Source: Calothrix anomala FACHB-343 (GTDB lineage Bacteria; Cyanobacteriota; Cyanobacteriia; Cyanobacteriales; Nostocaceae). Taken from it: 64,000 nucleotides of DNA. Numbering within the stretch: position 1 is the stretch's first letter; each line of letters starts with the position of its first letter. Made by a program: the position numbers and the translations under genes. Where the stretch lies: NCBI RefSeq assembly GCF_014696435.1, contig NZ_JACJQG010000014.1, forward strand, positions 1 through 64,000, given 5' to 3'. The notes under the pieces are model-generated. The model was given only the letters and a program-made list of their open reading frames with translations. It was not told where the DNA came from and did not search any database. This document shows positions 1 through 64,000 of this stretch, piece by piece.

Positions 1-87
1 CTGCCCGGTTGGCAGACCTTATGGCGAGGCTGGTTGCGATTACAGGATATGTGTTGGGCTGCTGATTTGATTACCCAATCACTTTAA
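1..87 (+). CDS. IS4-like transposase, C-terminal tail (partial at window edge)
   Basis: Frame 1 is open from the first base to a TAA at 85-87 and encodes 28 residues containing the string LWRGWLRLQDM. A closing W-R-G-x-x-R-L-x-D-x motif is typical of the C-terminus of IS4-superfamily (Tn5-like) DDE transposases of cyanobacteria. The rest of the transposase lies upstream of the window. About 20 bases after its stop the sequence turns into glgX coding sequence, so this is the right end of an element sitting in glgX. The family call rests on a short peptide and could be wrong in detail. Confidence 0.6.
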   Translation: MPGWQTLWRGWLRLQDMCWAADLITQSL

Positions 88-109
88 AAGATGTTGGTAA
101 TGACAAGAC
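1..109 (+). mobile_element. Right end of an insertion sequence within glgX
   Basis: The 22 bases between the transposase stop (87) and about 109 do not continue the GlgX reading frame: TAA and TGA lie in frame at 98-103. GlgX similarity starts abruptly at LKELGVN (110 on). The terminal inverted repeat and target duplication cannot be verified because the other end is outside the window. Confidence 0.6.
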
Positions 110-1648
110 TTAAAAGAGTTGGGAGTAAACTCCATCGAACTCATGCCTGTATATGAGTTTGATGAGTTTGAAAACTCTCGTCCTAATCCCCAAACAGGCG
201 AATTGTTGGTCAACTACTGGGGATACAGTACTGTGGGTTTCTTTGCACCCAAAGCAGGTTATGCAGCCACAGGTAAATTTGGGATGCAGGTTGATGAGTT
301 GAAGACACTGGTGAAAGAACTTCATGCTAACGGCATTGAGGTAATTTTAGATGTAGTCTTTAACCATACCGCCGAAGGTAATGAGAACGGCCCTGTGATT
401 TCCTTCCGGGGTATTGACAATAAGACGTATTATATGCTTACCCCAGAGGGTTACTATTACAACTTTAGTGGTTGCGGTAACACCCTCAATTGTAATAACC
501 CGATTGTGCGCAACATTGTGCTTGATTGTTTGCGTTATTGGGCATCGGAGTATCACATTGATGGCTTCCGGTTTGATTTGGCATCAATTCTCGGACGCGA
601 TCCTTGGGGCGCACCTCTAGCGAATCCGCCGTTGTTGGAGACATTAGCCTTTGACCCAATTTTGGCAAGATGTAAATTGATTGCTGAAGCCTGGGATGCG
701 GGCGGTTTATATCAAGTCGGTTCTTTCCCGGCTTTCGGTCGCTGGGCAGAGTGGAATGGTAAATACCGCGATGGTATTCGCAAGTTCCTCAAAGGCGAAC
801 CAGGAAGAGTTGGCGATATGGCGCAACGGTTGCAAGGTTCACCAGATTTGTATGCTTGGGCAGGACGCGCACCTGCAACTTCAATTAATTTCATCACAGC
901 CCACGATGGTTTTACCTTAGCTGACTTAGTTTCCTATAACGGTAAGCATAACGAAGCCAACGGCGAAAACAACAACGACGGCACCAACGATAACGATAGT
1001 TGGAACTGTGGCGCAGAAGGCTGGACAGACGATCCAGGAATCAATGCTTTGCGTCAACGGCAGATGAAAAATGCGATCGCTCTGTTGTTAGTTAGCCAAG
1101 GCGTACCCATGATCCTCATGGGCGATGAAGTCGGACGCAGTCAAAACGGTAACAACAATACCTACTGCCATGATAACGAGCTGAACTGGTTGAATTGGGA
1201 TCTGTTAAAGTCTAACGCCGACCTCTTCAACTTTGCCAAACATTGTATCGCTTTTCGTAAAGCCCACCCCGTACTGAGAAATCACTGGCACTTCCAAAAT
1301 CGCGACTATGTTGGTAGCGGCTACGCTGATATTTCCTGGCATGGGACTCAAGCTTGGAATGCAGACTGGTCAGATTCTAGTCGTACCCTAGCTTTTATGC
1401 TGTGTGGTAAACATGCTAAAGGTGGCACAGTTAACGATAACTATATTTACGTTGCCATGAATATGCACTGGGAAGCTCACTGGTTTGAAATTCCCCAACC
1501 ACCAGCAGGTATGAAGTGGCATGTATTTGCTAATACTGGTGCGCCTCCAGCCGAAGCTAGCTGGGAACCTGGTACAGAACCAGAATTAGGAAATCAGCAG
1601 GGAATTTTACTAGGCGATCGCTCAGTAGTAATTCTCGTAGGCAAATAA
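110..1648 (+). pseudogene. glgX: Glycogen debranching enzyme GlgX, 5' part separated by IS insertion
   Basis: GlgX is a GH13 isoamylase-type enzyme that hydrolyses alpha-1,6 branches of phosphorylase-limited glycogen in the cytoplasm. Counting from the TTG at 119, the four GH13 regions are all visible: DVVFNH (residues 78-83), GFRFD with nucleophile D153, IAEAWD with acid/base E190, and AHD (262-263). The C-terminal beta domain runs to the end. Family members are about 700 residues; here only about 510 remain. The N-terminal CBM48-like domain and first part of the barrel are missing because an IS end lies immediately upstream, with stops in frame at 98-103. Translation from the internal TTG would give a protein without the N-terminal domain, so the gene is probably inactive unless the element excises. 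Confidence 0.85.
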
Positions 1649-1725
1649 ATCTTCGGGTTTCGTCAGTGACAAATGGCGAAAGACCAATCAAAAACTAAAA
1701 CCTCAGCAAAATGGAGAATAAATAA

Positions 1726-2067
1726 ATGGATGTGAATAAGACTGATGCTAAAAAGGAGTTTAGCGCAACTCTCAAAACTGTGGCGACAATTACCTTAAGT
1801 GGCGAACTCACTGCCGCTTCTGCACCAATTTTCAAAGCAGAGGTGGAAAAAGCCCTCCAACAAGGAGTTAATGGGCTAGTATTGTTCATCCAAGAGCTAG
1901 ATTATATTGCCAGTGCAGGATTACGTGTCTTGATTTTCGCTAAACAGAAGATGGATGCTAAAGCTGATATTTATGTGGTCGGTGGACAGGAACAGGTTCT
2001 AGATACCTTGGAAAAAACTGGTTTTGACCAAGGCGTGATTTTACAGGATACCTACAAACCACTATAA
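1726..2067 (+). CDS. STAS-domain anti-sigma factor antagonist (SpoIIAA/RsbV-like)
   Basis: A 113-residue single STAS domain. Proteins of this family bind an anti-sigma kinase when unphosphorylated and release its target. The phosphorylatable serine is in the motif YIASAGLRVL (consensus D-S-S-G-L-x-x-L), near residue 63. It begins at ATG 1726 with GGAG about 10 bases upstream. It is followed, on the same strand, by a PP2C phosphatase (2258) and an RsbW-like kinase (3809), which together make a complete partner-switching set. The target, a sigma factor or another output protein, is not in the window. Confidence 0.85.
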   Translation: MDVNKTDAKKEFSATLKTVATITLSGELTAASAPIFKAEVEKALQQGVNGLVLFIQELDYIASAGLRVLIFAKQKMDAKADIYVVGGQEQVLDTLEKTGFDQGVILQDTYKPL

Positions 2068-2091
2068 AAGTAGGAATAAGTTTAAAGTATG

Positions 2092-2112
2092 AAGGCTAAA
2101 AACTTTTAGCCT
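2092..2112 (+). terminator. Hairpin after STAS gene
   Basis: An 8-bp inverted repeat (AGGCTAAA / TTTAGCCT) lies 25 bases after the STAS stop codon. It has no strong T-tract, so it may be only a weak terminator or an mRNA-stabilising hairpin. Confidence 0.3.
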
Positions 2113-2257
2113 TTAGCTTGTTCTATATGGCGATGAAAATTTTCAAGTATAATGAAAAACATCTTTATTATTAGGTAAAAAATATCACTGCCAATTTGTG
2201 GGTTCGATTAAACAGCAGTGCAAAACGGCTCCGATTATCTACTGCCACATAAAATTT

Positions 2258-3757
2258 ATGGATACTCATAAACCTTTAAGAGAAGACCAATATTACGAAG
2301 AATTGGAGTCTTTGCGCCAAGAAGTAAGCACACTGAGATCTGCACAAGCTGCTTTTGAGGCGCAAAGAGAACTGCTGGCAAAAGTAGTAGCAATGGCACG
2401 TTCTCCTGAACAGGAGGAAATGCTCAAAATCACCTTAGAAGAAGCATTACAGGTTTGTTGTAAACTCACAGGAGCAGAAACAGGCAGTTTATTTTTACTA
2501 GATAGTCAGGGAGTAGTTACTGATAGTATTCTCACCCAAAAGACTACAGCAAAAGATACTCGCTCCAAGTTAATTGGTAGCGTTTTAGACAAAGGCTTGG
2601 CAGGTTGGGTGAACCGTCATCGCCAAATAGGCTTGATTACCGACACCATAGAAGATGAACGCTGGTTACAGCTGCCAAATCAGCCATATACTGTGCGTTC
2701 AGCATTAGCTGTCCCTATTCTTAAAGAAGAGGTTTTGTTAGGTATCTTAACATTGCTACATTGCGAACCTCATCGCTTTAGTTGGGAAATAGCCAATTTA
2801 ATGCAAAAAACTGCGAATGAAATCGCTCTAGTCTTAGAAAATGCTGAATTATACGCCAAATTAGAAGAATCATATAATTTTCTGGATCAAGCCAAACAAG
2901 AGATAGAAGCATATTCTAAGGCTCTGGACTATGAATTAGAAAAAGGTAGGCAAATTCAGCGAGATTTTCTACCAGAGGATCTACCAAAACTTACTGATTG
3001 GGAAATTGCAGCTTGCTTTTATCCCGCAAGACAAGTTGCAGGTGATTTCTACGACTCTTTCATGCTTCCTGGTGGGTATGTGGGGTTAGTGATTGCAGAT
3101 GTGTGTGATAAGGGTGTGGGCGCAGCCTTATTTATGGCTTTGTTCCGCAGTCTGATTCGCATTTTCTCAGGACAGACTAATTTGTGTAATGTCACGATTC
3201 TTGGTGATGAGGAGGTATTAAAGGCTGTCACAGATACGCAAATAAGCAGTAACCTAGAACAAGCTGAAGCCTTGAAAGCTGTAGGACTGATCAATAACTA
3301 TATTGCTCAACAGCACGCCCAGATGAGCATGTTTGCTACGCTGTTCTTTGGCGTTTTAGATCCAAAAACAGGTATAGTCTATTACGTTAATGGTGGACAT
3401 GAGCCACTATTTGTGATTGATTCCCAAGGCGTGAAAGCCACTCTCAAGCCGACAGGCCCGGCTGTGGGAATGATGCCCCATATGAAGTTTAAAGTACAGC
3501 AGATTCAACTAGCTCCGGGCGACATCTTAATTGGTTATACAGATGGTGTCACAGAAGCCCGTGCCCCTGATAGCAAGTTGTTCACTAGTCAAAGACTGCT
3601 GTCTTTGTTTCAACCACCCCCAGCTTCAGCAAGTCAACTTTTAGAGTGGATAAAAACCAACTTATTTGCCTACATGGATAATGCTCCGCAGTTTGATGAT
3701 ATTACCATGCTGGCTGTGCAGCGATTAGAAAATAACAATGAAGGAGAAATTAAGTAA
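2258..3757 (+). CDS. GAF-domain PP2C-type phosphatase (RsbU/SpoIIE-like)
   Basis: About 499 residues from ATG 2258; an in-frame GTG at 2198 would add 20 residues, but MDTHKPLREDQYYEEL looks like the natural N-terminus. Domain order is an N-terminal coiled coil, a GAF sensor domain (roughly 55-195, with VPI and GILTL strands), a linker coiled coil, then a SpoIIE/PP2C phosphatase domain (roughly 240-490). Metal-binding Asp motifs are seen in AGDFYDSF, VIADVCDKG, and GYTDGVTEA plus QFDDITML. The family dephosphorylates the STAS antagonist, freeing it to capture the anti-sigma kinase; the GAF domain would supply the signal. It lies between the STAS and kinase genes, consistent with one module. 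Confidence 0.88.
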   Translation: MDTHKPLREDQYYEELESLRQEVSTLRSAQAAFEAQRELLAKVVAMARSPEQEEMLKITLEEALQVCCKLTGAETGSLFLLDSQGVVTDSILTQKTTAKDTRSKLIGSVLDKGLAGWVNRHRQIGLITDTIEDERWLQLPNQPYTVRSALAVPILKEEVLLGILTLLHCEPHRFSWEIANLMQKTANEIALVLENAELYAKLEESYNFLDQAKQEIEAYSKALDYELEKGRQIQRDFLPEDLPKLTDWEIAACFYPARQVAGDFYDSFMLPGGYVGLVIADVCDKGVGAALFMALFRSLIRIFSGQTNLCNVTILGDEEVLKAVTDTQISSNLEQAEALKAVGLINNYIAQQHAQMSMFATLFFGVLDPKTGIVYYVNGGHEPLFVIDSQGVKATLKPTGPAVGMMPHMKFKVQQIQLAPGDILIGYTDGVTEARAPDSKLFTSQRLLSLFQPPPASASQLLEWIKTNLFAYMDNAPQFDDITMLAVQRLENNNEGEIK

Positions 3758-3808
3758 TTTCTCTAGGCTATTTAGTAAAAAAATTACTGGCAATCAATGA
3801 GATAATTT

Positions 3809-4264
3809 ATGGAACCTTTAACGGTTGAAGGAACGCTTGACTCTTTGAGCGATATTGCAAAATATGTCTTAGCCGCCGCAGCTAGTGCAAACTTAGATAA
3901 AAAGACTTCTTATAGACTCCGACTGGCAGTAGACGAAATAGCAACCAACATCATTGTACATGGTTATGAAGAAGCAGGCCGCGAGGGCAACGTAGTTTGC
4001 CAAGCGATACTGACAGATGATTGTTTAACCATTACTTTGGAGGACACAGGCGAATTTTACGATCCTACTAAGCAGGCTCTTCCAGAGGATATGGATTTAC
4101 CTATAGAGCAACGCAAAATTGGGGGATTGGGAGTTTACCTGACTATTCAAGGTGTAGACAGGTTTACTTATGAAAGAGTAGGCAAAAAGAATCGCAATAT
4201 ATTTGTTGTAAATCGAATTTCTGCTACAACTACGGAAACAGTACCTAGTTCTAGTTCTAAATAA
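3809..4264 (+). CDS. Anti-sigma factor serine kinase (RsbW/SpoIIAB-like)
   Basis: A 151-residue HATPase_c domain protein. The N box (AVDEIATNIIVHGY), the G1 box (LEDTGEFYDP) and the G2 region (GGLGVYL) of GHKL kinases are all present. The family phosphorylates the STAS antagonist and sequesters a sigma factor or other partner. It starts at ATG 3809, 51 bases after the phosphatase stop, and is the third gene of the partner-switching set. The last 15 residues are a Ser/Thr-rich tail of unknown importance. Confidence 0.87.
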   Translation: MEPLTVEGTLDSLSDIAKYVLAAAASANLDKKTSYRLRLAVDEIATNIIVHGYEEAGREGNVVCQAILTDDCLTITLEDTGEFYDPTKQALPEDMDLPIEQRKIGGLGVYLTIQGVDRFTYERVGKKNRNIFVVNRISATTTETVPSSSSK

Positions 4265-4319
4265 CGATCGCGAAAACAATTAACTTCTATCTTTGACAGC
4301 GATCGCTTATCAACAAATT

Positions 4320-4712
4320 TTATCCGGCTAAACTTGCGTAAAGCATTGCCATACCTTGCGGTTCGTGGCTATATTTTCCACTGTGCAATGGGTGATAAGT
4401 CTCATTGTACAAACACAGGCTACGGGGATTTTTCATGACAAACTGCATCATCTGGCGATGTGCTTCACCTCGAAAGAACTGTTTGAGGTCTAGTTCCGAA
4501 CGCCAATAACTTACCATAATTACCTCATTGGGTGCGCAAATACCAGCTTTGACTTGCACGCAACCGTGAGCCTGAATAGTTGCATTCTTAATCCATAGGA
4601 GGTTTTTCCACATCCAGAAAAATCCCGCGCGATCGCGTGCTAAAAAACCGTTAACAAAAACTACTGCTTCTGGATGTTCAGGTAAATCGATTTGGTAAAG
4701 GGAATATATCAT
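4320..4712 (-). CDS. DUF4188-like, putative small monooxygenase-fold protein
   Basis: About 130 residues from an ATG at 4712, chosen because AGAGGACAGG lies just upstream; an in-frame TTG at 4751 would add 13 residues. It carries VMVSYWRSELDL and NETYHP motifs resembling DUF4188, a dimeric alpha/beta-barrel relative of heme-degrading and Abm monooxygenases. It is divergent from a PadR regulator (4824) and shares with it a 50-bp region containing a perfect inverted repeat, so it is the likely regulated gene. DUF4188 genes commonly neighbour PadR genes. The substrate is unknown; it may act in detoxification. Confidence 0.6.
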   Translation of the reverse strand: MIYSLYQIDLPEHPEAVVFVNGFLARDRAGFFWMWKNLLWIKNATIQAHGCVQVKAGICAPNEVIMVSYWRSELDLKQFFRGEAHRQMMQFVMKNPRSLCLYNETYHPLHSGKYSHEPQGMAMLYASLAG

Positions 4713-4757
4713 TGCACCTGTCCTCTTGAGTGAAAGCCACATATTCAACAATATTAG

Positions 4758-4807
4758 TATTCACTTAATTGAATATAATTTTTAGTGTATATTCAATTAA
4801 GTGAATA
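4758..4807. promoter_or_regulatory. Perfect 20-bp inverted repeat, likely PadR operator
   Basis: The arms at 4758-4777 and 4788-4807 are exact reverse complements, separated by 10 bases. Each arm is itself nearly palindromic (ATTCA-N6-TGAAT), so there are two copies of a dyad site about three helical turns apart. It lies between the divergent PadR and DUF4188-like genes and is 17 bases from the PadR start, fitting autoregulation plus control of the neighbour. Confidence 0.75.
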
Positions 4808-4823
4808 TGTCAACTCATCGTCT

Positions 4824-5378
4824 ATGTCTCTTACCTATGCCATTCTGTCAGCCTTAGTCAGCGCCCCCAGTAGCGGTTACGATCTAGCCAAGCGCTTCAA
4901 GCCTTGTGTAGAAGGTTCGGTTGGTTTTTTCTGGAGTGCGAGTTTCCAACAGATTTATCGAGAACTAAACCGCTTAGAAGAAAAGCAATGGCTGCAAGCC
5001 GAATCTGTACAACAAGAAAATCGACCTGACAAAAAAATTTATGCTGTGACAGCATTAGGTAAACAGCAGTTGTGTCAATGGATTGCTGAACCTGAGGAAA
5101 TGGTAGCCATCAAAGATGATTTAGTCGTGAAACTTTATGCAGGACATTTAGTATCAGGCGAGATAGTGATAGCAAAACTAGCAACCCACCGCCAACAACA
5201 TCAGCAGCGACTAGCGATTTATCAACAAATTCAGAGTCAGTACTTCCAAAATCCCCAAAGTTTATCAGAAAGCTTAAAATTTCAATACATGACCTTATTG
5301 CGGGGAATCTACTATGAAACAAGCTGGTTAGCTTGGTGTGATGAAATCATGCCCTTGATGAATGGAAAAGGGGGATAA
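4824..5378 (+). CDS. PadR-family transcriptional regulator
   Basis: About 184 residues from ATG 4824 (MSLTYAILSAL is the usual PadR start); a GTG at 4785 is in frame but lies inside the operator. The N-terminal winged helix includes SGYDLAKRF, the recognition region QQIYRELNRLEEKQWL, and the wing DKKIYAVTALGKQQL. A C-terminal helical dimerisation domain of Vir_act_alpha_C type follows. Members typically repress a divergent detoxification or efflux gene and are released by small aromatic or amphipathic ligands. The perfect inverted repeat at 4758-4807 is the likely binding site. The ligand cannot be read from sequence. Confidence 0.88.
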   Translation: MSLTYAILSALVSAPSSGYDLAKRFKPCVEGSVGFFWSASFQQIYRELNRLEEKQWLQAESVQQENRPDKKIYAVTALGKQQLCQWIAEPEEMVAIKDDLVVKLYAGHLVSGEIVIAKLATHRQQHQQRLAIYQQIQSQYFQNPQSLSESLKFQYMTLLRGIYYETSWLAWCDEIMPLMNGKGG

Positions 5379-5455
5379 GGCAGGGAGCAGGGGGGACAAG
5401 GAGGACAAGGGGACAAGGAAGAAAAGAACCCAATGCCCAATGCCCAATGCCCAGC
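5379..5455. repeat. Short tandem repeats (GGACAAG and AATGCCC types)
   Basis: Degenerate GGACAAG units are followed by three direct copies of the heptamer CAATGCC. This is the short tandemly repeated repetitive sequence typical of heterocystous cyanobacteria. The same two families recur at 29160-29375, 60660-60770 and 62000-62040. Confidence 0.8.
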
Positions 5456-5511
5456 TTCATAGATTATAGATATGATGGAAAAGTAGACAAAACTTAAAAA
5501 ATATTCATCAA

Positions 5512-6909
5512 ATGCTGATTCAATCCTCTGGCTTGTCCAAGGTCAAAGACTCAGTAAGGGCAAAAATTTTCTTCGGTCATGAACCAAGTGCCGAGTTAAT
5601 GGCCATTCTTACTGTTTACTTTGTCCAAGGTATCTTAGGGTTGGCACGTTTAGCTGTCAGCTTTTTCCTCAAAGATGAACTGCTACTGAGTCCGACACAA
5701 GTATCAGCGCTATTAGGTATAGTCGCCTTACCTTGGATTGTCAAGCCGCTATTTGGCTTTATCTCCGACGGGTTGCCCATATTTGGCTATCGTAGACGAC
5801 CATATTTAATTTTATCGGGAATTTTGGGAACAGTTTCCTGGGTGAGTTTAGCAACAATAGTTCATACTACCTGGGCTGCTACCTTAGCGATCGCTTTAGG
5901 CTCGCTTTCCGTTGCAGTTAGTGATGTGATCGTTGACTCATTGGTAGTTGAACGTGCCAGAGGAGAATCCCAAGCCGATGCTGGTTCATTACAATCTATT
6001 TGCTGGGGTGCTTCCTCAGTTGGTGGTTTACTCACAGCTTATTTAAGCGGTTGGCTCCTAGAACATTTCTCTACACATACTGTATTTGGGATTACTGCCA
6101 TCTTTCCGCTATTAGTTTCAGCTGTAGCTTGGTTAATTGCTGAATCTCCTGTTAACAAAGATCCGGAAAATTCCGAGCAAATTAACTTTGTCAGCGTCAA
6201 GCATCAACTTATACAACTGCGCCAAGCCGTTACCCAAAAAGCCATCTGGCTACCCACGGCTTTTGTATTCCTTTGGCAAGCTACCCCTACTGCTGATGCA
6301 GCTTTCTTCTTTTTCACCACCAATGAATTGCACTTTGCACCAGAATTTTTAGGACGGGTACGCTTAGTCACAAATATTGCATCTTTATTAGGTATTTGGG
6401 TTTTTCAACGTTTTCTAAAAACCTTACCTTTTCGCGTCATTTTTGGTTGGAGTACAGTACTTTCCTCCGCTTTAGGAATGACGATGCTGCTATTAGTAAC
6501 TCACGCTAACCGGGCTTTAGGTATAGATGACCACTGGTTTAGTTTAGGTGATAGCTTAATTCTTACTGTCATGGGGCAAATTGCCTATATGCCAGTGTTG
6601 GTATTAGCAGCGAGAATCTGTCCTCCGGGAGTAGAAGCCACACTATTTGCTTTGTTAATGTCAGTATCTAACCTTGCCGGAATGGTGTCCTATGAATTTG
6701 GGGCGATCGTTATGCATTGGTTAGGAATTACTGAAACTAACTTTGAATTGCTATGGCTGCTAGTAGTAATTACTAACCTCAGCACACTTTTACCTTTGCC
6801 ATTTCTTAGCTGGCTACCAGCCGCACAAGAGCAGACTCAGATTTCCTCATTGCAACCAACCTCTGCAAATGAGACCAATATAGTTGCAATTAATCCAGGC
6901 TCAGAATAA
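5512..6909 (+). CDS. Folate/biopterin transporter (FBT/BT1 family MFS)
   Basis: A 465-residue polytopic membrane protein with about 12 hydrophobic segments. Diagnostic features are the N-terminal block YFVQGILGLARLAVSFFLKD, GFISDGLPIFGYRRRPYL after TM2 (the MFS A-motif equivalent), and SDVIVDSLVVERAR in TM4-5. These match the BT1 family, whose cyanobacterial and plastid members carry folates; slr0642 of Synechocystis is the characterised relative. It would sit in the cytoplasmic membrane. The gene stands alone, downstream of a short tandem repeat. The C-terminal 30 residues are hydrophilic and poorly conserved. Confidence 0.88.
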   Translation: MLIQSSGLSKVKDSVRAKIFFGHEPSAELMAILTVYFVQGILGLARLAVSFFLKDELLLSPTQVSALLGIVALPWIVKPLFGFISDGLPIFGYRRRPYLILSGILGTVSWVSLATIVHTTWAATLAIALGSLSVAVSDVIVDSLVVERARGESQADAGSLQSICWGASSVGGLLTAYLSGWLLEHFSTHTVFGITAIFPLLVSAVAWLIAESPVNKDPENSEQINFVSVKHQLIQLRQAVTQKAIWLPTAFVFLWQATPTADAAFFFFTTNELHFAPEFLGRVRLVTNIASLLGIWVFQRFLKTLPFRVIFGWSTVLSSALGMTMLLLVTHANRALGIDDHWFSLGDSLILTVMGQIAYMPVLVLAARICPPGVEATLFALLMSVSNLAGMVSYEFGAIVMHWLGITETNFELLWLLVVITNLSTLLPLPFLSWLPAAQEQTQISSLQPTSANETNIVAINPGSE

Positions 6910-7044
6910 TCCTTCCTGATTTTTGGTTAGAGGGTTTCTTATTGCTAGTTTCTACACGTAAGTAGAAAAGATTGATATCAAGAGAAACAGGGGGATAAAT
7001 CCCCTTGAGCCACGTTTCATCCCTTATCTAAAAACTAGCGGTTC

Positions 7045-7866
7045 TCACGCTCCCACTACGATTTGATCAATAGGTTTGATACCGCTAGTTAGCTGATGTA
7101 TGAACCATATATCTTCTGTGTGAACATCTGTAAACCCAGCTTTACCCATCCACGCATCTATGCTACCAGCAGCATAATCACGAATATAAGGTTCTTCAAA
7201 TATATTATTTAGCCAGTCTAAATTTCGTAAGCTTTTCTGACTGCCATCAAGAATTAAGACTTGCCCACCAGCTACCAACAACCGGAAGCACTCTTGTAAA
7301 ATCATCTGGGAAACTGGAACTGGTGTTTCATGGAATAACAAAGTAGCCGTCACTAAGTCAAAAGAAGCATCAGGAAAACTGGTTTTCTCGGCGTTACCAT
7401 GTTGCCAGCTAATATCTAAACCTACAGTTGTGGCTTTATCCTCTGCTCTTACTAGCATATAGGGTGATAAGTCTAAACCAATGACCTCAGCTTCAGGAAA
7501 AGCCTGCTTTAACATCAAAGTAGTGGAACCCGTACCACAGCCTAAGTCAAGTATGCGTTTTGGTTGGACTTTTACTTGATCGATCAAAGCTTGACGCACC
7601 CAAGTTTCATTCGGTTGTAGTACGTATTCCGTAATGGGGTCGTAGCTCACAGCTGCATCAGAATTGAGATATCCGCCGTTGATGCCGTGAAAGTTTTGGC
7701 TACTGTAGTAATTGGGAATCAGGACATCATTTTGTCGTAGCCTATCGCTTTGTTTTTCCCAGTCGATACTTTGAGCGTAACGCCGCCACTTGTCCTCATC
7801 AATCAACAATCGGACTACTGGTGATAAAAACCTTTCCCAGATGGTATTATTTTGAGTTGTTGTCAT
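7045..7866 (-). CDS. Class I SAM-dependent methyltransferase
   Basis: 273 residues. The SAM-binding motif I is ILDLGCGTGSTTLML (about residues 105-119), motif II/acidic loop EVIGLDLSPYML, and later FDLVTATLLFHE and LVAGGQVLILDGSQ complete a Methyltransf_11/25-type Rossmann fold. An N-terminal extension of about 95 residues precedes it. The substrate is unknown. Its start codon is only about 14 bases from the right end of the hairpin element at 7881-8153, so the native promoter may have been replaced or displaced. Confidence 0.83.
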   Translation of the reverse strand: MTTTQNNTIWERFLSPVVRLLIDEDKWRRYAQSIDWEKQSDRLRQNDVLIPNYYSSQNFHGINGGYLNSDAAVSYDPITEYVLQPNETWVRQALIDQVKVQPKRILDLGCGTGSTTLMLKQAFPEAEVIGLDLSPYMLVRAEDKATTVGLDISWQHGNAEKTSFPDASFDLVTATLLFHETPVPVSQMILQECFRLLVAGGQVLILDGSQKSLRNLDWLNNIFEEPYIRDYAAGSIDAWMGKAGFTDVHTEDIWFIHQLTSGIKPIDQIVVGA

Positions 7867-7880
7867 CAGAAAAATGGGTA

Positions 7881-8153
7881 GAAACCCCGTCCTATAAGGA
7901 CGGCTTTACAAGCCCCTTACGGGGACTGGTTTTTAAATGGCGTTGAGCAACAGGAAACCAGCAAAACCCGTTTAAGTCCCTTCCCGCAACACAGATAAGA
8001 TGTCCTGTCTAACAGCACCTAACCAATTAGGCTTGCAGATAGTCCAGACTAGGGAAGTATCTGGAAGTGCGTACCAACCTGTGTCTCCATGCGGTATTCA
8101 CCTCTTGCGTTGCCTAAATTGGTTTAGACAATCCTCACCCTTGAAGGGTGAGG
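7881..8153 (-). mobile_element. ORF-less IS200/IS605-like element, possible guide-RNA-type end
   Basis: On the minus strand this 270-bp block opens with a 9-bp stem, 3-nt loop hairpin (8133-8153). It continues through about 200 bases rich in short complementary tracts and ends with two adjacent hairpins (7912-7924 and 7887-7903). Subterminal hairpins without inverted repeats, plus no coding capacity, are the layout of non-autonomous IS200/IS605 derivatives in cyanobacteria. The long internal structured segment resembles the omega-RNA/HEARO-type RNA of TnpB/IscB elements, but no family match could be computed. It lies directly upstream of the methyltransferase start. Confidence 0.5.
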
Positions 8154-8571
8154 TTGGTGAAAGATTTTGACTTGAGGCTTAATCATTTCCTTTACATATT
8201 TTAACAAAATTTGCGTAATTCCCCGTCCCTATAGGGATACATCTAGTGAATTGGGGGTATCACCCATCACTGACACGATTTTATAGGGTTAACGACGCAA
8301 TCTAAATAATGCGATCGCACCCGGAAAACCTTATAGTTTCCTTTAAGTGAGAAGTCTGACCCTCTATTCGCCAGCAGCGTCCTATGGGGTTTTCTCCTCT
8401 GTCTATAAGGAAATGGTTGGGAATCTGAGGACATGACCCTCTTTAATGCATAAAGCTTGAATAAAATTGTAACAAAAACTACAAAAAGGCTAATTTTCTT
8501 TAAAAGAAAGGATAAGCTGGGCATATATATATTTCTGGTTCGCAAAGATACCGCGATTAGGAGAAAATTTT
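8154..8571 (+). other. Leader and intergenic region upstream of gdhA
   Basis: About 420 bases with one HIP1 site and several short complementary tracts (for example GGAAAACCTTATAGTTTCC at 8323-8341). No recognised riboswitch or gene was found. AGGAG lies about 8 bases before the gdhA start and serves as its ribosome-binding site. Confidence 0.4.
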
Positions 8572-9861
8572 ATGGTTGCAACACCTGTATTACCACTGGA
8601 ACCTGCGACTCCAGCCCATATTTGTCCTTTCGATCAAGCTTGTAGCTACCTAGAAGCAGCAGCTAAAGAATTAAAATTAGATGCAGGAATTTTAGAAATT
8701 CTCAGCCATCCACGTAAAGTAGTTACAGTTTCTATTCCAGTCAGACTGGATAATGGAGAAATCAGAGTATTTGCCGGACATCGGGTACAACATTCGGATA
8801 TTTTAGGCCCTTATAAAGGTGGAACTCGTTACCATCCAGATGTGACATTGCGAGAAGTGTCTGCTTTAGCAATGCTGATGACTTGGAAATGTGCGTTGCT
8901 AGGAATTCCCTATGGTGGTGCAAAGGGTGGTATTGCTATAGATCCAAAACAATATAGTGTTAGTGAATTAGAACGAATTACCCGCCGTTACACCAGCGAA
9001 TTAATTAAAGATATCGGCCCCTCTGTAGACATCCCCGCACCAGATGTAGGTACTTCCGCGCGGGAAATGGCTTGGATGATGGATACTTACTCCATGAACG
9101 TTGGTCATGCTGTACCAGGGGTTGTTACGGGTAAACCAATTTCCGTTGGTGGTTCCAGAGGACGAGAAATGGCGACTGGACGCGGAACCATGATTATTGT
9201 TCGGGAAGCATTGGCGGATAGAGGTAAATCCTTAGCTGGGGTACGAGTTGCGATTCAGGGTTTTGGTAATGTGGGTATGGCAGCAGCTGAATTGCTGCAT
9301 GAAGCAGGAGCAATTATTATTGCTGTATCTACCAGTAGCGGCGGAATATATTCGGAAACTGGTTTAGATATTCCGGCTTTAAAAGCATACACAGCGAAGA
9401 ATCATCGCAGCGTTTTAGGCTTTCCGCAAACCGTACCGATTAGCAACGCAGATTTACTAACGTTACCTTGCGATGTTTTGATTCCCGCAGCTTTGGAAAA
9501 TCAAATCACGCAAGAGAATGTAAATCAAATCCAAGCACATATTGTAGCAGAAGCAGCCAACGGCCCAGTAACTCTAGAAGCGAACCAAGCACTAGAAGCG
9601 CGGGGTGTAGTAGTGCTACCAGATATTTTGGCGAATGCTGGCGGTGTTGTAGTTAGTTATTTGGAATGGGTACAAGGACTTTCTTATTTGTTCTGGGATG
9701 AAGAACGGGTGAATCGCGAAATGGAAAATTTGATGGTAAATGCTTACCGTCAGGTAATGGAACAATCTCAGAAAAGACAGATTACACTACGGTTAGCAGC
9801 TTATACTTTAGGTGTAGGTAGAGTTGCGCAAGCATTGAGCGATCGCGGTCTTTATCCTTAG
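8572..9861 (+). CDS. gdhA: Glu/Leu/Phe/Val dehydrogenase (glutamate dehydrogenase)
   Basis: 429 residues, the usual length of hexameric GDH. The glutamate-binding block is GPYKGGTRYHP and KCALLGIPYGGAKGG (catalytic lysine in the last motif), followed by PAPDVGT. The dinucleotide-binding fold starts at VAIQGFGNVG (about residue 225). The C-terminus has ILANAGGVVVSYLEW. The enzyme interconverts glutamate and 2-oxoglutarate plus ammonium, and in cyanobacteria acts mainly in late growth or ammonium assimilation beside GS-GOGAT. The coenzyme cannot be settled from the fingerprint alone. It is monocistronic, with a hairpin terminator at 9933-9963. Confidence 0.93.
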   Translation: MVATPVLPLEPATPAHICPFDQACSYLEAAAKELKLDAGILEILSHPRKVVTVSIPVRLDNGEIRVFAGHRVQHSDILGPYKGGTRYHPDVTLREVSALAMLMTWKCALLGIPYGGAKGGIAIDPKQYSVSELERITRRYTSELIKDIGPSVDIPAPDVGTSAREMAWMMDTYSMNVGHAVPGVVTGKPISVGGSRGREMATGRGTMIIVREALADRGKSLAGVRVAIQGFGNVGMAAAELLHEAGAIIIAVSTSSGGIYSETGLDIPALKAYTAKNHRSVLGFPQTVPISNADLLTLPCDVLIPAALENQITQENVNQIQAHIVAEAANGPVTLEANQALEARGVVVLPDILANAGGVVVSYLEWVQGLSYLFWDEERVNREMENLMVNAYRQVMEQSQKRQITLRLAAYTLGVGRVAQALSDRGLYP

Positions 9862-9932
9862 TCATTTGTCATTTGTCATTTGTCATTTCTTGTCAGCAAT
9901 AAAACAGCTAGTTACATTACTAATTTCATGAT

Positions 9933-9963
9933 AGAGGCGGATGATTTATCTGCCTCTTTTTTT
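9933..9963 (+). terminator. Rho-independent terminator of gdhA
   Basis: Stem AGAGGCGGA / TCTGCCTCT with one wobble pair, followed by a T-tract (9957-9963), 71 bases after the gdhA stop. Confidence 0.75.
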
Positions 9964-10158
9964 AATTACATTTGATTCGCTTAAGCCAAACAGTTATTGA
10001 TTTTGCACTTAAAGAAGCTGGCGAAATTTGATTATTTACTAATCAATTGTCTATTGAAATAATAGCGCACTTTAAATTTGTTCTGAATACTGTGAGATGC
10101 GATCGCATTGCTCCCTATAAATCAAAAAACATCCCAATCATTAACTTACCAAGCCCGC

Positions 10159-10195
10159 AAATTGTAGGGGCGGGGTCACCCCGCCCCTACAATTT
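10159..10195. repeat. Perfect 17-bp stem palindrome (GGGGCGGGG type)
   Basis: Arms 10159-10175 and 10179-10195 are exact reverse complements around a 3-base loop. Palindromes built on TAGGGGCGGGG are a common interspersed cyanobacterial repeat; a decayed relative lies near 19760-19790. Confidence 0.8.
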
Positions 10196-10390
10196 GGGAT
10201 AATTTATTTTTTGGAGTTCCTTTATTATTCCATACCCCTATGGGGAAGCAACTTTTGTGCAACGGCTGCGTCAAAAAATGTAAACCCAGACCTCGCTTGT
10301 ATCAATGCGAATTATCTGCACTCAGGCTAAAGTTGACTTGTTGTATTCCATCATTGACAATTACACTTAACTTCATCAGGTTTCTGGGGG

Positions 10391-12445
10391 TTGACAGTCA
10401 TCTTGAACACACTGGCTGGACGCTACGAAATCATTCGGCAACTTGGCGGCGGTGGTTTCGCTGTAACATTTCTGGCTAGGGATAATTTGCAACCTAGCAA
10501 ACCTTTATGTGTCGTTAAGCAATTACGTCCCAATCAATCTCATCCGCCTGTGGTGGAATTCTTTGAAAAAGAGGCGGCTGTTCTAGAAAAATTAGGACAA
10601 CATCCGCAAATTCCCCAATTACTCGCACATTTTAGCGAAGACGAAATTCTCTACATAGTTCAGGACTTTATCGAAGGACAAGACCTGAGTCAAGAAATTA
10701 TTCCTGGTAGGCGATTGAGTGAGGATTATGCAACTCAGTTGTTGCAAGATGCGCTAGAAGTTTTGTCCTTTATTCATAGTAAAGGAGTAGTACATCGCGA
10801 TATTAAACCGCAGAATTTAATGCGCCGACATGAAGATGGGCGAATTTTTTTGATTGATTTTGGCGCAGTTAAAGAACTTGGTTCTCTGATGGTAAATTCT
10901 CAAGGTGAAGTCTATTCCAGCGTTGTCATCGGGACTTCGGGATATATGGCTTCAGAACAAAAAAATGGTAGACCTTGCTTGGGTAGTGATGTTTATGCTT
11001 TAGGGATGACTATCATTCAAGCATTAACTGGTATTGTACCCTCCCAATTACCAGAAGATCCATTAACAGGGGAAATCATCTGGCGCAATCAAGTCCAAAT
11101 TAACGATCGTTTGGCAGAAGTGTTAACTAATATGGTGCGGCGTCACTTTAGTTTACGCTATTCCCATGCTGGTGAAGCATTGCAAGCGTTAAAAGTACCG
11201 CCAACACGTTTGCTTAATCCTTCTGCGGAGCAAGTATACCGTCAAGAAGCGAGAAATCGCGCACAACAAGGACAGGGTAATTTTTCCGTTTTCGCGTTGA
11301 AAATATTGGAAGCTAAACGCATTGAGTTAGGGTTATCTGAAGAGAAGGCGCAAGAAATTCACGAACAAGTTCTGCAACCATATCGCGAATATCAAAAGAA
11401 GTTACAAGAATACGAACAAGTCTTAATTGATGCAGTTAAACAGCATTATCCTTTTAATGAGACGACGCAAAAAGATTTGCAAGATTATCAGCAACATTTA
11501 GGATTAAGAGATGAAGACATCGCGGTAATAGAAGCCAGAGTACTTCCCGAAAAACCACAACATGGAAAAGTTGAAGTAAAAACTCAACTGTTTGAATTTG
11601 AATTTGCTACTCTAACTGTGAAATCTGAATTAGCAAATAAAAGCAACAGTTTGATAATTAATCGCATTCGCGGACGAGCAAAATTTTTTGCTGAAAAATT
11701 AGGTAATAGTGGCATAGTTTTAGAAATGGTTGCAATTCCTGGTGGTGACTTCCTTATGGGTTCACCAAAGGATGAACCAGAAAGATATAACTCTGAAAGT
11801 CCACAACATAGAGTGACGATTCCACCATTTTTCATGGGAAAGTATCTGGTAACGCAGAGTCAATGGAAAGCTGTTGCGGCTTTTGAAAAGGTAAATATTC
11901 CCTTGAATCCTGAAGTATCCCATTTTAAAGGCGCTAATCGACCTGTAGAACAAGTATCTTGGGATGAAGCTGTGGAATTTTGTGCGCGACTGACTCAATT
12001 TACGGGAAAACCTTATCGTTTACCCACGGAAGCAGAATGGGAATATGCTTGTCGCGCGGGAACATTTACGCCGTTTTGCTTTGGGGAAACGATTACAACT
12101 GATTTAGCTAACTATAACGGGAATTACGTATACGCTTCTGGGACAAAAGGCGAATTTCGGGGACAAACAACCGATGTAGGAACCTTTCCCGCTAACCCTT
12201 TTGGTTTATTTGATATGCATGGTAATACTTGGGAATGGTGTCAAGATAACTGGCACAAAAATTACAACGGTGCGCCTACAGATGGTAGCGTCTGGCTGAG
12301 TGATAATCACAATCGCTTGGTGCGTGGTGGTTCCTGGAATCTCAATCCTTGGAATTGTCGTTCAGCTGTGCGTAATTGTAATGCGCGGGAGAATAAATAT
12401 ATTAATGTTGGTTTTCGGGTTGTGCTGGGTTATTTGAGCAATTAA
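10391..12445 (+). CDS. Ser/Thr protein kinase fused to a formylglycine-generating-enzyme (SUMF1-like) domain
   Basis: 684 residues from TTG 10391 (another TTG at 10403 is possible). The N-terminal Hanks kinase domain (about 1-275) has the glycine loop LGGGGFAVTFLARD, VVKQL lysine, catalytic HRDIKPQN and DFGAVKEL. A charged helical linker (about 290-420) follows. The C-terminal domain (about 445-684) is FGE-sulfatase/SUMF1-like, with IPGGDFLMGS, RPVEQVSWDEAVEFC, YRLPTEAEWEYACRAG, DMHGNTWEWCQD and VRGGSW. In cyanobacteria such fusions are numerous. The FGE-like domain may be a ligand-binding C-type-lectin-fold unit rather than a true formylglycine enzyme. No transmembrane segment is seen, so it is probably cytoplasmic. 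Substrate unknown. Confidence 0.88.
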   Translation: MTVILNTLAGRYEIIRQLGGGGFAVTFLARDNLQPSKPLCVVKQLRPNQSHPPVVEFFEKEAAVLEKLGQHPQIPQLLAHFSEDEILYIVQDFIEGQDLSQEIIPGRRLSEDYATQLLQDALEVLSFIHSKGVVHRDIKPQNLMRRHEDGRIFLIDFGAVKELGSLMVNSQGEVYSSVVIGTSGYMASEQKNGRPCLGSDVYALGMTIIQALTGIVPSQLPEDPLTGEIIWRNQVQINDRLAEVLTNMVRRHFSLRYSHAGEALQALKVPPTRLLNPSAEQVYRQEARNRAQQGQGNFSVFALKILEAKRIELGLSEEKAQEIHEQVLQPYREYQKKLQEYEQVLIDAVKQHYPFNETTQKDLQDYQQHLGLRDEDIAVIEARVLPEKPQHGKVEVKTQLFEFEFATLTVKSELANKSNSLIINRIRGRAKFFAEKLGNSGIVLEMVAIPGGDFLMGSPKDEPERYNSESPQHRVTIPPFFMGKYLVTQSQWKAVAAFEKVNIPLNPEVSHFKGANRPVEQVSWDEAVEFCARLTQFTGKPYRLPTEAEWEYACRAGTFTPFCFGETITTDLANYNGNYVYASGTKGEFRGQTTDVGTFPANPFGLFDMHGNTWEWCQDNWHKNYNGAPTDGSVWLSDNHNRLVRGGSWNLNPWNCRSAVRNCNARENKYINVGFRVVLGYLSN

Positions 12446-12464
12446 TCAGAAGGTGAAACCCTTA

Positions 12465-12590
12465 TCCCACCTTGCTCCCATGCTCTGCGTGGGAGCGAAT
12501 ATCTAGGAGGCTCCGCCTCAATTCATCTTAACAGGAGGCGGAGCCTCCCAATACGCATTTCCAGGCAGAGCCTGGAAACGAGAGTTTCAA
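12465..12590. repeat. Cluster of palindromic interspersed repeats
   Basis: Successive hairpins: GCTCCCA/TGGGAGC (12474-12496), the complementary tracts GAGGCTCCGCCTC and AGGAGGCGGAGCCTCC (about 12506-12549), and TTCCAGGCAGAGCCTGGAA (12559-12577). This composite palindromic family is frequent between genes in Nostocales and lies between the kinase and the VapB-like gene. Confidence 0.7.
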
Positions 12591-12711
12591 AGATTTTGAG
12601 CTTAAGTTAACACAGGTGGTAAATGGCGTGCCCCTACAAGGGGAACTCAGGTAAACTAGGATAAATAAAATTGTTTGCTCATTTATTAGATCCACAGCTA
12701 GCAGAGTAACA

Positions 12712-12933
12712 ATGAAAGCATATCGAATTGAAACAATATTAACTGAAGACGGAACTTTGATCGTCAAAGATCTACCATTTCATGCTGGGGAAGCAGTGGA
12801 AATTATCATCTTAGAAAGCCAAGCTCATCCTCAACAAGCAAATCCTTATCCTTTGCGTGGCAAACAACCATACCGTTATGACGAGCCTTTTGAACCTGCT
12901 ATGCCTTTGGAAGATTGGGAAGTCTTGCAATGA
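12712..12933 (+). CDS. VapB-like antitoxin of a broken VapBC pair
   Basis: 73 residues with an N-terminal strand-rich segment (YRIETILTEDGTLIVKDLPFHAGEAVEIIIL) like small antitoxins that pair with PIN toxins, and an acidic/proline C-terminal part that would wrap the toxin. Its stop overlaps the next start in ATGA (12930-12933), the classic antitoxin-toxin coupling. The toxin reading frame that follows is truncated after about 28 native residues, so the antitoxin is now an orphan. The precise antitoxin family was not identified; function is inferred mainly from position and size. Confidence 0.65.
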   Translation: MKAYRIETILTEDGTLIVKDLPFHAGEAVEIIILESQAHPQQANPYPLRGKQPYRYDEPFEPAMPLEDWEVLQ

Positions 12934-13028
12934 TTGTATTAGATACCCATATATGGGTTTGGTGGGTTCAAGGTGATGCAAGACTGATTACAAAATATCA
13001 AAACTGGCTGTTAAGACTCTGCTTCTAA
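12930..13028 (+). pseudogene. VapC-type PIN toxin, N-terminal fragment
   Basis: The frame opens with MIVLDTHIWVWWVQGD, the beta-1 strand and first catalytic Asp of PIN-domain RNases (full length about 125-130 residues). It matches through KYQNWL, then runs into a stop at 13026-13028. The last codons lie inside the 3' end of the opposite-strand gene (13011-13322), so the toxin body has been deleted and the remnant abuts that gene. Three of the four catalytic acidic residues are gone, so it cannot be an active nuclease. Confidence 0.8.
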
Positions 13029-13322
13029 TGCACGTGCAGCTTGATCTAGTCTATCGTTGCTATCTTTTGCTAGCTTGAGCCATGAAGCTGTAACGCTACC
13101 ATAAATTCCACCACCTGCGGCGGTGATGGTTCCGGCGGAAATGTTACCAGAAAACAGTAGCATAATTCCTGCAAAACCAGCGATCGCACTAATTGTTGTT
13201 AATCCAAAAGCTAGGTTAAACGCTGTTTTAGCTTGGCGCAGTCTTTCCTGATAAATGCTGTGGCGTTCTTGGTAAATTAGATTTGTTACCTGTTGTGTCT
13301 TATCTTGGTTTTGGTTATCCAT
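13011..13322 (-). CDS. TRADD-N-associated two-transmembrane domain protein
   Basis: 103 residues. A hydrophilic N-terminal helix (about 1-35, IYQERHSIYQERLRQAKTAF) precedes two hydrophobic helices (about 36-60 and 61-80) joined by a glycine-rich turn, then a short charged C-terminal helix. This layout and the strings FNLAFGL and AGGGIYGSVTASWLKLAKDSNDRLD match the cyanobacterial TRADD-N-associated TM domain. Comparative genomics links that domain to prokaryotic immune/conflict systems as a membrane-active partner of TRADD-N proteins; no TRADD-N protein is in this window. It is monocistronic on the minus strand, divergent from the HTH-STAND ATPase gene 190 bases away. Confidence 0.65.
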   Translation of the reverse strand: MDNQNQDKTQQVTNLIYQERHSIYQERLRQAKTAFNLAFGLTTISAIAGFAGIMLLFSGNISAGTITAAGGGIYGSVTASWLKLAKDSNDRLDQAARALEAES

Positions 13323-13511
13323 TGTGCTTGCCCTTGCAATAAACTCTACAACTTAATTAAAATCGGGCAATAGGTGAGAACATAGCTGACTGAACAGCTG
13401 AGTTGTAGTAGATTTTTAGGCGATTTGTAGTTTTTCTAGGGTTTAGTACATAATGCTGTCGCGCTTGCTACTCTACAATTAACTGTGATTGGTATGAATC
13501 TATGAGGTGTA

Positions 13512-14615
13512 ATGGCGCGATCGCTGCGGGTAGCTCCAGAGTATATTAAAAAAGTTAAGTCAGCACTTCAGCCTAATGGCTATCCCAGCCAGCAGTCATT
13601 AGCTAATGAAGTAGGATTTTCTCTATCCACTGTTAAAAGCTTTCTTAGTGGTAAACCTGTTGATTATCTCAATTTTGTAGAACTTACCAGCAAATTAAGC
13701 TTAGACTGGCAAGAAATTGCATTTAAAGAACAAGAAACTCAACCGCGCCAACCCCAACATAACGGGGAAGCTTCACCTTTCATTACTGGTTCACCCATTA
13801 CGCAACCCCGTCACTTTTTTGGACGAGAGAAAGAATTAAAGCGCCTGTTTAACTTACTCAAACGCCATCCCCTGCAAAACGCCGCCATTATTGGTAAAAA
13901 GCGTAGCGGTAAAACATCCCTGCTGCACTACCTGAAAAATATCACCACTACTCCAGCATTACAACTGCGTCCAAATCAAAAGTCTGATTGGCTACCACAG
14001 CCAGAAAATTATCAGTGGATTTTTGTAGATTTGCAAGATGCAAGAATGCAGAATCGCGAGGGGTTGCTAAAATACATCCTCGAATCCTTGAAACTGCAAG
14101 TACCAAACCCTTGTGACTTAGATTACTTCATGGATATAGTCAGCGACAACTTGCATCAACCCACAGTTATTTTATTAGATGAAATTGGTGTAGGATTGCA
14201 ACGCTGTCCAGAATTAGATGATGGATTTTGGGAAAGTTTGCGTTCTTTAGCGACTAACTCCACAGACGGAAATTTAGCTTTTATTTTAGCTACACCAGAA
14301 TCACCAATTGAACTGGCGAAAAATACAGGACATAGTTCGCCTTTTTTTAATATTTTTGGTTATACCGCATATTTAACTGCTTTAACCGAACAAGAAGCGC
14401 GAGAATTAATAGCCAGTTCTCCTATTACTTTTGCTGATGAAGATGTAGAGTGGATTTTAAATCAAAGTCAGTGTTTGCCAATTTTGTTACAAATACTCTG
14501 TCGCGAAAGATTATTTACATTAGAAGAAGCAGAAGATGATGAAAATTGGCAAGAAGAAGCTTTAACACAGATACAGCCATTTGCTAATTTATTGGATAAT
14601 CGCAAGGAGGGCTGA
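13512..14615 (+). CDS. HTH (vMAP-N-like) plus AAA/STAND ATPase
   Basis: 367 residues. Residues 1-72 form the small HTH-like domain (APEYIKKVKSALQ, STVKSFLSGKPVDYLNFVEL) found at the N-terminus of many cyanobacterial STAND signalling proteins (vWA-MoxR-associated protein N-terminal type). After a linker comes an AAA_14/STAND-like ATPase with Walker A GKKRSGKTS (about residue 127 on), Walker B TVILLDEIG (about 218 on) and a sensor-like LAFILATPES. There is no WD40, TPR or other effector tail, unlike most relatives. A nuclease-fold gene starts 3 bases after its stop codon, so the pair is almost certainly co-translated. The function may be regulation or loading of that nuclease. Confidence 0.78.
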   Translation: MARSLRVAPEYIKKVKSALQPNGYPSQQSLANEVGFSLSTVKSFLSGKPVDYLNFVELTSKLSLDWQEIAFKEQETQPRQPQHNGEASPFITGSPITQPRHFFGREKELKRLFNLLKRHPLQNAAIIGKKRSGKTSLLHYLKNITTTPALQLRPNQKSDWLPQPENYQWIFVDLQDARMQNREGLLKYILESLKLQVPNPCDLDYFMDIVSDNLHQPTVILLDEIGVGLQRCPELDDGFWESLRSLATNSTDGNLAFILATPESPIELAKNTGHSSPFFNIFGYTAYLTALTEQEARELIASSPITFADEDVEWILNQSQCLPILLQILCRERLFTLEEAEDDENWQEEALTQIQPFANLLDNRKEG

Positions 14616-14617
14616 AA

Positions 14618-15238
14618 ATGCCTTTTAGTAATTACAAAAGTATTAGCACAGTTGCTAAAGAATTTCAGATTAAATATGTTCGCGATAACTTCATTATTGA
14701 AATGAATTTTGCGATTAGTGAAACATTCCGTCAAGAATTAGATTTGATTTTTAATGAAGGGGTTTTTGATAACTCAGAAATTGCTATTTGCGAAAACATT
14801 ATTTACCCAGTGTTAAAGGAAGTATGGAAAGCTTATCGTAGTAAATTTCTGCTTTGGAGTCATCAAACTTTGATTTATGATGATAAATTATCTGGTATTC
14901 CTGATTATATTTTGGCAAAGCGATCGCCTTTGGGTACAGTTGTCTTTGATAAACCTTATTTTGTGTTAGTTGAAGCTAAAAAAGAAAGCGATTTTACAGA
15001 AGGATGGGGTCAATGTTTAGCAGAGATGCTAGCAGTGCAGCGAATTAATAATGAACCCAAGAATACTGTATTTGGTATTGTTTCTAATGGTGCAGTTTGG
15101 CAGTTTGGCAAGCTAAATTTAGATATTTTTACACAAAATAAAACTTTCTATACAATTCAAGATATGGAACGGCTATTTGCGGCTGTTAATTATGTCTTTC
15201 AACAGTGCGAATTACAATTAGATCGTCCTGTAACATGA
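14618..15238 (+). CDS. PD-(D/E)XK nuclease-fold protein paired with the ATPase
   Basis: 206 residues with the core of the PD-(D/E)XK superfamily: an Asp in GIPDYIL (about residues 92-98), then a hydrophobic strand ending in FVLVEAKKES (E-x-K, about 116-125) and a following helix with a conserved Gln (GWGQCLAEMLAVQ). This fold includes restriction enzymes and many defence nucleases, but some members only bind. The start ATG at 14618 is 3 bases from the ATPase stop, with AAGGAGG just upstream inside the ATPase gene. Similar proteins are annotated as hypothetical in cyanobacteria; DNA or RNA cleavage is inferred, not shown. Confidence 0.7.
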   Translation: MPFSNYKSISTVAKEFQIKYVRDNFIIEMNFAISETFRQELDLIFNEGVFDNSEIAICENIIYPVLKEVWKAYRSKFLLWSHQTLIYDDKLSGIPDYILAKRSPLGTVVFDKPYFVLVEAKKESDFTEGWGQCLAEMLAVQRINNEPKNTVFGIVSNGAVWQFGKLNLDIFTQNKTFYTIQDMERLFAAVNYVFQQCELQLDRPVT

Positions 15239-15332
15239 CACTGATTTTAAGGGCACGGAATTGCCCATTGGTGTAAACTTAGCGTGAAACCCTTTTGGTT
15301 GACAAGTTTTTGTCCTCATACCCAACCCCTCA

Positions 15333-15478
15333 CTTACCCAATAAACCGCCGTCACCCTCCAAGGGTGCGGCTAGTTGAACAAAGCCCACGTAGGTGGGCT
15401 AAATTTTCTTAGTCCACGTAGGTGGACTTTGTAACGTGAGCCAGTGGCTTACAGCCTGTGGGCGATCTGTTGGGTAAG
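15333..15478. repeat. Hairpin-rich interspersed repeat, copy A
   Basis: It is bounded by a perfect 9-bp inverted repeat CTTACCCAA / TTGGGTAAG (15333-15341, 15470-15478). Inside lie hairpins CACCCTCCAAGGGTG and GCCCACGTAGGTGGGC. About 54 bases (15346-15400) match copy B at 63819-63873 with few differences. It is non-coding and MITE-like, directly after the nuclease gene. Confidence 0.75.
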
Positions 15479-15539
15479 CCAGAGAACTTAAGTTGACACT
15501 ATGCCGCTACGAGGGTAACTCATGTCAACTGGAAAAATC

Positions 15540-15730
15540 TTACCCCAATTCAATGAACGCCTACCCCGAATCAATAAACGACAACCCCAATTCAATGAAC
15601 GTCTACCCCGAATCAATGAACGTCTACCCCGAATCAATAAACGACAACCCCGAATCAATGAACGCCTACCCCAATTCAATGAACGCCTACCCTGAATCAA
15701 TGAACGACAACCCCGAATCAATGAACCCGA
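15540..15730. repeat. 21-bp tandem repeat array (about nine units)
   Basis: Units of the form AATCAATGAACG(T/C)CTACCCCG, alternating with AATAAACGACAACCCC variants, run for about 190 bases. The period is a multiple of three, so long frames stay open on both strands, including a 57-codon frame from ATG 15522 to TGA 15693 and a 102-codon antisense frame. None resembles a known protein. Treated here as a minisatellite; translation as a heptad-repeat peptide is possible but unsupported. Confidence 0.8.
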
Positions 15731-15953
15731 AGAGTTCGCCTTAGTCGTCTGTCCCATAATTAAGTTGATACCTATGAGCAATCCCAACACTCTCAAGGTT
15801 ATGGCGATCGCTTCTTCGTTCTTCCTGGTAATAACTCACCCTGTCATTGCGAGCAGAACAAAGTAAAGCAATCCCAGTCTTTGCACTTTATTGTGCTAAT
15901 GCTACATTCACAATGACATAGTTAATTACAGCGTCAACCCGAACCGGGAAACT

Positions 15954-18401
15954 ATGGCATCGCCAAATATACTCCACAACGCCTACCTTCGCAACGCCTA
16001 CACCGATGCACCGCAACAGCACCCTAACTTAATACTGGGTAGTCTGCAACTGCTGTTCTGGCTTTTCTTCCGTCCTAAAGTATGGCGTAATCACCTCAAA
16101 CGCATTGACTCAACTTTAAAAACCGATACCGCTTTAATTACTTTTATAAGACAAGGAAAATGGCGGAATCTTGCACTTTGGCGTTTTCTCATGCAGGTAT
16201 ACCTCATTTTACCTATTCAGGCTAACTTATTGCTAGGTTTGGTTTTATGGGTATTAGGTGAACCAATTACAACTATAGTTGAGCAAGTGGCGTTTGGCGT
16301 GGCGTTTGGCGTGGCGTTTGGCGTGGCGTTTGGCGTGGCGTTTGGCGTGGTGTTTGGCGTGGTGGTAGGCGTGGCGTTTGGCGTGGCGCTAGGCGTCGTG
16401 CTGGGAGGCGTGGGAGCAGGCGTCGTGCTGGGAAGCGTGGCGTTTGGCGTGGCGTTTGGCGTGGCGGAAGGTGTGGCGTTTGGCGTGGCGCTAGGCGTGG
16501 CGCTAGGCGTGGCGCTAGGCGTGGCGTTTGGCATGGCGGAAGGCGCGGCGCTAGGCGTGGCAGTAGGCGTGGCGGTAGGCGTGGGTTTTACTATTAATTC
16601 ATGGCTACCGATCTTATCTTTTCCATTTCTCACAGTATGGAATTATTTACTTTATCGATTAGACAAAATACGTAATGGTAAAAGTCCCTGTGTATTTCGC
16701 TATCACTCTGCTTTCTGGGATGAATGGCAGCGTTTACATCTGCCTGGCTTAGATGAGTATTTGCTTTTAATCATCGAACATAACCCAGTTGAAGGAAAAA
16801 TCGCTTTAAAATACCTCAGTACTAGTCCCCAACGCTGGGCGGCTCAAGCTGCTCAAATTGAATTAAATATACAAGCACTAGAACGCTGTGCAGATGTGGA
16901 AGCTATCAGCCAGATTCATCACCGTCTGACATCTGGCAAACTGGAAAGCCCAGTTGAAAATCTGCTACGCATTTTCATTGACATTAGTGAGGATATGGAT
17001 GCTGCCCTCAAGCAAATAAGTTTTTATAACCAGCTTAAACTACTTAGCGCTGTTGCAGAGCGTTTAGATGTAAACTTGCAGGAAATTAGACGCAGTAACA
17101 ACAAATACGTCCCCCGCTTTTACCCTATTGCTCAAAGTTGGCTGAATATAATTACCAAGCATACAGAAGAACTGGATAAAGCCATCGAACTCCGACGAGA
17201 AATTGACAATCCCTACATTACTGGCGTACCACTTAACGAGCAACTAGAAATTTTCACGGGACGCATCAGTATTGGCTTACGCATTGAGCATTTACTTTTA
17301 GATCCCCGTCGCCCACCTTTGCTACTTTACGGTCAACGACGCATGGGCAAAACTTCTTTACTCAACAACTTAGGAAAAATGCTACCTAATAGCATTATAC
17401 CCATGTTTGTAGACTTGCAAGGCGCACCCGCATCAGCTAGCAACTATGCAGGTTTTCTCTACAACCTTGCAAGAGAAATGGTGAAATCAGCTAAAAAGCA
17501 AAGTGTTACGCTACCACCCCTAAACCGCGAAGCGCTAGCCTCTGACCCCTTTACTAGCTTTGACGAATGGTTAGATACAGTAGAACAGATACTCGACCAA
17601 AATACCGCTTTGTTAATGCTAGATGAGTTCGAGGTACTAGACAAAGCCATATCTAAAGGACGCTTTAATAAGCAAGATGTTTTGGGAATTTTGCGTCACT
17701 TGGTTCAACATCGTCCCCGCTTTCAGGAGCAAGATGTTCTGCAAATGCTGCGTCACCTTATCCAACACCGTCCTCATTTTCAGGAGCAAGATATTCTGGG
17801 AATGCTACGTCACCTCATCCAACATCGTCCCCGCTTCAAGGTGTTGCTAGCAGGTTCCCATACTATCGAGGAATATCAACGCTGGGCTAGTTATCTCATA
17901 AATGTGCAAATAGTGCATATCTCATACTTAAAAGAAGCAGAAGCGCGACAACTAATTGAACGCCCTGTGAAAGATTTTACTCTACGCTATGAACCTGACG
18001 CAGTTGAGCGAGTTTTACAACTTACCCGTTGTCATCCGTTTTTGATACAACTACTTTGTGCAGAAATTATAGCCCTAAAGAATGAGCAAGACCCCTCAGT
18101 ACGGAGATTGGCGACTTTAGCCGATGTAGAAGCAGCAATTCCCGAAGCTTTCAAAAGTGGTAGTTTGTTCTTCGCTGATATCGAAAATAACCAAGTAGAT
18201 GATAATGGTAGGACGATTTTACGCTTTATTGCTGCTCAAGGGGAAGGAGCGATCGCACCTCACGAAACCTTATCACAACAGTTTCCCCACGCTGCAACCA
18301 CCCGCAAGTTACTATTACAGCGAGAGTTAATTGAAGAAGTTGCTGAAGGCGATCGCTTTCAGGTAGAGTTGATTCGCCGTTGGTTTACTTTGGATAGGTA
18401 A
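15954..18401 (+). CDS. STAND ATPase with a long GxxxG glycine-zipper membrane repeat
   Basis: 815 residues. N-terminal region 1-105 includes two hydrophobic stretches (about 30-40 and 78-101). Residues 112-211 are about 25 repeats of a GVAF/GVAL tetrapeptide, giving glycine at every fourth position, a glycine-zipper pattern expected to pack as membrane helices. A further hydrophobic segment (about 215-235) follows, then a soluble region. The C-terminal half is an AAA/STAND ATPase: Walker A LYGQRRMGKTS (about 450-460), Walker B ALLMLDEFEVL, then a threefold 19-residue duplication QDVLGILRHLVQHRPRFQE, sensor KVLLAGSHT, and a winged-helix-like end. Possibly a membrane-acting signalling or conflict protein; this is inference. 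Confidence 0.78.
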   Translation: MASPNILHNAYLRNAYTDAPQQHPNLILGSLQLLFWLFFRPKVWRNHLKRIDSTLKTDTALITFIRQGKWRNLALWRFLMQVYLILPIQANLLLGLVLWVLGEPITTIVEQVAFGVAFGVAFGVAFGVAFGVVFGVVVGVAFGVALGVVLGGVGAGVVLGSVAFGVAFGVAEGVAFGVALGVALGVALGVAFGMAEGAALGVAVGVAVGVGFTINSWLPILSFPFLTVWNYLLYRLDKIRNGKSPCVFRYHSAFWDEWQRLHLPGLDEYLLLIIEHNPVEGKIALKYLSTSPQRWAAQAAQIELNIQALERCADVEAISQIHHRLTSGKLESPVENLLRIFIDISEDMDAALKQISFYNQLKLLSAVAERLDVNLQEIRRSNNKYVPRFYPIAQSWLNIITKHTEELDKAIELRREIDNPYITGVPLNEQLEIFTGRISIGLRIEHLLLDPRRPPLLLYGQRRMGKTSLLNNLGKMLPNSIIPMFVDLQGAPASASNYAGFLYNLAREMVKSAKKQSVTLPPLNREALASDPFTSFDEWLDTVEQILDQNTALLMLDEFEVLDKAISKGRFNKQDVLGILRHLVQHRPRFQEQDVLQMLRHLIQHRPHFQEQDILGMLRHLIQHRPRFKVLLAGSHTIEEYQRWASYLINVQIVHISYLKEAEARQLIERPVKDFTLRYEPDAVERVLQLTRCHPFLIQLLCAEIIALKNEQDPSVRRLATLADVEAAIPEAFKSGSLFFADIENNQVDDNGRTILRFIAAQGEGAIAPHETLSQQFPHAATTRKLLLQRELIEEVAEGDRFQVELIRRWFTLDR
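16289..16586 (+). repeat. 12-bp tandem repeat coding for GVAF/GVAL
   Basis: About 25 units of GGCGTGGCGTTT and close variants (GGCGTGGCGCTA, GGCGTCGTGCTG) lie within the ATPase gene. The array is strongly G+T biased on the coding strand, unlike its flanks. Near identity of neighbouring units suggests recent expansion by slippage; the antisense frame is also open and should not be taken as a gene. Confidence 0.9.
17673..17843 (+). repeat. Three tandem 57-bp units inside the ATPase domain
   Basis: Units at 17673-17729, 17730-17786 and 17787-17843 each encode a 19-residue segment beginning QD(V/I)L and containing RHL(V/I)QHRP. They lie between Walker B and the sensor strand, where relatives would be expected to carry one copy. 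Confidence 0.9.
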
Positions 18402-18436
18402 GCTAGTTAATCACAGGATGTTTACTAGATTTAGAA

Positions 18437-18560
18437 AAAGAATGAGTACGATCTGACTGAAATACAGGTAAGAGAAGCTCTGAGTTTTTATGCCGTAAAT
18501 AAGGAACAGATTGACGCAGCGATCGCTTCTGAGCAATCCTTGGAAATTGCTAATGCTTAA
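18437..18560 (+). pseudogene. DUF433-type antitoxin, C-terminal fragment
   Basis: A short frame without a start encodes about 40 residues including EYDLTEIQVREALSFY and ends at TAA 18558-18560. The segment matches the C-terminal part of DUF433-family antitoxins (a D-L-T-x-x-Q-V-x-x-A-L motif, as in the intact copy at 24581). Its 3' end overlaps the start of a toxin-like fragment (18554), preserving the usual antitoxin-toxin coupling. The 5' part is missing. Confidence 0.65.
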
Positions 18561-18667
18561 GCTTCATTTGGATGCAGATACCTCCAGTCAATCGCTACAT
18601 TCAGCATTGGTGTCTAAAAGCCTTAATGGTATGATATCAGGAAAATTTTGGTTTTTTCGCGCTTAAT
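18554..18667 (+). pseudogene. DUF5615 PIN-like toxin, N-terminal fragment
   Basis: ATG 18554 opens MLKLHLDADTSSQSLHSALVSK, the beta-1 strand and first acidic residues of DUF5615/Mut7-C-like PIN-family toxins. Similarity ends after about 25 residues and the frame then runs out to a TAA at 18665-18667, at the start of the next gene. This is a second truncated toxin in the island, again cut just after its first catalytic strand. Confidence 0.65.
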
Positions 18668-19109
18668 GATTCCTGAATTTGATGAAAATGGTAATCTACC
18701 ACCAGGTGTGCATTTTTGTAATTGGAATGAGTTGAAAGAGAGATTTGGATATAATCTACGCCGCCGCAACTTAATCAATGGAATTGAAGAAGTATTAACC
18801 TTACTCAAGGCTGCTAGATGTCGAACTGCATATTTAAATGGAAGTTTTGTGACATCTAAATTAAATCCCCAAGATTTTGATATGTGCTGGGATCGCGATG
18901 ATGTAGATGTTGAGTATTTGAAGAAAAATGCACGCTTATTATTAAATTTTTATAACAGTGCGGCACAAAAAGCTAGGTATGGAGGCGAAATTTATCCATC
19001 AGACCAACCTGTGGATGAGTCTATAATGTCAATAGAGTTTTTTCAACGGGATAGGCAGCAAAATCAAAAAGGCATTATAGCTATTAATCTATGGGAGTGG
19101 GAGCCGTGA
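18666..19109 (+). CDS. DUF6932-like nucleotidyltransferase-fold protein
   Basis: About 147 residues from ATG 18666 (an upstream in-frame TTG at 18648 is less likely; MIPEFDENGNLPPGVH is the characteristic N-terminus). The segment TAYLNGSFVTSKLNPQDFDMCWD has the G-S-x(n)-D-x-D arrangement of DNA polymerase beta-type nucleotidyltransferases such as MNT antitoxins and AbiEii-like toxins. Its stop overlaps the GTG of the next, XRE-type gene (GTGA, 19106-19109). The two genes behave like a toxin-antitoxin-type pair, but which would be toxic is not evident. Confidence 0.7.
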   Translation: MIPEFDENGNLPPGVHFCNWNELKERFGYNLRRRNLINGIEEVLTLLKAARCRTAYLNGSFVTSKLNPQDFDMCWDRDDVDVEYLKKNARLLLNFYNSAAQKARYGGEIYPSDQPVDESIMSIEFFQRDRQQNQKGIIAINLWEWEP

Positions 19110-19621
19110 TTAAAAATGAGCATGAATATCAAGTAAGTAAATCTTGGGTAGTAAAATTTCAACAAGCGATTATTAGTTTGTACCAAAATGAAGAGAAAAA
19201 GCAAAAAGATCCCGATGGTTGGCAGCTAATAATTGATTCTTATTTTGCTCAAATTAAAAACCTACTAGACGAAATCACTGAATATGAATCTCTAGTAGAC
19301 CACAATTCCCAAGAAATTTTAATTTTACAAAATTCCAATATTAGGCTTTCACAAATTGGTGAAATTCTCATTAAGGTCAGAATTGCTAAAAAAATAAGTC
19401 TCGAAGAACTGTCTGCAATTACTAAATTAACGAAAGAACAGATAAAAGAATATGAGGATAAAGATTATCAAAATGCTAGCTTTGATGCTGTAATCGAGAT
19501 AGCCGAAGCTCTGGGTATTAAATTACAACATTGTACTGTGGTGTCTGAAATTAATAATTTTCTTAGTAATGAACTGACAAAAATCCGGCAATTTGAGCAT
19601 ATTAGCAATCTCAGTGAATAA
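19106..19621 (+). CDS. XRE-family HTH protein, partner of the DUF6932 gene
   Basis: About 171 residues from GTG 19106 (an upstream ATG at 19091 lies inside the previous gene). The N-terminal half is helical and charged (HEYQVSKSWVVKFQQAI) with a predicted coiled segment near 45-65. The C-terminal part is a helix-turn-helix of the Cro/C1 type: IGEILIKVRIAKKISLEELSAITKLTKEQIKEYEDKDY, followed by FDAVIEIAEALGIKL. The 4-base overlap with the preceding nucleotidyltransferase-like gene argues for translational coupling. A role as DNA-binding antitoxin or autoregulator is inferred. Confidence 0.75.
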   Translation: MIKNEHEYQVSKSWVVKFQQAIISLYQNEEKKQKDPDGWQLIIDSYFAQIKNLLDEITEYESLVDHNSQEILILQNSNIRLSQIGEILIKVRIAKKISLEELSAITKLTKEQIKEYEDKDYQNASFDAVIEIAEALGIKLQHCTVVSEINNFLSNELTKIRQFEHISNLSE

Positions 19622-19669
19622 ATACTTAATCAGTAGGTCTGGGCTAATATTTCAAGCTATGTTAAGAAA

Positions 19670-19715
19670 TTTAACTGTAGGGTGCGTTATCGCGCAGCGC
19701 AACGCACCTTGAATT
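19670..19715. repeat. GTAGGGTGCGTTA interspersed palindrome
   Basis: A stem of GGTGCGTT / AACGCACC with a loop containing GCGCAGCGC. It is a common interspersed hairpin in cyanobacterial intergenic DNA. A decayed GGGGCGGGG-type tract follows at 19760-19790. Confidence 0.65.
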
Positions 19716-19868
19716 GAGTACTTTCAAATAAAAAAATACATAAATCCTATTAATGGGTTTTTGTCAAGGGCAAGGCAACCCCGCCCCTAGCAATAAACAA
19801 CCATCGGATGAACGCCAAACCGACTACAATATATACGCAACTCGCGCTTCCTTAAGGAGTATCCAGCA

Positions 19869-20537
19869 GTGCAGCCGGATTTATTAGGTTTGGAAATTAG
19901 CAAAGGAGAATTGAGACGCTTAACTGGGTTCGATCCAGAAGACGTTTTCCGACCTTCTATTATGGCAGACCGCGAGAAGCGATTAGGTTTTTTGATTAAT
20001 GAGGGACTGGTAGCGCTGGCGTTAACGCCGATTATTGTCGGGGGAATTTATGCGTTTATTATTCTGCCAGCTATTGGCTCTTCAATTAAATTAGGCATTC
20101 TGTTATTAATCTTAGTACCAATTGCGGTGATTGTGGGGCGATCGCTCTGGCGCAAGTTCACTTGTCCCCAAGGTTTAACTATCCTCTTAGATGAAGTCGA
20201 TAAATATCACGCTGTCATCAACGCTATCGATATTAACGATCAATTAGCCACATCAGGTAATAGTCAAAGCAGCATTGACGATCGCGATCGCGTTATCTCC
20301 GCATTACAACTGATTCGCGAAGATTTAGTTCGCGCTTTGAAAACCGAACGAATTTTACGTGATAATAAAAAATTGCTTGCTAACAATCAAGAGTTATTTG
20401 TCAATAATTTAGCTAATCTCCAAGCTTTGCAACAAAGCAATCAAGCGGGAGAATACGCGCAATTTCTCAATCAATCATTGCAAATTGCCTTGGATGTACA
20501 AGCAGAAATTAATAAATTACAGTCTCCAAAACGTTGA
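19869..20537 (+). CDS. Conserved two-TM protein with C-terminal coiled coil
   Basis: 222 residues from GTG 19869, with AAGGAG about 15 bases upstream. Two hydrophobic segments (about 41-65 and 72-92) are separated by a short loop. The rest is hydrophilic and helical, with a coiled-coil-like stretch (residues 135-220, rich in Leu, Gln and Asn). No known domain was recognised. It ends 5 bases before the ATG of the acid sugar kinase gene, so the two probably share an mRNA. Function unknown. Confidence 0.6.
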   Translation: MQPDLLGLEISKGELRRLTGFDPEDVFRPSIMADREKRLGFLINEGLVALALTPIIVGGIYAFIILPAIGSSIKLGILLLILVPIAVIVGRSLWRKFTCPQGLTILLDEVDKYHAVINAIDINDQLATSGNSQSSIDDRDRVISALQLIREDLVRALKTERILRDNKKLLANNQELFVNNLANLQALQQSNQAGEYAQFLNQSLQIALDVQAEINKLQSPKR

Positions 20538-20542
20538 CTTCA

Positions 20543-21880
20543 ATGACCAACAAACCGAAAATTATTGTTCTGGATGACGATCCAACAGGTTCCCAAACAG
20601 TCCACAGCTGTTTGCTGCTGATGCGTTGGGATGTGGAGACTTTACGCATCGGTTTGCAAGATGAATCGCCAATTTTCTTTATTCTCACAAATACGCGATC
20701 GCTTCCCCCAGAATCAGCCGCAGCTGTAACTAAGGAAGTCTGCCAAAATTTAAAAGTCGCTTTAAAAGCCGAAAATATTACCGACTTCTTGGTAGTTAGC
20801 CGTTCTGATTCTACCTTACGCGGACATTATCCCATCGAAACAGATGCGATCGCTCAAGAAATCGGCCCCTTTGATGCGCATTTTCTCGTTCCCGCATTTT
20901 TTGAGGGGGGACGCATCACCATCGATAGCATCCATTATTTAATTGTTGAGGGTAAACCTAAACCAGTACATGAAACTGAATTCGCCCGCGATTCTGTTTT
21001 CAGCTACCATCACAGTTATTTACCCAAATACGTAGAAGAAAAAACTCAAGGACAAATTCCTGCTGACTCTGTCACCCGATTTCTATTAGATGATATCCGT
21101 GCAGGTAGTTTGCAGCGATTGTTACAATTAACTGGTAATCAGTGCGTTGTTGTTGATGGCGAAATCCAAGCCGATCTCAACAAATTAGCAGCTGATATTT
21201 TAGCAGCCGCCAGTCAAGGTAAACGCTTTTTATTCCGCAGTGCTGCCAGTATCTTAACTGCTTTAGCTGCTTTACCTCCCCAACCCATCGCCGCCGAAAA
21301 TATGGCAGAGTATGTTCGTGATGGTAAACCAGGTGCAGTTATTGTTGGTTCTCATGTTAAAAAAACTACCCAACAATTACAAGCACTGTTGCAAGCAGAT
21401 GGTACTGTCGGCATTGAAGTGAATGTAGCGCGATTATTGGATGACAAAGAAGATAAATCAGATACATTACTTACGGAAATTTTAGCGACTATCCAAGAAG
21501 TACATGCAGGTGGTAAAACACCAGTAGTATATACCAGCCGTCAAGAACTAACTTTTGCGGATGTAAATACAAGGTTAGAGTTTGGTAGTAAAGTTTCCAG
21601 TTTATTAATGGATATTGTTCGAGGTTTGCCATCTGATATAGGATTCTTGATTAGTAAAGGCGGCATTACCTCAAATGATGTTTTAAGTACGGGATTGGCT
21701 TTAACTTCAGCGCGATTAATGGGACAAATCTTAGCAGGTTGTTCGATGGTGTTAACACCTATCGATCATCCCCAGTTTCCAAATTTGCCCGTCGTCTTAT
21801 TTCCTGGTAATGTTGGCGATGCTGAGGCTTTAGCAACAAGTTATCGGCGATTAACCAAAAAAGTGCAGAGTGCAGCGTGA
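20543..21880 (+). CDS. Four-carbon acid sugar kinase family protein (DUF1537)
   Basis: About 445 residues. The N-terminal substrate domain has IIVLDDDPTGSQTV, ILTNTRSLP and SRSDSTLRGHYPIE, diagnostic of the OtnK/DtnK/PdxA2-associated kinase family. The C-terminal nucleotide-binding domain carries GAVIVGSHVKKTT, FLISKGGITSNDVL and LFPGNVGD. The family phosphorylates four-carbon acid sugars such as erythronate and threonate. A class-II aldolase or PdxA2 partner is not nearby, so the pathway here is unclear. ATG 20543 is preferred over the overlapping TTG 20534. Confidence 0.85.
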   Translation: MTNKPKIIVLDDDPTGSQTVHSCLLLMRWDVETLRIGLQDESPIFFILTNTRSLPPESAAAVTKEVCQNLKVALKAENITDFLVVSRSDSTLRGHYPIETDAIAQEIGPFDAHFLVPAFFEGGRITIDSIHYLIVEGKPKPVHETEFARDSVFSYHHSYLPKYVEEKTQGQIPADSVTRFLLDDIRAGSLQRLLQLTGNQCVVVDGEIQADLNKLAADILAAASQGKRFLFRSAASILTALAALPPQPIAAENMAEYVRDGKPGAVIVGSHVKKTTQQLQALLQADGTVGIEVNVARLLDDKEDKSDTLLTEILATIQEVHAGGKTPVVYTSRQELTFADVNTRLEFGSKVSSLLMDIVRGLPSDIGFLISKGGITSNDVLSTGLALTSARLMGQILAGCSMVLTPIDHPQFPNLPVVLFPGNVGDAEALATSYRRLTKKVQSAA

Positions 21881-21933
21881 ATATTTTCACCACAATCTGA
21901 TATACTCTGCACTCAGTAGTTTCTGGGGTGAGG

Positions 21934-22011
21934 ATGTTATTGCCAACTGCAACTAATTTATTAGCGATCGTTGCTCAGATTATTCTTTCTCTTGTGGCGG
22001 GTGTTGTATGA
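21934..22011 (+). CDS. Tiny hydrophobic ORF coupled to minC
   Basis: 25 residues (MLLPTATNLLAIVAQIILSL then VAGVV), a single potential transmembrane helix. GGGGTGAGG lies immediately upstream of its ATG. Its TGA overlaps the minC ATG in ATGA (22008-22011), whose own upstream region has only a weak ribosome-binding site. This may be a leader peptide or small membrane protein translationally coupled to minC. It is too short to judge from composition alone. Confidence 0.4.
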   Translation: MLLPTATNLLAIVAQIILSLVAGVV

Positions 22012-23117
22012 CTTCTGATTCTGCCAATTTAGAGTCCAATTCTGCAATTCCTAATGCAGAAGCCCAATCTCACCTTTCGCCTAGCGAGTCAAATTCTATT
22101 CTCCCTGACACAGAGTTAAATTCTGTGCTGCAATTTTTAAAGGCTAATGCACCATTAAATGCAGATAGCCTGGAAGGAGAGCAAAATTCTCTGACTACTG
22201 ATGGGGAAATAAAAAAAGACAACCCAGAAGGTGAGAAAAGTTCTGTAACAACAGATGCAGTCGAAAATTCCGCAAATCCTGAAGGGGAAAAGCAAGCTGA
22301 GGCGAATTCTCAGTTAGATTCGATTTCCGCCTTGTCTGATTTAAATACCCTAGATTTAGTACCCCCAGAAAATAAAGTCAAAAATAATATTCAAGTTCAA
22401 TGGAAAACACAGGAGGGAAAACTTTTATTAATTTTACCCACAGAAGCCCAAGTACCCGCCGCAGACTTTAGCTGGTATGAAATTTGGCAACAAATGCGCC
22501 AACGCCTACAAGCCGATCGCTTTCGGGTAGCCAATACACCAGTACATCTGCTGGCGAAAGACCGCTTGTTAGATAGCAGACAACTGCAAGAACTAGCTGA
22601 GGTCTTAAATGAAGTCCAACTCCAACTAAAATCTGTAGCTACCAGTCGCCGCCAAACTGCGATCGCAGCTGTGTCTTCTGGTTATTCTGTAGAACAACTA
22701 CAACCAGAAAGTTCTCTGAGTTCCGAAACCAAAGCCGCACCTACTCCCTTAGCAGATGCTTTGTATCTGGAAATGACAGTACGTTCGGGAGTAGAAATTC
22801 GTCATCCCGGTAGCGTCATCATCTACGGAGATTTAAATCCAGGTGGTAGCGTAGTAGCAGATGGAGATATTTTAGTTTGGGGTCGGTTACGCGGAGTCGC
22901 CCATGCTGGTGCAAGTGGTAATCGGGAATGTCTGATCATGTCCTTGCAAATGGAACCTACCCAATTGCGGATTGCAGACGCCGTAGCTAGGGCACCAGAA
23001 AAATCGCCTACCCAGTTTTCCCCGGAAGTAGCGCATATCACACCCCAAGGTATTCGCATCGCTAGGGCGATAGATTTTTCCCGTAACCAATTAAATCGGA
23101 TGAATCTAGAGCCGTAA
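22008..23117 (+). CDS. minC: Septum site-determining protein MinC
   Basis: 369 residues, longer than E. coli MinC (231) because of a low-complexity Ser/Asn/Glu-rich N-terminal extension of about 120 residues. The MinC N domain follows (about 125-205, with IQVQWKTQEGKLLLILP). The C-terminal beta-helix (about 245-345) has SGVEIRHPGSVIIYGDLNPGGSVVADGDILVWGRLRG split across its turns, the MinD-binding and dimer region. MinC inhibits FtsZ assembly away from mid-cell. It is first in minC-minD-minE, with gaps of 44 and 33 bases. The start overlaps a 25-codon ORF. Confidence 0.92.
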   Translation: MTSDSANLESNSAIPNAEAQSHLSPSESNSILPDTELNSVLQFLKANAPLNADSLEGEQNSLTTDGEIKKDNPEGEKSSVTTDAVENSANPEGEKQAEANSQLDSISALSDLNTLDLVPPENKVKNNIQVQWKTQEGKLLLILPTEAQVPAADFSWYEIWQQMRQRLQADRFRVANTPVHLLAKDRLLDSRQLQELAEVLNEVQLQLKSVATSRRQTAIAAVSSGYSVEQLQPESSLSSETKAAPTPLADALYLEMTVRSGVEIRHPGSVIIYGDLNPGGSVVADGDILVWGRLRGVAHAGASGNRECLIMSLQMEPTQLRIADAVARAPEKSPTQFSPEVAHITPQGIRIARAIDFSRNQLNRMNLEP

Positions 23118-23161
23118 GTAATTACTATAATTTCTAAACCCTAATTGAGCGTGTTTCGATC

Positions 23162-23968
23162 ATGACTCGCATTATTGTCGTTACCTCCGGTAAAGGAGGA
23201 GTGGGTAAAACCACAGTTTCCGCAAACCTGGGCATGGCTATAGCCAAAATTGGGCGTCAAGTAGCCTTAGTTGATGCAGATTTTGGTCTGAGAAATTTAG
23301 ACTTGCTGCTAGGACTAGAAAACCGCATTGTCTACACGGCGGTAGAAGTTTTAGCCAGAGAATGCCGTTTAGAACAAGCTTTAGTCAAAGATAAGCGGCA
23401 AACTAACCTCGTACTGTTACCAGCCGCCCAAAATCGCACCAAAGAATCAGTCACCCCCGACCAAATGAAGTTATTGGTAAACGCACTGGCGCAAAAGTAT
23501 CAGTACGTAATCATCGATAGCCCAGCAGGGATTGAAATGGGGTTCAAAAATGCGATCGCACCCGCCAAAGAAGCCTTAATTGTCACCACCCCGGAAATTT
23601 CTGCTGTCCGCGATGCTGACCGCGTAGTCGGGTTATTAGAAGCACAAGGAATTAAGCGAATTCATCTAATAATCAACCGCATCAGACCCGCAATGGTGCG
23701 AGCCAATGATATGATGTCTGTTCAAGATGTTCAGGAACTTCTTGCCATCCCCTTGATTGGCGTCATCCCTGACGACGAGCGTGTAATTGTTTCTACCAAT
23801 CGTGGCGAACCTCTGGTATTATCTGATACCCCATCCTTAGCAGCTACAGCCTTTGAGAACATTGCACGGAGATTAGAAGGGGAATCTATACCTTTTCTTG
23901 AACTAGACTCAGTTCACGACAACATCTTTACCCGGTTAAGAAAATTGTTGTGGACAAAACTTGCATAA
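23162..23968 (+). CDS. minD: Septum site-determining ATPase MinD
   Basis: 268 residues, the standard length. The deviant Walker A is SGKGGVGKTT (residues 9-18), followed by switch regions DADFGLRNLDLLLGLENR and IDSPAGIE (Walker B-like). The C-terminus ends in an amphipathic membrane-targeting helix (FTRLRKLLWTKLA). MinD binds the membrane as an ATP dimer, recruits MinC and is released by MinE. It sits between minC and minE on the same strand. Confidence 0.96.
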   Translation: MTRIIVVTSGKGGVGKTTVSANLGMAIAKIGRQVALVDADFGLRNLDLLLGLENRIVYTAVEVLARECRLEQALVKDKRQTNLVLLPAAQNRTKESVTPDQMKLLVNALAQKYQYVIIDSPAGIEMGFKNAIAPAKEALIVTTPEISAVRDADRVVGLLEAQGIKRIHLIINRIRPAMVRANDMMSVQDVQELLAIPLIGVIPDDERVIVSTNRGEPLVLSDTPSLAATAFENIARRLEGESIPFLELDSVHDNIFTRLRKLLWTKLA

Positions 23969-24001
23969 CTATATCCTTCCGTCTCCGCAGACCTATTAGC
24001 A

Positions 24002-24310
24002 ATGATTCTCGAACTTTTAGAAAGACTTTTTTTTCGCGCCCCAGATACCAGTCGGACGCATGTTAAACGTCGCCTGCAATTGGTAATCGCCCACGATCGC
24101 GCTGACATCGATCCCCAAAAATTAGAAAAAATGCGACAAGAAATTTTAGAAATTGTCTGTCGCTATGTGGAAGTTGATACAGAGAACCTAGAGTTTTCTC
24201 TAGAAAGTAATCAACGAACCACAGCCTTAATTGCTAACTTACCCATTCGTCGAGTTAAAGAAGCAGAAACCACAGAGGAATTAGAAAGCAGCGAAACCAC
24301 AATGCTGTAA
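24002..24310 (+). CDS. minE: Cell division topological specificity factor MinE
   Basis: 102 residues. The N-terminal membrane/MinD-contact helix ([11 protein letters not shown]) and the anti-MinCD segment with AKRRL-like [16 protein letters not shown] precede the C-terminal topological domain ([17 protein letters not shown]). A short acidic tail is extra. MinE stimulates MinD ATPase and drives oscillation. Last gene of the min cluster. Confidence 0.94.
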
Positions 24311-24401
24311 TTTTTTATTAAGTATTGTTTGATTTTATGGCTATTAGCTCACAGCTAATGGCTAGTACGTTTATGCGAAAATCAAAATTTCTAAAATCGT
24401 T

Positions 24402-24512
24402 ATACTAATACCAATTTGAAAAAAGAATGCGAAAGATGGTAGGGGCATGGCACTGCCATGCCCTCTAGAATATATTGATGTGTCGCAACCATTATTTGAA
24501 TTGGTATAATAA
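24402..24512. mobile_element. MITE-like element with ATACCAATTTGAA ends
   Basis: A stretch of about 110 bases is bounded by inverted copies of ATACCAATT(T)GAA and TTGAATTGGTAT. It carries an internal hairpin GGCATGGCACTGCCATGCC. It is non-coding, between minE and the DUF433 antitoxin gene. Confidence 0.6.
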
Positions 24513-24580
24513 TTGCTGAAAATGCATATAATTAATCAGCGTAGTTTTGTGATGATTGCTGAATATTTGGAGCATTGAGT

Positions 24581-24958
24581 ATGAATCTCGCATCACATGA
24601 ACAAGCAGCTATTATTCGTACAGAGCGTGGATTGACAATTGCAGGCACGCGCACCAATCTGTATGATGTTATGGATTTTTTGAAAGCTCAATACCCACCT
24701 AAACTCATCCGTGACAAATTAAATCTTACTGATGTACAACTTACTGCTGCGTTGTCATACATTGCAGAAAACCATACTCAGGTAGAAGCCGAATATCAAG
24801 AAGTGCTGCAAACTAGAGAAGAAATTCGTCAGTATTGGGAAGAATACAACCGCGATCGCTTTGTTCATCTTGCAACCAAACCGCACCACCCAAGTAAAGA
24901 AGCGCTTTGGGAAAAACTGGAACAGCAGAAAGCTGCGCGTGCTTCCGTCAAACTATGA
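24581..24958 (+). CDS. DUF433-domain antitoxin
   Basis: About 125 residues from ATG 24581. A DUF433 winged-helix segment occupies roughly 12-75 (IRTERGLTIAGTRTNLYDVMDFLKAQ then LTDVQLTAALSYIAENH), and a charged helical tail follows. DUF433 proteins are DNA-binding antitoxins of pairs with PIN-like (DUF5615/Mut7-C) toxins. Its TGA overlaps the downstream ATG (ATGA, 24955-24958). Unlike the degraded pair at 18437-18667, both reading frames here are intact. Confidence 0.78.
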   Translation: MNLASHEQAAIIRTERGLTIAGTRTNLYDVMDFLKAQYPPKLIRDKLNLTDVQLTAALSYIAENHTQVEAEYQEVLQTREEIRQYWEEYNRDRFVHLATKPHHPSKEALWEKLEQQKAARASVKL

Positions 24959-25347
24959 AATTTCTCGTTGACTATAATTTAGACGGCTATGCTAGTGTTT
25001 TGCTTGGTATTTTGACTAAACGCGGTTGGCTTGAGTTCTTTGCTATCGAGTTCATTACTTTTCGAGAAACAGGGCTGTCGATGGACAGTAGCGATCGTAC
25101 TGTTTGGAATTATGCTCAAACAAATCAAATGCTGATCCTGACTGCGAACAGAAACATGAAGGGTGAGGATTCCTTAGAACAGGTGATGCGTCAAGAGAAT
25201 ACATCAACCTCATTTCCTATCATTACCATTGGAGATTTAACTCGTTTTGATGAATCAGAATATCGCGAACGCTGTGTTGATCGTTTGGTGGAAATTGTCT
25301 TAGAACTTGATAATTACATGGGAGTCGGTCGGCTTTTTATTCCTTAA
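24955..25347 (+). CDS. PIN-like (DUF5615-type) toxin
   Basis: 130 residues. The start MKFLVDYNLDGYA has the first conserved Asp of PIN/Mut7-C nucleases, followed by FITFRETGLSMDSSDRTVWNYAQTNQMLILTANRNM (split here at the D-x-x-V-W and T-x-N-R motifs). It closes with IITIGDL. This arrangement matches toxins paired with DUF433 antitoxins, often misnamed ACP S-malonyltransferase. The expected activity is RNA cleavage, held off by the antitoxin. It has a 4-base overlap with the antitoxin and is followed by a strong bidirectional terminator. Confidence 0.72.
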   Translation: MKFLVDYNLDGYASVLLGILTKRGWLEFFAIEFITFRETGLSMDSSDRTVWNYAQTNQMLILTANRNMKGEDSLEQVMRQENTSTSFPIITIGDLTRFDESEYRERCVDRLVEIVLELDNYMGVGRLFIP

Positions 25348-25350
25348 AAA

Positions 25351-25382
25351 AATCCTGTTGTTACAAATTTAACAACAGGATT
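25351..25382. terminator. Bidirectional terminator, perfect 13-bp stem
   Basis: Arms 25351-25363 and 25370-25382 (AATCCTGTTGTTA) pair perfectly around a 6-base loop, with A- and T-rich flanks. It separates the convergent toxin and TolB-like genes. Confidence 0.85.
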
Positions 25383-25403
25383 ATGAAGATTAGATAAACT
25401 CAA

Positions 25404-26735
25404 TTATCGAGAAGCAACTTGTGGCCCTGCCCATACATCTGTATGTTGTTGACCAAAAGTAATCGGCTGATCGGCATTTGTATTGGTAGTGACAATTTTT
25501 CCATCAGCTGCTACCTGTACTAATGGCCAGTCTTCCTCGCCTAATTGACCAGCGCGGAAGAGTACGCGATCGGGTTGACCTTTACTCCAGCCTAATAATA
25601 CAGCGATTTTTTCATGATCTTCTTCTGATTCGCCTACAGGAGAAACCGTGTTAGCTTGATTGTTTTGGCTATCCCAAATCACAGCACGATCTGTAGCATC
25701 AGCCGTGTTAAATATCCCTTCAAACCGACGCGCTAAAAAGCGATCGCCTTTTTCTGACCAGCTAACCGGAACTAATACCCCAATTGTGCCATCAGTTTGT
25801 CCGGCTTCTGGTGTTTGTTTAACATTTAATAAAGGATCGCCCAATAACGAAGTTGACGCAATGACGCGCAACTTCTTAGTTTTTACCTCTTCCACAAACA
25901 ACACGCTAGTAACTCGGCTGTTATACATTTCGGGTTTGACTTCCAGTCGTACCCGACTATAAACCACATACTTACCATCGGGAGAAGCTACAGGTACGCT
26001 ACGGTAATAACGCACTCCCGAACCTCCATTAGATGCGATCGCTTCCTGAGTCGCTGTAATCCATTTCCAAGGAATCGGATGGGGACTACCTATGGGATCG
26101 TTTGCTGCTTGTTCTGTACCTGGTTGTTCAGAAACCGGTGTTTCTGGGTTCGCGTTGGGTTGGGTCGGAGTTAAAATAGGTGTAACTTGAGTTGCAGCCA
26201 GTGATTGAGTTAAAATTATCTCTCTAGGCAGAGAATTATTTCCTGCTTGTAAAGATTTAATTTTTGAGTGTTTTAACTTTGGCAATAAATTTAATTGTTC
26301 GGAATTTAGCTTTGTTGATGGCGCAAGTTCCACGGCTGCTAATGGATCTTTACCACCTACATTGTTGCTGGAAATAGCATAGCCTTGTTGCAGAATACCT
26401 TCCACTCCAGCCGCAGACTGCTGATTTTCTACTGCTGATGGCGATTCTCCAACAGTAGCTATTCCTTGCAGTTGAGAGTCAGATTCTGGAGTTGAGGTTT
26501 GGGTTGGATCTGCTGTTAATAAATCGGCTAAATCTGGTTCACTAACAGCCGCCATTTCTACGGTAGCTGAACCAGATTTTTCCCGCTCAGAAGTGTTATT
26601 TGCTACTTCTGATTGATTAGCCGAGGTAGAGTGGCCTGATGCTGCTACTAGAGGGGCGATCAGTACTGCAATGACAGCATATTTAACTAATGGTTGTGCG
26701 CGAAACCATCCTGACAGCAAAAGAGGTTTTAGCAT
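25404..26735 (-). CDS. Membrane-anchored protein with TolB-like beta-propeller segment
   Basis: 443 residues. An N-terminal signal/anchor (about 12-33, VKYAVIAVLIAPLVAASG) is followed by about 190 residues of low-complexity Ser/Thr/Gln/Pro sequence. The C-terminal 230 residues have repeated beta strands of propeller type (VASPDGKYVVYSRVRLE, VPVSWSEKGDRFLARRFEG, VLLGWSKGQPDRVLF). The protein would be exported, with the folded part in the periplasm. Similar proteins are conserved hypotheticals in filamentous cyanobacteria. Function unknown. Confidence 0.7.
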   Translation of the reverse strand: MLKPLLLSGWFRAQPLVKYAVIAVLIAPLVAASGHSTSANQSEVANNTSEREKSGSATVEMAAVSEPDLADLLTADPTQTSTPESDSQLQGIATVGESPSAVENQQSAAGVEGILQQGYAISSNNVGGKDPLAAVELAPSTKLNSEQLNLLPKLKHSKIKSLQAGNNSLPREIILTQSLAATQVTPILTPTQPNANPETPVSEQPGTEQAANDPIGSPHPIPWKWITATQEAIASNGGSGVRYYRSVPVASPDGKYVVYSRVRLEVKPEMYNSRVTSVLFVEEVKTKKLRVIASTSLLGDPLLNVKQTPEAGQTDGTIGVLVPVSWSEKGDRFLARRFEGIFNTADATDRAVIWDSQNNQANTVSPVGESEEDHEKIAVLLGWSKGQPDRVLFRAGQLGEEDWPLVQVAADGKIVTTNTNADQPITFGQQHTDVWAGPQVASR

Positions 26736-27087
26736 GGGTTGACTCTCTAGAGGGTAGCAGTTGCTGTGTGAGGAGCGTACCTGGGCAGCAATGAATTTGG
26801 CTATGGATATAGGTATAACAAGAAACTAAAAGCTTTAACGAGATAATTACCTGAAATTTATTACAGCTTTATAAAACTCAAGTATCATAGTTAACACCTT
26901 ATCTGATAACCATTCAGTATATTCGCTTAGTAACCTGCGAGCAAGTAATATTACAGATTAATTTGGCGATCCAAAGCATACTTATAGATACACTACAGGC
27001 ATACTCAAAACTTAATACTCAACTTTACCTAGGGGTAATCACGAATGAGTATTAAACTTAATCATTTAAGTCGTACATAAACAACAG

Positions 27088-27163
27088 CCGAGATTCGAGT
27101 ACGTAGGTGTCTAAGACTTTCTACCTAATCACCCGCGACAACAGCGCAGAAACTGAATCTCGG
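27088..27163. ncRNA. Candidate structured RNA or regulatory stem
   Basis: Perfect complementary 9-mers CCGAGATTC (27088-27096) and GAATCTCGG (27155-27163) enclose 58 bases that can form inner hairpins (GTAGGTGTC...CTAC). There is no T-tract and no coding content. It could be a small RNA, a long-loop hairpin or chance. Confidence 0.25.
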
Positions 27164-27602
27164 TAAATTTTAGACGTTACCGTAAAAACTGGCAAAGCTG
27201 ACGCCCGACATATTTCCTACTGAAAAACCAAATACTAGTATCTACGCAAGTTCACCAATTGTCATCTGTTCTACATTAATTGTGAGAACCTATTGACATT
27301 TGGATGTAAATACACCTAAAGCTTAATTACAGGAAACACAATAAAACTAAATTTAACAGGTAGATGCACAGTCAATAGTCGTCAGACATTGCCCAAACAT
27401 TGAGGGCGCTAGAAATAAGAATAATTATTACTAGCTGATATGTTGGCTAACTTAGACCTAATTATAAGTCTATCAAGGAATTTTTGCTTTCACCATTACT
27501 TAACAACTTTAGCAGCAAAAAATTTATTTATTGCCAGATAATTGCATGATGGTCGCCAGTCAAACCTTTATACCAGATAGCCTACTGGCTATTATCTCAC
27601 AA

Positions 27603-27656
27603 CTAATGACCCTTGACTAATGACCCTTGACTGTTGACTATTGACTATTGACTATT
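27603..27656. repeat. TTGACTA/TTGACTG heptamer tandem repeat
   Basis: Heptamers (TGACCCT, TTGACTG, TTGACTA) run up to 15 bases before the fmt start. The same family occurs at 39602-39638, 61735-61770 and 62960-63003. Confidence 0.85.
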
Positions 27657-27670
27657 GCCGATTAACTAAC

Positions 27671-28672
27671 ATGAAAATCGTATTTTTTGGTACTCCCCAG
27701 TTTGCTGTTCCTACCCTGGAAAAATTGCTGAATAACCCAAATATAGAGGTATTGGCAGTTGTGACGCAACCAGATAAACGCCGAGAAAGAGGGAATAAAT
27801 TAACACCTTCACCCATAAAAACTCTCGCTATTTCTGCTAACGTACCAGTATGGCAACCACAACGAGTGAAAAAGCATACTGCTACCTTAACCAAACTCAA
27901 AGAATCTGGTGCTGATGCGTTCGTGGTAGTCGCCTACGGACAAATTTTATCGCCACAAATTTTAGAAATGCCGAAATTGGGTTGTATTAACGTGCATGGC
28001 TCAATTTTGCCTAAATACCGAGGTGCTGCGCCGATTCAATGGTGCTTACATAACGGTGAACCAGAAACCGGGATCACCACCATGTTAATGGATGCAGGAA
28101 TGGACACAGGAGCAATGTTACTAAAAGCCACTATACCGATTGAGTTACTGGACAATGCCCACACTTTAGCCACAAGGCTAGCTGATATTGGTGCAGATTT
28201 ACTAGTGGATACTTTATTTAAGTTAGAACGCCAAGAAATCACCGCCATTCCTCAGGATGATTCTCAAGCGACTTATGCACCTTTAATTGAAAAGCAGGAT
28301 TATGGCTTAGATTGGTCTAGAAGCGCTATGGAATTACACAATCAAATCAGAGGCTTTTACCCTAACTGTACCGCCAAGTTTCGCAATCAATTGCTAAAAA
28401 TTACTGCTACCGTTCCCCTTGGTTCTGCTTATAGCTATGAGCTACCACCAGAATTAGAGAAAATAATGCGTAAATTACCTGATTTGTCAACATTATCTGG
28501 TAGTCCGGGAGAAGTGGTGAGCATTACCAAGGGAATTGGCGCGATTGTGCAAACTGGCGAAGGTATGTTGTTGTTGCGAGAAGTTCAGCTAGCGGGTAAA
28601 CGTCCTCAGTCGGGATGGGATTTTGTTAATGGTAGCCGTTTAACGGTTGGCGAAATAATTGAAAAAGGCTAA
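27671..28672 (+). CDS. fmt: Methionyl-tRNA formyltransferase
   Basis: 333 residues from ATG 27671, where [20 protein letters not shown] is the canonical start; an upstream in-frame ATG at 27641 lies within the heptamer repeats. The N-terminal formyltransferase domain holds the catalytic Asn107, His109 and Asp145 ([28 protein letters not shown]). The C-terminal OB-like tRNA-binding domain follows (about 210-330). The enzyme formylates initiator Met-tRNA using 10-formyl-THF. The gene is monocistronic and converges on the DUF6464 gene, sharing a terminator stem. Confidence 0.95.
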
Positions 28673-28701
28673 AGTTTGAGTCTCATGCTTCAGCCTTTTT
28701 C
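28661..28701. terminator. Shared bidirectional terminator of fmt and DUF6464 gene
   Basis: Arms GAAAAAGGCT (28661-28670) and AGCCTTTTTC (28692-28701) are fully complementary. Each arm lies partly in the 3' coding end of one of the two convergent genes, so the terminator is built from coding sequence. Confidence 0.75.
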
Positions 28702-29048
28702 CTTTCATAAAAACGGCAAGATGTACAAGGGCCGGTGGGATTGACTGCACAACGAACAATTTCCGAAAGTGCATTGTAGCTACAGGTAGCATCGCCAACT
28801 ACCCATCGTCCCTCTACGAAACTTTTCTCAGCAGGTCTTTGCGCAGATTGTACGTAAAGGGCGATATTATGCAAGCGATAGCGCCCTGATTTTAATTGAT
28901 ATTTGTGGCGGCGCTCTAAAACGGCGTAGGTTTTGCCGTCAAAATCGAGATAATTTCCAGGTTGGGGTGTCCAATCCAGTTGCGCTTTACCGAGGGTTTG
29001 ACGCGGATGCGTCAATATCACCTCGGTTGGTAAAGAGTCTGGCTCCAT
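28683..29048 (-). CDS. DUF6464 family protein
   Basis: 121 residues. The N-terminal part (LDWTPQPGNYLDFDGKTYAVLERRHKYQ) is strand-rich. The C-terminal part has a cysteine motif (DATCSYNALSEIVRCAVNPTGPC followed by TSCRFYE), four cysteines that could bind zinc or form an iron-sulfur site. It matches the cyanobacterial DUF6464 family, of unknown function. Convergent with fmt. Confidence 0.7.
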   Translation of the reverse strand: MEPDSLPTEVILTHPRQTLGKAQLDWTPQPGNYLDFDGKTYAVLERRHKYQLKSGRYRLHNIALYVQSAQRPAEKSFVEGRWVVGDATCSYNALSEIVRCAVNPTGPCTSCRFYERKKAEA

Positions 29049-30051
<1,003 letters not shown>

Positions 30052-30105
30052 GATCTTGATTTTGCTCGCAATTAACTGTCTTCATTAGCAAGCATTTTTA
30101 GCATC

Positions 30106-30129
30106 GTAGGGTGGCAATTTCCACCCTAC
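30106..30129. repeat. GTAGGGTGG hairpin
   Basis: A perfect 9-bp stem (GTAGGGTGG/CCACCCTAC) with a 6-base loop, 55 bases after psaC. It is a common interspersed hairpin and may also protect the psaC mRNA 3' end. Confidence 0.65.
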
Positions 30130-30160
30130 AGCATCGTTCTTTAAAAATAATCACAATTAC

Positions 30161-30184
30161 AAGGAGCGGTAAGCTCCTTTTTCT
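30161..30184 (+). terminator. Rho-independent terminator of psaC
   Basis: Stem AAGGAGC/GCTCCTT with a 5-base loop and a T-tract, 110 bases after the psaC stop. Confidence 0.8.
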
Positions 30185-30256
30185 TTGCTAAAATGTCACT
30201 TCTATGATACCAACTAAAAAAGTCGGCGTCATGATCCACAGGTGGGGGTGAAACAA

Positions 30257-32134
30257 ATGTGCGGAATCGTTGGGTATATTGGTACGCAGGCAGCGACAGA
30301 AATTTTATTATCTGGTTTAGAAAAACTAGAATATCGCGGATATGATTCGGCGGGAATCGCTACCATTTGGGAAGGTGATGTACAATGTGTGCGGGCTAAG
30401 GGTAAACTGCAAAATTTACGTTCTAAACTAGAACAAGTAGAAACTCCAGCGCAAATTGGTATCGGTCACACTCGTTGGGCAACTCATGGTAAACCAGAAG
30501 AATATAACGCCCATCCTCACATGGATACGGCAATGCGAGTGGCGGTGGTACAAAATGGCATTATTGAGAACTACCGCGAGTTACGAGAGGAATTAAAAGC
30601 CAAAGGACATCTATTTCGTTCGGAAACAGACACAGAAGTAATTCCCCATCTGATTGCTGAAATTCTCAAAACATCTCCATCTTCTTTATTAGATGCAGTG
30701 CGTCAAGCTGTCAACCACCTAGAAGGCGCTTTTGCGATCGCAGTTATTTCTGCTGATTATCCGGATGAGTTGATTGTCGTGCGCCAGCAAGCACCCTTGG
30801 TAATTGGGTTTGGACAAGGTGAGTTATTTTGCGCTTCCGACACACCGGCGATCGTTGCCTATACCAGAGCTGTACTACCATTAGAAAATGGGGAAATTGC
30901 GCGCTTAACACCTTTAGGTGTAGAAATTTACAACTTTGCTGGCGATAGACTGAAAAAGCAGCCCCGATTATTAAACTTGAGTCCCACAATGGTAGAGAAG
31001 CAGGGATTCAAGCACTTCATGCTCAAGGAAATTTACGAGCAACCGGGAGTGGTACGGGCTATTTTAGAAGCCTACTTTAGTAGTGAGAATAATTCTTCTA
31101 GTCATACCCAGTCACCAATTAATCTAGGATTACCTGAGTCATTCTACGCAGACATCGAACAAATACAAATTGTTGCTTGCGGTACGAGTTGGCACGCCGC
31201 TTTAGTGGGAAAATACCTGTTAGAACAACTAGCCGGGATTTCTACCCAAGTCAACTATGCTTCTGAGTATCGCTATGCACCATCACCTTTGATAGCTAAT
31301 ACATTAATTATTGGTGTGACGCAATCAGGGGAAACAGCTGATACTTTAGCAGCCTTAGCAATGGAAAAAGAACGTCGCCAAGGTAAAGAAAGTAAATATC
31401 AAGCCAAATTATTAGGTATTACCAATCGCCCAGAAAGCAGCCTTGGTCATTTAGTACCCCATATAATTAATACCTTAGCGGGAATTGAAATTGGGGTAGC
31501 AGCAACAAAAACTTTTATTGCTCAATTAATGGCATTTTACGCTTTAGCTTTGGATTTAGCTGTTCATCGGCAAACAATTTCGCCGGAAAAAATTGCAGAT
31601 ATTATTGAAGGTTTGCGACAAATTCCCAAAGAAATTGAAGCTACTTTAGACATTCAAGAAAATTTAACAGAACAATTAGCCCACGAATTTGCAGAAACCC
31701 AAGATGTGATATTTTTAGGCAGAGGAATTAACTTCCCCATCGCTTTAGAAGGTGCATTAAAATTAAAAGAAATTAGCTATATTCACGCCGAAGGTTATCC
31801 AGCCGGCGAAATGAAACACGGCCCCATCGCCCTTTTGGATGCTAAAGTACCAGTAGTTGCGATCGCAGTTCCAGGTAGTGTTTACGAAAAAGTTATTTCT
31901 AACTCCCAAGAAGCCAAAGCTAGAGATTCCCGCTTAATTGGTGTTACTCCCGTGAAAGATGGCGAAGCAGGGGAAATCTTCAACGATTTATTACCAGTAG
32001 CAACTGTAGATGAATTACTTTCTCCCATCCTCACAGTTATACCTCTGCAATTATTGGCTTATCATATCGCCGCCCGTCGCGGTTTAGACGTTGACCAGCC
32101 TCGTAATCTTGCTAAGAGTGTTACGGTCGAGTAG
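30257..32134 (+). CDS. glmS: Glutamine--fructose-6-phosphate aminotransferase (isomerizing)
   Basis: 625 residues from ATG 30257, chosen because Cys2 of MCGIVGYIG becomes the N-terminal catalytic nucleophile. The glutaminase domain (1-240) has RWATHGKP and NGIIENY. The isomerase domain (about 290-625) has two SIS folds with ACGTSWHAAL, VTQSGETADTL, HAEGYPAGEMKHGPIAL and the C-terminal PRNLAKSVTVE. It makes glucosamine-6-phosphate for peptidoglycan and LPS precursors. An upstream GTG at 30242 is in frame but would bury the nucleophile. No glmS ribozyme was recognised upstream. Confidence 0.96.
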   Translation: MCGIVGYIGTQAATEILLSGLEKLEYRGYDSAGIATIWEGDVQCVRAKGKLQNLRSKLEQVETPAQIGIGHTRWATHGKPEEYNAHPHMDTAMRVAVVQNGIIENYRELREELKAKGHLFRSETDTEVIPHLIAEILKTSPSSLLDAVRQAVNHLEGAFAIAVISADYPDELIVVRQQAPLVIGFGQGELFCASDTPAIVAYTRAVLPLENGEIARLTPLGVEIYNFAGDRLKKQPRLLNLSPTMVEKQGFKHFMLKEIYEQPGVVRAILEAYFSSENNSSSHTQSPINLGLPESFYADIEQIQIVACGTSWHAALVGKYLLEQLAGISTQVNYASEYRYAPSPLIANTLIIGVTQSGETADTLAALAMEKERRQGKESKYQAKLLGITNRPESSLGHLVPHIINTLAGIEIGVAATKTFIAQLMAFYALALDLAVHRQTISPEKIADIIEGLRQIPKEIEATLDIQENLTEQLAHEFAETQDVIFLGRGINFPIALEGALKLKEISYIHAEGYPAGEMKHGPIALLDAKVPVVAIAVPGSVYEKVISNSQEAKARDSRLIGVTPVKDGEAGEIFNDLLPVATVDELLSPILTVIPLQLLAYHIAARRGLDVDQPRNLAKSVTVE

Positions 32135-32364
32135 TATTATTTTATACTTTATATTGTATTTTGGAGGAATAATTCGCTTGAACAATTAGAACAATTAATA
32201 AAACGATTGAACAATAACCTCTAAGGTATTGCTATTGTACCATGTACAAATCCGATAACTTCCAGAGGTTATTTTTATGGTTAGGGGCAGAAAGGAATAG
32301 ACTTAAGCTAAATTTATGCCTAAACAAGGCTATAAAAAGCATATTTCATAAAGAAGCAAATCAG

Positions 32365-32481
32365 ATGAGCGATAATTCACGGGTAATTAATGCTGAACCA
32401 ACTAAAGATTTATTCATATATATGTTGGTGCGAGATATACCGCTTATTCGTGCGATTATTGATCTTGTTGACAAGCAATGA
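32365..32481 (+). pseudogene. GHKL (HSP90-like) ATPase gene, N-terminal fragment
   Basis: ATG 32365 starts MSDNSRVINAEPTKDLFIYM, followed by LVRDIPLIRAIIDLVDKQ and a stop. The end corresponds to the N box (IxDLVDNSxDA) of large HATPase_c_3-type ATP-binding proteins, where the Asn has become Lys just before the frame ends. Everything after the N box is missing; IS1-family sequence begins about 30 bases on. Full-length relatives are several hundred residues. An upstream in-frame start at 32242 adds only unrelated sequence. Confidence 0.6.
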
Positions 32482-32552
32482 GAATTATGAAGGTCTTTGG
32501 ATAAAAATCTTGGCGTTGCAGAATAGAAATATGAATTAGAGCGATCGCTTCG

Positions 32553-33362
32553 GAAATGTCCAAGGTGTGCATCAACACATATTCGTAAAAATGATAAACA
32601 ACGTGGTAAACGCTCATTACATTTGTGCCAATTGTCAACGTCAGTTTATCGATTCATATGACCAAAAAGGATATACGGAAGATATTAAAAGGTAATGTCT
32701 AGAAATGTACGTCTGAGGTTGCTGGTTTTCGTGCAATAGAAAAAGTCAATAAAGTACATCATACCACTGCTATAAATTGGGTTAGAGAAGTTACTAGTGC
32801 TTTGCCAGATACACCTAATAAAAGTGAGATACCAGAAGTTACAGAAGTTGATGAACTTGAAACTTTTATTGGTAAAAAAAACAAAATTTGGTTGTGGACA
32901 GCAGGAAATCACAGTGATACAGGAATTATAGCTTGGGTTCTAGGGGATAGAAGTTCAGAAACTTTTAAAAAGTTATGGTTGATAATTAAATGTTGGGCTT
33001 CTTATTTCTACGTTACACGAGGCTTCGCCGTTTACCCTTGTTTTATCGTACATAAAAGGGTTTAAGACCCCTACGTCTATACGTAGTATCATTTTCAGTC
33101 GGGGTTTAAATCCCCGACTGAAAATGTCTTTAATTTTGCGGAAAGTCTGAGCGGAGGTTTCCTCCGATCAGAACTTTCCAAGAGAGAATTTTGAATTTTG
33201 AATTTTGAATTGTTAATAGTAATGATGACAAGAGTTGAAGGAAAAAATAGCCGTTTAAGACATTATCTGGCTCGACTACACCGGAAAACTTTTTTGTACT
33301 CAGTTGTCAGAAGAAATGCTGAAGCATTCAATTCGATTGGTAATATATTATCTTAAGTATGG
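32553..33362 (+). pseudogene. IS1-family transposase remnant (frameshifted and interrupted)
   Basis: Segments of an IS1 transposase appear in changing frames. A zinc-ribbon start KCPRCASTHIRKNDKQRGKR leads, then HHTTAINWVREV, then a 32802-33045 stretch with EIPEVTEVDELETFIGKK and IWLWTAG and AWVLGDRSSETF. After an interruption, MTRVEGKNSRLRHYLARLH (33221 on) follows, and a last frameshift gives EEMLKHSIRLVIYYLKYG. These follow the IS1 InsA/InsB order in cyanobacterial single-gene homologues. Stops, at least two frameshifts and a 170-base insertion make it inactive. Confidence 0.85.
33048..33218. mobile_element. Hairpin element inserted into the IS1 transposase
   Basis: About 170 bases separate YPCFI from MTRVEG, where intact homologues have about 10 residues. 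The insert contains a 14-bp stem (33091-33104 with 33112-33125) and a second long hairpin (33140-33179, GGAAAGT...ACTTTCC around CGGAGG/CCTCCG), then three TTTTGAA units. It has the features of a non-autonomous palindromic element nested in the IS. Confidence 0.7.
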
Positions 33363-33448
33363 GTCAGTGGCGCTGCGGGCGCTGTGCGCCCGCAAGCTTG
33401 AGGCGATCGCTTGATTCATATTTTTATTCAGCAATGCCAAAAATTCAC

Positions 33449-33814
33449 TTATACACCTAATAATTCGTAAGCTATACTTTGAATGATAGTCAGTGCCAGC
33501 GCTACAAAAACAGCACTCCAAATGTTGTAACGCAAGCGAAAACCATCTACTGACCACCCAGCAATACTCAAACAAACAACGGCCATCATAAAGGTAAACA
33601 AGTCGGCTAACCAGTTGAGCGTGAGTAAACTTGTAACTGTAAATACAAAGTGTAGAATTGGCCTAACTATTGTGGTGAAGATACTAATGATTATTGCTAA
33701 TAATAAGGTCTTACCTAGAGTATCAATTTCTACTCCTAAGGGTAATTTACAAATTACCAACAAGCTAATAAATGTCACTAACCACACTATCAAAAGTATC
33801 CCAACTTCATTCAT
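33449..33814 (-). CDS. Phage-holin-superfamily-IV-like membrane protein (YvlD type)
   Basis: About 121 residues from ATG 33814 (a GTG at 33820 is also in frame). Four hydrophobic helices with small loops, and VRPILHFVF plus LNWLADLF in the middle, fit the PF04020-type 4-TM family found across bacteria. Despite the holin name, most chromosomal members are not phage genes and their role is unknown. Its stop is only 10 bases from the IS1 right end, so the IS inserted just past the 3' end without damaging the frame. Confidence 0.7.
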   Translation of the reverse strand: MNEVGILLIVWLVTFISLLVICKLPLGVEIDTLGKTLLLAIIISIFTTIVRPILHFVFTVTSLLTLNWLADLFTFMMAVVCLSIAGWSVDGFRLRYNIWSAVFVALALTIIQSIAYELLGV

Positions 33815-34055
33815 TGCCACAACCCCTGAAACGTAAATGGCGATTGGCGATAAATTACTCAGTCTATTAAGAGAAAAAGTTTTGGAACCCCACCAATTAT
33901 TTGTAAATTAGCAGATTTATTTTCTCTTTACAAAAAATATTTTAGATATCTTTATGTTTAGAGCAATTAGGACAAAATTCTCAGATGGGAATTAAGTATA
34001 TAAACAACACAAATTAAGATAAGGGAGAATTTCTCCCTCATCTTTCTTGATTCTG

Positions 34056-34742
34056 TTATCTCCTTTTTGGTGCCGAGTTTGTTGTTCCAGGGGCTACATT
34101 TTGGTTAGGTTGTGTGGAATTAGGAACGACAGGCGCAATTTGCGGATTTACCGGATTAATACCTGTTCCTGGTTGGGGTTGAGTTGGGGTTAGGGGAAAA
34201 TTAGGATTACCACCTTGGGGTGTGACACCGGGTAATGGTGCGCTATTAGGTTCTGTCGTACCAGGATTAATGGGGAAAGATGGAATTACAGGCGCGTTGG
34301 GATTTGTAGATGTTGGAGACGGGCCTGGTATAATTCCCAAAGATACGCGATCGCCTCCTACCTGACGTAGTAAATCCAAAGTTTCGATGACATCGTTGTA
34401 TGTTGCTGTCCGCGATGCATTCAGGACTAAAACGCCGTTGGGATTTGCTTGGACGTAACGCTTTAACACCTCTGCTAATTGTTCTCTGGTGACCATGTTT
34501 TTTTCTACATAGGTCTGACCGACAGCATCAATGGTTACTGGTAAGATATTACTATTAGCCTGGAGAGCGCCTGTAGGTGATGTCCCACTGTTAGCTTTGG
34601 GCAAATCGATATTAATTGCTTGTTGACGAGTAAATTGCAAAGCTGCTAGCAAAAAAAACGTCAAGATGCAAAAAATGACATCAATTAAGGGAATGAGTTG
34701 AATTTGGACTTCTTCAACCGGAGTATGCAAATTAACTTTCAT
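34056..34742 (-). CDS. exbD: ExbD/TolR-family biopolymer transport protein
   Basis: 228 residues. Residues 1-45 give a short cytoplasmic start, one TM helix with the conserved Asp (IQLIPLIDVIFCILTFFLLAA, at PLID), then a periplasmic domain (IDLPKANSG, ITIDAVGQTYVEKN-like strands). The last about 75 residues are a Pro/Asn/Gly-rich low-complexity tail not found in E. coli ExbD (141 residues). With ExbB it forms the proton-driven motor that energises TonB-dependent uptake. It starts 38 bases after exbB ends, same strand. Confidence 0.88.
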   Translation of the reverse strand: MKVNLHTPVEEVQIQLIPLIDVIFCILTFFLLAALQFTRQQAINIDLPKANSGTSPTGALQANSNILPVTIDAVGQTYVEKNMVTREQLAEVLKRYVQANPNGVLVLNASRTATYNDVIETLDLLRQVGGDRVSLGIIPGPSPTSTNPNAPVIPSFPINPGTTEPNSAPLPGVTPQGGNPNFPLTPTQPQPGTGINPVNPQIAPVVPNSTQPNQNVAPGTTNSAPKRR

Positions 34743-34780
34743 GATATTACCTCTGCCTGCTTCAAGGATAGAAGTCTTAA

Positions 34781-35539
34781 TTATTGCTCAGGGTCTACAG
34801 AATCATTCCCCTCTGATACTTCTGGAGAACTAGAAAATTTGTTTCTACCGCGTTTCCGGGGCGGATTAAAATTTTCCTTGGGAGGTTCCCGCAAAATTAT
34901 CGATGTACTATTGCTAAAGTCTGGCGGTGATTGACGGTAAAGCAACTCTAATTCATTCCCCGCTTTGCGAAAGACTTTTACCTGGTTAACAACAAAACTT
35001 TGAAACAGGCGGTAAAATACCAAACCCACAATTGCAATAATTAAACCTGCGGCTGTAGTAATTAATGCTGTACCAATACCTGCGGGAACATCAGCTACGG
35101 CGTTAGTACCAAATTCTCCCAGCTTAAGATTACCTACAGATTGTTGTAAACCTAACACAGTACCCAACAATCCCAGCATCGGCGCTAGTGCAATTACAGC
35201 TTCTAAAAGTTTTTCCCCTCGCCGCATTCCTGCTAACTCATCTTCGGCTGTGGCTTCTAAAGCCAAGCGAAAGGTTTCTGGATCGCTTTTGACTAGTTTT
35301 AAGGGAGCATAAAGAAATCTACCGATAGGTTGATTTGTTGCTTGTCTGGCAATATCTGCTGCAACTTCCCAATTCTCGCCAGCTGCATCTAAAACGCGAT
35401 TGACAATTTCTTGTTCTTGAGTCAAAATACGCAGCCAGAACCACAAGCGCTCAAAAATTACGCTCAAAGCTAAAATAGACAGCGCTAGCAAAGGCCACAT
35501 GGCTGGGCCGCCTTTGTAAAATAAATCTAAAATATCCAC
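34781..35539 (-). CDS. exbB: ExbB/TolQ/MotA-family proton channel protein
   Basis: 252 residues with three TM helices: about 12-32 (AMWPLLALSILALSVIFERLW), about 113-135 (LLEAVIALAPMLGLLGTVLGL) and about 157-178 (IGTALITTAAGLIIAIVGLVFY). The signature GLLGTVLGL...GIGTALITTAAGL is typical of MotA/TolQ/ExbB channels. The last 45 residues are a charged, probably disordered tail. It is the first gene of an exbB-exbD operon; no TonB or receptor gene is adjacent. Confidence 0.9.
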   Translation of the reverse strand: MDILDLFYKGGPAMWPLLALSILALSVIFERLWFWLRILTQEQEIVNRVLDAAGENWEVAADIARQATNQPIGRFLYAPLKLVKSDPETFRLALEATAEDELAGMRRGEKLLEAVIALAPMLGLLGTVLGLQQSVGNLKLGEFGTNAVADVPAGIGTALITTAAGLIIAIVGLVFYRLFQSFVVNQVKVFRKAGNELELLYRQSPPDFSNSTSIILREPPKENFNPPRKRGRNKFSSSPEVSEGNDSVDPEQ

Positions 35540-35835
35540 TGTTTAAATCTCCTCCCTCCACTACCAAAATAAATATCGCAAAGCACTTTAATTTTAAAGA
35601 TTAATGCACAATTACCATAGTCTGATGGCGAATTTACCATTAATTTGCTGACAAATTCGATTTACATAAGCTCATCAACCAGGATGGTTATCACAGCTAG
35701 GTTTGGCTATTTGGAAATAAAAAATTGCAAATTTAAATATTTTTGTAGCATCTTCCAGACATTGTTGGGCGGTTATTCCCACCGGGAGTTTTAAGCATAA
35801 TTTGTCAAAATTAAAGGTAACTGGAGGTTCAAAAC

Positions 35836-36150
35836 ATGAAATTTTCAATTCAATCAGTTTACACCTGGTATCGCAGTTTGCTACAAAATCCTAAATATCG
35901 TTGGTGGGTAATTTTAGGAACTCTTGTTTATATTCTCAGTCCTATTGATATAGCCCCTGATTTTATCCCGATTGTCGGTGAAATTGATGATGTGTTGCTG
36001 CTGACTCTGCTAGTTACTGAGGTATCTGGATTAGTAATTGAAGGCTGGAAAGCACGTAAAGGTAATGTAGAAACTAGCACTAATTATACATCTGAGGATA
36101 ATACGACCACCGCAAATACTGTCGATGTTGATGCTACCCCTGTCAAGTAG
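35836..36150 (+). CDS. YkvA-type DUF1232 protein
   Basis: 104 residues. The DUF1232 core YRWWVILGTLVYILSPIDIAPDFIPIVGEIDDVLLLTLL (residues about 21-60, here noted by its YILSPIDxxPDFIPxxGxxDD motif) is a membrane-associated helical hairpin. The tail is Thr/Asn-rich. Function unknown; family members are linked to envelope stress. TGGAGG lies 8 bases before the start. It ends at a bidirectional terminator. Confidence 0.8.
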   Translation: MKFSIQSVYTWYRSLLQNPKYRWWVILGTLVYILSPIDIAPDFIPIVGEIDDVLLLTLLVTEVSGLVIEGWKARKGNVETSTNYTSEDNTTTANTVDVDATPVK

Positions 36151-36177
36151 TTTTTTAAAAAAAATAACATTTAAAAA

Positions 36178-36212
36178 CCCCCTACCTTAACCAAAGTAGG
36201 GGGGTATTTTTA
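36178..36212. terminator. Bidirectional terminator (CCCCCTAC/GTAGGGGG)
   Basis: An 8-bp GC-rich stem with an A-run on one side and a T-run on the other, between the convergent DUF1232 and GH15-like genes. Confidence 0.85.
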
Positions 36213-36213
36213 T

Positions 36214-39200
36214 TTACGTTTCCAACTCTTTGACAAACTCGGTTAAGAATCTGAAGGCTTTCAAAATATAACTGGCGCAATCTCTAGGAGAAGTATTATA
36301 AAACGATCGCCATGCACTTGCTTTATCTTCATCATAGCGATCGCCTCGTTGGGGATGGGCATCTAACCATGCTAATCTGACAGCATGACCAATTAATACA
36401 TCTAAGACGATATATTCTTCAACTTGTAGGCTAGGGTTATTGGCTGCGATCGCGGATAATTCTACTAAGGCTTCTATATTCACTTGGCGATATTCGGGAG
36501 CCTCAATTTTATTAAGTAGATGCTCGACTAGTAGGGCAAAATTTCTTTCTCCTGGTGTCATTTCCGACAACATTAACTCGCTATCTAAGCGATTGCGCCG
36601 TTCTAATTTGTCGCCTATGACTATCCCTTTGCAATGTTTCATTAATAGCCACACTTGCTGGAAAAAGTCTTTAGGTACTCTTCCAGTTGCGCCTTCAGCT
36701 TGGCGAAATCTTCGCCATCCACCAGAGGGAACTTCGATTTCTGCATCATTGGTGAATGGTAATACCCAATCTATATCACTTTCTTTTTGTTTAACGTGGA
36801 GTGATTCTTGCTGACGTAACAGTTTACTCATCCCCGCATATTCAGCTAAGACATTTTGCAACCTAGTTTTGACTTCAAAGGGTGATAGTTGCATTAAATG
36901 TTCGTAGGCTTCATCTTGGGTAACTTTTAATTCTCTGGCGAGTTTACTGGTGATTAACAATATGAGATAGCCGACTTTTATTGTCAACAATCCGCGAAAT
37001 AGTTCGGGTTCGGCTCTCATGAGTACACTTAGATAAATGATAATCTCTTGGGTGAGAACGCGATCGCGGATATCTTCTCGACAAAAATGATTAATTTTCT
37101 CGGCTATTTCATTGTGAGACATGGGTACAGCAATTAAGGAATCTTCGCTGTAAGCTTTACCCACAGAAATTTGCTTACCCCTTACCAAAATACTGGTAAC
37201 AGCATCCGACAAACCAATATCTACCATTTGACGCAAACCCGCAACCCGGCGTACTATCGCCCAAAGTCCTAAATCGCCAGCTTTGGTATAGATTTCATCA
37301 AGTAAATTATCTACTGTTACCACAGAGTTAGGGCCGCCAAATCCAGTATCAAAATCTAATCCCTGCAAGCGTTTTAAAGTCTGCAATAACTCAATTTGCT
37401 CATAGATATTTTCCGAAGCACGTAAAGTAGATAGTAAGGAACCCAAGTTAGTTTCACATTCCATCTGGAATTCTTGAGTATGTCCTAATTGCCAATTTTT
37501 CCCTGGATGATATGCCAAATAATAGCAATGTAACCCCGCATCTTTAACAGACGGTAAGGTAAAATCGTCATCTTGCAGAAAGTCAATTCTTTGAATTCCT
37601 GCTGTTAGCATCAGTTGATTTAATCTACCTAATTTTACCCTGACGCCCTGACAAACCCCTGCTTTAAATTCCTGCATTAATTCTAATAATGCCTCCGCAC
37701 CAATTTCTAGCATGGTGTGGGTTAACATTAAAGTTAAGGTCGGACGACCTAAATAGCTCCAATATTTTTGAATGTAAGCGAGTTCGCTTCTAATTTGATC
37801 GAGCAAGAAATGATAATCAAGGGTTAAGTAAAATTGTTGCGCATCTAAGAAAGATGGTAAAAACACAACAGTTTGGTCTTGAATGCGGAAGATCCGCGAA
37901 GTTGTCAAACTGCGCAAACGCCTTACCGGACGCCCAGTTAAACCTAATTTAGAGTTAAGTCCAATTTGGGTATAAATAGCCGATAAATCTCCAGCATTTC
38001 TGACTTGAATAGGTTCTAATTGCTGAGGTGTTTGGGTTTCAATGCCGTGAACTGCTAATTTTTCCTGTAAGTCTTCATCTTCTGCTAATAAAGCAATTTG
38101 GACAATAGATTCGCGATTTTTTCCCACACATAAATGTCTGCCTAATGGGTCAATATCCCCAATCGCAATTAAGCCTTCATTTAACATTTGAGCGAGAAAA
38201 TATAAACTTTGTGCCCATACTAGGGGAACGTTTTCATTAGGTAAGCGGGGTTGACTTTGGGGCGAAGATTTTTCTGCTTCAATGTTGGCTTCGGGAACAT
38301 AATATAATTCTGGTAATAACTGTAAACCATCCCGTTCTACGAGGAGAGATTCTAAACGTTCTTGGTAATATTGAGTTTGTACTTTATCGTTACGAAATAA
38401 ACCATCAAGAAATAAATAAGTGAAAAATAGCGGCCATTCACATTCTATATGCTCAAATTGTTTCAGTTCCCAGGGTTCGTAATGTAAGCGTTGGGTATCT
38501 TCGATAACAGTTTGATGTCCATCTCGCAGAAAGCGTTTACAGCCGTATTTGCCTTGGAGTTTGTTAATTATATCGTTAAAAGTGCGATCGCGTAGTTGCT
38601 CATCTTCCACTGCAAAAGCGGGAAAACTAATAATACTCAATAACGCTGCATCAATTTCTTTAGAACCAGATTCTCTGGGTAATAGAGATTCTAAAGTAAT
38701 TCGGGCGCGCGCAATTTCATCTGGTAATACATGAATCACCGAAGCTTGACTTCCCCGAACCCCAAATAAATCTAATCCATTGATGGCTTCTAACGCAGCT
38801 TTCGCCATACCCACAGAACTAGCGTTTAACTCTGCATTTCCGCGATTAATTTTGTTACCCCGTTCCCAAATTCCATAATCGGGTGTGCGGTAGGCGCGTC
38901 CAATATAGTAAACCAAATTTTGGACAAAATTAACTTCATCAACGGTATAAATTATTTGCAAACCAGAAGCAGTCATTTGCGCTAACATCAGCAAAAATAT
39001 TGATGTAGCGTCTAATTGCAAATGTCCCCACTCATCATCACCCACCACAATATCACCAGTAGCAGTGTTGTATTTGGCATGTAATCCATCTAAGGGTGAT
39101 TGCGTATGTTTAAATCTTTCTACCTTATAAGCTTGTCGCATCATTGCAAACAGCAACCCACGCATCAGCTTAATTGCGCTATGTTCTAGTTCGTAAGTGT

Positions 39201-39423
39201 ATCCTTTAGTTTCATCAACCTTGCGGTATGCAAGTGCTAAACCCCAAACTGCCAAAATACTATAAACATTATCTCTCACCCAAGCATCTGTATAATCTCC
39301 GTGAGCGGTTATAGCCGTACTCGCAGGTAGTAAACCAGTAATGGGATTTTGACGACTGAGAATAATTGTCTTGATTTGCTGGTAATAATTTTCTAAGCGA
39401 GCATACAACTTGGTAGTGTCCAT
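36214..39423 (-). CDS. Glycoside hydrolase 15 / phosphorylase kinase alpha-beta-like protein
   Basis: About 1069 residues from ATG 39423 (MDTTKLYARLENYY); the ATG-like start 9 codons upstream is less likely. The N-terminal 420 residues form an (alpha/alpha)6 barrel related to GH15 glucoamylase and to phosphorylase b kinase alpha/beta subunits: GDYTDAWVRDNVYSILAVWGLA, DEWGHLQLDATS (near residue 150) and ELNASSVGMAKAALEAI. The remainder (about 480-1069) is helical, without known catalytic motifs, as in PHKA/B. Large cyanobacterial proteins of this type are conserved but uncharacterised; a role in glycogen metabolism is suggested by homology only. It is monocistronic. Confidence 0.82.
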   Translation of the reverse strand: MDTTKLYARLENYYQQIKTIILSRQNPITGLLPASTAITAHGDYTDAWVRDNVYSILAVWGLALAYRKVDETKGYTYELEHSAIKLMRGLLFAMMRQAYKVERFKHTQSPLDGLHAKYNTATGDIVVGDDEWGHLQLDATSIFLLMLAQMTASGLQIIYTVDEVNFVQNLVYYIGRAYRTPDYGIWERGNKINRGNAELNASSVGMAKAALEAINGLDLFGVRGSQASVIHVLPDEIARARITLESLLPRESGSKEIDAALLSIISFPAFAVEDEQLRDRTFNDIINKLQGKYGCKRFLRDGHQTVIEDTQRLHYEPWELKQFEHIECEWPLFFTYLFLDGLFRNDKVQTQYYQERLESLLVERDGLQLLPELYYVPEANIEAEKSSPQSQPRLPNENVPLVWAQSLYFLAQMLNEGLIAIGDIDPLGRHLCVGKNRESIVQIALLAEDEDLQEKLAVHGIETQTPQQLEPIQVRNAGDLSAIYTQIGLNSKLGLTGRPVRRLRSLTTSRIFRIQDQTVVFLPSFLDAQQFYLTLDYHFLLDQIRSELAYIQKYWSYLGRPTLTLMLTHTMLEIGAEALLELMQEFKAGVCQGVRVKLGRLNQLMLTAGIQRIDFLQDDDFTLPSVKDAGLHCYYLAYHPGKNWQLGHTQEFQMECETNLGSLLSTLRASENIYEQIELLQTLKRLQGLDFDTGFGGPNSVVTVDNLLDEIYTKAGDLGLWAIVRRVAGLRQMVDIGLSDAVTSILVRGKQISVGKAYSEDSLIAVPMSHNEIAEKINHFCREDIRDRVLTQEIIIYLSVLMRAEPELFRGLLTIKVGYLILLITSKLARELKVTQDEAYEHLMQLSPFEVKTRLQNVLAEYAGMSKLLRQQESLHVKQKESDIDWVLPFTNDAEIEVPSGGWRRFRQAEGATGRVPKDFFQQVWLLMKHCKGIVIGDKLERRNRLDSELMLSEMTPGERNFALLVEHLLNKIEAPEYRQVNIEALVELSAIAANNPSLQVEEYIVLDVLIGHAVRLAWLDAHPQRGDRYDEDKASAWRSFYNTSPRDCASYILKAFRFLTEFVKELET

Positions 39424-40014
39424 GATCTTATTTGCTACAACTAGCGCCAATCTACCCTATAACTGTGAAATCAAGCAGCCTAGCCAAAGGCGGTGCTATT
39501 ACAGCTGAGGATGGTATAGGTTTATTATTATCTCCTGTTCTCGGTCTGAATAGTTGGGTAATCTCATGCGCATCTACATTGCATAACTACTAATAAGGGC
39601 TGTCAACAGTCAACAGTCAACAGTCAACAGTCAACAGCCCTCACAATGGATTGTGCAACTTAAAAGCAGATTCGCTTAATCTTTCGCCGATTCAATAGGC
39701 TAACCTCAATATTTATCCTGATGCGGGAGAATATCGCAGGAAAATATGATACAAACCCATATTTTATGCTAATTTATCTATTTTTAACCTGTGAGATTTA
39801 TTTGCGTTTTTCTACTGATTCACTTAAAGAGAAATTTCTTCAAATCTTCATCTTTATCAAGGGATAGATACATCTAAATTTAAGACATTTTTAATAGTTC
39901 TAAAGTAGGATAAATAATCATACAAGAGATGCAATCCTACCCAAAGATAAATTCAGTAAATTATGGGTAAGGAAACTTTTGAAGATAAAAAATTAATAAA
40001 TAGGATAGGTAATT
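39424..40014. other. Intergenic region, 590 bases
   Basis: Contains a CAACAGT tandem repeat (39602-39638, five units). No gene recognised; the rest is AT-rich. Confidence 0.6.
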
Positions 40015-40149
40015 ATGTCTGTACGTTATAACCAAAATAATGCACCCCTAGTTAAAGTTGTTTACTCTCAAGTTAAAGTTAATGGCAAACTTCAGTTAAT
40101 ACCACTAGAACTATATGCAGACGGTTCTCTCAAGCGTTCTCTGGTATAA
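40015..40149 (+). CDS. Small hypothetical protein, 44 residues
   Basis: ATG 40015 to TAA 40149, preceded by AGGATAGGTAATT as a possible ribosome-binding site. The sequence begins MSVRYNQNNAPLVKVVYSQV and ends with LELYADGSLKRSLV; it looks like a short beta-rich protein with normal amino-acid composition. It stands alone in a 1.5-kb gene-poor stretch. No family recognised. Confidence 0.45.
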   Translation: MSVRYNQNNAPLVKVVYSQVKVNGKLQLIPLELYADGSLKRSLV

Positions 40150-40994
40150 ATTTTATCTAAGTTTGGGTTTTAGCGATCGCATTCTCAAAAAACCCCTCTT
40201 GTGAGCAATTTTTTACCATAAATTCTCCTAAGCTACTGAAGTAATAACTACATCACAAAAAAATTGAGCAAACCTCTGCGTTCCTGTGCGTTATAAAAAC
40301 ATTACTTCTGTACCACACCTAACTAGGAATCGCCACAATCTTTGCAAACATAGATTCTTCTGTAGGGCACAAACATAGTTTTGTGCCTCTATTAATGTAT
40401 AGTTATAGAAAAATAGTAACAATCTCAGCCATTGCGATCGCGACTCTACAAGAACGACTTTCTCAAACTAACAACCTTCGGAAAGCCTCTTCGAGTGAAC
40501 AAGGTATTCCACAAACAAATCTACATTCTGCTTTGCAGCATTCGCTAATGAATTGTGTTTAAGTACGTAATACTGCTCTGACTCTACTAGAGTAGCTACT
40601 CTGTATTCTTCCCTATTCGCTTATCCGGAAAATTTTGGAATCTTTGTAATAATTTTAACTTTTTAAGTGAGAATCTACTTGCCAATAGTGATAACACAGT
40701 AAAAGCGCATCTATCTTGTGAAAGAGAAATTTAGATAACTTAAAGATTTGATGAACAAGTTTCTTTTCTGTTGTTTTTCATGCAGACTTAAGTAATATCA
40801 CTGCTTTACATAAATCTTTGATATTACTAGTTTTTGCGAAAAATTAATAAATATGCCAGCTATTTCTCAAAAATTAAATAATTCTATTGCTGTTATAGAT
40901 AAACATCGCATAACCAGCAATTACACTCATACGCTTCTCAGTACTTCTTGCAATTTATTTCCAAATATTACTTATTTAGGCACAAGTAATATAA
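40150..40994. other. Intergenic region, 845 bases
   Basis: Two HIP1-like sites (near 40173 and 40436) and AT-rich sequence. No gene or RNA recognised. An ORF from 40853 to 41107 crosses the IS left end and is not accepted. Confidence 0.5.
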
Positions 40995-43273
40995 CCCACA
41001 TTCCGCACCCTAACTGTCACAAAGGGGTTATTACTGACTATTGCTACTTAAAAGAGAGTAAAATAATACTTTATTGTTTATGTTGTCAGATTATTTACCC
41101 ACCCTAAATAATATTTATGTTCTCAATAAACAGCAATAATTATTTATGATTCCTCGATAAATAAAAATTTATGATTTTTACGATAATATCTGTATTTAGG
41201 TTATAAAATGTAGATAAAAAACCATGATAATTTGTAACTATTAATTTTCATTAATAGTCTCTATCACAAATAAATTTTTGATAGACTATGATTAACATTT
41301 ATAATAGTAGTAACAATTTTCTGGGAGAAAACTCAGAATATATTCTCTTTCTGAAGTCAAATTTAATATTGATATTTGATTATCAAATTTAACTAAATGT
41401 ATGGATTGAAACCGTTGAAATATCCATCGCATAGTCGGGTTATTTACAGATTTACCCAACTGATTTTTAATAGTAGATTCAGACGCTGATAAAGCTTTTC
41501 TTATTTGTCTTTGAGCTAAAGTATAGACTAATAGACATAATCCTAGTATCATAGCCATAGCTTCAATTCTTTCTGGAGATTTCAGAAAAATACTATCTGC
41601 AAAAAATAAAGGGTCTTTGAGAAATCCAAATCCTCTCTCGCAGCTTTGCTGCGCCTTATATTCAGAAATAATATTATCATTACTAAAAGATTTTTCATCT
41701 AAAATGTTTGTCGCAAGTATGAAACGTCCAGCACTTATATAAGCTGTTTTAATAGCTTTGATATTCTCGCATAATGTGGCATTTACTTGATAAGCAATGT
41801 TTTTCTGATCCTCTGATTGCTTCTCCAAGTAATTAACGTTTTCAATTTGATGATATTTTAATTGTTTATTTAAGCTCTTTACAGATTTAATAGCCTCTTC
41901 CTTAAATTGAAAGTTTGCTGATAGCAGTTTTTTGAGCTTAGATAATGCATTAACTTTTGACTTAGATATCCTTTTTTCTAATTGCCGTAAATCAGATTCT
42001 TTTCTGGAGAGTGCTTTCTACAACTAACCATCTCTGTTCGACTCCAGCATAATTGCTTTTGATTACAGAATAATAATATCCTGGTAAAGAACTACTAATA
42101 AAATCAGGCGATAATAATGTTGATACTAGCTCTTTTGCCAGTCCTATAGTCATCGGTACTCTACATAACCATTTGATTCCAGATAATGAATTTATGTTTT
42201 TTGCATTATACAAAGCCGCATCTGCGACCATTAAACTATTATCCGAATGTATTTCTGATTTTTGTATTTGCTCTTTGTATTCTAAAAATATTTTCGCAAA
42301 ACTTGAAGAATCTGATTGATTTCCAGATGCCGATTTTAAAAATATTGGTATATCTCCATCTTCCGATGATATTAAGTCTATGATAAATTGTTTTAAATCT
42401 GGTCTATGGTCACGAGAATAGCCATAGGTAATCTCAATAGCTTGTGGTGATTTAATTTGAGCATTTGATGAATTATTATCAAAAGTTACATCTGGTAAAC
42501 TAGTGTTGTATTCACCATGTAAGTGGAGTGAAGTCGAATCCAAGTGTGACGATTTTAAACTAATATTGAATTCTTTTATCACCTGACTACTAATAGCTAC
42601 AAATATCTCCGTTAAGCCTTTAATAAATAATTTATCCATGACTCTACCTAATTTATCATCATTTAAATATTCGGCTTTTACTCCTTTTCCGATTAGATGT
42701 TCACAAGGTTTATCTTGAAAAAAATCTGGAAACATATATAAAGGACTGCTTACAAAACCCAATCCATTTAATATCATTGCTTTGACCACATGTCCTGGGC
42801 TGATTTTTTCTCCTGGCTCTTGACGGATTAATTCATTAATAATTTCTACCAAGCCTATAGAGTCTATAATTCCTGCTATTATACCCAAATGATCTAGATT
42901 TTGAATTTCGATTTCTTTCAGATTAGACATAGTGATAGAACAGAGTAAACAACATCTGTTCAAATTTTCATATTTTATGTACCTAAAAATCTATTTGCTC
43001 TTCCGTCAGGTTAGTTCTGACCATTTCTCGACCAACTAATCATAAGTAATCATCATCTATAACTATGTCTGCTGGTTAGATAATTCTGTATGATTGGTAT
43101 CAAAAAATATAAGTATTTTCGTGATCGCTCTTTGGAGAAAAACTTTTTGGTTTACTGCTAATTATTCTTATTAAGTTTTAAAATACTACTCCCGATTATA
43201 GTTCATAAGTACTATTTACTGAAAATTAGTTAAGTACAAATGAACTTGTGACAGTTAGGGTGCGGAATGTGGG
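40995..43273 (-). mobile_element. IS1634-family insertion sequence with 26-bp perfect terminal repeats
   Basis: CCCACATTCCGCACCCTAAC...GTCAC at 40995-41020 is an exact reverse complement of 43248-43273. The 2.28-kb interval holds one transposase gene on the minus strand. No clear direct repeat was found at the outer edges, although both flanks are AT-rich (ATATAA-like). Confidence 0.88.
41292..42930 (-). pseudogene. IS1634-family transposase (DUF4277), frameshifted
   Basis: The first frame (42930-41992) encodes a DUF4277 N-terminus (LDHLGIIAGIIDSIGLVEIIN) and DDE catalytic region (SLKSSHLDSTSLHLHGEY, LMVADAALYNAKNI). It ends within ten codons of SVIKSNYAGVEQRWLVVEST. The second frame carries on from about 42000 with RKESDLRQLEKRISK through LEKQSEDQKNIAYQV to the conserved KAQQSCERGFGFLKDPLFFADSIFLKSPERIEAM (given here by its ERGFxFLKDP motif). 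Joined, the product would be about 545 residues, normal for the family. A one-base shift near 42005 (CTCTCCAGAAAAGAA) splits them. Confidence 0.82.
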
Positions 43274-43926
43274 ATATATATAATCCTAAAGGCTGGATTT
43301 CTCTAAAATTACTTGCAACTTGTGCGATCGCAGCAGCAGAAGCTGTTACCAAGTGCGCGAATTGATATTATGAAGCGATCGCCTATTCTCACAAGTGCAT
43401 TGTTTGACCTTTGTAAGCGAGCGCCCCGCAAGTGCGATCGCACTTGCAGTAATAGATTCAGCTAATTGCTTTTGCTAGGAATGCCATCACAGACAGTGCG
43501 ATCGCTGGCGAGGAATGCGATCGCCCCGCCAGTTTACCACAAGTGCGATCGCATGATCAGTAATTGATCAGCTAATCGCTCTTGTTAGGAATGCCATCAC
43601 AGACAGTGCGATCGCGATCGCACTCATTGGGATTTGATTGTAAATAAACACGTAGCCTATTGCAACTGTAGAGTCAACAAGTCTACCAACTATCTTTACT
43701 GACTGAAAATCAGCGATGTCTACGACGGGCTACGCCTACAACGATAGACTGTTCATATCTCCCTAAATCTTGTCGCAGTTGCTAGTACTTTACATTGGGA
43801 TCTATGTTCACCATATAGTATGAGATGTATAGACAGTTACGAGTAGTGAGGTTATAACTCAAAGGAAATGGACTTTCATCGTAGGGAAGCCAAAACTAAA
43901 CCTCGGAAATTGGCAACCACAATTAA
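43274..43926. other. HIP1-rich non-coding region
   Basis: About 650 bases with at least nine GCGATCGC or GCGATCGC-like octamers, some overlapping (GCGATCGCGATCGC near 43607). Contains the duplicated block listed separately. No gene recognised. Confidence 0.7.
43430..43628. repeat. Diverged tandem duplication with HIP1 sites
   Basis: CAAGTGCGATCGCA...AGTAAT...GATCAGCTAAT...GGAATGCCATCACAGACAG followed by TGCGATCGC occurs at about 43430-43508 and again at about 43549-43618, a period near 119 bases. Identity is highest in GGAATGCCATCACAGACAG. Confidence 0.75.
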
Positions 43927-44082
43927 ATGAAGCGACTTGTTTACTTCAACCTACCTCATGACTACTTAATCCAGCAGCTAGCTAAGTATCCGGCTCTTAA
44001 AATAATTACCCCAACATCACAAGCAGCACGAGCATTCCGAAGCGATCGCTCTAATTCATATTTCTATTCTGCAACGCCTTAA
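43927..44082 (+). pseudogene. Gene fragment cut by an IS1 end
   Basis: ATG 43927 starts MKRLVYFNLPHDYLIQQLAK, continuing YPALKIITPTSQAARAF, after which the frame runs into the IS1-type end (44035 on) and stops at 44080-44082. The P-T-x-Q-A-A-R phrase is reminiscent of the N-terminus of RecB/UvrD-like helicase-nuclease proteins, but this is a weak guess. The rest of the gene is absent. Confidence 0.45.
44035..44078 (-). mobile_element. Solo IS1-family end
   Basis: 44 bases are identical, in reverse complement, to the left end of the IS1 remnant at 32512-32555. No transposase sequence accompanies it, so it is a deletion scar or solo end. Confidence 0.8.
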
Positions 44083-44184
44083 ATTTTGTATGGGAAATTT
44101 GAAATTCCCTGTTGCAATCTGGGAATCATTATTTTGTATGCAATTTCCCAGTTACAAGATCTATATATTCCTAACTATTCAGCA

Positions 44185-44931
44185 ATGCCGCTATTAACCA
44201 CTCACGAAACCAATCACAAATTTATACATCCAGAAGGCAAAGAAACTGACCAGCAAAATAGTAGTACTAATGTGATATTACAATTGCGTGCTGTCACAAA
44301 AACCTATGCTAATGGCTGTCACGCATTATTAGATGTGAACCTAGAGGTAAAACAAAAAGAATTTTTATTTATTACTGGCCCTAGTGGTTCTGGTAAATCA
44401 ACTCTGTTGAAACTGTTTTATGGTGAAGAGTTGGCAACCCAAGGGGAAGTTATTGTAGATAACTGCAACATTGCCGCATTGCGGGGCGATCGCTTGTCTT
44501 TATTAAGGCGACGTATTGGCATTGTATTTCAAGACTATAAACTGATTCCCCAACGGACAGTAGCTGAAAATGTGACTTTTGTCCTGCAAGCTCAAGGGTA
44601 TACCAGAAAAGAAATTCAACGTCGTTTAGAACCTACATTAAAGCTGGTGGGTTTGGTTTCTAAAGCGAACTCCTTTCCCGATCAACTTTCTGGTGGAGAA
44701 CAACAACGTGTAAGCATTGCACGAGCAATTGTTGGAACACCACCACTGCTTTTAGCGGATGAACCAACCGGAAACCTCGATCCAGATAATTCTTGGCAAG
44801 TGATACAGATTCTCCAAAAGTTAAATTCCTTTGGAGCAACAGTAATTGTAACTACTCATGATGAACAACTAGTACGTAGGTGCAATCATCCAGTAGTACA
44901 AGTCCGCAATGGCAGGCTATATCAAAAATAA
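44185..44931 (+). CDS. ftsE: ABC transporter ATPase, FtsE-like
   Basis: About 248 residues from ATG 44185; an upstream TTG at 44086 is in frame but lies just after the IS1 end and adds 33 unlikely residues. Walker [11 protein letters not shown]-loop [12 protein letters not shown], signature [15 protein letters not shown], Walker [14 protein letters not shown] and H-loop TTHDEQLV are present. [16 protein letters not shown] is typical of FtsE, which with FtsX regulates peptidoglycan hydrolysis at division. No ftsX gene follows. An N-terminal extension of about 35 residues is hydrophilic. Confidence 0.85.
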
Positions 44932-44971
44932 GCCACAGTTATGAGTTAAATGGCTCTAGCTGGAAAATAGC

Positions 44972-45016
44972 GTTGACTGTTGACTCTTAAGAGATATTTT
45001 CATCCTTGGTTGTGTC
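44972..45016. repeat. GTTGACTCTTAAGAGA repeat, copy 1
   Basis: GCGTTGACTGTTGACTCTTAAGAGATATTTTCATCCTTGGTTGTGT is nearly the same as about 61760-61802, downstream of a heptamer array. Non-coding. Confidence 0.7.
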
Positions 45017-45076
45017 AAAACCTGGAGTGAATAACTGACTGGTACTGAGTTGTTGACTGAATTTGTTAACTCATGC

Positions 45077-46543
45077 CTATATTTGGGCAATAAGAGAAGA
45101 TTCTGGACTCTGTACAGAGGTTTCTAAGATGTCTGGGGATTCCCACCAACTGGGTTCAGAAAAATTTTCCTGCCGAATGGGAATCTCAATGACAAACTCT
45201 GCACCATTTCCTGGGCAGGAGATACAGTACAAAGAGCCACCATGTTTTTCAACCACAATTTGATGGCTAATTGACATTCCTAAGCCTGTTCCTTTACCAG
45301 CAGGCTTAGTTGTAAAGAATGGATCGAATACCCGCTTTTGTACTACTTCGGAAATTCCCGGCCCATTATCTGTAATCCGAATAGCAATGCGATCGCCTCC
45401 TACAACTTCTGTATGAATCCGAATTATCGGTGATAATTTATGGTCAAAATTCTGCGTATTTGCCATTAACTCTTCCAAAGCGTCAATTGCATTACTGAGT
45501 ACATTCATAAATACTTGGTTCATTTTGCCAGCAAAACACTCAACTGGCGGCAAATTCCCATAATCTTTAATCACTTGGATCGTTGGATAGCCTGGTTTCG
45601 CCTTCAAGCGATGGTCAATGAGCATCAGCGTACTGTTTAAACCATCGTGGATATTTACTTTTTTGACTTCAGCTTCATCATGACGGGAAAAGTTGCGGAA
45701 GGATTGCACGATTTCCTGAATCCGTTGAGTTCCAATTGCCATTGAAGAAACAATTTTAGGTAAATCTAAGCGGATAAACTCCAAGTCTATTTCTTTGGAT
45801 TTCTTAGCAATCTCTAGCGAGGAATCAGGAAACTGAGTCTGGTAAAGACTAATGAGGGCTAGCAAGTCTTCAATATAACAACTAGCGTGCTGAAGATTGC
45901 CATGTATAAAGTTGACTGGATTATTGATTTCGTGTGCTACACCTGCTACTAACTGACCCAGTGTCGCTAATTTTTCTGATTGGATCAGTTTCACTTGAGC
46001 CTTTTGCAGATCGTGTAATGCTTGAGAAAGTTCTTTAGTTCTTTCGGATACTCGTTGCTCTAACTCTTGCGTTAACTTCTGTAATGCTAATTCTGCGGAC
46101 ACTCGTTCTTGAATTTCTTGTTGAAGACGTGCATTTTGTTGCTCTAAAGCAACACTAATATTTTGTAGTTTCAAATGAATTTGGATACGAGCTAAAGCTT
46201 CCGCTTGCTGAAACGGCTTAGTAATATAATCTACAGCACCTAAAGAAAGTCCTTTGACTTTATCTACTGTGTCAGCCAGGGCAGTCATAAAAATGATGGG
46301 AATATGTTTTGTTTTTGGATTTGCCTTCAATCTCTTACAAGTTTCAAATCCATCAATTCCTGGCATCATTACATCTAATAAAATTAGCTCTGGTGGTTCA
46401 TATTCAATTTGCTTAATTGCGCTTTCACCACTAGTAGCAACTGCCACATCAAATCCTGCATCTGTTAAAGCTTCCGAAAGTACTTCTAAGTTTGTAGGAG
46501 TGTCATCAACAATTAAGATTAAATTTGTGTCTGAATTTTGCAT
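45077..46543 (-). CDS. Hybrid response regulator-histidine kinase (REC-HisKA-HATPase)
   Basis: 488 residues. An N-terminal receiver domain (about 8-125) carries LILIVDDTPTN, phosphoacceptor LILLDVMMPG and K in DYITKPF. A coiled coil (about 130-190) leads to a HisKA-type dimerisation domain with LATLGQLVAGVAHEINNPVN (His in the H box) and a HATPase domain with N box NQVFMNVLSNAIDALEE, G1 ITDNGPGI and G2 GKGTGLGMSIS. No sensor or membrane segment is present, so it probably receives phosphate at REC or from a partner. It lies 54 bases downstream of the membrane hybrid kinase on the same strand. Confidence 0.9.
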   Translation of the reverse strand: MQNSDTNLILIVDDTPTNLEVLSEALTDAGFDVAVATSGESAIKQIEYEPPELILLDVMMPGIDGFETCKRLKANPKTKHIPIIFMTALADTVDKVKGLSLGAVDYITKPFQQAEALARIQIHLKLQNISVALEQQNARLQQEIQERVSAELALQKLTQELEQRVSERTKELSQALHDLQKAQVKLIQSEKLATLGQLVAGVAHEINNPVNFIHGNLQHASCYIEDLLALISLYQTQFPDSSLEIAKKSKEIDLEFIRLDLPKIVSSMAIGTQRIQEIVQSFRNFSRHDEAEVKKVNIHDGLNSTLMLIDHRLKAKPGYPTIQVIKDYGNLPPVECFAGKMNQVFMNVLSNAIDALEELMANTQNFDHKLSPIIRIHTEVVGGDRIAIRITDNGPGISEVVQKRVFDPFFTTKPAGKGTGLGMSISHQIVVEKHGGSLYCISCPGNGAEFVIEIPIRQENFSEPSWWESPDILETSVQSPESSLIAQI

Positions 46544-46597
46544 TATTTTATCTATTTTTTTGTTAATAATATATATCTTAGCAAACGTTAGTTAGAA

Positions 46598-49267
46598 TTA
46601 TTTATTTTTGATATATTTCTCCATGATATTTTGAATTTTTTCTATTTGAAAGCTTTGTGCTAACTGTTGTAATTCTTGCACAAAAGGTCTAAATTTTATA
46701 TCTGTGTTTTCGATTTTATTGAGTTGGTTCTGTATTGCTTTAATGCGACCTTTTAAAGCTAGTTCATATAACTGTTGTAATTCATCAATTGGAGGTAGTA
46801 CGACTTCTTGTGTAATTGGTGAATCTGTATTATTATCATCATAAATCCATTCTAATTCTAGATACATTTGTAATTTTTCAAATAGCTCAGATGCTTGCAC
46901 CGGCTTAGGAAGAAAGTCATCACCGCCTGCATCTAAACTCTTCTGTTTATCAGAGTCGAATACACTTGCGGATGAAACAATTATCTTCAGATGAATCAAA
47001 TCAGGAGAATTTCGCAAATGTTGGATCATCTCCAGTCCATTCATTCCTGGCATACTCACATCTGTAATAATTAAATCAGGTATAGATTCAGCTATTTTTT
47101 CTAATCCTTCTTGACCATCTTTTGCTTCTACAATTTCAAAACCAATAGGCTCAAGTAGATTAACTAATACAGAGCGATTTTCCCAACGATCGTCAACTAC
47201 TAAAATTTTGCGTTTTTCACCTTGAAAACTAATAATGGTTCCCTGTTGCGAAACCTTAGATTTATCTGCCCATTCTCTAGATTCAGATATTTCTGCATCA
47301 AACCAGAAGATACTACCTTTTTCGGGTTGACTTTGTACTTCTATAGTTCCGCCCATCATTGACACAATTTTTTGGCTGATAGCTAAACCTAATCCAGTTC
47401 CCTCTGATTGTTTTTTAACGTTACCTACCTGCTCAAATGGTAAAAATATTTTCTCTAATTGCTCGCTAGTCATTCCTACACCAGTATCTTCCACGATAAA
47501 GCGAATTTGGTAGGTAGATGATTCATCTTGATCGGCATTTTTTATCTGCTTAATTTTGACTGTAAATGTAACACTACCTTTTTCCGTAAACTTAATAGCA
47601 TTACCCAATAAATTAATTAAAACTTGGCGTAATCTTTTTTCATCAGCATGGATACCTATTGGAAGTAATCTGTCAGGCTGGTAAACAAAAGATATCCCTT
47701 TTTGCTCGGCTTTAATACGACAAATTTCAGAAACTGCTTGGAGGAAAGAAGGAAAATGAAAACTTGTAGGATATAACTCCATTTTCCGAGCTTCTATTTT
47801 CGAGAGGTCAAGAATATCATTAATCAGAGTTAACAGATGTGAAGCGCATTGATTAATAATATTGATGCCTTTCTGCTGTTTATCTGATAAGCTTTTTGAA
47901 GCTTGCAGAATTTGCGCATAACCGAGAATTCCGTTGAGAGGAGTACGTAATTCATGACTCATATTAGCTAGGAATTCGCTTTTAGCACGATTGGCACTAT
48001 CAGCTAATTCTTTAGCTTCCTTCAATGCAACAGTACGTTCTTCAACTCGCAGTTCTAAATCCTCGAAAGACTCTTTTAGTTGAACTGTCATTTGGTTAAA
48101 TGACTGTGCCAGAATTTCTATTTCATCAGCATTCTGCAACTCCAAACTTTGGGACTTATGGCTATTCGTAATTACTGCACCATCTTGTCCCAAACGAAGT
48201 GCCCTTTGGGCATCAGCTTCTGCCAGTTTCTGACACTCTTCTAGAATGGGTTGTAAGCGATTATTGAGTTGACGGATAAACAAGGTGACTACTAAGGCTA
48301 GTACCATTCCAGCACCTAAAGCACCACCAACTGCAATAGATAATACCGGAACTAACACAACTGACTGAGGCACTACTGCCAACATCAACCAATTTGTTCC
48401 ATGTACTCGTTGAAATACCCAGTATTTACCCTTTGCTTGTACAAAACCGTCATTATTGGTTGCTATTTTTTCCCATACTTCTCTTAATTCTGGTATATCC
48501 TTATAAGTTGCAAGTGACTTAGCTTTTTCTGGTTCCGGTGGATATGCTAGTAAATTTCCTTGTTCACTTAAAATAACAAAATAACCACCTCCTTTTGTCA
48601 CAGGTACTTTAACCTTTTCTCCTATAGCTGTGACATTAATATCTAAACCAGTGACACCAATTAAAGTATTATTATCAGAAATAATAGGGCCTGTGTAAGT
48701 AGTTAAAGTTAGTCCATACCATTTATATGGTTCATACCAAATATCCTTTCTAGCTTGGACAACTCTCTGATAATAACTTTGCTTTTGATAATTATCTTCC
48801 TTAAAAAGTTCTGCATAGCGGATACGATCGTATGGTTTTGGTAAAACTTCACCTATCTGTCCAGAGGTTTTTTGGTCAATATAAAAGTAAGGCCAATACC
48901 ATTCTCTATCTGGTACAAGTTGGAAGGGCGTTTGACCAATACCAAGACCAGTTGTTAAAATTGAACGTTCTTGGAAAATATCAAAAACTAATTGTTTATA
49001 TGCTTGTGGATCGGTAATTCCTTGATGCTGCATAGTTTTAACAGCAGCAGACAAGTTCCTCATAGACTGTTCTACTCTAGCCAATGAACCTTCTACCGAC
49101 TTAACTTGTGTACTTAAATTACCTTTAATTTCATCTTTAGCACGATTTTCTAGTGCTTGATAGAAAAAGTATGACATGCTACCTAATCCTACTAAAGCAC
49201 CACTTAATACATAGAAAAAGAGTCTTGAGCCAATAGAATTATGTATAAAGCCTGTCTTTGATTTCAT
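46598..49267 (-). CDS. Membrane hybrid sensor histidine kinase (dCache-HAMP-HisKA-HATPase-REC)
   Basis: About 889 residues from ATG 49267 (GAGG 8 bases upstream). TM1 about 18-38; periplasmic dCache-type sensor about 40-305 ([36 protein letters not shown]); TM2 about 308-335; HAMP; HisKA with [18 protein letters not shown]; HATPase with [19 protein letters not shown] and [12 protein letters not shown] ([30 protein letters not shown]). A C-terminal helical tail of about 70 residues follows. The sensor type often binds small organic molecules or amino acids. It is the first gene of a two-kinase operon, divergent from nothing and downstream of the NRPS-like gene. Confidence 0.9.
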
Positions 49268-49405
49268 TAGCACTACCTCACTGCAACTACATGATGTTGC
49301 TTACTTATATAAAAATGTCTATACAAGTACTCATAATTCATAGTTCCCTAATAGATGAGTAGAATACCATTTAACAACGAAGAATTTTTTAGATGATGTC
49401 AGGAA

Positions 49406-52400
49406 TCAAGTAACTAGCGGTATATATCTATTAGTGTCATATATCTTCTGCATCTTCATAGGTTCTTTGGCTATGTCTGTAGTAGCTTCAGGATTTTCTA
49501 CAGGGGATTGTAGAAAACCACTTTGGATAAAGTAGGAAAAGTAAGCATTAATCACTTTAGAATCAACGTTTGGACAGATTATAGAAGTTTCTCGCAAGCC
49601 AGTGAGGGTATTTTCGTAGCTAAAAGCTTGAGATGTCAATAAAAATGTCTCAAAATACGTCAAGTTAGTTTGAGGATTTTTTTCAGTAAATAGCGATTTT
49701 ATGGGATTTAAAACATTTTCTTTATATTTTTCAAGGCTGAGTAAATCTGCTTGCCATTTTTCCTGTGGTAGTACTTGAATTAAATAGCCTAAATTGCGAA
49801 TTTCACCTATAAGTTTTTCCCATGACAACGGATTAGGATTCACAATATGGAAAGCTTTTCCTAAAGATTCTTTTTGTCTTGATAAATGTACTATTGCTTT
49901 ACTAGCGTAGTCTATAGGAGTTATATTTACCCATTTATACATAAGATTGGGAGCGCTACCCATTTGAATCATACCTTTGATAATTCGACTCATCAGATCA
50001 TTCGTGTGATAAACACCTGTTTCACTATGACCTGAAATCATTCCTGGTCTATAAATACAAATAGGAATTCCTCTCTCTTGAGCGGCAATTATTAGCTGTT
50101 CAGCAACCCACTTTGTTTGGGTATATCCTCTGGTTAGTCCTGCGCCATTTGCTAAATAATCATCTTCAGAAATTACCTTCTTATCATGAAATATGAGAGG
50201 CTTAAGTACATCAATAGTGGATATAAAGTTAACAGGAGTAACTTTACCATGAGCAGCTAATCTTAAAATTTCTTGAGTTCCCAAGACATTGGTAGATTGC
50301 AATGCTTTGTAAGGATAAACTAAGTTTACGAATGCTCCAGAGTGATAAATTAGATCGAGTTTGCCGGCTAAATCTTGAAAATTTTCATTAGTTAAACCGA
50401 ATAGAGGCTTTGATAAATCTCCTACTATAGGAATTATTCTAGAATTTAACTTATCGCTCCATAGCATGTAACGTTCGAGATTAATCTGTATTTTTTGTCT
50501 ACCCTCTTCAATATGGGAAGCACGAACCAGACAGTAAATATTAGCTTGTGTTTGTTGTAGAAGCTCATACAGAATAAAAGCGCCTAAGAAACCTGTTGCT
50601 CCAGTTAAAAATATATTTTCTGGTTCAGATGCTGATTCTTCAAAATTGGTTTGAGGATAAATTGTTGGATCTAAGATAACTTCACTCTGCAAATTCACCT
50701 TAGTTTCTTCTTCAAGGAAACGGGAATAATCTGAGGATTCCAATATATTGATAGCTTTGATGAATCCGTTTATAGTCGGCTCCTTAATAACATAGGAAAG
50801 AGGTAACTCTACTTGCATTGTCTTTTCTATCCGAGACAGCAACTGAACTATTAATAGCGAATGTCCTCCTAGATCAAAGAAATTATCATAGATTCCGATT
50901 GGTTCAATATCTAATACCTCAGACCAAATTTCAGCCAGTTGCTTTTCAAGTAAATTAGTGGGTGCAATGTAAACTTCCGTTAAAATTGGTCGGTCTTTTT
51001 TGGGTTTGGGAAGCGATCGGCGATCAATTTTCCCATTTGGTGTTAATGGTAGAGTGTCCATGACTACAAATACCGAAGGAACCATGTAGTCAGGTAAGTT
51101 TTTCTTGATAAATGTTTGTAGCTGAGGAACTAAATTAATTTTCTCGTTAGCTTTTAGAGGATAATTAGCATATTCTTTCCAAGGCTTTAATTCTGCTATT
51201 TTTTCGATTAGAACAAAATTATCGCTTTGATATTTTTGTTTCAATTGATTGTGCAGTATGACATCATAAGTACCTAAATTTCTGCACTCAGAATAAGTAA
51301 CTCGAACACTATAAGGTATATATTGCTTGAGGCTCCAAAATTCTTCTGGATGCACAGCTTGATCTGGAGAAATTTGCTGCAAAGATTGCTGTAATTCTCC
51401 TACTGTCTTCGGTTTATGGGTACTGGTTAATAATTCTACTGCTTTCCTATCTAGGAAAATACGAGCATCAGGTACGTTGCTAATCTTAATAGTTTTTGGT
51501 TGTTCCTTTTGAAGGAATTGACAAATTGCTGGGATCGAGAGATTCTGTTGTTGCCAATCCCAATATAAAGTATCTGTCTGTGGATATATCTCTGTATCTA
51601 CATGAAGGATAACATCAAACCGAAACTTAATGAGTTCATTTTCAAAGTAGCCTCGTTTGAGTAAAGTTTCAACATAAGTGATGCGAGGTATATGATGGTT
51701 TAAAGCAGAAAAAAAGTCTGGATGAATTACTAGTTCTCTATCTTGGTAAATTTTATCTTTGATTAACTGTTGAAGTTGATAAGTAGAAATAGAGGCAATA
51801 GTCTGGCTAATTTGAAGTGCAGTATGGAAAGTTTCTAGTAATGGTAAACTACGAACGTCACCAATAAAGATTTTTCCGCCTGGTTTAACTAACTTGACAA
51901 CTTGCTCAATTACCTGCAAAAGATAATCCACACTAGGAAAATATTGAATAACCGAATTGAGGATTACTGTATCAAAGCTGGCTGGTTCTAATTGTTCAAG
52001 TTCATGAGCAGACGCTTCTGATACTTTTACATGCGACCATTTATGTGGATCTTTCTGGATTTGTTGCTCAATATAGGTGATAGCTGCGGGTGAAATATCT
52101 GTACCTACATAATGAGTACAATGCGGAGCAATAGGAAATAAAAGTAGTCCTTTTCCACATCCAATTTCTAAAACTCGTTGAGGATGTAAAGAAAGAATCC
52201 GGTCAACGGTGCTGTCTACCCATTGGCGCACCTCTTCTGTGGGTATAGGTAGACCAGTAAAACTATCGTTCCAACCAGCCCAATCTTCCGGTGAATTGCT
52301 GTAGTTAGCATTCCACACTTTCTTCCATTCTTGAAGTTGATCAGTAGAGAAATGCTCGATTGATATTGATGAATTCAACTCATCTTGGTGAGTTTGAGGG

Positions 52401-53782
52401 ACAACATAGGCAACTAAGCGTTTGTTCCCTGGTTGATCTTCTCTAGCAATTACTACTGCTTGTTTTACGTATGGATGCTGGCCCAGAACTGCCTCAATAT
52501 CGCCTAATTCAACTCGAAAGCCACGGATTTTAACTTGATAATCAATCCGACCAATAAATTCAATATTTCCATCTGGTAAATAGCGAGCTAAATCTCCAGT
52601 TTTGTAGAGGCGAGCTTCTGGCTCATCACTAAAGGGATGAGGGATGAACCTCTCATGGGTTAGTTCTGGACGGTTGAGGTAACCGCGTGCAACTCCATCG
52701 CCACCAATATAGACTTCACCTGGTATACCAATAGGAGCAAGTTTAAGCGGATCGTTTTTGCGGCGTGCTGGTTCTTGGAGTAGATAAATCTGTGTGTTAG
52801 CAATAGGGTGACCTAAGGGTACAAAAGTGCTACCAGGTTCTACTTTATGTACCATTGACCAAATAGTGGTTTCAGTAGGCCCATACATATTCCACAAAGA
52901 GCCACCCTTTTCTAGTAGTTGATTAGCCAGTCCTAAAGTCAAGGCTTCTCCACCACATAGCATTTTCAGTTGCTTGTTACCTTGCCATCCAGAGTCGAGG
53001 AGGAGACGCCACGTTGCTGGAGTAGCTTGGATGACTGTAGCGCCAGATTGATGCAAAATTTGCGATAGCTGTTTGCCATCAGCTACGGCTTCACGACTAA
53101 CCAAAATAATCCGCGCACCGACAATTAGAGGTAAAAATAACTCTAAAACTGCTATATCAAAGGATATTGTGGTAATTGCCAATAATACATCGTTTTGGCT
53201 TAATCCTGGTTCCTCACGCATAGAATTCAGGAAGTTTATGACCGCACGATGGATAATCTGAACGCCTTTAGGTTTACCAGTAGAACCGGATGTATAGATG
53301 GTATAGGCTAAATTGTCAGGATTGACACCACTCTCGACATTTTCTGTACTGTGTTGAGAAATCGCTGGCCAATCTGTATCTATACATATGACCTTGACAT
53401 TTTTCATCTGTGGTAATTGCTCTATCAGATGCTTTTGAGTGATGAGTATTGGCATCTGAGAATCTTCTGCCATGAATTCTAGGCGTTCTTGAGGATAGCT
53501 AGGATCGAGAGGGATATAAGCTCCGCCAGCTTTGAGTATGCCTAGCAACCCTATGAACATTTCGAGCGATCGCTCTATACAAACCCCTACTAAAGTCTCT
53601 GGTTTTACCCCCAGTGTTCTCAGGTATTGTGCTAATTGATTAGCTTTTTGATTCAGCTGTTGATATGTCAGTTGCTCATTTTGAAAAACGACTGCTACAG
53701 CATCAGGGGTTTGTGATACTTGAAGTTCCACTAGTTGATGAATGGAAACATTTTTTACATTACGAAGCATGGATTTTTCCAT
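49406..53782 (-). CDS. One-module NRPS-like enzyme: A (interrupted by methyltransferase)-PCP-thioester reductase
   Basis: About 1458 residues from ATG 53782 (TTG 53836 is in frame but adds an unlikely N-terminus). Adenylation domain: LTYQQLNQKANQLA, YTSGSTGKPKG, YKTGDLARYLPDG and NGKIDRR (about 915). A class I methyltransferase (about 475-880; VLEIGCGKGLLLF) sits between A8 and A10, as in N-methylating modules. The PCP has DNFFDLGGHSLL (Ser about 975), then a C-terminal NADPH reductase domain (about 1055-1440; FLTGATGFLGAFIL, YHSGAFVNLVYPY). Reading the specificity pocket by eye gives D-I-L-Q-L-G-M-I-W-K, close to the glycine code. No condensation domain is present. It probably makes a reduced N-methyl amino-acid derivative; the product is unknown. 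Confidence 0.87.
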   Translation of the reverse strand: MEKSMLRNVKNVSIHQLVELQVSQTPDAVAVVFQNEQLTYQQLNQKANQLAQYLRTLGVKPETLVGVCIERSLEMFIGLLGILKAGGAYIPLDPSYPQERLEFMAEDSQMPILITQKHLIEQLPQMKNVKVICIDTDWPAISQHSTENVESGVNPDNLAYTIYTSGSTGKPKGVQIIHRAVINFLNSMREEPGLSQNDVLLAITTISFDIAVLELFLPLIVGARIILVSREAVADGKQLSQILHQSGATVIQATPATWRLLLDSGWQGNKQLKMLCGGEALTLGLANQLLEKGGSLWNMYGPTETTIWSMVHKVEPGSTFVPLGHPIANTQIYLLQEPARRKNDPLKLAPIGIPGEVYIGGDGVARGYLNRPELTHERFIPHPFSDEPEARLYKTGDLARYLPDGNIEFIGRIDYQVKIRGFRVELGDIEAVLGQHPYVKQAVVIAREDQPGNKRLVAYVVPQTHQDELNSSISIEHFSTDQLQEWKKVWNANYSNSPEDWAGWNDSFTGLPIPTEEVRQWVDSTVDRILSLHPQRVLEIGCGKGLLLFPIAPHCTHYVGTDISPAAITYIEQQIQKDPHKWSHVKVSEASAHELEQLEPASFDTVILNSVIQYFPSVDYLLQVIEQVVKLVKPGGKIFIGDVRSLPLLETFHTALQISQTIASISTYQLQQLIKDKIYQDRELVIHPDFFSALNHHIPRITYVETLLKRGYFENELIKFRFDVILHVDTEIYPQTDTLYWDWQQQNLSIPAICQFLQKEQPKTIKISNVPDARIFLDRKAVELLTSTHKPKTVGELQQSLQQISPDQAVHPEEFWSLKQYIPYSVRVTYSECRNLGTYDVILHNQLKQKYQSDNFVLIEKIAELKPWKEYANYPLKANEKINLVPQLQTFIKKNLPDYMVPSVFVVMDTLPLTPNGKIDRRSLPKPKKDRPILTEVYIAPTNLLEKQLAEIWSEVLDIEPIGIYDNFFDLGGHSLLIVQLLSRIEKTMQVELPLSYVIKEPTINGFIKAINILESSDYSRFLEEETKVNLQSEVILDPTIYPQTNFEESASEPENIFLTGATGFLGAFILYELLQQTQANIYCLVRASHIEEGRQKIQINLERYMLWSDKLNSRIIPIVGDLSKPLFGLTNENFQDLAGKLDLIYHSGAFVNLVYPYKALQSTNVLGTQEILRLAAHGKVTPVNFISTIDVLKPLIFHDKKVISEDDYLANGAGLTRGYTQTKWVAEQLIIAAQERGIPICIYRPGMISGHSETGVYHTNDLMSRIIKGMIQMGSAPNLMYKWVNITPIDYASKAIVHLSRQKESLGKAFHIVNPNPLSWEKLIGEIRNLGYLIQVLPQEKWQADLLSLEKYKENVLNPIKSLFTEKNPQTNLTYFETFLLTSQAFSYENTLTGLRETSIICPNVDSKVINAYFSYFIQSGFLQSPVENPEATTDIAKEPMKMQKIYDTNRYIPLVT

Positions 53783-54435
53783 ATAACCAAATGTTGAACT
53801 GGAAATACTCAGAGTAATCAGCAGTAACCTTTTCAAGTCTGTGGCAGTGCATCCCTTAATTGTTTTCAGTACAGAGAATTTTTTAATTAGGCTACTTTGT
53901 AGTATATTTGACTTTGCTTATCAGTAATAATTTAAATACATCAATCAAAATCTAGAAAAAATCAATGTATGAATCATAGTATTACTAACTGGAATTAATA
54001 GCTTGAGTAATCTCACTAGATGCGGCGCAAACTAGCTTAGATACTATCTATCTGAGATTTTGTGATAATTTTTCAGTGATTTTACGATTAAGCAGAAAGT
54101 GTTTTTCAAAAATAAATTAAAGTTTTTACTAGAATATTTAAAATTTTGATATTGAAGAATCCAAAAAATGGTTGCAATTAAACTTCATGAAAATATTGTT
54201 GATAAATACAAAAAAATTATGTAAAACCTGATCTTATAACCAGGAATAATTTTCCCTTTTTTTTCACACCGTCTCCCTGGGGAAGTGAGTGAGTAACAGT
54301 TTATGGTGTGAGGTATTATCAAACATTCCTGGGGATTAGGGAGAAGGTATTTGGCAAAAATGTTTGAAAACTGCATAATTCTCAATTTTTAGTGATTGAG
54401 AAGGTTTTTTTCAGCAATTTATCAACGATAAAGCC
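53783..54435. other. Region between NRPS-like gene and psbA
   Basis: 650 bases, AT-rich, holding both divergent promoters. Contains a CCTGGGGATTAGG motif (54330-54342), also present at 59391-59403, and the leader hairpin. No gene recognised. Confidence 0.5.
54379..54411 (+). promoter_or_regulatory. Terminator-like hairpin in the psbA leader
   Basis: Stem TTCTCAAT (54379-54386) with ATTGAGAA (54395-54402), 8-base loop, then GGTTTTTTT. It lies 25 bases before the psbA ATG. No plus-strand gene upstream needs terminating, so it may attenuate psbA transcription or stabilise its mRNA. Confidence 0.5.
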
Positions 54436-55518
54436 ATGACTACTATTCTCAGAAGAGGCGAAAGCGGTAATCAGTGGGATCGTTTCTGTCAATGGATTAC
54501 TAGCACTGAAAATCGGCTTTATATCGGCTGGTTTGGTGTAATAATGATTCCTACTTTGTTAACTGCGACGATTTGTTTCATTATTGCCTTTATTGCGGCA
54601 CCGCCTGTGGATATTGACGGTATTCGCGAACCTGTCTCTGGTTCTTTACTCTACGGTAATAATATTATTTCTGGTGCTGTTGTACCTACGTCCAATGCGA
54701 TTGGGTTGCATTTCTACCCACTTTGGGAAGCGGCTTCGATGGATGAGTGGCTATACAATGGCGGCCCTTATCAACTGATTGTTTTGCATTTTTTGATTGG
54801 CATCTTTTGTTGGTTGGGTCGGCAATGGGAGTTAAGCTATCGTCTGGGGATGCGTCCGTGGATTTGCGTGGCTTACTCAGCACCTGTAGCGGCTGCGACT
54901 TCTGTATTCTTAATTTACCCAATTGGTCAAGGTAGTTTTTCTGATGGGATGCCTTTAGGTATCAGTGGTACTTTTAACTTCATGCTTGTCTTCCAAGCAG
55001 AACATAACATTCTGTTCCACCCGTTCCACATGTTAGGGGTAGCAGGTGTATTCGGCGGTTCCTTATTCTGCGCGATGCATGGTTCCTTGGTATCTTCCTC
55101 TCTCGTTAGGGAAACAACTGAAGTTGAATCGATTAACTATGGCTATAGATTTGGGCAAGAACAAGAAACCTACAGCATTGTCGCGGCTCATGGTTACTTT
55201 GGACGTTTAATTTGGCAATATGCCAGCTTTAATAATTCTCGTTCTTTGCACTTTTTCTTGGCGGCTTGGCCTGTAGTTTGTATCTGGTTGACGGCTTTGG
55301 GTATCAGTACGATGGCATTTAATTTGAATGGTTTTAACTTTAACCAATCAGTGCTTGATTCTCAAGGTCGTACAGTTGCTACTTGGGCTGATGTGGTGAA
55401 CCGTGCCAATTTAGGGATTGAAGTGATGCACGAACGCAATGCGCATAACTTCCCCCTAGATTTGGCTAGCGGTGAGGTAATACCTGTGGCTTTTGTAGAT
55501 GCTGAGATTCAAGGTTAA
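54436..55518 (+). CDS. psbA: Photosystem II D1 protein, divergent isoform
   Basis: 360 residues, aligning without gaps to standard D1 numbering. Redox and ligand residues are intact: TyrZ Y161, H190, H198, H215, H272, S264, and Mn-cluster ligands D170, E189, H332, E333, H337, D342, A344. Five TM helices are preserved. Many positions differ from the common form, for example W126, L127, F194, C212, W260, C282 and the C-terminal extension [13 protein letters not shown] after the A344 processing site (usual end is APAxNG-like). Q130 is the low-light type. It therefore looks functional, probably an alternative isoform used under special light or stress. It differs from rogue D1 copies, which lack Mn ligands. 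Terminator at 55541-55569. Confidence 0.95.
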
Positions 55519-55540
55519 TCTTCGGTTAATATAATTTAAC

Positions 55541-55569
55541 GGCGCTCTCTGATTAGAGGGCGCTTTTTT
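55541..55569 (+). terminator. Rho-independent terminator of psbA
   Basis: Stem GCGCTCTCT/AGAGGGCGC with one wobble pair and a six-T tract, 24 bases after the psbA stop. Confidence 0.85.
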
Positions 55570-55794
55570 CGTGGAATCACAGATGCAGTCAGAGCAAGGA
55601 AAGCTGTAGGCACAGGAATTACTCGGATGATGCTGAGTGATGAATAATCTGGGACAGCGATCGCATCTGGTGTTGCTGAGTACATTTCGGAAATTGTAAC
55701 TGGCTTAGATTGATAAAATATGACATTTGCTATTTCAAAGGATTTTTAATCAGCAATTCAATATAAGATGTGAAATTTAAATTCTCAAATCACA

Positions 55795-57186
55795 ATGACC
55801 AACCTAACTCCTAATTCTAGTTTTAGTTTGACGCTCCGCTTACAGATTCCCAATCGTGTGGGGATGCTGGCTTCTGTTACCCAGGCGATCGCTGCTAATG
55901 GGGGACTATTAGGACAAATTGATTTAATCGAGCAAAGCCGCAAAGAGTCTACCCGCGATATTACTGTGGATGCAGCTAGCACTGAACACGCGGAAACTAT
56001 TGTGCAAGCGGTAAAAGCATTACCTCACATTCAAATTGTGAATGTGTACGATCGCACTTTTAATTTACATCGTGGCGGTAAAATCAGCATTGCTAGCCGC
56101 ATTCCCCTCAGAAGTGTTTCCGATTTAGCTATGGCTTACACTCCAGGGGTGGGGCGGATTTGTACAGCGATCGCGCAAAATCCCGAAGAAGTCTATAACT
56201 TAACCATCAAAAAGAATACGGTGGCAATTGTTACCGATGGTAGCGCTGTCTTGGGTTTGGGAAATTTGGGGCCAGATGCGGCTTTACCAGTAATGGAAGG
56301 TAAAGCGATGCTGTTTAAAGAATTCGCTGGTATCGATGCTTTCCCTATCTGCTTGGCAACCCAGGATACAGATGAGATTGTCCGTACAGTGAAAAATATT
56401 GCACCGGTGTTTGGTGGCGTAAATTTGGAAGATATCGCCGCCCCGCGCTGTTTTGAAATTGAAGCGAGACTGCGGCGCGAGTTAAATATCCCCGTATTTC
56501 ATGATGACCAGCATGGTACAGCAATTGTCACCCTCGCAGCGTTATTTAATGCGTTGAAACTGGTTAACAAGTCACTTGCAGAAGTGCGGATTGTAATTAA
56601 CGGTGCTGGGGCGGCGGGAGTAGCGATCGCGCGATTACTGCGTAAAGCTGGGGCGGAAAAAATCTGGATGTGCGATTCTAAAGGTATTCTCTCTCTGAGT
56701 CGGACTGATTTAACAGAGGAAAAGCGGGAATTTGCGGTTAAGGCTCAAGGTACCCTAGCTGGTGCGTTGCAAGGCGCAGATGTGTTTATTGGTGTGAGTG
56801 TACCCGGAGTTTTGACTCCAGAGATGCTGCAAGCAATGGCAAAAGATGCGATCGTGTTTGCAATGGCAAATCCAATTCCGGAAATTCAGCCGGAGTTAGT
56901 GACTAAAAATGTAGCTGTGATGGCGACTGGACGCAGCGATTACCCAAATCAAATTAATAACGTGCTGGCTTTTCCCGGAGTATTTCGTGGTGCTTTAGAT
57001 TGTCAAGCACCGACAATTACCGCCACAATGTATTTAGAAGCGGCGAGTGCGATCGCGTCTTTAGTTAAGCCTGCAGATTTGGATCGGGAACATATTATTC
57101 CCTCGGTATTTGACGATCGCGTTGTTACTGCTGTATCTGCGGCGGTACAACAAGCAGCGCGTCTAGAAGGGATTGCGCAGAGTTAG
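55795..57186 (+). CDS. NAD(P)-dependent malic enzyme with N-terminal ACT domain
   Basis: 463 residues. Residues 10-85 form an ACT-like domain (LRLQIPNRVGMLASVTQAIAANGG). The malic enzyme N domain has SDLAMAYTPGVGRICTAIA and the lysine region LPVMEGKAMLFKEFAGIDAFPI. VFHDDQHGTAIV binds the divalent metal; the NAD-binding domain starts at IVINGAGAAGVAIA and contains ATGRSDYPNQINNVLAFPG. It oxidatively decarboxylates malate to pyruvate. The ACT domain suggests allosteric control by an amino acid or other metabolite. It is monocistronic, converging on the creatininase gene at a terminator. Confidence 0.92.
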   Translation: MTNLTPNSSFSLTLRLQIPNRVGMLASVTQAIAANGGLLGQIDLIEQSRKESTRDITVDAASTEHAETIVQAVKALPHIQIVNVYDRTFNLHRGGKISIASRIPLRSVSDLAMAYTPGVGRICTAIAQNPEEVYNLTIKKNTVAIVTDGSAVLGLGNLGPDAALPVMEGKAMLFKEFAGIDAFPICLATQDTDEIVRTVKNIAPVFGGVNLEDIAAPRCFEIEARLRRELNIPVFHDDQHGTAIVTLAALFNALKLVNKSLAEVRIVINGAGAAGVAIARLLRKAGAEKIWMCDSKGILSLSRTDLTEEKREFAVKAQGTLAGALQGADVFIGVSVPGVLTPEMLQAMAKDAIVFAMANPIPEIQPELVTKNVAVMATGRSDYPNQINNVLAFPGVFRGALDCQAPTITATMYLEAASAIASLVKPADLDREHIIPSVFDDRVVTAVSAAVQQAARLEGIAQS

Positions 57187-57194
57187 ATTAATCA

Positions 57195-57220
57195 GGGGAT
57201 GGGATGATTAGCCCATCCCC
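57195..57220. terminator. Bidirectional terminator (GGGGATGGG/CCCATCCCC)
   Basis: A perfect 9-bp stem with an 8-base loop between the convergent malic enzyme and creatininase genes. No long T-tract on the plus side. Confidence 0.65.
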
Positions 57221-57226
57221 AAATGT

Positions 57227-57973
57227 TTATTCTGCGTTGACAAATTCTAAGTAGCTGTTACTGAGTTCTTTGACTGCTGCGTCGTAAAACTGCTTACCAT
57301 GTTCTGGAGTAGCTAGGGCGGGATTGGAACCCATACGTCCATCTGGGTAATGCAAGCGAAAATCAGCCGCACTGTAAATTCTGTGTCCTTTGGCGACTTC
57401 TGGTGAGAGGGGTGCTTGCTTGATGGCTTCGGGATATACGAATTGGGTAACAGCTACTTCGCTAGGGGTGGCATGGGAGCCTTCTTGATCGCCATATAAT
57501 TCTTTAGCGAGTTTATATACTGAACTGCACATAAACCAGTTAGCAACTTGACATTGTACCTGATGTGCATTGTGAATTTGCAAGTCTTCTAAATAAGCGT
57601 AGGTTTCAGAGAAAGCGGCTTTGAGGGTGGCGATGTTACCGCCATGTCCGTTGATAAAGTAGAATTTGCTAAAACCTGCTTTACTCAAACAAGTGATATA
57701 GTCTCGTACTACTTGAATTAAAGTAGTGGGACGCAGACTTATAGTACCAGGGAAAGCGGTGTGATGTAGTGCCATACCAACATTGATTGTAGGCCCTACC
57801 ATTGCTTGAGTGGCTTCACCCACACCACGGGCGATCGCTTCTGCACAAATAGCATCTGTACCAATTAATCCAGTGGGGCCATGTTGTTCTGTGGAACCTA
57901 TCGGCAGAATAATACCTGTAGACTGCAACAGATAAGTTTCAACTTCAGGCCAGGTACTTAAATGTAGTAGCAT
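57227..57973 (-). CDS. Creatininase-family amidohydrolase
   Basis: 248 residues. Metal-binding motifs of the family are visible: LPIGSTEQHGPTGLIGTD (E and H ligands, D), then FYFINGHGGN and GSHATPSEVAVTQF. The family comprises zinc-dependent amidohydrolases of small amides such as creatinine, and the riboflavin/F420 enzyme ArfB and mycofactocin MftE. A specific substrate cannot be assigned here, and the neighbours do not help. Monocistronic. Confidence 0.85.
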   Translation of the reverse strand: MLLHLSTWPEVETYLLQSTGIILPIGSTEQHGPTGLIGTDAICAEAIARGVGEATQAMVGPTINVGMALHHTAFPGTISLRPTTLIQVVRDYITCLSKAGFSKFYFINGHGGNIATLKAAFSETYAYLEDLQIHNAHQVQCQVANWFMCSSVYKLAKELYGDQEGSHATPSEVAVTQFVYPEAIKQAPLSPEVAKGHRIYSAADFRLHYPDGRMGSNPALATPEHGKQFYDAAVKELSNSYLEFVNAE

Positions 57974-58387
57974 TTTTAATTAACGTCCTCATCAAAATTG
58001 CTGTGGAAAGAAACATTTTTCTACTAAGTAGCATCATGAATAATTAGCCTTCCACTAACATGATTATGAACTCCCTGAGTGGGAGGTGGAGATGATCATT
58101 TAAATGAGAATTGATGAATTTTAAGTACTGCTTGGTATAAGTGGGGAATTTTTTTAAACGCAGAGTCACGCGGAGGTTTGCGCAAAGTTACGCTGAGTGT
58201 TTCTCTGGCGTTGCTATAAATTAATGAAATGGTGTATTTAGGATAAGAAGATGTGGGTTCTCAATCTGTGAGGAGATGAAGGCTAGTACATCACGGCGTA
58301 AATAAACATGCCTTTCAAAATTAGCGAAATGCTTACTGTGTCTTAATTTTGAATTCCGGCTTGCGGTACTAGTAGTATATTTTTTGT
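57974..58387. other. Intergenic region with interspersed repeat
   Basis: A 414-base gap. It includes an AAACGCAGAGTCACGCGGAG-type interspersed repeat (about 58157-58200), widely spread in cyanobacteria. No gene recognised. Confidence 0.6.
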
Positions 58388-58660
58388 TTAGTCAAAGTAA
58401 TAATGCTTTTTGACATCGCTGATGATTTCCCAGGTACAGGACATTCCAGCTGGAAAGGTGACTAAATCTCCTTTACCCATTTGCACTGGCTGTCCGTTAT
58501 CAGGTGTCACAATGACATCACCTGTCAAGAAGTAGCAAGTTTCTTGAGTATCATAAGTCCAAGGGAATTTGGACACTTCTTTTTCCCATATACCCCAGTT
58601 CGCTACTCCCAACTGTTGAAGGCGTTCTTGACTTGGTTGATGCTCAATTTTAATTTCCAT
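58388..58660 (-). CDS. Cupin-domain protein (DUF861/EutQ-like)
   Basis: 90 residues forming a single small cupin barrel: WGIWEKEVSKFPWTYDTQETCYFLTGDVIVTPDNG... with E-T-C-Y-F-L-x-G-x-V as motif 1 and GDLVTFPAGMSCTWEI as motif 2. Metal-binding His residues are largely replaced, as in the cupin_3 group. Function unknown. It starts 18 bases after the Mo-nitrogenase-C gene, so they are likely one operon. Confidence 0.8.
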   Translation of the reverse strand: MEIKIEHQPSQERLQQLGVANWGIWEKEVSKFPWTYDTQETCYFLTGDVIVTPDNGQPVQMGKGDLVTFPAGMSCTWEIISDVKKHYYFD

Positions 58661-58678
58661 GCGGCTATCTATCTAGTT

Positions 58679-59011
58679 TTAGCAATAAGATTGGATATCT
58701 TCTCCACATTTATCTACTAAATAGCATAGAGCGCGAAAACGCAAGCCAACAAATTGATCGTATAGGGGATTGAGCTTGCACATGGGGGGAATGTGGGCAA
58801 TTTTGCGACCAAATACGACAACATCACGCTCAAAGGGACATTGAGCCGGAATTAGTTTAGCAATCAATTTGGCTAATTTTGGGTTTTGAATTTCTAGATT
58901 ATCCAACCATTGGCGTAGTGGTTGCAATAAATCAAATTTTGGTTGTTCCGCGTTGCTAATGGGGCTAATAAAGGCGGAGAAAATAATAGGTTGATTAGTT
59001 GTTTTAATCAT
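58679..59011 (-). CDS. Mo-dependent nitrogenase C-terminal-domain protein
   Basis: 110 residues with the pattern LRQWLDNLEIQNPKLAKLIAKLIPAQCPFERDV (short form IPAQCPFERD) and IPPMCKLNPLYDQFVGLRFRALCYL of the Mo-nitrogenase_C family (PF06967). The two cysteine motifs CPFERD and PMCKLNP are diagnostic. The family occurs in cyanobacteria and often has no direct link to nitrogenase; its role is unknown. First gene of a two-gene operon with the cupin. Confidence 0.75.
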   Translation of the reverse strand: MIKTTNQPIIFSAFISPISNAEQPKFDLLQPLRQWLDNLEIQNPKLAKLIAKLIPAQCPFERDVVVFGRKIAHIPPMCKLNPLYDQFVGLRFRALCYLVDKCGEDIQSYC

Positions 59012-59724
59012 ATTTCTGAGTCACTTTTTTTGTTGTAGATGAACCAATAAGCAAGAGAAATTGTAGCTAGAAGTTCTAACTAGGTAATTTGATATTGTCC
59101 TTGGCAATAGAAATACTGCAAGTACAACCAGCTACTTGGCGAGATAGCTGCTAGCAAATAGTGCAACTAATCATTATTTAAACGCACCATTCACTGGAGA
59201 ACTGTCCAGTTAAATACAAAATAACAAAGAAATTATAAAGCTGGTATAGTTTAAAGTTATTGATTACTTATATTCCTCATACCAAACTTATATATTAAGT
59301 CTAAATCCCTAGTTAAGAAAATGCATAGTATCCTGAGATGGACTTATATTTGTACAAGCGATGTTTTCCTCTTACTCTAGCCAGATTTCCTGGGGATTAG
59401 GCTAGATAATTCATCAGTTCTTAGGGGGCAAATATCTGGTTATTTGTTATTTTTATTACAAAACTTAATATAAAATTTATCTGGGGTACTAGTAAAAGTC
59501 TATTTGCTCAGTTCGCGCTCATATAAGCTCATATAATACTTGGAATTAGGTAAGGGTATTCGGTTCAAAAAGTACATTTTTGTAACCATTAGTTTGTATC
59601 TTTTGGAGTGATATTTTCTCAGTGTATACGGAGATGAAAATCACAAGATGCAAAGTAGCAGATCCCCAGCTTTTTGAATCAGTCGGGGATCGTGCAGCTA
59701 GTTGAGGTGTGACTGCAGACTAAT
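59012..59724. other. Intergenic region, 713 bases
   Basis: AT-rich, without a recognised gene. Contains a hairpin CTAGCC...GGCTAG (59377-59405) around the CCTGGGGATTAGG motif that is also upstream of psbA. Also two ATATAAGCTCATATAA-like direct repeats near 59520. Confidence 0.5.
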
Positions 59725-60156
59725 CTATAAATAATTGAAAAATTCTGCGGGAACTAGTCTTAATTCGCCTGATGTAAAGCGCTCAATGTTAATCCAGATT
59801 GCGCGATGTTGATGGTTTTCTGATTCAGAGAAGATTAAACTATCTAACTGATAAAATTTAGGGTCAACAAAATCGCATTCATAAAGTTGAATGATTTCAT
59901 GTCCTTGTCTACCGTTGAAGATAAAAATATTTTCTAAACAACCTAAATAGCGAATATTAGTTAATTCTGCTTGAATTTCTTCTTGGAATTCTCGTTGTAA
60001 GGCTAAAATGCTAGACTCGCCAAAGTCCACACCGCCTCCCAACGCGCGATAAAATGTAGATTGCGTTACAGGGTCGTAGCCTTCGGAGACAAAGATACGT
60101 TGGCTATCTCGAATCAATCCTAAGGCTAATACCCTGATTTCCCCTGATTTGCCCAT
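59725..60156 (-). CDS. NUDIX hydrolase
   Basis: 143 residues. The Nudix box GGGVDFGESSILALQREFQEEI (G-x5-E-x7-R-E-x-x-E-E) is complete, at about residues 40-61, with metal-binding Glu residues. It hydrolyses nucleoside diphosphates linked to another moiety; the substrate is not clear (ADP-ribose or 8-oxo-dGTP type possible). It starts 17 bases downstream of the DUF3531 gene, same strand. Confidence 0.88.
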   Translation of the reverse strand: MGKSGEIRVLALGLIRDSQRIFVSEGYDPVTQSTFYRALGGGVDFGESSILALQREFQEEIQAELTNIRYLGCLENIFIFNGRQGHEIIQLYECDFVDPKFYQLDSLIFSESENHQHRAIWINIERFTSGELRLVPAEFFNYL

Positions 60157-60173
60157 TTTAGTCTCTTAATTAA

Positions 60174-60626
60174 CTAATTATCGTAGATAGAGTAAGCCCG
60201 GCTATCACTATCTTCGACGGGCCAATCTTCGTTTTCACCGCCAATATACAACGCTTCAATAGTCACATATTCTTCACTAAGCTGGGTGAGGGCGTTAATT
60301 AAGATATCTATTGCGATCGCATCACTAGTTCCCAAATCAAACCAGCAACGCGCCCACTCACCTTCATACTCAAATTCACCCATGTTATGCATTAGCGCCA
60401 GTAAGCTTTTGTCATAACCTTGGGAGTCATAATTCATGTAGCTGATTTCTAACCCGGTTTCCTGTACCTGAAGATTTTCGGCGTTAAATGCGCCTAATTT
60501 ACCCAGGTAAAACCAGGAATTGAACACTTCTTCTACATATTGTCTTTCCCTCGCTGAGGGAATAGTGGTGAATCTTAGCCAAATCCAAACATCAAAAGGA
60601 TTAAATTCGCGAAACTGAATGTGCAT
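60174..60626 (-). CDS. DUF3531 family protein
   Basis: 150 residues. The start MHIQFREFNPFDVWIWLRF and the segments QYVEEVFNSWFYLGKLGAFN and MGEFEYEGEWARCWFDLGTSDA match DUF3531, conserved in cyanobacteria and plastid-bearing plants and of unknown function. Acidic C-terminus. First of a two-gene unit with the NUDIX hydrolase. Confidence 0.78.
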   Translation of the reverse strand: MHIQFREFNPFDVWIWLRFTTIPSARERQYVEEVFNSWFYLGKLGAFNAENLQVQETGLEISYMNYDSQGYDKSLLALMHNMGEFEYEGEWARCWFDLGTSDAIAIDILINALTQLSEEYVTIEALYIGGENEDWPVEDSDSRAYSIYDN

Positions 60627-60659
60627 TTTTGGTATATATCTCCATCATCTGAAAATAAG

Positions 60660-60769
60660 CATAGCAGGTGAGGGGCATGGGGTAGGGACTAGGAGCTAGG
60701 GGCTAGGGGCTAGGGAAGGGGGACAAGGAGGATAAGGGGAACAAATGACAAATGACAACTGACAAATGA
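60660..60769. repeat. GGGGCTA, GGACAAG and AATGACA tandem repeats
   Basis: Three families side by side: GGGGCTA units (60690-60717), GGACAAG units (60718-60740) and CAAATGA/CAACTGA units (60743-60768) reaching the TPR gene stop. Confidence 0.8.
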
Positions 60770-61702
60770 CTAACCCAAACTTTTGAGGGTATCGTTAGCG
60801 CGGCTGCGTTCGGATTGGATTTGTTTGACTAAATCGGCGGGGAGTTGGGATTTTTTGCTTAAGGCTATGTCAAAATTGGCGATCGCATCTTGGAGTAGTT
60901 GGCGACTGTTTTGTTGTCTCCCTTGTTCGTGGAGAATTTGCGCTTTTAGATAATATACCTCTGGATTATCTGCTGTGGCTTTTACCGCCCGGTTAGCATA
61001 ATCTAAGGCTTGGGAGTAATTTTTTAAGTCACGGTAAGCAATGGCGATACCCCGATCTACTAAATACTGGGGTGCAGCATTTTTTTCTAGGCGTTGAATG
61101 GCTTCGTCTGGGTTAGTAAATGGGAGATTTACTGCTAGAAGTAAATCCATATAGCCTTTAATGAGGTTCAATTCTGGATCGTTGGCGGAAATGGCTTCGG
61201 CTTTATCTAAATATTGATAGACTTGTCGCAGCTTACCTAAAGCTTGAGCTGCACCACCTGCACCTTCACGGGTAATAATTACTGCTCCCTCTAAAAAAGT
61301 GCCAACGGCTGTGTATAAATTACCGCGTAATGGATCGGTGGCAATTAATTTTTGTCCAGCTTCCAGGGTTTTGGTGCTGTATGTAGCTAATGTAGCTACA
61401 TCGTTATTGGTATAAGCTAAAGATGCCCGCATAGCATAGGCTAAGGGTTCGTTAGGTTCGCTGGCTAGGGCTTGTTTGAGGTAATTTTCCGCTTCAGGAT
61501 AGTTACCTTTTTGAAAAACTGCTCTAAAAGCTGCTTCTGTTTTGTCACCAATGGCGCGAGGGTTATTATCGCGGAAGGGATCGCCAGCAAAAGCCGGATT
61601 CATTGCCAGATGAAATGCGATCGCGGCGCTGAAAGTTGCTTGAGCTAGGCTGGTGATTCTCGCCAGCATAATTGATTGAGGAGCCGAAAACCATTTAGTC
61701 AT
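60770..61702 (-). CDS. Exported TPR-repeat protein (Sll0314-like)
   Basis: About 310 residues from ATG 61702 (another ATG two codons upstream). A signal peptide is visible (ARITSLAQATFSAAIAFHLA with cleavage near AFAG, about residue 40). At least five TPR-like helical hairpins follow: GNYPEAENYLKQALASEPN, NDVATLATYSTKTLEAG, LDKAEAISANDPEL, KNYSQALDYANRAVKATADN and ANFDIALSKKSQ. It would be periplasmic or thylakoid-lumenal. The family is conserved in cyanobacteria; partner unknown. Confidence 0.78.
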   Translation of the reverse strand: MTKWFSAPQSIMLARITSLAQATFSAAIAFHLAMNPAFAGDPFRDNNPRAIGDKTEAAFRAVFQKGNYPEAENYLKQALASEPNEPLAYAMRASLAYTNNDVATLATYSTKTLEAGQKLIATDPLRGNLYTAVGTFLEGAVIITREGAGGAAQALGKLRQVYQYLDKAEAISANDPELNLIKGYMDLLLAVNLPFTNPDEAIQRLEKNAAPQYLVDRGIAIAYRDLKNYSQALDYANRAVKATADNPEVYYLKAQILHEQGRQQNSRQLLQDAIANFDIALSKKSQLPADLVKQIQSERSRANDTLKSLG

Positions 61703-62285
61703 TGTCACCCTCAGAATAATTGCAAATAGCGTTGACTGTTGACTGTTGACTGTTGACTGTTGACTGTTGACTCTTAAGAGAGATTTTCATGCTTGGTTGT
61801 GTAATTTTTTCCTTGATGGCTAGCTTGAAAGATTGATTTCTCCCTTATCTTCCTTGATCTCCTTTCATACATGGCGATGAAAATTGTTTCATCAAGACTG
61901 CCTTTTTTAGTCAAAATTGCCTACAGACATCGACTTTGGTAATTGTTACAGGTTCCCTATCGCTTGTAACCATTGCTTGGGCGTAAGTCTGGCACAATGT
62001 AAAAGTTGGGCATTGGGCATGGGGCATTGGGCATGGGGAATGAATTATTCAAGCCTAAAGTTTAAAGCTCAAAGCTTAAAGCGTTGGGGTGCTGTGCTTT
62101 TCCACTCATCAAAGGATTAAGTGTCTCGCCGGTTTCAATCAAGGATTCTAGCTGTTAGATTAAGGTTGGAAAGCAGGTTAGACTTATAAATTTTTGCGGA
62201 ATTTTTGAGAATTTCCTGAATGCTCTTGTTGTAGTTAAGCCTAGTTGATTCAGTATATTCGGCAACTCTTTGGTAATTTTAACAA
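61703..62285. other. Intergenic region rich in tandem repeats
   Basis: Five to six TTGACTG heptamers (61733-61770), then a block matching 44972-45016 (CTCTTAAGAGA...TTGGTTGTGT), and GGGCATT/GGGCATG heptamers (62007-62038). A short frame across 61917-62120 is composed of these repeats and is not accepted. Confidence 0.75.
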
Positions 62286-62960
62286 ATGCTCTATCTTAGA
62301 AATCTGGTTTATCATCCCACAGCCTGCCCAAAAGCGATTCTGAAAACAATTAACTTAGAATTAGCACCGCAACAGCTAGGTTTGATTATTGGGCCTAGTG
62401 GTTCTGGTAAAAGTACTTTATTAGAAATTTTATCTGGATTAGCTGAACCTACTTCTGGCGCAGTCTTTTGGCGCGAACAAGAATTGATTGCTGAACAGTT
62501 GCAACAATTGGCGGGGTTAGTCTTTCAGTTTCCCGAACGACATTTCTGTGGTGGTTCGATTTTAGAAGAATTACGCTTAGGGCATCCCGAATTAGGCTCA
62601 GAGCGAGTGAGAGATGCGCTGAGTGAGGTAGGATTAGAGCATTTATCGCTATCTACACAACCTCATGCCTTGAGTGGGGGACAACAGCGACGTTTAGCTT
62701 TGGCGGTGCAGTTAATTCGCCAGCCAAATTTACTGTTACTCGATGAACCGACAGCCGGCTTGGATTGGTCAATGCGTCGTCAGTTGGTAAACTTATTAGC
62801 GAAACTAAAACAAGATTGGACTTTGTTAGTAGTCACCCATGATGCGGGGGATATGTTAGCGATCGCAGATTGTTGTTGGACGCTGAATCATGGTGAATTA
62901 AAATCAGTCGATCCGATGGTATTGAAGGCGAAAGTGCAAGAACCACAACCTGCGGTGTAA
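62286..62960 (+). CDS. ABC transporter ATPase, ECF/cobalt-type
   Basis: 224 residues. Walker [11 protein letters not shown]-loop GLVFQFPERHFC, signature LSGGQQRRLALAVQL, Walker B LLLLDEPTAGLD and H-loop VVTHD. F-Q-F-P-E and the LDWSMRRQL region are typical of energy-coupling-factor and cobalt/biotin-type importer ATPases (CbiO/EcfA). No substrate-binding S component or T component lies next to it. Substrate unassigned. Confidence 0.82.
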   Translation: MLYLRNLVYHPTACPKAILKTINLELAPQQLGLIIGPSGSGKSTLLEILSGLAEPTSGAVFWREQELIAEQLQQLAGLVFQFPERHFCGGSILEELRLGHPELGSERVRDALSEVGLEHLSLSTQPHALSGGQQRRLALAVQLIRQPNLLLLDEPTAGLDWSMRRQLVNLLAKLKQDWTLLVVTHDAGDMLAIADCCWTLNHGELKSVDPMVLKAKVQEPQPAV

Positions 62961-63046
62961 TTGGTTGACTGTTGACAGTTGACTGTTGACAGTTGACTGT
63001 TAACTAATGACCAATGACAAATGACCAATGACAAATGACAAATGAC
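62961..63046. repeat. Heptamer repeats running into the rsmG start
   Basis: TTGACTG/TTGACAG units (62963-63002) followed by AATGACC/AATGACA units (63005-63046), the last of which form the first codons of rsmG. Confidence 0.85.
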
Positions 63047-63766
63047 AATTTCCTAGAAATCTGGCAAGAAACTCTAAATTGGCAACCTAGCGCGCAGCAG
63101 CAATTAAAATTTCAGCAGCTTTATGAATTAATTCTCGAAGGGAATCGTCAGTTAAATTTAACTCGCATTACTGAATCGCAGGAGTTTTGGGAAAAGCATT
63201 TATGGGATTCGCTGCGGGGAATTGTTTTAGAACAGCAATTTATTTCGTCTCTTGATGAGGGTGCATCTGTAATTGATATTGGTACAGGTGCAGGGTTTCC
63301 GGGAATTCCCATAGCGATCGCATCGCCTAATTGGCAAGTTACACTATTAGATTCGACGCGGAAGAAGATTAATTTTATTGACAAAGTCTTGACTGAACTG
63401 GCTTTAGATAATGCCAAAACTCTGGTGGGGAGAGTCGAAGAAATCGGCCAGGAAATTCAGCATCGCCAAAGTTATGATGTGGCTGTAATTCGTGCTGTCG
63501 GATCGCCATCTGCTTGTGCGGAATATACTTTACCATTGCTGAAGCGCGGTGGTTTAGCGGTGATTTATCGTGGTAATTGGACTGAGGAAGAAACTGCAGC
63601 TTTAAAAAAAGCAGTGGCTCAGTTGGGTGGTAAGGTAGAAGCGATCGCGCAATTTACCACGCCTTTGAGTCAAAGCATTCGCCATTGTGTGTACTTGCGG
63701 AAAATAGCCGCCACCCCTGCTATTTTCCCTCGCGCTGTTGGCGTACCTACGCAAAAGCCGCTTTAG
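63035..63766 (+). CDS. rsmG: 16S rRNA (guanine-527-N7)-methyltransferase
   Basis: 243 residues. Motifs: N-terminal QQLKFQQLYELILEGNRQLNLTRI, EFWEKHLWDSL, SAM-binding VIDIGTGAGFPGIPIAI (about residues 77-93), LLDSTRKKINFI and IRAVGS. It methylates G527 in helix 18 of 16S rRNA. The start is placed at ATG 63035 (MTNDNFLEIW), but the codons come from an AATGACA heptamer array that supplies other in-frame or near ATGs upstream, so start and ribosome-binding site are unsure. The C-terminal 15 residues are Pro-rich. Confidence 0.92.
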   Translation: MTNDNFLEIWQETLNWQPSAQQQLKFQQLYELILEGNRQLNLTRITESQEFWEKHLWDSLRGIVLEQQFISSLDEGASVIDIGTGAGFPGIPIAIASPNWQVTLLDSTRKKINFIDKVLTELALDNAKTLVGRVEEIGQEIQHRQSYDVAVIRAVGSPSACAEYTLPLLKRGGLAVIYRGNWTEEETAALKKAVAQLGGKVEAIAQFTTPLSQSIRHCVYLRKIAATPAIFPRAVGVPTQKPL

Positions 63767-63810
63767 AATATTTCAAAATTCAATACAAAGGGGTAATATC
63801 CCTCGCTGAT

Positions 63811-63922
63811 CCCGAAATTCCGCCGTCACCCTACAAGGGTGCGGCTAATTGAACAAAGCCCACCTGCGTGGGCTTCGTAATGTTAGCCCCAGGCTACTGG
63901 TTCCTGCGGGCGTTAATTCGGG
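63811..63922. repeat. Hairpin-rich interspersed repeat, copy B
   Basis: It is flanked by CCCGAAATT and AATTCGGG inverted ends. The core CGCCGTCACCCTACAAGGGT and GCCCACCTGCGTGGGC hairpins match copy A (15346-15400). Non-coding, between rsmG and the partial CxxC gene. Confidence 0.75.
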
Positions 63923-63934
63923 TAGACGAAAGAA

Positions 63935-64000
63935 TTACAAATTACTTAAATCTTGCACGTGACCGCAATGTTTACAATGTGGTAAATGTTTGTAGGTCAA
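63935..64000 (-). CDS. C-terminal tail of unidentified CxxC protein (partial at window edge)
   Basis: On the minus strand the frame enters from the window edge and reads TYKHLPHCKHCGHVQDLSNL before TAA at 63935-63937. The C-x-x-C-G pair suggests half of a zinc ribbon, as in transposon-encoded proteins such as TnpB or IS1-type InsA. Its closeness to a hairpin repeat would fit a mobile element. Only 21 residues are available, so no firm identity is given. Confidence 0.4.
   Translation of the reverse strand: MTYKHLPHCKHCGHVQDLSNL

Follow-up and report, generated by a model that had tools for sequence, protein, structure and literature searches.

The locus considered here raises the question of what a long glycine-zipper array does when it is joined to a nucleotide-switch ATPase. 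The window, a stretch of 64,000 nucleotides from one contig of Calothrix anomala FACHB-343, carries such a gene, which a first-pass annotation described as about 25 GVAF units fused to a STAND ATPase. A second ATPase gene upstream was overlooked in that annotation. Judged from sequence, the two genes look like a membrane-linked signalling or defence system. The reading that we tentatively prefer, with confidence a little short of even, is a two-gene paired STAND NTPase system, in which one protein is the membrane platform and input and its partner provides the output.

The array gene and its ATPase module

The array gene is divided into the following parts.

15954..18401, + strand: membrane STAND ATPase gene, 815 aa from ATG (open reading frame with an AAA_22 match)
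15954..16286, + strand: conserved N-terminus, residues 1-111 (YTxAPQQHPNLILGSLQLLFWLFFRP...), with predicted helices including the first hydrophobic helix
16287..16586, + strand: GVAx glycine-zipper array, residues 112-211, with a 12-bp DNA unit
16587..17207, + strand: helical linker preceded by the last predicted membrane helix, residues 212-418
17208..18398, + strand: STAND NTPase module, residues 419-815, with nucleotide-binding, helical and winged-helix parts
17331..17357, + strand: Walker A GQRRMGKTS, residues 460-468, conserved in alignment A1
17610..17633, + strand: Walker B LLMLDEFE, residues 553-560, conserved in alignment A1
17671..17836, + strand: in-frame 57-bp repeat in 2.9 copies (19 aa x 3), 3' of Walker B
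18027..18044, + strand: RCHPFL, GxP-like STAND motif, with H694 and P695 invariant

We take GQRRMGKTS, LLMLDEFE and RCHPFL to be the Walker A, Walker B and GxP-like STAND motifs, respectively. In A1 (16 sequences), Walker A is invariant except for R462, which is nearly invariant, and LDEFE of Walker B is largely invariant. The 815-aa protein matches AAA_22 with 30.2 bits (Pfam cut-off 27). The nearest folds of its ATPase are STAND/NLR proteins, ORC and RuvB in a fold comparison whose matched rows cover the ATPase part only. A helical and winged-helix module follows the nucleotide-binding domain in an NLR-like arrangement. The proposed joining of the array to a nucleotide-switch STAND ATPase is supported by the AAA_22 match and these folds. 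For nSTAND1 (PF20703), the window protein scores 15.7 against a curated cut-off of 27.1, which is exceeded by the relatives L079 (31.3), L149 (28.4) and L095 (31.3). A sequence search of the PDB with A1 returned nothing at E<=0.01. The chain stops after the winged helix, and a C-terminal TPR, WD40 or LRR sensor is absent from the 815-aa protein. Such repeat sensors are common in STANDs but not obligatory. The 57-bp repeat is present in three copies only in the window gene. Its copies are only about 79% alike, so the triplication is not brand new.

The glycine-zipper array

At the DNA level, 16287-16584 is a tandem repeat with a period of 12, 24.3 copies, 80% matches and 4% indels (Tandem Repeats Finder). 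The consensus is GTGGCGTTAGGC, and the 12-bp unit preserves the reading frame. The 100 residues of the array (112-211) lie roughly where the first-pass annotation had pointed (residues 90-240) and contain 27 Gly and 22 GxxxG motifs. When these residues were shuffled 100,000 times, GxxxG occurred 6.8 times on average and at most 15 times, and 22 was reached 0 times. The count of about 25 units is roughly right, as 23 tetrapeptides fit the loose pattern G[VMA][AVG]x. These are GVAx units rather than GVAF units, since strict GVAF is found in only 8. Glycine at each fourth position holds across two blocks but not throughout, as the register slips once mid-array at LGGVGAGVVLGS.

The mean Kyte-Doolittle hydropathy of the array is 2.05, and just two residues, E172 and E196, are charged. 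AlphaFold2 predicts the array to be helical, with helices at 105-130, 132-150, 170-192 and 194-239; confidence drops to 34-57 mid-array in a model with an overall mean pLDDT of 75.4 and a pTM of 0.49. The expectation of a hydrophobic, helix-predicted GxxxG segment agrees with both results. For understanding the membrane part, the relatives described below are more informative than this model.

The codons of the array are also repetitive. The GGC GTG GCG core is found in 275 of 411 GVA units. The GGCGTGGCG core is identical in the arrays of distant genes, and it is the fourth codon that differs (TTC, GTA, TTT, GGA, TTA, GTC, GAA and so on); synonymous sites in the arrays are less variable than this codon. 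Outside the array, 3 of 38 genes have GCG as one of their two most frequent Ala codons. The contrast between core and fourth codon could result from recombination, codon selection or diversifying selection. A weak array match elsewhere in the Calothrix genome of the window, L038 (G000:C76), is a 183-aa ORF of I/R/G/F-rich repeats and is probably a repeat read in a chance frame.

The upstream partner and its distribution

The partner gene and its surroundings are arranged as follows.

13011..13322, - strand: CyanoTRADDas_TM two-TM protein, optional, in 12 of 94 loci
13512..14615, + strand: partner of 367 aa with an HTH-like N-terminus and a smaller STAND-type ATPase (AAA_16 above cut-off)
14618..15238, + strand: optional PD-(D/E)XK-like gene (PADLOC PD_DExK), here flanked by the two ATPase genes
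15541..15726, + strand: tandem repeat of 21/63 bp within the gap that separates the ATPase genes

GxxxxGKT is retained in both ATPases of the window. The 94 loci examined comprise 5 of clade B and 89 others (clade A). In clade A, 75 of 89 loci have the partner on the same strand, upstream of the array gene; the two genes overlap at one extreme and lie 3.1 kb apart at the other. Of the 14 partner-less loci, eight are at most 0.65 kb from a contig end. Among the 81 clade-A loci with room, 75 have the partner and it is missing in L076, L091, L157, L167, L171 and L178. A ~360-aa ATPase is found upstream in all five clade B loci. A search with the array alone in 210 genomes of the family gave matches in 58 and revealed a third clade (C), of which 16 loci were read. 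A same-strand P-loop ORF is upstream in 10 of 10 clade C loci with flanks; it is split over several frames in L215 and cut by the contig end in L212. The two further clades together thus have an upstream ATPase in 15 of 15 loci. Residues 1 to 70-144 of the window partner recur at three more sites in its own genome, so the HTH-like module is a shared one.

Of the 218 genomes in the window's family, 96 have a homolog of the array gene at E<=1e-40, some of them through clade B. In the phylum, 13 of 386 genomes match at E<=1e-60, two of which (G421 and G386) do so only via a 36-42% identical ATPase; the family is therefore patchy. ALS-like neighbours are found in 31 of 94 loci and ALDH-like neighbours in 29 of 94, the names being our reading and some flanks being short. 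This recurrence favours a resident locus over a mobile island. A plasmid search gave three weak Acinetobacter matches, which are uninformative. The PD-(D/E)XK-like gene is present in 8 of 94 loci and is not always positioned between the two ATPases. Long repeat ORFs lie near the array gene in some relatives, such as L062 and L090.

The membrane domain in relatives

A genome scan gave 131 relatives, the best 80 of which are from 51 cyanobacteria, 20 Chloroflexi and 9 Thiotrichaceae-type bacteria. Many of these entries are MAGs, and we take the recognised genera to be filamentous or giant. Among the best 80 of 131, period-4 runs of at least 8 Gly are found in cyanobacteria only (17 of 51). Another 22 of these 51 have runs of at most 3, some of them shortened by contig ends, and the longest run is 7 in Chloroflexi and 4 in the Thiotrichaceae-type group. 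The membrane domain of the latter two groups has about 330 residues and its own conserved motifs, and 11 long helices are seen in the structure model of L149. As we read the sequences, the array position is taken in some further orthologs by helices lacking repeats or by a single hydrophobic stretch. The first-pass view that a normal TM bundle can hardly account for the array is not supported by this comparison, because relatives carry an ordinary polytopic domain there, its period-4 Gly numbering no more than 7, and others have the non-repeat helices or the single stretch. L079 combines GVAx repeats with an ancestral-looking motif (ALPYVITERIAG). Given this motif and the non-repeat domains of the Chloroflexi and Beggiatoa-type proteins, the array looks like expanded GxxxG helices inside an older polytopic domain, an order of events that we infer.

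Variation between related genes

Comparisons of arrays between species use one genome per species. The spacing between the anchors P87 and W217 ranges from 51 to 222 residues in 44 cyanobacterial orthologs; clade B genes and L047, L071, L077 and L078, in which the anchors are unaligned, were omitted from this count. Twenty-five of the 44 spacings are 3 modulo 4 compared with about 11 at random, although the genes are related and this is not a clean test. In 109 pairs with ATPases more than 93% identical, 36, 28, 15 and 30 length differences are 0, 1, 2 and 3 modulo 4, respectively. The four-residue signal is weaker here than the spacings indicate, and with only 36 of 109 differences being multiples of four, whole-unit change is not the sole process. 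Two very close pairs do show such steps, L087 and L088 being 8 residues apart in length and L077 and L078 being 4 apart. L087, with about 40 GxxxG units, is at the upper end of the series of natural membrane modules.

Whole N-terminal modules are swapped while the ATPase remains 94-97% identical. Between L061 and L088, the ATPase (95.5%), the partner (94.5%) and the ALS-like neighbour (98%) are nearly identical, whereas identity is only 50% in the N-terminus and 52% in the linker. L087 and L091 share 94% of the ATPase, 86% of the linker and 42% of the N-terminus. In the near relative G012 (L076), the sequence on either side of the gene matches the window at about 96% identity. Its gene is 77.5% identical in the N-terminal half, has lost about 1 kb of the ATPase and is 95% identical in the last 170 bp, and the genome has no counterpart of window 13011-15057, including the partner gene. 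This state is one of allele exchange plus decay. Length variation, which had been predicted to be rapid as in phase-variable or diversifying genes, is strong between relatives and partly occurs in 12-bp units, which keep the frame; part of it is the exchange of whole modules.

A plain reading of these data is that the array just tethers the ATPase and that slippage and recombination are tolerated, with little but hydrophobicity under selection. Spacings of 51-222 residues, low-repeat versions at the same place and replacements by one hydrophobic stretch would all be expected from it, as would the 25 of 44 spacings of 3 modulo 4 and the common GGC GTG GCG core. However, the ~330-residue domain with conserved motifs in Chloroflexi and Thiotrichaceae exceeds the needs of a tether. 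The close pairs are also only mildly biased toward multiples of four, so slippage alone is insufficient to explain the changes. We consider a mere anchor unlikely, though credible. Under the paired STAND reading, 12-bp units would be gained and lost and whole modules would recombine, while the chromosomal site of the membrane module stays fixed. The module would retain its position, its hydrophobic character and its small-residue helices rather than the exact sequence.

Exchangeable N-termini and the role of the pair

The ATPase of the partner is conserved and its N-terminus is variable between loci. It is HTH-like in cyanobacteria, under Pfam cut-offs, and BTAD in the Chloroflexi partners L149 and L154 (E 5e-22 and 6e-22). 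CHAT is found on the partners of L165, L215 and L218, and Trypsin_2 on the L220 partner (E 9e-17). The N-terminus of the array protein is also replaced in some loci, by GAF domains in L130/L090 and, in our reading, by one hydrophobic stretch in L093. The array-family protein of L165 consists of a CHAT-like domain and nSTAND1; the former scores 23.2 against a cut-off of 24 for Pfam CHAT and matches PADLOC 'chat' with an E of 4e-17. The partner ATPase is retained in all these loci. With PADLOC 2.0.0, both L165 proteins match 'chat', and the other array proteins scanned gave weak matches only, to P-loop models (PDC-S01/PDC-S27).

In the two-gene system proposed here, the array would fold into several membrane helices packed through GxxxG, which would keep the NLR-like ATPase on the cytoplasmic side of the membrane, and both ATPases would join in a mixed ATP-dependent assembly. 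The array protein would be the membrane platform and the input side or sensor. The partner would provide the output via its swappable N-terminus, either by DNA binding (HTH-like, BTAD) or by proteolysis (CHAT, trypsin-like). It is taken as the output because protease and DNA-binding modules are mostly on the partner. The direction of signalling, the mixed assembly and a role in defence are what we infer for the pair. If correct, a two-ATPase switch from the membrane to DNA-binding or protease modules would be common to many Nostocaceae-type cyanobacteria, Anaerolineae and Beggiatoa-type bacteria, forming a bacterial parallel to paired NLRs. The family would also offer a natural series of membrane modules on one conserved ATPase, with a single hydrophobic stretch at one end and about 40 GxxxG units at the other. 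The minimal sequence need of a GxxxG membrane domain could be tested with this series. The pair would be open to knock-out in cultured filamentous cyanobacteria.

The array itself might instead kill, with STAND oligomerisation causing the glycine-zipper helices to open a pore or depolarise the membrane and so end the cell. STAND proteins usually carry effectors at the N-terminus, and GxxxG helices occur in known pores. The CHAT-like domain at the N-terminus of the L165 array-family protein and the exchange of modules beneath a constant ATPase fit this idea. It is at odds with the location of protease and DNA-binding modules on the partners and with the replacement of the array by GAF domains or a single hydrophobic stretch. 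Besides the CHAT of L165, only weak PADLOC matches were obtained for the array proteins scanned, and the recurrent ALS- and ALDH-like neighbours suggest a resident locus. Killing by the array is rather unlikely on balance, and pore formation by it, like the ligand-triggered membrane permeabilisation suggested in the first-pass annotation, is possible but unsupported.

In filamentous bacteria with a stable STAND ATPase pair, GVAx units that are almost the same apart from a single changing residue (F, V, G, L, E, Y and others) could also act combinatorially as a rapidly diversifying membrane sensor of phage entry or for kin recognition. This logic would be comparable to that of NLR pairs in plants or of NLR incompatibility genes in fungi, and we think this reading improbable. 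The last alternative concerns an overlapping frame.

16217-16633, - strand: antisense Thr/Pro-rich ORF

That the array is a translation artefact of this antisense gene, or a soluble silk-like repeat, is very improbable: some array matches elsewhere are indeed short ORFs that we read as antisense (L205, L209), but the sense frame runs into an ATPase conserved over phyla and is preserved, with the array at the same position, across three divergent protein clades.

Comparison with known systems

The array protein shares the P-loop, Walker B, HPFL motif and winged helix with STAND NTPases (AP-ATPase/NACHT/MNS/nSTAND), and its ATPase has fold matches to the solved proteins PABY2304 (2qen), SSO1545 (2fna), CED-4 and plant NLRs. 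Unlike typical STANDs, it has an N-terminal multi-helix membrane domain and no C-terminal TPR, WD40 or LRR sensor, and its gene adjoins a second STAND-type gene.

Kaur et al. 2021 (PMC8195603) speak of N-terminal effectors. They also describe the nSTAND2 counter-invader operon, which is the nearest described design that we found. It has two genes with a STAND module each and variable modules on one, as in the window pair. In the nSTAND2 operon, called mobile in that text, one STAND is described as inactive and carries mostly GT4 or HEPN. In contrast, both proteins of the window pair have an intact P-loop, and HTH-like, BTAD, CHAT and trypsin-like modules are found in the family; the two systems are compared here by description. 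The window pair has neither an eroded NTP-binding STAND nor a GT4 or HEPN effector, and a scan of 17 further partner proteins or pieces gave neither GT4 nor HEPN. A STAND NTPase family called Npun2340/2341 is also named in PMC8195603. To judge by this name, it would comprise two neighbouring genes of Nostoc, and it may include, or equal, the array-gene family. EACC2 systems have multi-TM modules "that might form membrane pores" according to the same paper (PMC8195603). Like the window family, they combine a constant module with a variable, sometimes membrane, module; they are centred on a caspase, whereas the window family consists of paired STANDs. The constant pair with variable ends resembles the conflict-system logic described by Kaur et al. 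(PMC7159879, PMC8195603).

The ATPase class is already known. The literature searched yielded no account of a STAND ATPase with a GVAx or glycine-zipper array, or of the three-clade pairing and module exchange, which is weak evidence of absence as subscription papers were mostly outside this search.

Other features of the window

Overlapping DUF6932 and HTH genes at 18648-19621 may be a toxin-antitoxin-like pair, and the DUF6932 protein matches the PADLOC candidate PDC-M63A. A Ser/Thr kinase fused to an FGE-sulfatase domain is encoded at 10391-12445. In G012 (L076), a second kinase/FGE-sulfatase copy, 75% identical, is located just downstream of the decayed ATPase gene. The region 22008-24310 contains a MinD-like gene (23162-23968) with minC- and minE-like neighbours, as we read them. 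A MinD-like gene is also close to two array genes of clade C, L214 in G013 and L219 in G014. Perfect heptamer tandem repeats are found at 29334-29370 (CCATGCC), 39602-39637 (GTCAACA) and 61731-61772 (GTTGACT). Short tandem repeats of this kind are known from heterocystous cyanobacteria.
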